34,344 nucleotides of DNA, taken from NCBI GenBank assembly GCA_025774805.1, contig JALGZR010000083.1, positions 1 to 34,344 of the forward strand, in the 5' to 3' direction. Below are positions 1 to 34,344 of this stretch, in pieces; the stretch's first letter is position 1, and each line of letters begins with the position of its first letter. A program made the position numbers and the translations under genes. Source of the stretch: a bacterium. Its GTDB lineage: Bacteria; ARS69. The notes beneath the pieces were generated by a model, which made no database searches, was not told where the DNA came from, and saw only the letters and a program-made list of their open reading frames with translations.

Positions 1-1
1 G

Positions 2-661
2 GAGTTCTCCGAGCTCGGGGCGGGATTCCGGCTGGCGATGCGCGACATGGAGATCCGGGGCGCCGGCAACTTCCTGGGGCCGGAGCAGTCGGGACACGTG
101 CACGCGGTCGGCTATGACCTCTACTGTCAGATGCTCCGCGAGGCGATCGCCGACCTGAAGGGCGTCGAGCGGCCGGAGGAGCGCATCTCCGTCCGGCTGG
201 AGGTGGAGATGGACGCCTACTTCCCGCGGGACTACATCGACGATCCCGATCAGCGCATTCAGTTCTACAAGCGGCTGGTCGACCTGGGGGAGCCGGGACC
301 GCTCCGGTCGCTCGAGGAGGAGCTGCAGGATCGGTACGGACGCCTTCCCGAGCCCGCCCGGAATCTGATGCGGCTCAAGGAGCTCCGCCTGCTCGCCGAG
401 CGGGGAGGCGTCGAGTGGGTCCGCGTCCGCGCCGGCGCGGCCGACTTCCGATTCGGGGAGGGACGAGAGGCCTCGCCGGAGACGGTCAAGGAGCTGCTCC
501 AGCGGGTTCCCGGTCGGCTCTCGTTCCAGGCCGACGGGAGGGAGGGGCTCCGCATCCGACTCGAGGCGGGCTCTCCCGAGGCGGCGCTGGAGGCCTCCGC
601 CACCCTCTTGCGGGTCGTCGGGGCCTCTGATACCGTCCTCGTTTCGACCGAGAAGCAATGA
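2..661 (+). CDS. mfd: Transcription-repair coupling factor Mfd, C-terminal part (5' end outside window)
   Basis: The reading frame is open from base 2 and continues the start of the window, so this is the last ~219 residues of a much larger protein (family usually about 1100-1200 residues). The segment with RDMEIRGAGNFLGPEQSGH is the conserved end of the RecG-like translocase module of Mfd, and the rest matches the C-terminal TRCF domain. Mfd removes RNA polymerase stalled at DNA lesions and recruits UvrA for nucleotide excision repair in the cytoplasm. Its TGA stop overlaps the ATG of the next gene (ATGA), so the two are probably translationally coupled. Family assignment is secure; nothing can be said about the missing helicase domains. 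Confidence 0.95.
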   Translation, partial: EFSELGAGFRLAMRDMEIRGAGNFLGPEQSGHVHAVGYDLYCQMLREAIADLKGVERPEERISVRLEVEMDAYFPRDYIDDPDQRIQFYKRLVDLGEPGPLRSLEEELQDRYGRLPEPARNLMRLKELRLLAERGGVEWVRVRAGAADFRFGEGREASPETVKELLQRVPGRLSFQADGREGLRIRLEAGSPEAALEASATLLRVVGASDTVLVSTEKQ

Positions 662-2400
662 TGAGGAAAGGGGATACGGAATTGTTGCAGGAGACCAAAA
701 GGGCGGTCCTTTTCGCGGCCATCCTGGCCGGACTCGCCGGATGCGGGGGTAAAGAGAGCGGGACCGAGAAGATCGTGGCGACCGCCGGAGACATCCGGGT
801 GACGTTGGCTGAGTTCCAGGAGGCCTACCATCAGATCACGCCGAACTACCGGCCGGATATCTCGACTCTGGAAGGCAAGCGCGCCTTCGCCGACGATCTC
901 GTCAACAAGGAGATCCTCCTCCTCGAGGCCAAGCGTCTGGGCGGTTTCGAGAGTCCGGAGCTGACCGAAACGATGGAGCACCGCCGGAAGCAGGAGATGC
1001 TCGGGATCCTCTTTCGGGATGAAATCGAGTCCCAGGTCGAGGTCCCCGGACACGCGGTGGCCGAGCTCTACGATATGCGGAAATGGAACGCGCGGATTTC
1101 GCACATCCTTCTCGGGGATGCGGCCGAGGCCCGGCGGATCCGGGAGGAGATCGTGTCGGGAGAAAAGACGTTCGAGGAGGCCGCTCGGGAGCACTCCATG
1201 GATCGCAAGACGTCCCGGAACGACGGGAGTCTGGGCGAGATCCAGTGGGGGCAGTCGATCCCCGAGTTCCAGAAGGTCGCCTTCGAACTGGAGCCGGGAG
1301 AGATCTCCGAGCCGGTGGAGACGACGTACGGCGTCCATCTCGTTCGGTTGGACGAGCGGCTGCCCCAGGAGGTCGGCACGCTCGAGGAGACGCGCCCTCT
1401 CCTGCGGGATGACGCGCGACGTCACCTCACGAACCTGAAGACCCGTGAGTTCATGCAGTGGCTGGAAGAGAAGGAGGGGCTCACCTGGAACCCGGAGGGG
1501 CTCGACCTGACCCTCGAGCTGATCCGGAAGTGTCTCGAGCTCGATGCCGACACCATTCCGAATGAGCGGCGCTACGTTCCCGCGCCCACCGACGATCAAC
1601 GAAAGGTCGTCATCGCCTCGTTCAGCGGCCGGGACTGGACGATCGGCGAATACGTGGACTTCGTCGCGGGCCGCCCCGTTCCCCTCCGGGTGCAGGGTCC
1701 GATTCCCCGCAACGGACTCCAGGAGCTGATCCGGTCGGTCCAGATCCACGAACAACTGCTCGTGAAGGAGGCGAAGGCGCGCGGGCTCGACCAGCGACCG
1801 GAGGTCGTGAGCGCCGTCACCCGTCTCCACGAACAGGTCATGATCGAGCACGTTCACGGGCGCTTCCTGCAGGCCGCGGACGTCACCCCCGAGGAGGTCC
1901 GGGCGGTCTACGATTCGATGCGGACCGTGGACGAGGAGTCGCTCATGATTCCCGAAAGGGTCGACATGATCGTCCTCGTCCACACCGAGCGAAAAAGGGT
2001 GGAGGAGGGTCTGCGCCGGATCCGGGCGGGCGAGGATGAGGGAGCCGTCTGCAAGGAGATCTCTCTCGACCTTCGCACACGGGACAAGAAAGGTCGCACC
2101 GGGCTCATCGCGCGCGGAAGCTACGCTCCCGAAATGGAGGAGGTCGCGTTCTCGGGGATCGCCGGCCAGGGGTGGACGGATCCGATTCAGACGGGATCGG
2201 GGGTGGGAGCCGTCAAGGTGTTGGTCCACGAACAGCCCCGGATCGCCGAGTTCGAGGACGTCGAGGCGGCGTACACCCGTCAGCTCATCAACGCGCGCGG
2301 CGAGACCGCGTTCGAGGAGTGGATCCAGGAACAGCGGGACGCGCTTGGGGTAGTCATCCACGACGACGTTCTCGAGCTGATCGGCGAACCCGTCTCCTGA
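658..2400 (+). CDS. Parvulin-type peptidyl-prolyl isomerase lipoprotein
   Basis: A 580-residue protein with a lipoprotein signal: hydrophobic stretch about residues 16-28 and lipobox LAGC ending at Cys29. A SurA/PrsA-like N-terminal chaperone region follows. A recognisable parvulin (PpiC) domain spans about residues 145-233, with the typical 'ISHIL', 'DGSLGEI' and 'GVHLVRL' elements. A second, more divergent parvulin-like segment lies in the last third. The inferred role is folding of exported proteins at the periplasmic face of a membrane. The start overlaps the mfd stop by 4 bases, and an ATG at 661 is an equally possible start. The next gene is a second, SurA-like isomerase 6 bp downstream, so the two probably work on the same pathway. 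The exact subfamily (PrsA-like or SurA-like) is uncertain. Confidence 0.88.
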   Translation: MMRKGDTELLQETKRAVLFAAILAGLAGCGGKESGTEKIVATAGDIRVTLAEFQEAYHQITPNYRPDISTLEGKRAFADDLVNKEILLLEAKRLGGFESPELTETMEHRRKQEMLGILFRDEIESQVEVPGHAVAELYDMRKWNARISHILLGDAAEARRIREEIVSGEKTFEEAAREHSMDRKTSRNDGSLGEIQWGQSIPEFQKVAFELEPGEISEPVETTYGVHLVRLDERLPQEVGTLEETRPLLRDDARRHLTNLKTREFMQWLEEKEGLTWNPEGLDLTLELIRKCLELDADTIPNERRYVPAPTDDQRKVVIASFSGRDWTIGEYVDFVAGRPVPLRVQGPIPRNGLQELIRSVQIHEQLLVKEAKARGLDQRPEVVSAVTRLHEQVMIEHVHGRFLQAADVTPEEVRAVYDSMRTVDEESLMIPERVDMIVLVHTERKRVEEGLRRIRAGEDEGAVCKEISLDLRTRDKKGRTGLIARGSYAPEMEEVAFSGIAGQGWTDPIQTGSGVGAVKVLVHEQPRIAEFEDVEAAYTRQLINARGETAFEEWIQEQRDALGVVIHDDVLELIGEPVS

Positions 2401-2406
2401 GGGAAC

Positions 2407-3747
2407 ATGTCCGGCAACGACTTCCAGCGGAACCGAGGGCGGGGGGCGGTGGCCATCGTCGCCCTCCTCCTCTTCTCCGTCACGCTCTCTACGCACGTCG
2501 CGGGAGAAGAGCCCGAGCTCCTCGACGGCATCGCGGCCGTCGTGGGGGAGGAGATCATCCTGATCTCCGAGGTCGAGGAGGAGCTCTTCCTGGCCAGTCT
2601 TCGCGGCCGGCTCGATCTCGGCGACACCGAGGCGGTCGAGAGGTACCGCGCCGAGATCCTCGACGCCCTGGTCGAAGGCAAGATCCTGCTGGCCAAAGCG
2701 CGGGCGGAGGGCATCCGGCCCGAGCGGGAGGAGATCGACTCCGCGGTCCTTCGAATGGTCGACGAGATCCGCGCCCGGTTCCCGAGCGAAGAGGCCTTCC
2801 AGGCCCAGCTCGAGCTCGAGGGAACGAGCGTCGAGGAACTGGAGCGCGGCCACCGGAACAAGGTCGAAGAGCAGCTCGCGGTTCGACAGCTCGTGGACCG
2901 GAGCGTCCGCAGTCGCGTGAACGTGGACGAGCGCGAGGTGCAGCAGTACTGGGACGAGCACCGGGAGGAGATCCCGGCCGTTCCCGCCGGTCTCGATCTG
3001 TCCCACATCCGGGTCGATCTCCGTTCCGGGGCCGCGGTCGACAGCGCCGCGATCCGGCGGGCCGAGATCGTCCTCGGGAGGCTGGAGGCGGGTGAGGACT
3101 TCGCGACGCTCGCGAAGGTCTTCTCCGAGGGCCCGGCCGCCGCGATCGGCGGTGAACTGGGCTGGTTCGAGATCGCCGATCTGGACCCGGTGCTGTCCGA
3201 GGCGGTCCGCGACCGCGAGCCGGGCGGTCTCACCGACGTCGTCGTCTCCGGACGCGGCGCCCACATCCTGCGGGTGGAGGACGTTCGCGACGAAGGACGG
3301 TCGATGTCGCTCCGGCAGATCGTCTTCCTGCGCGACGAGGAAGCCGCCCGGTCGGCGGCTCTCGCCCGCGCTCAGGACCTCCGGCGACGCCTCGAGGCGG
3401 GCGAGGACTTCGCCGAGCTGGCCCGGGCGGAGTCGGACGATCCCCGGGCCGCGGAGGCGGCCGGGCACCTCGGCCTGGTGCCGCTCGAGGCCCTTCCCTC
3501 CGAGTTCCGTCCCCGACTCGAGCCGCTCGAGCCGGGGGAGATCTCGCCCGTTCTCGAGAGCCCCGAGGGTTTTTTCATCTTCCGGGCCAACGCCAAGGAA
3601 GGCGAACGGAAGCCCACCTACAAAGAGGCCCACGACCGGATCCTCTCCCTCCTCGAGCAGGAGAAGGCGGCCGAAATCTATCGGGAGTTCCTCGGCAAGA
3701 TCCGCTCGGAGGTCTACGTCGAGATCCGGACGCCCGAAGAGAGCTGA
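2407..3747 (+). CDS. surA: SurA-like periplasmic chaperone / peptidyl-prolyl isomerase
   Basis: A 446-residue protein with a cleavable-type signal peptide (hydrophobic residues about 13-27, cleavage probably before GEEPELL). A SurA N-terminal domain follows ('LDGIAAVVGEEIILISEVEEE' region), then two tandem parvulin domains at about residues 196-293 and 301-395. This N domain plus two parvulin domains is the SurA architecture, which escorts unfolded beta-barrel proteins to the outer-membrane assembly machinery. It sits 6 bp after the lipoprotein isomerase and 3 bp before pdxA; surA-pdxA adjacency is also seen in E. coli. A predicted beta-barrel protein encoded at 11.8-14.1 kb is a plausible client. 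The symbol is given by architecture and neighbourhood, not by a database match. Confidence 0.85.
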   Translation: MSGNDFQRNRGRGAVAIVALLLFSVTLSTHVAGEEPELLDGIAAVVGEEIILISEVEEELFLASLRGRLDLGDTEAVERYRAEILDALVEGKILLAKARAEGIRPEREEIDSAVLRMVDEIRARFPSEEAFQAQLELEGTSVEELERGHRNKVEEQLAVRQLVDRSVRSRVNVDEREVQQYWDEHREEIPAVPAGLDLSHIRVDLRSGAAVDSAAIRRAEIVLGRLEAGEDFATLAKVFSEGPAAAIGGELGWFEIADLDPVLSEAVRDREPGGLTDVVVSGRGAHILRVEDVRDEGRSMSLRQIVFLRDEEAARSAALARAQDLRRRLEAGEDFAELARAESDDPRAAEAAGHLGLVPLEALPSEFRPRLEPLEPGEISPVLESPEGFFIFRANAKEGERKPTYKEAHDRILSLLEQEKAAEIYREFLGKIRSEVYVEIRTPEES

Positions 3748-3750
3748 TCC

Positions 3751-4740
3751 GTGAGCGCTCGAGTCCACCTCGGGATCACGGTCGGGGATCCGGCCGGGAT
3801 CGGGCCGGAGATCGTCGCCCGGGCGTTGGCCGAAGGCCGATTGACCGCCCACGCGCGGATCACGGTCTACGCCGAGCCCCGGCTCTTCGATCGCGCGGCG
3901 CGGGAGACGGGAGAGTCGCCCCTCCCGCGATCCGGCGGATCGGGGCCGTCCGAGGCCCCGCGGCTCCACCCGATCGATCCCGGGCCGATCCCCTCCGACT
4001 TCGAACTCGGGACCCCGAGCGCCTTCACGGGGAGGGCGGCGGCCGAGGCGGTGCGGGCCGCCGCGCAGGACGCTCTGGGGAAAAGGATCGACGCGGTCGT
4101 GACCGCTCCTCTCTCGAAGACCGCTCTCGCGGCCGCCGGCGTTCCCCATCCGGGTCACACCGAGCTTCTGGCCGAGCTGGCCGGGGCGCCCGAGGTGGCC
4201 ATGATGTTCGTCACGGGGGATCTCCGGATCACCCTGGCAACGACTCACGTCCCGCTCTCCGAGGTCGCCCGGCACTTGACGCCGGAGATGCTGGCCGAGC
4301 GGGTGCGATTGACGCGAGAGTGCCTCGTTCACCGGGCCGGCATTCTCGATCCCCGAATCGCCCTGCTCGGACTCAATCCCCATGCCGGGGAGGAGGGGCG
4401 CTTCGGAGGCGAGGAGTCGCGCACGATCCGGCCCGTGATCGAGGAGGCGCGGCGAAGGGGGTGGCGCGTCGAGGGGCCGTTTCCCGCGGATTCGTTCTTC
4501 GCCCGGCACCTCGGGAGCTACGACGCGGTGGTCGCGATGTATCACGACCAGGGGCTGATCCCCGTGAAGCTGCTCTCCGGGGGAAAGGCGGTCAACGTGA
4601 CGCTCGGACTGCCCTTTCTGCGCACGAGCGTCGACCACGGCACCGCCTTCGACATCGCCGGCCGCGGTGTCGCCTCTTCCGACAGCCTGGTCGAGGCGGC
4701 GCGGCTCGCCGCGGCCTGGGTCGGACCCCCCTCCGCTTGA
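3751..4740 (+). CDS. pdxA: 4-hydroxythreonine-4-phosphate dehydrogenase
   Basis: A 329-residue protein of normal length for PdxA, which oxidises 4-phosphohydroxy-L-threonine in the DXP-dependent vitamin B6 pathway. The N-terminal 'GITVGDPAGIGPEI' motif and the three metal-binding histidines are visible: H166 in 'THVPL', H211 in 'NPHAGE' and H265 in 'YHDQGLIPVK'. The GTG at 3751 is the only start that gives the full N terminus. It lies 3 bp after the surA stop, which indicates an operon. The partner enzyme PdxJ is encoded at 17.0 kb, so the DXP-dependent B6 route is represented twice in this window. A promoter-like element for the next operon overlaps the stop codon. Confidence 0.95.
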   Translation: MSARVHLGITVGDPAGIGPEIVARALAEGRLTAHARITVYAEPRLFDRAARETGESPLPRSGGSGPSEAPRLHPIDPGPIPSDFELGTPSAFTGRAAAEAVRAAAQDALGKRIDAVVTAPLSKTALAAAGVPHPGHTELLAELAGAPEVAMMFVTGDLRITLATTHVPLSEVARHLTPEMLAERVRLTRECLVHRAGILDPRIALLGLNPHAGEEGRFGGEESRTIRPVIEEARRRGWRVEGPFPADSFFARHLGSYDAVVAMYHDQGLIPVKLLSGGKAVNVTLGLPFLRTSVDHGTAFDIAGRGVASSDSLVEAARLAAAWVGPPSA

Positions 4741-4765
4741 CCCGGCCCCCGTTCGGACCTAGCCT
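4737..4765 (+). promoter_or_regulatory. Putative sigma70-type promoter for ftsE-ftsX-envC
   Basis: TTGACC, a 17-bp spacer and TAGCCT. The -35 overlaps the pdxA stop codon. The predicted start near 4772 would give a ~235-nt leader to ftsE that contains the small palindromic repeat at 4778-4849. The -10 has only the TAnnnT core, so this is a candidate only. Confidence 0.35.
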
Positions 4766-4777
4766 CTCCCCGAGCCG

Positions 4778-4849
4778 ATGGCCTGCATCTCTCGCCGGGC
4801 TCGTCGCCGGCCGCCGCCGCGGCAGACGCGGGTGAGAGTCGCGGGCCAG
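4778..4849. repeat. Short copy of the CTAG-type palindromic repeat
   Basis: The left end (ATGGCCTGCATCTCTCGCC, followed by GGGCTCGTCGCC) is close to the left end of the complete copy at 26304-26485, and the right end (GGTGAGAGTCGCGGGCCAG) is close to that copy's right end. The two ends are imperfect inverted repeats of each other (about 14 of 18 positions). The ~125 bp core of the large copy is reduced to about 30 bp, so this looks like an internally deleted member. A CTAGCCTCTCC sequence just upstream (4759-4769) resembles another partial left end. It lies in the 266-bp pdxA-ftsE gap. Before ftsE this gap also holds three near-tandem ATTCG-type units at about 4971-5000 and nothing else that I recognise. 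Confidence 0.6.
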
Positions 4850-5006
4850 AGGAAAAGGGGATGAGGACGACGGGTCAGGGCCTCCGGCTCGCCTCCCGGC
4901 GCCGGTACCGGCAGGGCCGCCACCCGCGGAGACCGCCTCCGCTTCGGGCCAGCGATCGACCGATGGGCTCAATTCGTGGGCGATTCGTGCCGATTCGAGG
5001 AACGAT

Positions 5007-5746
<740 letters not shown>

Positions 5747-5750
<4 letters not shown>

Positions 5751-6613
5751 ACTCACTGCTGTTCACCATCCGGGAGGGCGTGCTCAACCTCCGGCGCTCT
5801 CCGTTGCTGGCCGTCTCCTCGGTGGCGGTGATGGGTCTCTCGCTGTTCGTGCTCGGCATCTTCCTTCTGATCACCGTGAACCTGCGGTCGGCCATCATCG
5901 CCGTCCAGGAGCAGGTCGAGATCGTGGTGTTCGTGCAGGAGGCGGTGCGGGACGCCGAGCTCCAGTCGCTCGACCGGTTCCTGCGCGAGCACCCGGGAGT
6001 TCGTGACGTCCAGTACCTGTCCCGAGACGACGCCCTCGCGGAGTTCCGGCGGGAGCTCCGCGAACGGGAGTACCTGCTCGAGGCGCTCGAGACGAATCCC
6101 CTCCCGGACACGTTCAAGGTCGCGCTGTTCGACGACTGGAAGGCGACGGATCGAATCGCCCTGATGGCGGAGCAGATCGAGGAGATGGCCGGCGTCGACG
6201 AGGTCAAATACGGCCGGGAGTGGGTCGGGCGACTGAACCGCGTGATCGTCGGTCTGGTGCTCGTGGACCTGTTCCTGGGCGTGGTGGTCGCGCTCTCTTC
6301 GCTCGTGGTGGTCGCCAACACCGTCAAGTTGACTCTGATCGCCCGGCGCGATCTGATCGAGCTGATGAAGATGGTGGGCGCGACCATCGGCGTGGTCCGC
6401 CGCCCCTTCGTCATCGAGGGACTGATCCAGGGAGGTCTCGCCGCTCTTCTCGCCACCGGGCTTCTCATCGGGCTCACCGGGTTCCTGCAGGAACGGGTGC
6501 CTGAGGTCGAAGCCCTCTCGATCCCCGCGTTCGCCCTGTTCCTGGGGTTCGGGGCGTTCCTCGGGGGTCTGGGCAGCCTGATCTCGATCCGTGGCTTCGT
6601 CCGGCGATGGTGA
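5747..6613 (+). CDS. ftsX: Cell division permease-like protein FtsX
   Basis: A 288-residue membrane protein with the FtsX layout: a short cytoplasmic N terminus, TM1 at about 21-43, an extracytoplasmic domain (about 45-160) and three more membrane segments at about 163-190, 215-245 and 255-280. The sequence 'LIELMKMVGAT' before TM3 is a hallmark of FtsX. Upstream in-frame ATG codons exist, but the GTG at 5747 overlaps the ftsE stop (GTGA) and gives the usual length, so it is preferred. The extracytoplasmic domain would contact the EnvC-like protein encoded next, whose start overlaps this gene's stop. Together ftsE-ftsX-envC form one translationally coupled septal murein hydrolysis module. Confidence 0.93.
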
Positions 6614-7908
6614 CCGGACCAGTCTCGTCCCCCCCGCAGCGCACCCGGGCGCGCTCCCCGCGGCGCCCGCCGGCCCGGGGATGGATCCCGCTTCCGTTCC
6701 TCGTCCTTCTGCTCCTGTCGGGACCGGCTTCCGGACCGACTGCTGCGGACCCCAAGGGGGCGTCGCTTTCCGAGGACATCGTCTATCCGGAGACGGTACG
6801 GGAGCGGATGGAACAGGAGTCCGCGGAGCTGGATCGCGTGCGAAGGGAACTGGAGCAGGCACGGAACGAGCGAAAGAAGTACGCGGCGCGCGAGATGAAG
6901 ATCCTCGAGCAGCTCAATTCCCTGGACTCCGATCTGACCCTCAAGCAGCGACTCCTGACCGGCCTGGAGAGGAAGGAGCGCCGGCTCAGCGCCGACCTGG
7001 AACGCACGCGCTCCCGCCTGGGGCAAGAGCGCTCCCGGCTCGACGAGCGCCGGGCGGTTCTGCGGCGCCGGCTCCGGAACATCTACAAGTTCGGGGAGAA
7101 GCCGGGGCTCCAGGTGCTCCTGGGAGCGAGCTCCGCGGCCGATCTCGTTCGCCGTTTCGATTGGCTGCTGATGGTGGCGACCCAGGACCGTCAGCTCTAC
7201 GAGGAGGTCTTGGCCTCCCTGGCCGTGGTGCGGAAGTCCGAGATCGAGCTCGCCGGCAAGATGTCCGAGGTCCGCGGCATCCGCGAGGAGTCGGAACGGG
7301 AGAGGAGCGAGCTCGCCCGCACGCGGGAGGAGAGGAAAGGCCTCCTCGACTCCGTGCGCAGCGAGAAGACCCGGCGCGAGCGCCTGATCGGCGAGCTGGA
7401 GGAGGCGGAGAAGCAGGTTCAGCAGCTCATGTCCGAGCTCCAGGAGCGAGCGCGGCGTCTGGCGGACGGCGAGATCGACCTCGACGGGAATACGTTCGTC
7501 GGGGCCAAGGGCGCGCTGCCCTGGCCCGTCGAAGGCAAGGTGTCCCGCTGGTACGGCATTCAGAAGGACAGGCGCTTCGGGACGTCCACGTTCAACGGCG
7601 GCATCGACATCATGGCGGAGAAGGAGTCCGAGGTCATCGCGGTCCACCGGGGCCGGGCCGACTACGTGAACTGGTTGCCCGGTTACGGTCAGTGCATCAT
7701 CCTCAGTCACGGCGGCGGCTACTACACGCTATACGCCCACACCTCGAAAGTGTACGTGAGCCCCGGCGACGTCGTGGAATCGGGGGACGTCATCGCGTCG
7801 GTCGGCGACACGGGCTCCCTGCTGGGAAACATACTCCACTTCGAGGTCCGCAAAGACGCCGAACCGGTGAACCCGGCGGTCTGGCTGCGGCCGGTGAGAC
7901 TCCGCTAG
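6607..7908 (+). CDS. envC: EnvC-like murein hydrolase activator (degenerate LytM/M23 domain)
   Basis: A 433-residue protein with a signal peptide or N-terminal anchor at about 27-47, a long coiled coil (about 62-290) and a C-terminal LytM/M23 fold (about 300-433). Key M23 residues are missing: the metal-binding His of HxxxD is Asn330 ('NGGID', Asp334 kept), and the first His of the HLH motif is Ile409 ('ILHFEV', His411 kept). 'LYAH' with H378 is kept. A dead LytM domain after a coiled coil is the EnvC design, which activates amidases instead of cutting murein. Being coupled to ftsEX supports this. ATG 6607 or GTG 6610 (GTGA overlap with ftsX) could be the start. The TAG stop is part of a CTAG repeat end. 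Confidence 0.9.
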   Translation: MVTGPVSSPPQRTRARSPRRPPARGWIPLPFLVLLLLSGPASGPTAADPKGASLSEDIVYPETVRERMEQESAELDRVRRELEQARNERKKYAAREMKILEQLNSLDSDLTLKQRLLTGLERKERRLSADLERTRSRLGQERSRLDERRAVLRRRLRNIYKFGEKPGLQVLLGASSAADLVRRFDWLLMVATQDRQLYEEVLASLAVVRKSEIELAGKMSEVRGIREESERERSELARTREERKGLLDSVRSEKTRRERLIGELEEAEKQVQQLMSELQERARRLADGEIDLDGNTFVGAKGALPWPVEGKVSRWYGIQKDRRFGTSTFNGGIDIMAEKESEVIAVHRGRADYVNWLPGYGQCIILSHGGGYYTLYAHTSKVYVSPGDVVESGDVIASVGDTGSLLGNILHFEVRKDAEPVNPAVWLRPVRLR

Positions 7909-7943
7909 CCGGCACTTCCCCCCAGCCCGTCGCGAGGCCGTGC
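7905..7943. repeat. Solo left end of the CTAG-type repeat
   Basis: CTAGCCGGCACTTCCCCCC followed by AGCCCGTCGCGAGGC aligns with the left end of the complete copy at 26304-26338, with a 1-base gap; CGTCGCGAGGC is identical in both. No matching right end is found before metG. The TAG stop of the EnvC-like gene (7906-7908) is formed by the repeat's CTAG. Confidence 0.5.
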
Positions 7944-7976
7944 CCCGTCGCGATCGGCTTCCTCGCGGCGGCGCTC

Positions 7977-8005
7977 TTGACCGTCGACCCGCCCCGGTCC
8001 ATCAT
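7977..8005 (+). promoter_or_regulatory. Putative promoter for metG
   Basis: TTGACC, a 17-bp spacer and CATCAT, placing the transcription start near 8012, about 30 bases before the metG GTG. The -10 is weak, so this rests on spacing and position. Confidence 0.3.
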
Positions 8006-8041
8006 CCGATTCTGCGCCCGCCCGAAGCCCGGAGACACCCT

Positions 8042-9970
8042 GTGAGCCGACCGACGTTCTACATCACCTGCGCGATCGACTATGTGAACGCGAAGCCTCA
8101 CCTCGGTCACGCCTACGAAAAGGTGACGGCCGACTGCATCGCCCGGGCGCACCGCTCCCTGGGCTACGACGTCTTCTTCCTCATCGGAAACGACGAGCAC
8201 GGCACGAAGGTCGCGAAGAGCGCCCGGGCCGCGGGGAAGCCCCCGCGCGAGTACGTCGACGGGATGGAGCTCGAGTTCCGCGAGGCTTACCGGCGACTGA
8301 ACGTGTCCTACGACGACTTCATCCGGACGTGCCAGACCCGGCACCACGTCGGGGTGCACGAGCTGTTGCGGCGCGTGCAACAGAACGGGCACATCACGCG
8401 GGGCAAGTACACCGGCTGGTACTGCGAGGGGTGCGAAGCTTTCTACACGGAGAAGGATCTGGTCGACGGTCTCTGTCCGGACCATGCGACAAAGCCCCGG
8501 TGGGTCGAGGAGGACAACTATTTCTTCAAGCTCTCCGCGTTTCGGGACAGGCTCGTCGATCACATTCGGAGTAATCCCGATTTCATCCGACCGGAGCCCC
8601 GCCGCAACGAGGTTCTCTCGTTCCTCGAGCGGGGCCTCGAAGATCTCTCGATCTCCCGGGCCGGAGGGGAGTGGGGCATTCCGTTTCCCGGCGACCCGGA
8701 CCACGTGGTCTACGTCTGGTTCGACGCGCTGACGAACTACCTCACGGGGATCGGATTCGGTGACGACGAGGGGGAATTCTCGAAGTGGTGGCCGGCCGAC
8801 GTCCACATCGTCGGGAAGGACATCACGCGTTTTCACTGTGTCATCTGGCCGGCCATGTTGATGGCCGCCGGCCTCGAACTGCCGAAGTCGGTGTTCGGCC
8901 ACGGGTTCATCTACCAGTCGGGAACTAAGATGTCGAAGTCGCTGGGCAACATCGTGAACCCACTCGACGTCATCGACACGACCGGCTCCGATCCGCTCCG
9001 GTACTTCCTCATCCGGGAGATCACCTACGGCAAGGACGGCGACTTCAGCTGGGAGAGCTTCATCTCCCGGTACAACGCGGATCTCGCGAACGACCTCGGC
9101 AATCTGGTGAAACGCACCGTCGACATGACGTTCAAGTTCCTGGGCGGCGAGATCGCGGAGGGAAACGGAACCGGACGCACCGGTCTGCGGAACGTGGCGG
9201 AGGACGTGGCGTCCCGCGTCGGACAAGCCTATCGGCGCCTCGACCTCTCCGGGGCGCTGGTCATCACCTGGGAGCTCGTGCGCCGCGCGAACCGGGCGAT
9301 TCAGGAGACGAAACCGTGGGAGCTCGCGAAGGACCCGGCGCGAAGGGACGAGCTGACCGGCACGCTGGGGGAGCTGCTCGAGGCCCTTCGCATCGTGTCG
9401 TACCTGGTCGAGCCCGCCATCCCCGAAAAGGCGATCGGAATCCGGCGGCGACTCGGGCTGCCCGAGGATCCGGGCGGGCTCTGGGACGAGGCGCTCGCGT
9501 GGCGGGAGGCGACGGGCTGGAAGGTCGCTCCCTCCGAGCCGCTCTTTCCCCGAATCGATGCTTCCCCGGACACCGCCGCGGCGGGCCGGCCCGCGAAGGA
9601 CGGGTCGGGTCGCGCGCCGGGGGAGGCGGAACCGGATCGCGAAGAGGACCTGATAGAGCTCGCGGATTTCGAGCGGGTGAAGCTCGTGGTCGGAACGATC
9701 CTCTCCGCCGAGCCGGTCCGGGGAGCGGATCGTCTCCTCGAGCTGCAGATCGACACCGGCGACGACCGGCGTCGCGTCGTCGCCGGAATCGCCGCACACT
9801 TCGCCCCGGAAGAGCTGAAGGGACGACAAGTCGTTCTGGTGGCGAACCTGAAGCCGGCCCGAATCCGGGACATCGAGTCGCGGGGGATGATCCTCGTGGC
9901 GCAGGCGGACGGAAGGATGACGCTCCTCGGGCCGGGGGAAGAGATCGCGGCCGGCGCCCGGATTCGCTGA
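8042..9970 (+). CDS. metG: Methionyl-tRNA synthetase
   Basis: A 642-residue class I synthetase that charges tRNA(Met). The GTG at 8042 gives 'MSRPTFYITCAIDYVNAKPHLGH', the conserved N terminus with the HIGH-type signature HLGH (20-23); longer frames upstream add no conserved sequence. A zinc knuckle starts with CEGC (C128, C131), and the KMSKS loop is at 296-300. After the helical anticodon-binding domain and a ~40-residue Gly/Pro/charged linker, the last ~105 residues form a Trbp111/EMAPII-like tRNA-binding domain ('VVGTIL', 'VAGIAAHF', 'VANLKPARIRDIESRGMIL'). The fused C-terminal domain gives the longer MetG form. tatD follows 26 bp downstream. Confidence 0.96.
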   Translation: MSRPTFYITCAIDYVNAKPHLGHAYEKVTADCIARAHRSLGYDVFFLIGNDEHGTKVAKSARAAGKPPREYVDGMELEFREAYRRLNVSYDDFIRTCQTRHHVGVHELLRRVQQNGHITRGKYTGWYCEGCEAFYTEKDLVDGLCPDHATKPRWVEEDNYFFKLSAFRDRLVDHIRSNPDFIRPEPRRNEVLSFLERGLEDLSISRAGGEWGIPFPGDPDHVVYVWFDALTNYLTGIGFGDDEGEFSKWWPADVHIVGKDITRFHCVIWPAMLMAAGLELPKSVFGHGFIYQSGTKMSKSLGNIVNPLDVIDTTGSDPLRYFLIREITYGKDGDFSWESFISRYNADLANDLGNLVKRTVDMTFKFLGGEIAEGNGTGRTGLRNVAEDVASRVGQAYRRLDLSGALVITWELVRRANRAIQETKPWELAKDPARRDELTGTLGELLEALRIVSYLVEPAIPEKAIGIRRRLGLPEDPGGLWDEALAWREATGWKVAPSEPLFPRIDASPDTAAAGRPAKDGSGRAPGEAEPDREEDLIELADFERVKLVVGTILSAEPVRGADRLLELQIDTGDDRRRVVAGIAAHFAPEELKGRQVVLVANLKPARIRDIESRGMILVAQADGRMTLLGPGEEIAAGARIR

Positions 9971-9996
9971 TCGTCCCCGTCTCGGAGGGTCCGCCG

Positions 9997-10770
9997 GTGA
10001 TCGACTCGCACTGCCATCTGAACGTCCGTGAATACGACGACGACCTCGACGCCGTGATCGAACGGGCGATGGCGTCCGGCGTGCACGGCATTCTCGTGCC
10101 CGGAATCGACCTCGCCTCCTGTGAGCGTGCGCTCGAGATCGCCTTCCGCCATCCGATGGTGCGCGTCGCGGTGGGGATTCACCCGCACGAGGCTCGCGGC
10201 TGGGGAGAGGATGCCGAGCGGCGCCTTCGCGAGTGGGCGGCCCGTCCGGAGGTCGTCGCCATCGGCGAGATCGGTCTCGACTTCTACCGTGACCGGTGTC
10301 CTCCCGACCTTCAGCGCACGGCGTACGCGGCTCAGCTCCGTTTGGCGCACGAGCTGGGACTTCCGGTCATCGTGCACGACCGGGACGCGCACGACGAGGT
10401 GCTCGCAGGACTGGCGGATCCGGCCATGGCCGGTCTGCCCGGAGTCCTGCACTGCTTCTCCGGCGGCCCCGCGCACGCCGAGCGGGCGATCGGGCTCGGT
10501 CTCCATCTCTCGTTCACGGGCACGCTGACGTTCGGAAAGGGGAAGGCCGACCGGGTGTTGAAGCGCGTTCCCGTAGGTCGTCTGCTGCTGGAGACGGACG
10601 CTCCCTGGATGGCGCCCGTTCCCCACCGGGGTCAGCGGAACGAGCCCGGATACCTGGTCCACGTCGCGGAGGCTCTGGCGGAGAAACTCGACCTGCCCTC
10701 CCGGACCGTTCACGAGATGACCTCCGGGGCCGCCCGGCGCCTCTTCGGATTCCCCCGTGAACCGGATTGA
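9997..10770 (+). CDS. TatD family metal-dependent deoxyribonuclease
   Basis: A 257-residue TIM-barrel hydrolase. The metal site is complete: H5 and H7 (MIDSHCHLN), E91 (GEIGLDFY), H127 (VIVHDR), H152 (HCFSGG) and D201 (LETDAPW). The GTG at 9997 is chosen because it places MIDSHCHLN at the very N terminus, as in the family, and has GGAGGG at about the right distance. TatD/YcfH proteins have 3'-exonuclease activity and are often encoded right after metG, as here. The particular subgroup (YcfH-like) is an inference. The stop lies inside the longest possible reading of the next gene. Confidence 0.93.
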   Translation: MIDSHCHLNVREYDDDLDAVIERAMASGVHGILVPGIDLASCERALEIAFRHPMVRVAVGIHPHEARGWGEDAERRLREWAARPEVVAIGEIGLDFYRDRCPPDLQRTAYAAQLRLAHELGLPVIVHDRDAHDEVLAGLADPAMAGLPGVLHCFSGGPAHAERAIGLGLHLSFTGTLTFGKGKADRVLKRVPVGRLLLETDAPWMAPVPHRGQRNEPGYLVHVAEALAEKLDLPSRTVHEMTSGAARRLFGFPREPD

Positions 10771-10843
10771 CGCGGATCCCGGCCCCGCGGCGACGGAGGC
10801 TCCCGCAAGCGTGCGGTGGAAGGGAGAGAGGGTCCGGGCTACA

Positions 10844-11770
10844 ATGGATGTCGGAGAGCGCGGGAGCTCTCCCCCTTCCCGGTCGCGCCCCGCCTTTCCC
10901 CTCGCCCCACATGAGGTCTCAGCCATCGCCACCGCGAAGCTCCCGCTGCGGGAAACCCTCGCCCGCTACGACATCGTTCCCCGCAAGCGCCTCGGCCAGA
11001 GCTTCCTGCACGACCCCGCCCTCGGCCGGCGCATCGTCACCGCGGCCGGCGTGGGACCGGGGAGCGAAGTCCTGGAGATCGGCCCGGGGCTGGGGGCGCT
11101 GACGATTCCCCTGCTCGAGAGCGGAGCGCGCGTCACCGCGATCGAGATCGACCGCCGTATCGCCGATTGTCTCCAGGAGACCATAGGAGAACGACCCGGA
11201 TTCACCTTGATTCGGGAAGACGTGCTCCGAATCGACCTCACCGAGGTGGCCCCCTCCACCGGAGTGCTCGTCGCGAATCTCCCGTATTCGATCACGGGTC
11301 CCCTGCTGGCCCGACTGATCGATCACGTCGATCGCATCCCGCGGGCCGTCATCATGGTCCAGCGGGAAGTCGGGAACCGACTCCTGGCCGGGGCGGGGGG
11401 AAGAGGGCTCGGCGCTCCCGCCGTCCTCCTCCGACTGCTGTATCGAGTGCGGCGCCTCTTCGAGGTGGGAAGGGGAGCGTTCTATCCGCCTCCCGACGTC
11501 GTCTCGGCGGTCCTCGCGCTCGACCGGATACCGGGAGCCGCACTCGACTCGTCCCTGCGGCAGGCCGTCAACATCGCCTATCGGCACCGCCGGAAGATGC
11601 TCCGCAAGACGTTGAAGGAGACCGTGGCGAGCGAAGAGGTCCTCGCGGCGGCGCTCGTCGCACTCGGTCGGTCGGACCGGGCGCGGCCCGAAGACCTGGA
11701 ACCGGAGGACTGGCCCGTCCTCCTCGAGCGCGCGGGCGCGCGATCCTCCCCCCGGGAGAAGAGATCGTGA
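10844..11770 (+). CDS. rsmA: 16S rRNA (adenine1518-N6/adenine1519-N6)-dimethyltransferase
   Basis: A 308-residue RsmA/KsgA. Visible motifs are 'RKRLGQSFLHD' before the methyltransferase fold, the SAM motif EIGPGLGALT (78-87), acidic residue E101 in 'AIEID', and the catalytic NLPYSI (145-150). It dimethylates two adenines near the 3' end of 16S rRNA during small-subunit maturation. The start is uncertain. ATG 10844 has GGGAGAGAGG about 11 bases upstream but leaves ~45 non-conserved residues before the fold. GTG 10757, overlapping tatD by 14 bases, would add 29 more and has no ribosome-binding site. No other ATG/GTG/TTG closer to the fold is in frame. Its stop overlaps the next GTG (GTGA). Confidence 0.93.
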   Translation: MDVGERGSSPPSRSRPAFPLAPHEVSAIATAKLPLRETLARYDIVPRKRLGQSFLHDPALGRRIVTAAGVGPGSEVLEIGPGLGALTIPLLESGARVTAIEIDRRIADCLQETIGERPGFTLIREDVLRIDLTEVAPSTGVLVANLPYSITGPLLARLIDHVDRIPRAVIMVQREVGNRLLAGAGGRGLGAPAVLLRLLYRVRRLFEVGRGAFYPPPDVVSAVLALDRIPGAALDSSLRQAVNIAYRHRRKMLRKTLKETVASEEVLAAALVALGRSDRARPEDLEPEDWPVLLERAGARSSPREKRS

Positions 11771-14061
11771 GTCCTCTCCTTCGGATCACCCGGACCGCTC
11801 TCGTCCCGTTCCTCCTGATTCTGACGAGCGGGATCTCTCGGGCCGAGGAGGAGACGCCCTCGGGCGGTGACGCTGCGCCGGATACGACGGTCTCCGTCGC
11901 GGAGGACGAGGGAGGGGGAGCGCCCGCCGACTCGGCGAGTGCACCCGCCGCGCCGGACTCGGCGGTGACGAGGAAGTTCCTGAGCACGGACGGCTCCGTA
12001 CGGGTGTACGAGGAGGCGGTCCCGGGGGAAGGGATCGAGGGCTTCTGGTGGGAGTACGATTCTCAGGCCGATCTCGCGCGGCTGCTCGACAAGGAGCGGC
12101 GCGACCAGCCCCTCGATCCGCTGACGGACGCATTCGGCTTCCAGATCACTATGCCCGAGTCCATCCGAACGCTTCGGGACTCCGTCACGGCGGTCGCGGA
12201 CTCGATCCGGGCGCAGACCATCGAGATCACGTCGTCCTTCAATCCGAAGCTGAAGACCACCTACACCGAGCAAAAGGACGTCTACCGGCTGCAAAACGAG
12301 CTCGACACCAGCATTCCGTTCATCGGCGGCGGCACCGTGATCACCCGCGTCACGGACGGAAACGAGTTCAACGAGTCGACGCGGAAGGTCAAGGACGACC
12401 GCACCCTCTCCTCCACCTTCAACTTCCGCTATCGAGAGGGCACGACCGCCTCGTTCACTCTCTCCCGGGACGATCGGGAACAGAAGAGAGACACGACGCT
12501 CGAGTCGAAGTCGGGAAACACGGCACTGACGGGGCAGGTCCGCTTCAAACAGGATGTTCCTGTGGTCGGGTCGCTGGAGTCGTCGGTGGGTCTCACTTTC
12601 AGTCGGAACTCCTACGAGACGCGCCTCACCGACGGCAAAACCGACCAGCTCTCTCCGAAATGGGGCATCAAGGTCTCGCGTCCCGTCGGCGGCAACAAGT
12701 TCGGCATCGACTACAGCGGAAACCTCTCGCGGGGGGACCGCGAAGAGGTCCGGACGTTCGACACGGTCGACAGTCTGGGACAGCCCGTCACCGTCAAGGA
12801 CACCACATCGACGACGGACGAGAACCTGCGGAACAAGGTAACCGCGAGCCTCGACGCCGAGTTCGACGCCGACACGAAGCTGAAGCTGACCAGCGGCTAC
12901 ACGGTGAACCGACAGCAGTACATCTCTCAGGTCGATTCCCTCAGCGGCCGCCAGGAGACGCGGACCACGAGCGAACAGAACGTGAGGGCGAACCTCACCT
13001 CGAAACCGATCGAGGCGCTCGAGGTGCGCGCCAACGCCCAGGTCCGCCGGAGCGAACGCGACTTCGATCTGGAGACGGTCCGGTTCTCTCGCACCCTGAC
13101 GCGCTCGGCTGACTTGGACATGAACTACAAGCCCTGGGAGGGCGCCCGATTCACAGTCAAGATGGAGCGAAGGCACGAGGACCAGGACTACCGGACGCGG
13201 CAGGCGGGCACGGTCGAGACACAGAAGGGCCAGATCGACTACCGGCAGTCGATCCTCCAAAACGTGGAGTTCCAGGGTGGCTACTTCATCAGCCTCGATG
13301 TCCACGCGTTCGACGACAAGGAGGCGAACGACAACGACCGGGACCTTCGCACTCAGAGAGGCACGTTCACGGTTCGATACAATCCCTGGACCACGTTCGG
13401 CGGCTCGCTGAAGATGGAGGTGCGCCAGCAGGAGTCGATCAACATCGATCCCCGCAAGTCGCCCGACAACAAGACCGACTACACCTATCTCATCACCCCG
13501 AGCTACAACCTCCGAATCGGAAAGGCGAACATCAACGGCGAGTTCACCGCCGACGCAAAGTATGCGGTCTTCGATTTCCAGGAGGATCGAAACAACCTCA
13601 GGCGCCGCTTCTCCACGCGTCAGCGCTGGCAGCACGCCTTCACCACCCGTCTTTCGACCGAGCTGCTCGGCAGCTACGAGTTCAGCGATGAAGGGGCCTA
13701 CCGGAAAAACGAGTTCGACGGGAGGCGCCTCTTCATCCGATCCCGGGAGGTTCGTCGATTCAACGTCGAGGCCAGAGTGCTCTACAACCCCCTTTCCGGC
13801 ATTCGGACCCAGGTGACGTATCGTCGCTACGGGGACGATCAATACGTCGTCGATGAGGGGGAACGCACGCTCACGTCGGAACCCCGCACGCAAGAGATCT
13901 CCACGGGAGTCCAGCTCAAGAAATCGATCGTGAAACACATCCGCCTGGACCTGAACTTCTCGCAGACGCAGAAGAGCGGCGACCGGGTGTCGGACTTCGA
14001 GAAGCGCTTCTACACGATCCGGGCGGGCATCGAGTACCAGCCCTTCAAGAGAGGCGACTGA
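11767..14061 (+). CDS. Predicted outer-membrane beta-barrel protein, function unknown
   Basis: A 764-residue exported protein. The GTG at 11767 overlaps the rsmA stop (GTGA) and gives a clean signal peptide (hydrophobic residues 9-22, cleavage after about SRA25). A Ser/Ala/Glu-rich linker (about 26-70) and an aromatic 'EGFWWEYD' segment follow. From about residue 155 to the end there are alternating polar/hydrophobic short strands separated by charged turns, with many Arg/Tyr/Thr residues and a near-terminal aromatic pair ('YQPF'). This is the look of a large (possibly 26 or more strands) outer-membrane barrel. There are no cysteines. I do not recognise the family; LptD- or SprA-like roles are possible but not supported. 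It is coupled to a lipoprotein gene, which suggests a barrel-lipoprotein complex. Confidence 0.75.
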   Translation: MSPLLRITRTALVPFLLILTSGISRAEEETPSGGDAAPDTTVSVAEDEGGGAPADSASAPAAPDSAVTRKFLSTDGSVRVYEEAVPGEGIEGFWWEYDSQADLARLLDKERRDQPLDPLTDAFGFQITMPESIRTLRDSVTAVADSIRAQTIEITSSFNPKLKTTYTEQKDVYRLQNELDTSIPFIGGGTVITRVTDGNEFNESTRKVKDDRTLSSTFNFRYREGTTASFTLSRDDREQKRDTTLESKSGNTALTGQVRFKQDVPVVGSLESSVGLTFSRNSYETRLTDGKTDQLSPKWGIKVSRPVGGNKFGIDYSGNLSRGDREEVRTFDTVDSLGQPVTVKDTTSTTDENLRNKVTASLDAEFDADTKLKLTSGYTVNRQQYISQVDSLSGRQETRTTSEQNVRANLTSKPIEALEVRANAQVRRSERDFDLETVRFSRTLTRSADLDMNYKPWEGARFTVKMERRHEDQDYRTRQAGTVETQKGQIDYRQSILQNVEFQGGYFISLDVHAFDDKEANDNDRDLRTQRGTFTVRYNPWTTFGGSLKMEVRQQESINIDPRKSPDNKTDYTYLITPSYNLRIGKANINGEFTADAKYAVFDFQEDRNNLRRRFSTRQRWQHAFTTRLSTELLGSYEFSDEGAYRKNEFDGRRLFIRSREVRRFNVEARVLYNPLSGIRTQVTYRRYGDDQYVVDEGERTLTSEPRTQEISTGVQLKKSIVKHIRLDLNFSQTQKSGDRVSDFEKRFYTIRAGIEYQPFKRGD

Positions 14062-14687
14062 TGAGGGAGACGATCTCGAGCGGATCCGGTGAACGGAGCG
14101 CGAGCGGCATCCGGATGCTGTCTTTGACGGCGGTCTTCCCCGTTCTCATGGGGGCGGGTTGTGATCTCTTCGCGACCCGGGAACCGGTCCTGAGCGAGGG
14201 GGCGAGCTCGCTCTGGCAGCCCCCGACGTCGCCCAACATCATCGTGCAGAACCTGGAGGTCGCGTTCGAGAAGGCGATCTTCAACGACTACCGTCGTGCT
14301 CTCACCGAGGACTTCACGTTCGAGCCGGACGACACCGATCGCTTTCAGATCGACGAGATCGAGCGGCCCGGAGACGGGGCGTACGACGGGTGGACCCGGG
14401 ACGTGGAGTCGGCCACGGCGGAGGCGATCTCCGGATCGGCGGATTCGCTGAGCCTGGACCTCATGCTCTTCGAGGAGATCGTGGAGAGCATCGGACGCCA
14501 GCTCAAGTACGACTACGTTCTGACCCTCCACCAGGGGAGCTCGGTCGCCCACTACATCGGGGAGGCGTGGCTGCGGATCCGCCAGGAGTCCAGCGGCGAG
14601 TGGTTCATCTACGAGTGGAAGGACGTCAAGTCCTCGCCCGACGACGATTCCTGGGGGCTGCTCAAGGGCCGGAACCGGTTGTTCTGA
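14061..14687 (+). CDS. Small predicted lipoprotein, NTF2/SnoaL-like (paralogue 1)
   Basis: A 208-residue protein with lipobox MGAGC (Cys34). GAGAGG lies six bases before the ATG at 14061, and that ATG shares one base with the preceding TGA (TGATG), so it is coupled to the barrel gene. The mature part begins with a helix ('LEVAFEKAIFNDYRRAL') followed by beta-type sequence and ends with 'GEAWLRIRQESSGEWFIYEWKD', the usual shape of NTF2/SnoaL-like domains. The protein encoded at 15055-15639 has the same plan: helix with FE/WE and N-[DE]-Y, a strand with FxFxP or YxFxP, and a final 'G.W.I..W/Q' strand. The function is unknown; partnership with the adjacent barrel is an inference. Confidence 0.75.
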   Translation: MRETISSGSGERSASGIRMLSLTAVFPVLMGAGCDLFATREPVLSEGASSLWQPPTSPNIIVQNLEVAFEKAIFNDYRRALTEDFTFEPDDTDRFQIDEIERPGDGAYDGWTRDVESATAEAISGSADSLSLDLMLFEEIVESIGRQLKYDYVLTLHQGSSVAHYIGEAWLRIRQESSGEWFIYEWKDVKSSPDDDSWGLLKGRNRLF

Positions 14688-14768
14688 TCGGGCGCCCGGA
14701 TCGGACACCCGCCCCCGCGGCGCGACCCGGCGCGTGGCTCCGTGCACCGGCTGGATCCACAACTCCTT

Positions 14769-14781
14769 GTCAAGAATTGAC
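14769..14781. promoter_or_regulatory. Short dyad upstream of the 14821 promoter
   Basis: GTCAA-GAA-TTGAC is a perfect 5-bp inverted repeat with a 3-bp centre, about 80 bp upstream of the predicted transcription start. Its position would suit an activator-type site. No regulator family is recognised. Confidence 0.25.
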
Positions 14782-14820
14782 TTCCGGGGCCGGATGCCGC
14801 CTTCCCGGGAGAGGGGAGGA

Positions 14821-14850
14821 TTGACACGGGAGTCGCGGACTCCGTAAAAT
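14821..14850 (+). promoter_or_regulatory. Strong sigma70-type promoter candidate
   Basis: TTGACA (perfect -35), an 18-bp spacer and TAAAAT (5/6 of the -10 consensus). The start is predicted near 14857, which leaves a ~200-nt untranslated leader before the GTG at 15055. It is the best promoter match in the window. Confidence 0.65.
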
Positions 14851-15054
14851 AGTGGCGTTCCGGAAGAGAGCTTGCTCACGACGCCCCGGAGATCCCCGAA
14901 CCGGTCCTGGCCGGACCAGACCCGGGATGGCCGGCGAACGGAAGGAGCATCCTGCCGCGCACCCTGCAACCTTGACTTTCCGACTCCGTCGCCGCGACCC
15001 GGCCGGCAAGTAGCCCCTCCCACTGCCCGCCCCACGATCTTCGGAGGAGTAATC

Positions 15055-15639
15055 GTGGTTTTCCAGCATCGCATCGTCCGCCAGACCCCCATCGCCCTGG
15101 GCCTCGTCGCTCTCCTTCTGTTCGTGCCGGGCTGCCCGCTCAGCCCCGACAGCGACGAAGGGGGAGGGGGCAACGAGAACCGGCTCCCGGAGCGGACCAC
15201 CGTCGACAGCACGGTTGACTACTACGCCTTCGTGTGGGAGAACCGCCTCTACAACGAGTACAGCGATGTTCTCCATCCGAACTACGAGTTCTACCCTCTC
15301 GACGAGGACGCGCAGGACTTTCCGTGGCTTACGGGGGATAGCTGGGGGAGGACCGAGGAGCTCCGGATGGCGGCGAACCTCTTCAACCCCGAGTTCGAGC
15401 CGCCCGACGGGAGCGAGGCCCGCCGCGTCGATCGGATCACCATGGAGCTGACCAACCGGGTGCAGCGAAACCTGTTGCAGCCCCCGGGCGCCGTCGAGGT
15501 CACGACCGACGTCGACGCGTTCGTTTGGTTCAACGAGAACGATGCGCTGCGCACCACCGGGCGGTTCGTCTTCGAGCTCGTCCAGGGCGGCGATGGGAAC
15601 TGGCTGATCCTGCGGCAGTACGAGAGGGAGCTGCTCTAG
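15055..15639 (+). CDS. Small predicted lipoprotein, NTF2/SnoaL-like (paralogue 2)
   Basis: A 194-residue protein with signal peptide and lipobox VPGC (Cys27). The GTG at 15055 is chosen because GGAGGAG precedes it at ideal spacing and the signal peptide then has normal length; the frame is open further upstream but has no signal there. The mature domain ('YYAFVWENRLYNEYSDVLHP' and the final 'WLILRQYEREL' strand) resembles the lipoprotein ending at 14687, so the two are probable paralogues. It has its own promoter at 14821. Its TAG stop is the first CTAG of a repeat end. The function is unknown; a small ligand-binding or structural envelope role is possible. Confidence 0.78.
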   Translation: MVFQHRIVRQTPIALGLVALLLFVPGCPLSPDSDEGGGGNENRLPERTTVDSTVDYYAFVWENRLYNEYSDVLHPNYEFYPLDEDAQDFPWLTGDSWGRTEELRMAANLFNPEFEPPDGSEARRVDRITMELTNRVQRNLLQPPGAVEVTTDVDAFVWFNENDALRTTGRFVFELVQGGDGNWLILRQYERELL

Positions 15640-15660
15640 CCTGCATCTCTCCCCGGCCTC
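15636..15660. repeat. Solo left end of the CTAG-type repeat
   Basis: CTAGCCTGCATCTCTCCCC followed by GGCCTC matches the left end of the copies at 26304 and 4778. No convincing right end occurs before 15793. The stop codon of the lipoprotein gene (15637-15639) lies within CTAG. The remainder of the 153-bp gap holds no clear promoter and no ribosome-binding site. Confidence 0.5.
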
Positions 15661-15792
15661 TACTGCGACAGCGGCGTCCGACCGGAAGTCCGTTCCGGTC
15701 CCCGAGCGAGTCCAATAACCGGATGACGGGCCGGCCCCCGGCTGTTACCCTGCGGGGCCAAGTTCGTCGGCTTCCATCCGGATCTCGTTCGT

Positions 15793-17025
15793 ATGTCGCC
15801 CCGATCCCCCCTCCAATCTCGATCCCCCATCCGCTCCCGTTTCCGGTGGGCCCGTCGCGCGGCGCTCGCCGCCCTACCCTTCGCCCTACTGCCCCTCGCG
15901 TGGTTCGCGTGGGTCGGGGGCGAAGCCTGGGCGAGAACCGGCCACCTCTCGCTCCGGGAGCGTCTCGATCGCGCGATCGATGAGGTCTTGGTGATCCGCG
16001 GGGTCGATCGCCGGTCGCTCACCGCGAAGCCCGGCACCGTCGACGCGAAGCTCGGAAAGGTGTCCCCGGCCCGGCTGCGGTTCGACGTGCCTCCCGGCGC
16101 GAGCTACGGCGAGATGAACCTCGACATCTCCCGCGCCGTGACCGACGCGGGGGGCGCGGTTTTCGACGTCGTGGAAGAGGGGCCCCTTCCCGAATCTCCC
16201 GATTCGATGGAGATGGTCGTCGGGGGGGAGGGCGACATCACGCACCAGCTCACGCTCCTGCCCGAGGGATCGTCGGCCCCGCCCCGGTGGGGCTCGGGTG
16301 CCACCCCGGAGCTCGCGGTCGTCTTCGACGATCTCGGTTACACGACCGGAGGCCTCGCCCGTGAGCTCCTGGACATGCCCGCCCGCTTGACGTTCGCGGT
16401 TCTGCCCGGGCTGCCCGCGAGCCGCGCGTTCGCGGAGTCGGCAAGGGCGCGGGGGCACGACGTGATCCTCCACCTTCCGATGGAGCCTCTGGACACCGTG
16501 CGCCACGATCCCGGAGAGGATGCCCTCCTCGTCGGTCTGGGCCGCGAGGAGAACTCGCGCCGGCTCGGGCGGCTGCTCGACGGCCTGCCCTTTTACTCCG
16601 GGGTGTCCAACCACATGGGCTCCCGGTTCACGTCGTGCGGTCCGCTCGTGGAGATGGTCCTGCGCGAGATCCGGGGCCGCGACCGCTCTCTGTTCTTCCT
16701 GGACAGCCGGACCACTCCCTACTCCGTCGTCCCGGAGCGGGCCAAAGACCTCGGAGTCGCCAGCCTCTCGAACAACCTCTTTCTCGACGGGGGAGACGAG
16801 AGCGCCCCGCTGCCGTCCGCCCGGACGCGGCGGCTCGGGGGAATCGCTCTACGGAGCGGGAGGGCGATCGGAATCGGGCACGTCCGCCCCGGCACGGTGG
16901 AGGCGGTCCGCGTCGCGATCGACGAGTGGCGGGCGGACGGGATTCGACTGGTCGGGCTTTCCGAACTGATACAGGCTGCCGGGGCCGGAGGCGGGTTCCG
17001 GAGAGGCCCCGCCCGCGAGGAATAG
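15793..17025 (+). CDS. Divergent polysaccharide deacetylase family protein (YibQ-like)
   Basis: A 410-residue protein with an N-terminal membrane anchor (about 22-41), a variable linker domain (about 50-165) and a divergent polysaccharide deacetylase (Polysacc_deac_2, formerly DUF610) domain (about 172-400). Motifs are 'VVFDDLGY' (D179-D180), 'ILHLPMEP' (H227), 'SNHMGSRFT' and 'FFLDSRTTP'. It probably acts on cell-wall glycans outside the inner membrane; activity is not proven for this family. In E. coli the yibQ gene lies directly after envC, and here both genes are in the same window, 7.9 kb apart. The ATG at 15793 has no clear SD sequence. pdxJ follows 13 bp downstream. Confidence 0.88.
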
Positions 17026-17038
17026 AGGGGAGAACGCG

Positions 17039-17782
17039 ATGCGACTGGGCGTGAACGTCGACCACGTGGCGACCGTTCGGGAGGCCCGCAAGGGCCGGGA
17101 CCCCGATCCGGTCCGCTGCGCGGTTCTGGCCGAGGAGGCGGGAGCCGATCAGATCACCATTCACCTGCGCGAGGACCGGCGGCACATTCAGGACCGGGAT
17201 CTGAGGCTTCTGCGCGAGGTCGTCCGGACGCGGCTCAACCAGGAGATGGCCGCCACCGACGAGATGATCTCCATCGCCCTCTCGGTGCGCCCCGACGTCT
17301 GCACTCTGGTCCCGGAGAAGCGGGAGGAGCTCACGACCGAGGGAGGTCTCGACGTCCTCGGAGGGGGCCCGCGGATCGCGGAGGCGGCGAAACGCCTGAG
17401 AGAGGGCGGCGTCAGGGTGAGCCTCTTCATCGATCCCGATCTCGATCAGGTGCAGGCCTCCCTGAAGGCGGGGGCCCAGGCCGTCGAGATCCACACCGGC
17501 CGCTACGCCGACGCCCCGAACCAGGACGAAGCCGCGGCCGAGCTCCACCGGATCGCCGACGCCGCCGCCCTGGCCCAGAAGATCGGGCTCGAGCCACTGG
17601 CGGGACACGGCCTGGACTACCGGAACGTCGGGCCCGTCTGCCGGATCCCCTCGATCGTCGAGCTGAACATCGGGCACTCCATCGTGGGCCGGGCCCTCTC
17701 CGTGGGCATGCTCGACGCGGTCCGCGAGATGATCGCTCAGATGCGATTCCGAGGGCCGGGCCGGGAGGATCCTCCCCGTTGA
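17039..17782 (+). CDS. pdxJ: Pyridoxine 5'-phosphate synthase
   Basis: A 247-residue TIM-barrel enzyme that condenses 3-amino-2-oxopropyl phosphate with DXP to form pyridoxine 5'-phosphate, the last ring-closing step of DXP-dependent B6 synthesis. The N terminus '[19 protein letters not shown]' is diagnostic. Catalytic residues are visible: H42 ('[11 protein letters not shown]'), E69 ('LNQEM') and H189 ('AGHGLDY'). The ATG at 17039 has GAGGGGAG upstream. The gene probably shares a transcript with the deacetylase gene before it. A promoter-like sequence for secDF overlaps its stop. Confidence 0.96.
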
Positions 17783-17807
17783 CAGCGAGCCTCCGGCTCT
17801 CTACCCT
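17779..17807 (+). promoter_or_regulatory. Putative promoter for secD-secF
   Basis: TTGACA (perfect -35, overlapping the pdxJ stop), a 17-bp spacer and TACCCT. The start would be near 17814, with an ~85-nt leader. The -10 is only partly matched. Confidence 0.4.
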
Positions 17808-17899
17808 CAGCGCCCCTGTGAAGCCCTTGTGAACCAACGGCGATTCCCGTGCGCGCGGGGTCGACACCGCACCCGGCGCGCTTCCCGAGGCGACCTCCG

Positions 17900-19735
17900 A
17901 TGAGCCTGAACATGCGCTGGCGGGTGATCATCATCCTCGGGGCCATCGTCCTCGCGCTGTTCGCCGTCCGCTCGACCTACCGCTACACCCGCCTGACTGA
18001 GAGCGAGCGGGAGGGAATGGACCCCGCCGAGCTCCAGGAGCTCAAGAACGCGGCCCTCCGTCTCGGCCTCGACCTTCAGGGGGGGATGCACCTCGTGCTC
18101 GAGATCGACGAGTCCGAGATCAAGGATCCGGACTTCGAGATCGGAGACATCATGGATCGGGCGCTCGAGGTCATACGGAACCGCATCGACGAGTTCGGGG
18201 TCACCGAGCCGGTGGTCCAGAAGGCGGGGAACCGCCGCATCATCGTGGAGCTCGCCGGGGTGGACGACTTCGAGCTCGCCCGCGAGATCATCTCCAAGGC
18301 CGCGGTGCTCGAGTTCCAGATGGTCCGACCCCGCGCCGAGATGTCACGCCTCATCGACAAGCTCGATCTGGAGCTCGCCAAAAACGCCGGACTGGCGGCC
18401 GCGTCCTCCGTGGACGACGCGTCGAGCGATTCCCCGGACGAGCCGTTCGGGGGTGCGGACAACGCGGCGGAGGAAAGCGTGGAGGACGGCGCCGAGGAGA
18501 GCGGAGAGGAAGAGGCCGACGAAGGCGCGGACGAAGGGGGAGCGGAAGGCGATTCCACGGCGATCGGGGCTCCGGAGACTCCCGGCGGGGCGGGGGAGGA
18601 GGTCGAAGAGATCGACCTCGTCGCGTACCTCGCCGAGGACGTCGAGCTGACGGCGGGGCGTCCGCTGCACTCCCGAATCGACTACCAGGAGTGGCAGGGG
18701 CGGATCGCCGTGAACTACACGGCCCGTATCCTCGAGGAGGATTACGAACGGGTCGCCGCCTACCTCGAGTTCCTGGACGAGAACACCCGGGTCATCCCCG
18801 AGGACGTGGAGTTCGCCTGGCACTCCGACACGTTCACCGACGGAGCGGGGAACCGGACTCGGAACCTCTACCTCTTGACGTCGCAGCCCGAGCTGACCGG
18901 CGAGATGCTCGAGGACGCCCGCCCCCAGCCCGACAACACCTCGAACATCGCCGGCAACTTCCTGGTCGAGTTCGATCTGAATCGAACCGGCCGCCGGCAC
19001 TTCAGTCGGACGACGGGAGAGAACGTCGGCCGGCAGATGGCGATCGTTCTCGACGGCAAGGTCCGGTCCGCGCCCGAGATCCAGGAGAAGATCCGCGCCG
19101 GGACGGCCAGCATCACCGGGCGATTCACGCCCGAGGACGCGAACGCGCTGGCCGTCGTGCTCCGGGCGGGCGCCCTCCCCGTGCCCATCGCGATCGAGGA
19201 GCAGCGGGCCGTCGGACCCTCGCTCGGACAGGACTCCATACGCATGGGCACGACCGCGATCCTTTACGGATTCATGGCGGTGCTCGTCTTCATGGCCATC
19301 TACTACCGCGCCGCGGGGTTCATCGCCGTCTTCGCCCTCTTGCTGAACCTCCTCTTCATGACCGCGGTCCTGGTCTATCTCGACGCCGTCCTCACGCTGC
19401 CCGGCATCGCCGGCTTCGTACTCACGGTCGGCATGGCCGTGGACGCGAACGTGCTCATCTTCGAGCGGATTCGGGAAGAGCTCCGAGTCGGTCAGACGTT
19501 CCGCAATGCGGTGAGCCGCGGTTTCGAGCGCGCGTTCCGCACGATCTTCGACGCCAACCTCACGACGCTCATCACCGCCCTCGCGCTTCTCTGGTTCGGC
19601 ACGGGCCCCATCAAGGGGTTCGCGATCACCCTGTCCATCGGAATCGTCGTCAGCATGTTCACCGCGCTCTTCGTGTCCCGGGTCGTCTTCGACCTCATGA
19701 CGTACGGGGGTCGCGTCCGCCGGATTCCGATCTGA
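17900..19735 (+). CDS. secD: Protein translocase subunit SecD
   Basis: A 611-residue RND-type translocase subunit. TM1 is at about 8-24, followed by 'GLDLQGGMHLVLEID' (56-70), a large periplasmic domain, 'DGKVRSAPEI' (385-394) and five C-terminal membrane segments with 'GMAVDANVLIFERI'. SecD with SecF uses the proton-motive force to pull exported proteins out of the Sec channel. The ATG at 17900 has GAGG at -10 and places TM1 correctly; an upstream GTG at 17849 would add only a Pro/Arg-rich tail. Odd feature: residues about 168-238 of the periplasmic domain are a Glu/Asp/Gly/Ser/Ala-rich low-complexity insertion that ordinary SecD lacks. Confidence 0.95.
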   Translation: MSLNMRWRVIIILGAIVLALFAVRSTYRYTRLTESEREGMDPAELQELKNAALRLGLDLQGGMHLVLEIDESEIKDPDFEIGDIMDRALEVIRNRIDEFGVTEPVVQKAGNRRIIVELAGVDDFELAREIISKAAVLEFQMVRPRAEMSRLIDKLDLELAKNAGLAAASSVDDASSDSPDEPFGGADNAAEESVEDGAEESGEEEADEGADEGGAEGDSTAIGAPETPGGAGEEVEEIDLVAYLAEDVELTAGRPLHSRIDYQEWQGRIAVNYTARILEEDYERVAAYLEFLDENTRVIPEDVEFAWHSDTFTDGAGNRTRNLYLLTSQPELTGEMLEDARPQPDNTSNIAGNFLVEFDLNRTGRRHFSRTTGENVGRQMAIVLDGKVRSAPEIQEKIRAGTASITGRFTPEDANALAVVLRAGALPVPIAIEEQRAVGPSLGQDSIRMGTTAILYGFMAVLVFMAIYYRAAGFIAVFALLLNLLFMTAVLVYLDAVLTLPGIAGFVLTVGMAVDANVLIFERIREELRVGQTFRNAVSRGFERAFRTIFDANLTTLITALALLWFGTGPIKGFAITLSIGIVVSMFTALFVSRVVFDLMTYGGRVRRIPI

Positions 19736-19763
19736 CGCCGGCGAAACCGAGGAGACCGAAGCC

Positions 19764-20657
19764 GTGAGATTGTTCGGAGAGACCAACGTCAACTTCGTGG
19801 GACGGCGGGGAATGGCCGCCGTCCTCTCGGCGTTGCTGATCGGCGCGGGGCTCGTCTCTCTCGTCACCAAGGGCGGCCCGAAGTACTCGATCGATTTCAC
19901 CGGCGGATCCCTGGTCCAGGTGCAGTTCACGGAGATCGTGTCGGTGGACGAGGTGCGCTCCGCCCTCGCCGCGATCGGACACTCCGATGCCGAGATCCAG
20001 CGATTCGGCCCTCCGAACGAGATGCTCGTCCGGATTCCCGACAAGGGCGACGAGGAGTCGATGGAACGGGTGAAGGAGAGCCTTCGCGATCGCTGGCCCG
20101 GATTGAGCCTCCGGCGGGAGGAGACGGTCGGACCGAAGATCGGAGGCGAGCTGCGGAGCGCCGCGGGTCAGGCGATCATCTTCGCGCTGGTCCTGATTCT
20201 CGTCTACATCACGATCCGCTTCGAGTTCCGGTTCGCGGTGGCGGCGATTGTCGCGCTCGTCCACGACGTCCTGATCACCCTCGGGGTCTTCAGCATCGCG
20301 GATTTCGAGGTCTCCCTCGCGGTCATCGCGGCCTTCCTCACGATCGTGGGGTACTCGCTCAACGACACGATCGTGGTCTTCGACCGCATTCGGGAAAACC
20401 TCCGGACCCCGGCCCGAAAGGGATACGACGTGGTCCTGAACAGGAGCATCAACCAGTCGCTCTCCCGGACAATCATCACCTCGGGGACGACCCTGGTCGT
20501 GGTCTTCGTGCTCTATCTGTTCGGGGGGGAGGTCCTTCGGGACTTCTCCTTCGCCCTCGTGATCGGGGTGCTCATCGGGACCTACTCGTCGATCTTCGTG
20601 GCGACGCCGCTGCTGGTGGAGTGGGAGCTGCGCCGGCCCCGCAAGCCCCGGAAATAG
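19764..20657 (+). CDS. secF: Protein translocase subunit SecF
   Basis: A 297-residue partner of SecD. It has TM1 at about 16-34, the characteristic 'IDFTGGSLVQVQF' (43-55), a small periplasmic domain, then five membrane segments with 'VGYSLNDTIVVFDRIRENL' and a C-terminal 'YSSIFVATPLL' segment. The GTG at 19764 gives the expected N terminus and lies 28 bp after secD, so the two are co-transcribed. No YajC gene is present in the window. Confidence 0.95.
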   Translation: MRLFGETNVNFVGRRGMAAVLSALLIGAGLVSLVTKGGPKYSIDFTGGSLVQVQFTEIVSVDEVRSALAAIGHSDAEIQRFGPPNEMLVRIPDKGDEESMERVKESLRDRWPGLSLRREETVGPKIGGELRSAAGQAIIFALVLILVYITIRFEFRFAVAAIVALVHDVLITLGVFSIADFEVSLAVIAAFLTIVGYSLNDTIVVFDRIRENLRTPARKGYDVVLNRSINQSLSRTIITSGTTLVVVFVLYLFGGEVLRDFSFALVIGVLIGTYSSIFVATPLLVEWELRRPRKPRK

Positions 20658-20685
20658 CGCTGCGACAAGCAATTGGCCGGATCCA

Positions 20686-20715
20686 TTGACCCCCCGGGAA
20701 GCCCGGCCCTATCAT
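20686..20715 (+). promoter_or_regulatory. Promoter candidate with a dyad between -35 and -10
   Basis: TTGACC, an 18-bp spacer and TATCAT (5/6). The spacer contains a small hairpin-forming dyad CCGGG-AAG-CCCGG (20694-20706), which could be an operator or chance GC symmetry. It would transcribe the exported protein gene at 20829 and the histidine kinase. The rest of the 171-bp gap is a ~110-nt leader. Confidence 0.5.
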
Positions 20716-20828
20716 GAATGGAGGCGGTTGCCGCTGGCGGACCCATCGGGCTCCGGTCGGACGAGGCTCCGATCCGGACCCGACGGCTCCGGCCCCTGCC
20801 CGCGTGCCCGTCGCGGAGGTCTCCCATC

Positions 20829-21401
20829 GTGTTTCGAGAGCGGATCGGTCTTCTGACCGCGAGCGCGGCGCTCGTCGTCGGCGTCCTCGCGGGGACCCCC
20901 GCCGTTCAGGCTACGGACTCCGCCTCCGCGCGCTCCGACTCCGGCCTCGGGGCCGAGGAAAGTGCGATCCCGGAGCCCGACCTCGACTCCGGGATCGAGC
21001 GGAGCGAAATCCCCGAGTCCGAGACGCGAACCGGGCCGCTCGCCGTGTTCGCCGTCGTCGAGGAGGCCTGGGCGGCGGAGGACGTCGAGGCCCTGCTCGA
21101 GCTCCTCGACCCCGAAGAAAAGGTCCGGCTCTCGTTCGAGAGGGGCGGTCCCCGGGGCGGGTACTTCAATCGGGACCAGGCGTTCTTCCTGCTCACGGAC
21201 ATGTTCGAGTTCATTCGAACGGATCGATTCGAGTTCGAGAAGTTCTGGAATCTCGACTCCGAGGGTCGATTCCCTTACGCCGTCGCTGTCCGCGAGTTCC
21301 GCATGAACGACGGCGTGTCCCACGAGGACCGCGTCTACCTCTCGCTGCGGATGAGGGACGGGGCCTGGTACGTGGGGGAGATCCGATCGATCGATCGGTG
21401 A
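20829..21401 (+). CDS. Exported DUF4783-like protein
   Basis: A 190-residue protein with a signal peptide (hydrophobic about 7-21, cleavage after about VQA). An acidic/Ser-rich linker follows (about 28-65), then an NTF2-like C-terminal domain: 'FAVVEEAWAAEDVEALLELLD', 'GGYFNRDQAFFLLTDMFEF' and 'LSLRMRDGAWYVGEIRSID'. The last two resemble DUF4783, a family known mostly from Bacteroidota. The GTG at 20829 is chosen because GGAGG precedes it and the signal peptide is then N-terminal; the open frame from 20718 has neither. The kinase gene starts 13 bp downstream, so co-transcription is likely, and the protein could be a periplasmic accessory of that sensor (inference). Confidence 0.75.
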   Translation: MFRERIGLLTASAALVVGVLAGTPAVQATDSASARSDSGLGAEESAIPEPDLDSGIERSEIPESETRTGPLAVFAVVEEAWAAEDVEALLELLDPEEKVRLSFERGGPRGGYFNRDQAFFLLTDMFEFIRTDRFEFEKFWNLDSEGRFPYAVAVREFRMNDGVSHEDRVYLSLRMRDGAWYVGEIRSIDR

Positions 21402-21414
21402 CGGGAGGCCGGCC

Positions 21415-24400
21415 GTGTCGGTGCATCTCGGTCTCCTGGCGCTGATGATCGCGGTCGCGGGAATCGGCCTGCTCCGGTTCCGTCGCGGCCGACGCCTCCG
21501 GGCTCTTTTCCTGCCGGCATTGGCCGCGGCCGTCGTGATCGTCGAGATCGCGCTCTGGTCCCGGGAAACCGCGCTGCAACGCCGCTGGGAAGAGATCGCC
21601 GCCACCGAGCTGCAAAGCCGGTCCGAGCGAATCGTCCGCTTCCTGATCACCCGCGGGTCGGATGCCCTCGACACGATCCGGGAGATCGCGGCGGATCGCG
21701 ACACGCGCGCCCTCCTCTCCGACGAGATCCAGCTCGCGAAGATCGCCCGGCATCCGGTCTTCCTCGACCTGGCCGAACGCGTCCGCCGCGGCGTCGGGGG
21801 AGGGGTGACGGTCTACGATCGGAAGGGTGCGCCGCGGGCCTGGGCGGGCCGCCCGCCGACCGCGACGATGCAACCCTCTCGTCGGCCGAGCGGGACCGCG
21901 GAGGTCCTCCGGATTCGCCAGGGCAACATCCACACGCTGCTCGAGGCGATTCACCCGGTGCGATCGGAGCGGGAGGACGTTCTCGGCTACGTCGTCTATC
22001 AGGAGCCGCTGCGCGTCCGATTCCCCCTCGAGAATCGGGCGCTCGAGGGGCGGGACATCCTCTCGGATCTCGAGGGGGGCGGCGGCGTTCGGGCCGACGT
22101 CGCGCTCGAGCTCGCCGTCGGCGGCATCGAGGCCATTCACGACCATCGCGCCGGGCCGCCGAAGCTCTCGATCGGAGAGGATGTCGCGTCCTGTACCGCG
22201 AGCATCGTCTCCGGGGACGGGACCCCGGTGGGCCGGGTCTCCCTCACCGGCCTTTCGAGGGAGGGCCTTCTCGCCACGGACCTGGCCGGGACCCGGCAGG
22301 TGCGCGTCCTGCTCCTTCTGGCCGTGTTCCTGCTCACCCTCGTCGGCCTCTGGTTCGGTGCGCCGAAGATCCGGCCCGTCCGCCTGCTTCCGGGGGGGAC
22401 GCTCCCGCTCGTGATCCGGATCGGCATCGTGATTCTCGCCCGAGGCGCTCTCCTCCGATGGCAGCCGGAGAAGACGGTGGATCCTCTGCTGCTCTTCGAT
22501 CCCCGGCTCTACGCGTCGATGCGCTACGGAGGACTGGCCGGCTCCCCCGGCGACCTCGTGTTGACCGCGGTGGCGCTCCTCCTGATCGGACGCGAGGTCC
22601 GCCGCACCCTGATCGTCCACGAGGAGTCAATTCACCGCCTCGCGAGACGGCTGCCCGCGGTCACTGTTCCCGGCGGGCTCGTCGCGGCGCTGCTCGTCGG
22701 CTCGGTCGTCGGACTGCTCTGGAACCGGGTGCTCGACATCGCACGTAGCGCGAACTCGCAGCTCTACGGAGGGCTCGATCCGCTCTCCTCGGCCCCCGTC
22801 GCGATACTGGAGCTCGCCCTTCTGGCGGGTGGCGTCGCGTTTCTGCTCTGGGGCGACGTGCTCGTCCACGCCTCCCTCGCCCTGCTCGCGCGGTTGCCGG
22901 TCCGCCTCCGCGCCGCGACCGTGGCGGCGCTCGCGATCTTCGGCTCCGCGGTCAAGATCGAGTCCGCCTCGGGTCCCGGGCCGTCGGGGGCACTTCGGAG
23001 GGGCGCGGGCTCCCTCACCTCCGCCCCGGAGCCGGGCGCCCGGGAGCGGCTTCTCGAAGCGTTCGAGCCGGTCATCGAGTTCTCGGGCGATCTGCTCCCC
23101 GCGATTCCCGCCCTGCTGGCGCTTCTCGTGTTCCACTGGATCGCCCGCCGGTGGAGACGACCGGGCGCGGGCGCGATTCTCGTGACCTCGCTGCTCGCGG
23201 CGGCGACGGTCTTCCTCCCGGTCCGCGAGGGATACGAGGTACGGCGGCGCGAGCTCGTCGAGCTCTTCGCGCACGAGCGGAACCAATCTCCGTCCAACGA
23301 TCGGCAGATCCTGCTGGAGAGCGCGCTCGATCACATCGTGCGCGCGCCCGAGCTCCGGGACGCGCTGCGCGACGCCCCTCGACCGGAGCACGCGAATCTC
23401 GCGTTCATCGTCTGGGCGCGGAGTCCTCTCGTGGGGGATCCGTCCGGGTGTCTCCTGCGCATCGTCGGTCCGGAGGGCCGGACCTTCTCCACGTTCAGCT
23501 GGGAGTTCCCCCCCGAGCTGCGCGCGACGTCGTTCGGACCCGCCGGCTTCTCCGGGCGCGCCCCTCCGCCGTTCCGGCGCGAGGAGCTCGGGGACGAGCG
23601 CATCGACGTCTACTCCCGCCGTCAACCGGTGCTCCGCGGGGGACGCCGCCTGGGCTCGGTGGAGATCTCTCTCGCCTATACGGACGACTTTCGGCGCTGG
23701 CGGACCGTTGACCGGCGGTTCGCCTCGGTCTTCACGAACCTGTCGCCGACGCCCGACTTCCTCCAGCTCTGGCGCGACGTGCCCGACCGGATCGATCGCT
23801 ACCGGGGGGAGTTCCTGGTCGCGTCGACCGATCCGGAGGGCGCGCTGGGCAAGCGGGTGCGGCCGACGATCGTGCAGCTCCTCTCCGGCCCCGAGGTGCG
23901 CGGCCGCTGGGAGCAGGGGCGGTTCGGGGGAAAGGTCTACGACCTCTATCACGTGCGCGAGCGGGACGGCGATCGCACCGTCGGCTATCTCAGCTTCGGC
24001 ATCGAGCGGCACGGTGGACTGCACGCCCTCTCGCTCTTCGCGCGCTCCGCGCTCGTATCCCTCGTGCTCGCCGTGGGCGTCGTCCTCGCGCTCATGTTGA
24101 CCGCCCCGATCGCGCTCGACTCCGGGCCGTCCCGTCTGCGCCTGCCCCGCATCGGCTTCCGGGAGCGGGTGATCGGAGGCTTCCTCCTCGTCTCCCTGCT
24201 TCCCACGGTCCTGCTCGGCGTCGCCGGACGCCGGCTCTTCGTCCAGGAGAAGAGGCGGGAGTACCAGGAGCGGCTCGAGGAGGATCTGCGCCTCTCCCGG
24301 GAGATCCTGGGGCGCCGTCTCTACGACGCGGCGCGCAACGCGGTCGGTTCCGACGAGGTCGTCGCCGCCCTGCGCGACCCCGGCAACTTCCGATCGCTCT

Positions 24401-26307
24401 CGACGCCCGCCTCCGTCGACGGGATCGTCGTCGTTTCGGCGGACGGGCAGCTCATCGGCGCGAGCCGGGAGGCCGCCCTCGACATGGCGTTCCTCCCGGG
24501 GAAAGTGCCCCCCGACGAGACGCCGGTGGAGTTCTTCCGCCGCCGGGGGCGGGATCTCTACACCTGCGCTCTCGTGGCCGTTCCGGCGACCGAGGACGTG
24601 CCCGGCGGGTCCGTCCTCGCCTTTCAGCGCATCGACGCCGCGCTCGCCTCCGAGCTCGAGCGGCGGGCCGGCTCCTCGATCAGCTTCTTCACCGCCGGAC
24701 TCCTCACCGCGACCTCGAAGCCGGAGCTCTACCAGGCGGAGATCCTGAGCGATCTCGTCGACTCCGAGGTCTACCGGGAGATCGAGCTCGAGGGGACGCG
24801 GCGGGAGGTGCTGGAGACACGCGTCGGATCGACGTCGTTTCTCTCCGGGTACGCGCCTCTCCTCGACGAGGAGCGCGAGCCGGTCGGCATCCTGGCGACC
24901 CTCGCGCCCTTCGCGGACGAGGGTCTCGATCCCGATGCGTACCTCGTGCTCTCCCGCATCTACTTTCTCTGTCTGCTCGTCTTCACCGCGGCGATCGCCG
25001 CGGCGCTGGTGCTGGCGAACCGGCTGACCCGGCCCCTGTCCGAGCTTGCCACCGGAGCCCGTCGAATCGGGGAGGGCCGGTTCGGACACCGCATCCAGAC
25101 CAAGGCGCCGGCCGAGATCGGCGCGCTGGTCCGGTCGTTCAACCGGATGTCGGATCGGCTCGCGGCCTCGGAGGCGCGCGACCGGGAGCGCCGCGAGTAC
25201 ATCGAGGCCATCATCCGGCACGTGGCCTCCGGGGTGGTGAGCCTCGACGCCGGGGGGCGCGTCGCCACGGTGAACGAGGCGGCCGAACGGATCCTCGGCC
25301 TCGACGCCGCCGCGGTGACGGGCGCGCTCCCCGAGACCGTGACCGGGAGCCCCGCGTTCCACGCGGTGATGAGGGCGGTGCGTCCCGTCCTCGAGGGAAG
25401 GCGCGAGGAGGTGGTGCACGAGATCGAGGCAACGGCAACCGAGGGCGTTTCGGAGGGGACCGCCGGTGACGCGGACGACACGGGCGACGAGGGCGGCCGC
25501 GGGGAAGACGATCGGGAGCGGGAGCCGGAGCGGCGGACGATTCGCCTCATCGGAACGCCGCTCTTCGACCGGGAGGGCCGACCCCAGGGCGCGGTCGTCG
25601 TGTTCGAGGATCTCACCGACCTGATCAAGTCGGAGAAGATCAAGGCGTGGGCGCAGATGGCACGGCAGGTCGCGCACGAGATCAAGAACCCGCTCACCCC
25701 GATGAAGCTCTCGGCGCAGCACCTGCGACAGGCGTGGCGCGACCGGCATCCGAAGTTCGATCGCATTCTCGAGGAGTCGACCGAGACCATCGTCGACCGG
25801 TGCGAGGCGCTCCGGCGAATCGCCATCGAGTTCTCGGACTACGCGCGCATGCCGGGCCGTCGGGTCCGCCGGGAGGATCTGGGGAGTCTGCTCCGGGAGG
25901 CGCGCCGCCTCTACGGAGAAGCGGAGGATCGCCGCGTCGGCTTCTCCCTGGACGCTCCGGAGGGAAGGCTCTGGACCCGGATCGACAAGGACGAGGTCAT
26001 GCGCCTTTTCATCAATCTCTTCGAGAACTCGATCCAGGCGATGCCCGACGGCGGGGACCTGAAGGTGCGGGCGTTCCGGGACGACGGCCACAACCGGGTG
26101 ACCATCGCCGACTCCGGCGTGGGGATACCGCAGGAGAACCTCGCGCGGATCTTCGAGCCGAGCTTCTCCACGAAGACCGGAGGAGCGGGGCTCGGGCTTC
26201 CCATCTGCAAGGCGATCATGGAGGACTACGGCGGCACGATCTGCCTCCGCAGCGAAGTGGGCCAGGGGACCACGGTCACCCTCGAGTTCCCCGTCGACGA
26301 TGTCTAG
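21415..26307 (+). CDS. Giant NtrY-like membrane sensor histidine kinase
   Basis: 1630 residues, about twice the usual NtrY length. Two N-terminal membrane segments (about 4-22 and 30-48) flank an extracytoplasmic sensor region (about 49-290). A cluster of roughly eight membrane segments follows (about 295-620), then a second extracytoplasmic region, further membrane segments (about 870-950), a third sensor region (about 950-1175), a last TM (about 1180-1202), HAMP (about 1203-1255) and PAS (from about 1263) with an acidic Gly/Asp/Arg insertion (about 1342-1374). HisKA has H1421 in 'AHEIKNPLTPMKLSAQH', typical of NtrY. The ATPase domain has N1538 (ENSIQAM), D1566 (DSGVGIP) and 'TGGAGLGLPI'. 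All catalytic residues are intact. No response regulator is adjacent. The start is GTG 21415. Confidence 0.9.
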   Translation: MSVHLGLLALMIAVAGIGLLRFRRGRRLRALFLPALAAAVVIVEIALWSRETALQRRWEEIAATELQSRSERIVRFLITRGSDALDTIREIAADRDTRALLSDEIQLAKIARHPVFLDLAERVRRGVGGGVTVYDRKGAPRAWAGRPPTATMQPSRRPSGTAEVLRIRQGNIHTLLEAIHPVRSEREDVLGYVVYQEPLRVRFPLENRALEGRDILSDLEGGGGVRADVALELAVGGIEAIHDHRAGPPKLSIGEDVASCTASIVSGDGTPVGRVSLTGLSREGLLATDLAGTRQVRVLLLLAVFLLTLVGLWFGAPKIRPVRLLPGGTLPLVIRIGIVILARGALLRWQPEKTVDPLLLFDPRLYASMRYGGLAGSPGDLVLTAVALLLIGREVRRTLIVHEESIHRLARRLPAVTVPGGLVAALLVGSVVGLLWNRVLDIARSANSQLYGGLDPLSSAPVAILELALLAGGVAFLLWGDVLVHASLALLARLPVRLRAATVAALAIFGSAVKIESASGPGPSGALRRGAGSLTSAPEPGARERLLEAFEPVIEFSGDLLPAIPALLALLVFHWIARRWRRPGAGAILVTSLLAAATVFLPVREGYEVRRRELVELFAHERNQSPSNDRQILLESALDHIVRAPELRDALRDAPRPEHANLAFIVWARSPLVGDPSGCLLRIVGPEGRTFSTFSWEFPPELRATSFGPAGFSGRAPPPFRREELGDERIDVYSRRQPVLRGGRRLGSVEISLAYTDDFRRWRTVDRRFASVFTNLSPTPDFLQLWRDVPDRIDRYRGEFLVASTDPEGALGKRVRPTIVQLLSGPEVRGRWEQGRFGGKVYDLYHVRERDGDRTVGYLSFGIERHGGLHALSLFARSALVSLVLAVGVVLALMLTAPIALDSGPSRLRLPRIGFRERVIGGFLLVSLLPTVLLGVAGRRLFVQEKRREYQERLEEDLRLSREILGRRLYDAARNAVGSDEVVAALRDPGNFRSLSTPASVDGIVVVSADGQLIGASREAALDMAFLPGKVPPDETPVEFFRRRGRDLYTCALVAVPATEDVPGGSVLAFQRIDAALASELERRAGSSISFFTAGLLTATSKPELYQAEILSDLVDSEVYREIELEGTRREVLETRVGSTSFLSGYAPLLDEEREPVGILATLAPFADEGLDPDAYLVLSRIYFLCLLVFTAAIAAALVLANRLTRPLSELATGARRIGEGRFGHRIQTKAPAEIGALVRSFNRMSDRLAASEARDRERREYIEAIIRHVASGVVSLDAGGRVATVNEAAERILGLDAAAVTGALPETVTGSPAFHAVMRAVRPVLEGRREEVVHEIEATATEGVSEGTAGDADDTGDEGGRGEDDREREPERRTIRLIGTPLFDREGRPQGAVVVFEDLTDLIKSEKIKAWAQMARQVAHEIKNPLTPMKLSAQHLRQAWRDRHPKFDRILEESTETIVDRCEALRRIAIEFSDYARMPGRRVRREDLGSLLREARRLYGEAEDRRVGFSLDAPEGRLWTRIDKDEVMRLFINLFENSIQAMPDGGDLKVRAFRDDGHNRVTIADSGVGIPQENLARIFEPSFSTKTGGAGLGLPICKAIMEDYGGTICLRSEVGQGTTVTLEFPVDDV

Positions 26308-26485
26308 CGCGCATATCTCACCCGGCTCGTCGCGAGGCTGCGGATAGGCGTGTCTGGCGAGGAGATGGGGTGCTTTCGCCCGGGGCGGGACTGTAGCCCC
26401 GTCGCAGGGCGGAAGCGACGCAACGACGAAGTCAGGCGCGGCTTTGCCGCTGCCGCAGCAGAGACTGGTGAGATATGCGGGCTAG
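26304..26485. repeat. Complete CTAG-ended palindromic element, 182 bp
   Basis: The left terminus CTAGCGCGCATATCTCACC and the reverse complement of the right terminus, CTAGCCCGCATATCTCACC, agree at 18 of 19 positions. The interior carries three hairpins: CGGGGC/GCCCCG (26381-26401), CGTCGC/GCGACG (26400-26420) and GCGGC-TTT-GCCGC (26438-26450). No open frame of useful size is present, so it is a non-autonomous or RNA-structured repeat. Its left CTAG supplies the stop codon of the kinase gene. Its right end reaches to 26 bases before the DUF2723 start. Related ends occur at 4778-4849, 7905-7943 and 15636-15660. No flanking target duplication is obvious. Confidence 0.75.
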
Positions 26486-26510
26486 CCGAACGGAACCGAG
26501 TAGGAGCCCG

Positions 26511-28388
26511 GTGAGCTCTCCCGTGCGTGAGGGTCCCGCGGTCCGGCCCGAGGCGCTCGCCGGCGTGGGCGCTCTGCTCGCACTCGCGGTCTACGGAGGG
26601 ACCCTCGCTCCCACCGTGACCGAGATCGACAGCGGCGAGCTCGCCGCCGTGGCCGCGACGCTGGGAATCGCGCACCCCTCGGGCTATCCCCTCTACGCGC
26701 TGGTCGGTCGCGTCGCCACGCTGCTCCCGTGGCCGGTGCGGACGATCGTGGTCATGAACGCGCTGTCGGCGCTCCTCGCCGCCGGCGCCGTGTTCATGCT
26801 CTACCGGACGGTCGAAGACCTGCTTCCCGGAAGGAGACGGGGGTGGAGCGGTTGGCCGCGCGTCGCGGGCGCGGGCCTGGCCGCTCTCGCCTTCGCCTTC
26901 CACCCCGCCCTCTGGTCGGTCGCGACGGTGACGGAGGTCCACGCCCTCCAGATGTTCCTCGACGCCGCGCTCCTGCACGCGATCGTGCGTTCGAGACTGT
27001 GGGGCGCGGGCCGCTTCCGGGAGAGCGCCTGGCTTCTCGCCTGCTATCTGGGGGGGCTCTGCCTGACGAACCACCTGACGTCGGCGCTGCTGCTCCCCGG
27101 ATTTCTTCTTTGCACGTTTCTGCGGCGCGGTTCCCTCCGCCCGCGTCTTCTGCTGGCCGGGGCCGGGCTCGGAGGGCTCGGTGCGAGCGCGTACCTCTTC
27201 CTTCCGATCCGGGCCGCGCAGCACCCCTACCTCAACTGGGGCGCGCCCGAGACCTGGAACGCGTTCGTGCGGCACGTCACGGGCGCGCAGTACCGCGTCT
27301 GGATGTTCACGTCGGCGGACGCGCTTGCGCGGAACGGCCGCGAGTTCGTGTCGGATCTCGTGGGCGGGTACGGATGGCCGCTGCTCGCGTTGGCGGTGAT
27401 CGGGTCGGTCTGGGCCGTGAGGGTTCCGCGGCTGCTTCCGGGGATCGGGACGATGTTCACGCTCGCCCTGGCCTACCCGCTGGGCTACGACATTCACGAC
27501 ATCGCGACGTACTTCCTGGCTCCCTACCTCTTGGTGGCGGTGCCGATCGGACTCGGGGCGGCCGCGGTCGGCGAGTGGATGGTTGAAAGGAAGAGGGCGC
27601 GCGTCTTCGCGCCGGCGGTTCTTCTGCTCGCCGCGATTCCGTTGATCACGGGATGGAGGAGCTCGGATCGCTCCGACGACCGCTGGGTGGAGTCGATGGC
27701 CCGGTCGTTCCTCGCCACCCCGGAACGCGATTCGGTCGTCCTTTCCGCACACTGGGACGTCCTCCTCTCTCCCGCGCTCTACCTCCAGCAGGTGGAGGGC
27801 GTCCGAGCCGACCTCACGCTTCTCGATCAGGAGTTCTTCCGTCGGAGCTGGAACCTGCCGGGGATCCGCCGCTGGCACCCCGAGCTCCTCGAGGGACTCG
27901 AGTCCGACGCCGGCGGGCTCCAGACGCTGATCGAGCGGTTCGAGAGCGGACGCCCCTACGAGGTCGCGGAGATCCAGGCCGTCTTCGAGCGCGTCATCGG
28001 AGGGATCCTCGAGCGGGGCCGACAGCGGGGTGGGGCCTACATCGGCCAGGAGATCGAACCGGGGATCGCGCCCGCTTTGGCCCGCGTGCCCGACGGGCTA
28101 CTGTTGCGCCTCGAGCCCGCGGACGATCCGCCGCGGCTCGGGAAGGCGACGGACTGGCCGGAGCTTCCCGACCCCGACGCCCCGGGCACCCACCTCTTCG
28201 AGGCGCGCCGCTACGCCGCCCGGATGGCCGCCCTTTCCGGCCACCTCGCGTTCCGGCTCGGCGACCTCGATCGGGCGCGGCGCGACCTCGATCAGGCCCT
28301 CGGGTGGGATCCGATGAACCCGCTCGCGCGGCAGGGTTGGGAGGCGGTGATGGTGGCGGGGGGTGGGGGAGCGGGTGGCGGGCCGTAG
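26511..28388 (+). CDS. DUF2723 membrane protein (TMEM260/GT117-like glycosyltransferase)
   Basis: A 625-residue integral membrane protein. The motif 'TVTEIDSGELAAVAATLGIAHPSGYPLY' near the N terminus is the signature of DUF2723, related to eukaryotic TMEM260 O-mannosyltransferases (GT117, a GT-C fold). About ten membrane segments fill residues ~15-410. The C-terminal ~200 residues are soluble and end with a single TPR-like helix pair ('LDRARRDLDQALGWDPMNPLARQGWEAV'). It probably transfers a lipid-linked sugar on the outer face of the inner membrane; substrate unknown. The GTG at 26511 is preferred because TAGGAG lies five bases upstream. An in-frame ATG at 26475 lies inside the right end of the repeat and would add only a polar tail. 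Convergent with the VKOR gene, 19 bp apart. Confidence 0.85.
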   Translation: MSSPVREGPAVRPEALAGVGALLALAVYGGTLAPTVTEIDSGELAAVAATLGIAHPSGYPLYALVGRVATLLPWPVRTIVVMNALSALLAAGAVFMLYRTVEDLLPGRRRGWSGWPRVAGAGLAALAFAFHPALWSVATVTEVHALQMFLDAALLHAIVRSRLWGAGRFRESAWLLACYLGGLCLTNHLTSALLLPGFLLCTFLRRGSLRPRLLLAGAGLGGLGASAYLFLPIRAAQHPYLNWGAPETWNAFVRHVTGAQYRVWMFTSADALARNGREFVSDLVGGYGWPLLALAVIGSVWAVRVPRLLPGIGTMFTLALAYPLGYDIHDIATYFLAPYLLVAVPIGLGAAAVGEWMVERKRARVFAPAVLLLAAIPLITGWRSSDRSDDRWVESMARSFLATPERDSVVLSAHWDVLLSPALYLQQVEGVRADLTLLDQEFFRRSWNLPGIRRWHPELLEGLESDAGGLQTLIERFESGRPYEVAEIQAVFERVIGGILERGRQRGGAYIGQEIEPGIAPALARVPDGLLLRLEPADDPPRLGKATDWPELPDPDAPGTHLFEARRYAARMAALSGHLAFRLGDLDRARRDLDQALGWDPMNPLARQGWEAVMVAGGGGAGGGP

Positions 28389-28407
28389 GGGGTACGACCG
28401 TCGGTGC

Positions 28408-29691
28408 TCACGTATGCCCCGTTTCCTTCCGGCGACTCTTTCCGCCCGATGAGGGTGGGGGCTCGGGATCGGAATTGCCGTCATCCTCGCTCAGGATGCC
28501 GGTGACGATTTGCGTGAGCATCCATGGAAACACGCTTCCGCGCTTCGCGTATCCGTTGATGACAATCGAGGGCGTAACCGTGAGGCCGAGTTCGCTGCAG
28601 AGTGCGATGTCACCGGCCACCCTGTCGGTCGGTCCGTTTCCCTCCATGCAGGCCAGGAACTCTCCCTCATCGAGTCCGATGTCGGTGAGTTTGGTCAGCG
28701 TGGATTGCTTTCCGACCGAGCGATTGGGGATCTCCTGGAACAGATAGTCGTGGAAGTCCCAGAACTTGCCCTGCGCCTCGGCGCAGACCCCCGCTTTCGC
28801 CAGCCAACAGGCGTCGGGATGGAAATTCCCCGGAATGGCCTCATTGCATTCCGAACTCAGCGGGGAGTGCACGAAGACCACCCGAATGTCCTCTGGATAC
28901 TCTCTCCGCAGATCCTCCACGGTGTTCGCGAGGGAGCGGCAAAAGCTGCACTGAAAGTCTCCAATGAGCACGACATTCACAGCCGCGCTCGTCGGCCCCT
29001 GGGATGGGTGGCGATCGAATCGAACCATGTCGATCTCCGGAGCACTCGCCATGCGTCGCGTGAAGTCCGCGACCTCGTTCTGGCCGTACGTCCGGATCTC
29101 CCGAAGAGGTTCAAGAACCGTAACCAAGCAGATCGCCGCAACCGTCAGAGTGACTCCCATCAGGCCCGACTGGAAAAGAGCGCGGTAATAGTCCGTATCC
29201 GTTCCGTGGCGGAGGAGACGCCACGAAGGAAGAATCCGGGACCAACGCACGGGCTCCTCGAGATCCCGGTTCAGCTTCCAGAAACTGAGCAGGAGCAGAA
29301 GATTGAGCACATGGGTGGCCACGCAGTTCAAGCAGATCGTTCCGATCTGCGCCACCATCACGAACAGCAGATAGAGATCGTAGAGGAGCGCCAGCGTGCA
29401 GGCAGTCGTCCCCAGGGTGACGAACGCCTTCCGTTCCCCTCCTCGCAGGAGGAGGGCACACAAAGACACGCCGAGGAGGCATACGTAGAAGAGAAGTCCC
29501 CAGACGGCGACAGGCAGCTCCAGGAGCCAGGAGGACTCGTGCGCAGCCACCTGATCGCAGTCGAAAAGGCCGGCGCCGCCACAGAACAACCCTTCCGTCA
29601 CCCCGCCGCCATAGACGCTGAGATGGCTCTTCACCAGGTAGACGCAGACGACCACGCCTGCGCCGGCCAGAACGACAGGCAGAGCCAGCAA
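28408..29691 (-). CDS. VKOR-DsbA fusion (disulfide bond-forming membrane enzyme)
   Basis: 427 residues. The N-terminal half is a bacterial vitamin K epoxide reductase homologue with four membrane helices (about 5-21, 57-82, 89-112, 118-138), loop cysteines C37 and C45, a conserved Ser in 'HESSW' and the active-site C120-L-N-C123. A fifth TM (about 176-193) leads to a periplasmic DsbA-like thioredoxin domain with C248-S-F-C251 and cis-Pro374 ('TVTPS'). Additional cysteines are C282, C295, C303, C348 and C365. Such fusions oxidise cysteines of exported proteins and pass electrons to quinone. The only in-frame start before TM1 is TTG (29691). A perfect SD-like GGAGAGGAG lies ~30 nt further upstream (29722-29730) with no start codon after it, so the N terminus is uncertain. 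The gene is less GC-rich than its neighbours. Confidence 0.9.
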   Translation of the reverse strand: MLALPVVLAGAGVVVCVYLVKSHLSVYGGGVTEGLFCGGAGLFDCDQVAAHESSWLLELPVAVWGLLFYVCLLGVSLCALLLRGGERKAFVTLGTTACTLALLYDLYLLFVMVAQIGTICLNCVATHVLNLLLLLSFWKLNRDLEEPVRWSRILPSWRLLRHGTDTDYYRALFQSGLMGVTLTVAAICLVTVLEPLREIRTYGQNEVADFTRRMASAPEIDMVRFDRHPSQGPTSAAVNVVLIGDFQCSFCRSLANTVEDLRREYPEDIRVVFVHSPLSSECNEAIPGNFHPDACWLAKAGVCAEAQGKFWDFHDYLFQEIPNRSVGKQSTLTKLTDIGLDEGEFLACMEGNGPTDRVAGDIALCSELGLTVTPSIVINGYAKRGSVFPWMLTQIVTGILSEDDGNSDPEPPPSSGGKSRRKETGHT

Positions 29692-29940
29692 GGCGCTCTT
29701 CGCCGCGCGGTTGTGCGAGGTCTCCTCTCCAGGATCAGTCGAGTCGATGAAGCACCTCGAAATGCGATGCCCCCCGCCAGACCGGAGACGGGGGACACGC
29801 GGCCGGGACCCATTGCTGGGTCCCGGGCAACAACAGCCGATCCTCTCTCGAGAGACTCATTCCACGGTGAGCGACCACCGTGCGCAGGACGAAGCCGCCA
29901 CTCCGGCGCGCGAGAGGATCTCTCTCCTCGTGCCTCCGAT
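29692..29940 (-). other. Structured 249-nt spacer between the Cys-rich gene and the VKOR-DsbA gene
   Basis: No convincing gene on either strand. It holds a perfect 10-bp hairpin at 29803-29826 (CCGGGACCCA / TGGGTCCCGG) whose loop reads GCAA in the minus-strand RNA, a perfect 12-bp palindrome TCTCTCGAGAGA at 29844-29855, and a 9-bp complementary pair GATCCTCTC / GAGAGGATC about 60 nt apart (29840 and 29910). No T-run follows the hairpin. It could set the relative expression of the two genes by processing or attenuation. Confidence 0.5.
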
Positions 29941-30414
29941 CTACGGCTGAGGTCCCGGGTGATAGAGCGACTTGATGACGCCCCACGTGGTCGGCTCAAC
30001 CGCGGTTGGCCCGGGCTCCTCTGTCAGGAAGAGGATTCCCGGGTCCTCGGGATCCGCCTCGGCCGGCTGGACACCCTCAACACCGGTATCTTTATTCGAG
30101 CAAATGAAACCGCTATTCAAGTTCGTAGGTGCCTCACCGGCTGGCGAATGGCTTCCGACCACGCAGTACCAATTAAACCAGGCCATCTGTCTGCCCGGGC
30201 GGTCGAAGCATGGCTTTCCCGCCGGGACAGTGGGGGTTGCCGTGCACTGGGCCAGGCCCGATATGGGACCGGCCGGCTTGCCGCCGGGCACTCCATCGTT
30301 CGCGCCGGGCGCGGGTGACCAATCCCAGCAGCATGCGTCGAATGCATTCGCGATCACCGGGCTCAGAACAAAGATCGCGGCTCCAAGGAACGGTAACAGC
30401 GGTAGCCGTTTCAT
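29941..30414 (-). CDS. Six-cysteine exported protein, function unknown
   Basis: 157 residues. The ATG at 30414 follows a perfect SD (AAGGAGGT, 7 bases away); an ATG 33 bases further upstream (30447) is less likely. A classical signal peptide (MKRLPLLPFLGAAIFVLSP, cleavage after about ANA24) leaves a mature protein of ~133 residues. The mature protein has six cysteines (28, 29, 57, 69, 84, 105), many Pro/Gly residues, several Trp, and an acidic Pro-rich C-terminal tail. An even number of cysteines in an exported, loop-rich protein suggests three disulfides. The next gene on the same strand encodes a VKOR-DsbA enzyme, so this may be its client. No family is recognised. Peptide-like precursors or a small redox/electron-transfer protein are alternatives. 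Confidence 0.8.
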   Translation of the reverse strand: MKRLPLLPFLGAAIFVLSPVIANAFDACCWDWSPAPGANDGVPGGKPAGPISGLAQCTATPTVPAGKPCFDRPGRQMAWFNWYCVVGSHSPAGEAPTNLNSGFICSNKDTGVEGVQPAEADPEDPGILFLTEEPGPTAVEPTTWGVIKSLYHPGPQP

Positions 30415-30624
30415 GATTGAGACCTCCTTGGACCTCCTCGGGTCCATCTCGCCCCGCTTCAGGTGTCAAGACGAACAAGAAACAGTACAGACCTGTGGGC
30501 GCCGTTCCGCAGGGAAGCCCTTGCTGCTCCTTGAGCGTCTAGGTGAGATGACTCGGGTGCGTTCCCGAGCCGGCTCGGTCCGGAATCGAGGCTGTTGGGG
30601 CAGGGGTGCGGGGATCGGAGCCGA

Positions 30625-30638
30625 GTGACGTGTATCAC
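30625..30638. promoter_or_regulatory. CRP/FNR-family-like binding site
   Basis: GTGA-N6-TCAC (GTGACGTGTATCAC) exactly matches the core dyad of CRP-type sites. It is centred about 79 bp upstream of the start predicted from the plus-strand promoter at 30676-30703 and about 217 bp upstream of the Cys-rich gene. The regulator is unknown; the match could also be chance. Confidence 0.4.
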
Positions 30639-30675
30639 GAACTCCGAATCGGTTTCAAGAGGAACAATGTTGAAG

Positions 30676-30703
30676 TTGATTTACGAGTTCATGAACACAT
30701 AAT
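30676..30703 (+). promoter_or_regulatory. AT-rich promoter candidate with operator-like palindrome
   Basis: TTGATT, a 16-bp spacer and CATAAT (5/6). The spacer contains the perfect palindrome GTTCATGAAC (30687-30696), which extends imperfectly to 22 bp (30681-30702). A palindrome between -35 and -10 is a classic repressor position. No gene begins soon after on this strand, so the transcript may be a small RNA or a long leader of the DUF4159 gene. Confidence 0.4.
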
Positions 30704-30868
30704 CAGTTATTGTAACAAAGGCCGGAGCGTTCCCTGTTCCTTCGGTGACTGCGGTTCAAGTGCCCATCGTGTTCTCATCCGACCAAGAGAAATGGGCCGA
30801 CCTCACTACTGTCTCGCCCATGGGAGCGCGAGAGGGTGACAACGCACGGAGGATACGACACGCGAGGT

Positions 30869-30909
30869 CCCGATGATGCCCGTTCCTGAGGGAGATAGGC
30901 ATCATCGGG
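30869..30909 (+). other. Perfect 12-bp stem-loop
   Basis: CCCGATGATGCC (30869-30880) pairs perfectly with GGCATCATCGGG (30898-30909) across a 17-nt loop. No T-run follows on either strand, so it is not a classical intrinsic terminator. It may be part of a structured RNA or a protein-binding inverted repeat. Confidence 0.6.
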
Positions 30910-31037
30910 GCGTGGCGTCCGATGACCGCGCGGCCAGGACGGGGATTGTCGCGCGGGGAGCGCGTGATCGCATGGTGGGCTCCGGCGAACGGCGCTCGTA
31001 CAGGCCGTCCCGGTCACGCTTCTCCCCGGGAACCGCA

Positions 31038-31072
31038 GCCCCCCCGCGGGGTGAAAACCCCGAGGGCGGGGC
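31038..31072 (+). other. GC-rich hairpin with GAAA tetraloop
   Basis: CGGGGT-GAAA-ACCCCG (31047-31062) forms a 6-bp stem capped by a GNRA tetraloop. It is extended by about eight further pairs (31038-31045 with 31064-31072) across one mismatch and one bulged C. No T-run follows. A stable RNA structure is likely if the region is transcribed. Confidence 0.55.
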
Positions 31073-31141
31073 CGGTCTGGCCGTCCCCCGGGCCCGCCCG
31101 TCTCGAGCCGTCTTGACGCGGCCCGGCGATCGTGGCCCGGC

Positions 31142-31171
31142 TTGACGCCAAGTCTTTGAAAGTCTTATAGT
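31142..31171 (+). promoter_or_regulatory. Promoter candidate for the DUF4159 operon
   Basis: TTGACG (5/6), an 18-bp spacer and TATAGT (5/6). The start is predicted near 31178, with a ~50-nt leader to the TTG at 31231. A second TTGACG occurs at 31113 without a matching -10. Confidence 0.6.
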
Positions 31172-31230
31172 TAGCAGTTCTCCCGGCGGCCGGCGGCCCT
31201 CCGCCGAGATACGCCGCCGAAGGGGGCGAC

Positions 31231-31890
31231 TTGCTACCTCTGCTTCTCGTACCGGCTCTGATTCTGGGCCCCCTCCCGAGCGCCGAGTCCCCCGGCGGGG
31301 TCTTTCGGCTCGGCCGACTCCACTACGGGGGGGGCGGCGACTGGTACGCGAACCCCACCTCGCTGCCGAACCTCGCCCGGGCGATGCGGGACCGTCTCGA
31401 CATGGACGTGGAGATCGAGGAGGGCCGGGTCTCCCCGCTCGACGACGACCTGTTCGACTACCCCATCCTGCACATGACCGGGCACGGAACGGTTCGCTTC
31501 ACGAGCGAGGAGGCGGAGCGGCTGCGCTGGTACCTCATCCACGGGGGCTTCCTTTTCGCCGATGACAATTACGGGATGGACGAGTCCTTCCGGCGGGAGA
31601 TTCGCCGGGTCTTCCCCGAGGCGGAGCTCGTGGAGATCCCGTTCGATCACGAGATCTACCACACGCTCCACGACTTCCCGGAAGGGCTCCCGAAGATCCA
31701 CGAGCACCACGGCGGGCCGCCCCACGGCTACGGGATCTTCCACGAGGGGCGTCTCGTCGTGTTCTACTCGTTCAACACCGACATCGGCGACGGACTCGAG
31801 GACGGCGACGTGCACGGAGATCCGCCCGCGGTCCGCGAGCAGGCTCTGAGAATGGCCATGAACGTCGTGACCTACGCGATGACGCACTGA
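31231..31890 (+). CDS. Exported DUF4159 domain protein
   Basis: 219 residues with a short signal peptide (about 1-20) and a DUF4159 domain over nearly all of the rest. Visible are 'FRLGRLHYGGGGDWY', 'PILHMTGHGTVRFTSEEAERLRWYLIHGGFLFADDNYGMDESFRREIRR' (a glutamine amidotransferase-like fold segment) and 'IFHEGRLVVFYSFNTDIGDG'. The start is TTG at 31231 with AAGGGGG upstream; it is the only start that includes the signal peptide. DUF4159 proteins are usually encoded with MoxR ATPase, DUF58 and VWA (BatA-type) genes, and the next gene fits that context. The biochemical function is not established. Confidence 0.88.
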   Translation: MLPLLLVPALILGPLPSAESPGGVFRLGRLHYGGGGDWYANPTSLPNLARAMRDRLDMDVEIEEGRVSPLDDDLFDYPILHMTGHGTVRFTSEEAERLRWYLIHGGFLFADDNYGMDESFRREIRRVFPEAELVEIPFDHEIYHTLHDFPEGLPKIHEHHGGPPHGYGIFHEGRLVVFYSFNTDIGDGLEDGDVHGDPPAVREQALRMAMNVVTYAMTH

Positions 31891-31929
31891 TCTTTCGCAC
31901 CGAGCGGACCCGCTGAGGGAGGAGAGGGC

Positions 31930-34344
31930 ATGACCGAGAACGGACGAAGGCTTCGTGAGGCGGCGCGCCGGCTGGGCGCGCACCACAGCTCGCGCCTCCT
32001 GCTCGCGGCGCTCGTCCGGGGGATCGGGTGCGGTCTGCTCATTCTCGGGATCGTGCTTCTCCTCGACCGCGTTTGGACGCTTCCTCCGCTCGCCCGCGCG
32101 ATCGGACTCCTCGGGATCGCGGCCGCGCCGGTCGTCTTCCTCGTCTCGGCCCTCGTCCGTCGCCTTCCCGCGCTCCGCGATCTGGAGGAGGCGGCCCGCC
32201 GAACCGAAGCCCAGTCCGAGAAGCTCCGGGATCGGCTCGTCCCGGCGCTCCAGGTGCTGAGAGTGCGCGACGACGCCCGGACCGGATACTCGCCCGGGCT
32301 CGTCGACGCGTTCGTCGACGATACGGTCGAGCGCGTCGAGGAGGTGCGCCCCGGCGAGCTTCCCTACAACGCGAGGATGCGACGGGCGGGTCGACTCGGC
32401 GGCGCAGGCCTCGCCGCCGTCGCGGTCGCCTTCGCGGCGCTCGGACCGGGGGGAGTGGGAAGCGGAGTCGCCCGCCTCGCGTCCTCGCTCGGCGAGATGG
32501 GGCCGCGACCTCCCGTGGAGTTCCGCGTCGAGCCCGGCGACGTCTCCCTGCCCCGCGGCGCGGGCGTGACGCTGGCGGCGGAGATGAGACACGTCGCGGC
32601 CCGAAGGGGCCGGGCCGAGGCCGAGCTCGAGTGGCGCCACGACCCGGAGGGGGAGTGGAACCGGGTGTCCCTCTCGGCCGACGTGTCGACCGAGACCGCG
32701 CTCCCCGACGGCATGCCTCTCCCCGCGTCCGGCCCCGACCACCGGTTCGAAGCCGTCCCCGACCGCGAGCGGGTTCCCGCCGCCCGCTTCGAGCACCGGT
32801 TCGAAGCCGTCGAGGAGAGCTTCGCCTACCGCTTCGCCCACGGCGACGAGCTGTCCCCCGAGTACGGTGTGCGGGCCGTTCCTCCTCCGAGCCTGACGAT
32901 CGAGGAGGTCCGCTACCGCTATCCCGAGTACACCGGGCTGCCGGATCGCGTCCTCCGGGACGGCGCGGGAGACCTGAGCGCGGTCAAGGGAACGCAGGCT
33001 CGGATCACCGTCCGCTCCACGAACGAGCCGGAGCTCGCGAGCCTCACGTTCGGGTCCGGTGAGACGGTCCCGCTCGACCCGGAGGCCGATGGTCTCCTCA
33101 TCGCCGAGATCAAGCTTGTCACCGAGGACACCTACCACCTTCGCGTGATCGACTCCCTGGGTCTCGAGAACCCGAACCCGCTCGAGTACCGCATCCGGCC
33201 CCTCACCGACGAGGCGCCGTTCATTCGACTGCTCGAGCCGGGCGAGGACGTGGATCTCGACGAGGACATGCTGGTGGGGCTCCGCTTCTCCGCGGTGGAC
33301 GACTACGGACTCGGGCCGGTGGAGCTCGTCTACGAGCGGAGTCGACGCGAGGGCGAGGTCGAGCGCCGGCGGATCGGCGCGGTCGGCGGGCTCCGCACCG
33401 AGATCAATGAGCGCTTCGAGTGGAACCTCGAGGAGCTCGATCTCCTTCCCGGCGACGTCGTCACGTACCACCTCGAGGTGAGCGACAACAACGCTATCGA
33501 CGGCCCGCGCACCGCGCGGACGCGCGAGTACGTCATCCGCTTTCCGACCTTGGGCGAGATCTACGCCGAGATCGACAAAGAAGAGGTGGGTGTGATCGAC
33601 GAGCTTCGCGAGTTCGTCGACGACGCACGGGACGTCGAGGAGAAGATCGAGGAGATCTCCCGCGAGATCCTGAAGCAGGGCGAGTCGTCCTGGGAGAACC
33701 GGAAGGAGATCGAGCGGGCCCTCGATTCCCAGCAGGAGCTGGCCGCGGAGCTCGAGCGTCTCCGCAATCAGATCGAGGAGAACATGGATCGCCTCGCCGA
33801 GTCGGAGTTCATGACCTTCGAGGCGTACGAGAAGATGCAGAGGATCCAGGAGCTCCTCGACGAGGTGATGACCCGGGAGATGCGGGAGACCCTGGAGAAA
33901 CTCCGGAAGGCGATGGAGGAGTCGAATCCGCGTCGCATGGAGGAGGACCTCGCGGAGTACCAGAAGAGTCAGGAGGATCTCCTGGAGCAGCTCGACCGGG
34001 TTCTCGAAAACCTCGAGCAGTTCCGTCTCGAGGAGAAGATGAAGGCGGCGGTGCGGCAGGCCGAGGAGCTCGCGGCCCGGCAGGAGCGCGTGAACGAGGA
34101 GTTCGACGAAATCGCGAAGGCGGAGGAAGCGGAGGAGGGCGAGGTGGAGTCCGACGCGAGCGATTCGGAGGGCGAGGAGACGGGCGAGGAGGCGGACGAG
34201 GGGTCCGACGCCGACGCCGAGGGGGAGACGTCCGACGAGACGGCGGAGTCCGAAAGCCCCGACGACGGTGAGAGCGGTGACGAGAGCGGCGAGAGCGGCG
34301 ACGAGAGCGAGGCCGGTGAGAAGGGCGAGGAGTCCGGCGGCGAG
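31930..34344 (+). CDS. Large membrane-anchored coiled-coil protein, DUF4175-like (3' end outside window)
   Basis: The frame is open from the ATG at 31930 (GGAGGAGAG just upstream) to the end of the window: 805 residues seen, no stop. Two membrane helices at about 23-45 and 55-75 and a third near 155-172 are followed by beta-rich repeats (about 195-535, including 'YRYPEYTGLP' and 'AVDDYGLGPVELVYER', typical of DUF4175-type proteins). A long coiled coil (about 547-725) and an extremely acidic Glu/Asp/Ser/Gly tail (from about 730) come next. Such proteins occur beside DUF4159, MoxR and DUF58 genes. Its role is unknown; a cell-envelope scaffold is plausible. Confidence 0.8.
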   Translation, partial: MTENGRRLREAARRLGAHHSSRLLLAALVRGIGCGLLILGIVLLLDRVWTLPPLARAIGLLGIAAAPVVFLVSALVRRLPALRDLEEAARRTEAQSEKLRDRLVPALQVLRVRDDARTGYSPGLVDAFVDDTVERVEEVRPGELPYNARMRRAGRLGGAGLAAVAVAFAALGPGGVGSGVARLASSLGEMGPRPPVEFRVEPGDVSLPRGAGVTLAAEMRHVAARRGRAEAELEWRHDPEGEWNRVSLSADVSTETALPDGMPLPASGPDHRFEAVPDRERVPAARFEHRFEAVEESFAYRFAHGDELSPEYGVRAVPPPSLTIEEVRYRYPEYTGLPDRVLRDGAGDLSAVKGTQARITVRSTNEPELASLTFGSGETVPLDPEADGLLIAEIKLVTEDTYHLRVIDSLGLENPNPLEYRIRPLTDEAPFIRLLEPGEDVDLDEDMLVGLRFSAVDDYGLGPVELVYERSRREGEVERRRIGAVGGLRTEINERFEWNLEELDLLPGDVVTYHLEVSDNNAIDGPRTARTREYVIRFPTLGEIYAEIDKEEVGVIDELREFVDDARDVEEKIEEISREILKQGESSWENRKEIERALDSQQELAAELERLRNQIEENMDRLAESEFMTFEAYEKMQRIQELLDEVMTREMRETLEKLRKAMEESNPRRMEEDLAEYQKSQEDLLEQLDRVLENLEQFRLEEKMKAAVRQAEELAARQERVNEEFDEIAKAEEAEEGEVESDASDSEGEETGEEADEGSDADAEGETSDETAESESPDDGESGDESGESGDESEAGEKGEESGGE

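Follow-up and report, generated by a model that had tools for sequence, protein, structure and literature searches.

A short C-terminal tail on unrelated exported proteins, met beside a VKOR-DsbA fusion, as a proposed sorting signal

Two adjacent genes on the minus strand of a bacterial contig, one encoding a small cysteine-rich exported protein and the other a fusion of VKOR with a DsbA-like domain, raise the question of whether they form a dedicated disulfide pair, as an earlier note on this DNA had suggested, or whether the small protein belongs with other exported proteins of its host. Here, we address this question across the whole stretch of DNA analysed (34,344 nucleotides, hereafter the window), the remainder of the host genome and a broad set of sampled genomes. 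Of the two products, the enzyme is of a known kind and ordinary for it; the other is an orphan cargo, and its C-terminal tail is what merits further work.

The two genes and their products

Both open reading frames were confirmed in position and strand, and they are the only convincing genes on the minus strand of the window, the other long minus-strand frames looking like shadows of plus-strand genes. The features of the locus are as follows.

28408..29691, minus strand: VKOR-DsbA fusion, 427 aa from a TTG start, in a frame open to 29856
29803..29826, minus strand: GC-rich intergenic hairpin (perfect, 10 bp), with no T-run after it
29941..30414, minus strand: small Cys-rich exported protein, 157 aa with six Cys, its ectodomain without detectable homologue
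29959..30009, minus strand: C-terminal tail PTAVEPTTWGVIKSLYH of the small protein, followed by PGPQP and the stop; it belongs to the tail class WGx[IV]KxL[YF]R
30343..30414, minus strand: Sec signal peptide MKRLPLLPFLGAAIFVLSPVIANA of the small protein, read directly, with a helix at residues 9-29 in a low-confidence model
30422..30429, minus strand: Shine-Dalgarno sequence AAGGAGGT of the small gene, read directly

The small gene starts with an ATG at 30414, and the Shine-Dalgarno sequence (a strong one), signal peptide and six cysteines described earlier are all present. The predicted fold of its product was uninformative (mean pLDDT 38.5), and searches of Pfam, NCBIfam, PHROGs and the PDB, as well as the type A CTD model TIGR04183, gave no match. 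No homologue was found in 98 relatives, in five sampled genomes of the host phylum or in a scan of GTDB contigs with a method that detects close relatives only, and none of the ectodomain in 22 selected genomes. Weak matches to the whole protein or to the ectodomain proved to be off-frame, stop-containing or of low complexity. The sole real match, and the only recognisable similarity of the protein, was to the tail of a secreted protein (...DTWGGVKALYR) in the same-family genome G001, and the conserved part of the small protein is thus its C-terminus, ...TAVEPTTWGVIKSLYH.

The second gene encodes what the earlier reading had described, with matches to the Pfam families VKOR (1.7e-16), Thioredoxin_4 (1.4e-9) and DSBA (2.4e-6). 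Like VKOR-thioredoxin and VKOR-DsbA fusion oxidases, the protein combines a VKOR loop cysteine pair (C37, C45) and CxxC (C120-L-N-C123) with a thioredoxin-fold domain carrying its own CxxC (C248-S-F-C251) and a cis-Pro (T373-P374), and none of these residues varies in either of two alignments, one of 12 fusions and one of 8. The AlphaFold model (mean pLDDT 77.6) is compatible with one half being helical and membrane-bound and the other having a thioredoxin fold; the best PDB matches were DsbA-like proteins covering the DsbA half, and no VKOR structure was among the 50 PDB matches listed. By family membership, the enzyme would be a general quinone-linked thiol oxidase. It differs from its aligned full-length relatives elsewhere in its low identity to them (23-31%), and VKOR was not found in four same-family genomes (three incomplete or fragmented assemblies and one near complete). 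Since VKOR was found only in the host genome among the five sampled from the phylum, acquisition of the oxidase gene is plausible. Four further cysteines in the DsbA half (C282, C295, C303 and C348) are also invariant in the 8 full-length fusions, which suggests extra structural disulfides in this subgroup. The TTG start is uncertain and the true start may be different, as the upstream frame lacks ATG and GTG codons as far as 29856; this region (29692-29856, minus strand) carries, about 25 nt ahead of the TTG, a strong Shine-Dalgarno-like GGAGAGGAG, and its translation contains SHNRAAKSA, a sequence that would suit the stretch leading into a first transmembrane helix.

The lower GC content reported for the two genes was borne out as a mild difference (0.633 for the small gene and 0.611 for the fusion against 0.679 for the window), and GC3 is 0.71 and 0.76, respectively, against mostly 0.81-0.90 in the clearest genes of the window. 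As a sign of foreign origin, the GC of the small gene by itself is weak, because several other tail genes of the host have a GC of 0.60-0.65.

The tail and the proteins that carry it

A DNA pattern describing the tail, of the kind used for all genome-wide counts, matched once in the window (0.00 expected) and 26 times in the host genome, with no match to the reversed-pattern control, and in every one of the 26 cases the tail sits at or close to the end of an open reading frame, within about 9-20 codons of its stop. The consensus of 46 inspected tails is [VT]-E-x-x-[ST]-W-G-x-[IV]-K-x-L-[YF]-R, at or near the COOH end, and conservation extends to positions outside the search pattern (S or T at -1 in 43, E at -4 in 29 and G at +1 in 37 tails). 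A simple rule detected a signal peptide in at least 34 of the 46 proteins, a minimum count as some frames are truncated or mis-started, and about half of the proteins contain four or more cysteines. Stripped of signal peptide and tail, the 46 proteins fall into 31 groups unrelated by blastp, and the domains found on them include PPC, CBM20, LTD, cupredoxin and PD40, with a near-threshold choice-of-anchor J domain in one. The small protein of the window is one of these exported proteins, a class native to the lineage and defined by its C-terminal tail.

In 44 of the 46 proteins, the last 50 residues hold no strongly hydrophobic segment (maximum KD17 above 1.6 in the other two), and the hydrophobic moment of the tail was not above that of shuffled peptides, giving no indication of an amphipathic helix. 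The tail of the window protein departs slightly from the consensus: R is replaced by H, and the stop follows only after five more residues. Extensions of 1-10 residues after the motif also occur at L125, L124, L130 and L139, the one in the window occupying 29941-29958, and a free C-terminal arginine may thus not be strictly required. Tail genes are additionally found as tandem series of related copies (contigs C105 and C257 of the host genome and C51 of G329), suggesting local duplication.

Distribution of the tail and its possible reader

Under a strict pattern in which the stop codon is part of the match, the tail is present in 10-48 copies per genome in 17 of 386 genomes, which are all the sampled genomes of eight families, and the reversed control gave 0 in each. 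The other 369 genomes have 0-2 copies, some of these being real-looking tails (e.g. L148, L151, L152 and L157), and the 35 genomes reached through other named VKOR or DsbA loci have none. SprA, the outer-membrane translocon of the type IX secretion system (T9SS), of which SprA_N is a part, was found in all 17 tail-rich genomes, compared with 5 of 18 tail-free genomes that were hand-picked rather than random (Fisher p = 6e-6; 8e-4 with tail-rich families counted once, which does not remove shared ancestry). It was also found in most of the low-copy genomes tested, and the host genome encodes it in an open frame of about 2,100 aa (G000:C50). This is a correlation, and common descent may account for the presence of both the tail and SprA in related lineages.

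Based on these data, we hold with moderate confidence that the small protein is one cargo of an exported class and that its tail is a sorting signal, probably read by the T9SS (SprA) or a partner of it. Sec export by a signal peptide and the redox chemistry of VKOR and DsbA follow from known families. The precursor would be exported by Sec and its cysteines oxidised in the periplasm, where the VKOR-DsbA enzyme could act on any exported protein; the VKOR half would re-oxidise its own DsbA half, and the DsbA half would oxidise exported cysteine proteins, probably including the small protein encoded next to it. Once Sec has exported the protein, its tail would be recognised either in the periplasm or at the outer membrane, the probable reader being the type IX (SprA) translocon or a shuttle or sortase partner, and would direct the protein to surface display or release outside the cell.

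The tail shares with the type A (TIGR04183), type B (TIGR04131) and type C CTDs of the T9SS the combination of an N-terminal Sec signal and a conserved C-terminal element on unrelated cargo, as well as the presence of SprA in the genomes rich in it. It differs in length, about 15-20 residues against about 100 residues for types A and C and 150-235 for type B (PMC10202324, PMC12618676), and would consequently be a second, much shorter signal. Type A CTDs, Ig-like and about 100 aa long, are abundant in the same tail-rich genomes, and TIGR04183 matched none of 20 tail proteins scanned. A recurring neighbour of the tail genes was followed up and turned out to be proteins with ordinary type-A-like CTDs. 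Three host-genome loci (L118, L115 and L139) have such neighbours, with the pattern PNPF...WNGRD..G..V.AGVYFVRL, the two signal classes thus standing side by side.

Like the PEP-CTERM, GlyGly-CTERM and MYXO-CTERM tails, the tail is a short C-terminal motif that is confined to certain lineages and found on dozens of exported proteins unrelated to one another. Unlike them, it has no transmembrane helix before its basic end and is therefore not tripartite (motif, transmembrane helix and basic cluster), and the 20 scanned proteins gave no match to the corresponding models. The tail is not described by any Pfam or NCBIfam model, and a search of the literature on it and on the T9SS in candidate phyla found nothing relevant. 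We accordingly propose that the signal is distinct from CTD types A-C and from PEP-CTERM-type tails. Somewhat more tentatively, the tail may be an undescribed short, non-transmembrane sorting signal that works beside type A CTDs in several lineages and has its own reader in or near a divergent T9SS. Against the main explanation, some SprA-positive genomes have no tail, the tail of the window protein is itself slightly off consensus, and the tail-rich genomes already use type A CTDs, so that a second signal needs its own reader, and none was found.

We consider it rather unlikely that some machine besides the T9SS (e.g. an unknown peptidase or an outer-membrane receptor) uses the tail for sorting or anchoring and that SprA co-occurs only by lineage. 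This would account for SprA in tail-free genomes and for a tail unlike type A, B and C CTDs in both length and sequence (PMC10202324, PMC12618676), but fits less well with SprA in every one of the 17 tail-rich genomes and with the absence or near-absence of the tail in the SprA-negative genomes examined. It is quite improbable that the tail, instead of being a transport signal, serves exported proteins for retention, for stability or for docking to other proteins: its shortness, the rarity of transmembrane segments and the lack of a known enzyme partner would agree with such a role, whereas unrelated proteins, a fixed C-terminal position and restriction to certain lineages make up the usual picture of a sorting tail, as for PEP-CTERM and MYXO-CTERM (PMC1569441, PMC11980579).

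As a sorting signal, the tail would be of value in several ways. If it predicts destination, it would label many unannotated exported proteins of these little-known lineages, and it could serve as a phyletic marker for finding its own reader. Further, it would put to the test whether a signal much shorter than the known CTDs of 100-235 residues is accepted by the type IX translocon.

The question of a dedicated pair

The earlier note had proposed that the small protein is a dedicated client or partner of the VKOR-DsbA enzyme, and that homologues of the former should be sought beside VKOR-DsbA genes elsewhere. As no homologue of the ectodomain was found in the genomes searched, linkage to VKOR-DsbA in other genomes cannot be shown, and nine other VKOR-DsbA loci had no convincing small Cys-rich exported neighbour. 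The co-occurrence check thus fails to support the pair, and the idea of a cassette rests on the adjacency of the two genes on the same strand, on their GC3 being below that of most window genes and on neither gene being found in the four same-family genomes. Of the suggested acquisition as a unit, the part concerning the oxidase is plausible, but the small protein carries a tail native to the lineage. That the small protein is a specific client or redox partner acquired together with the enzyme is very doubtful, given also that the four relatives without detected VKOR have tail-class exported proteins with 4-6 cysteines and that the two genes are separated by a gap of about 250 nt with a hairpin. 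In addition to the oxidase, the window groups several genes for the folding and export of exported proteins, including two SurA-like peptidyl-prolyl isomerases, SecD and SecF (631-3741 and 17822-20651, plus strand).
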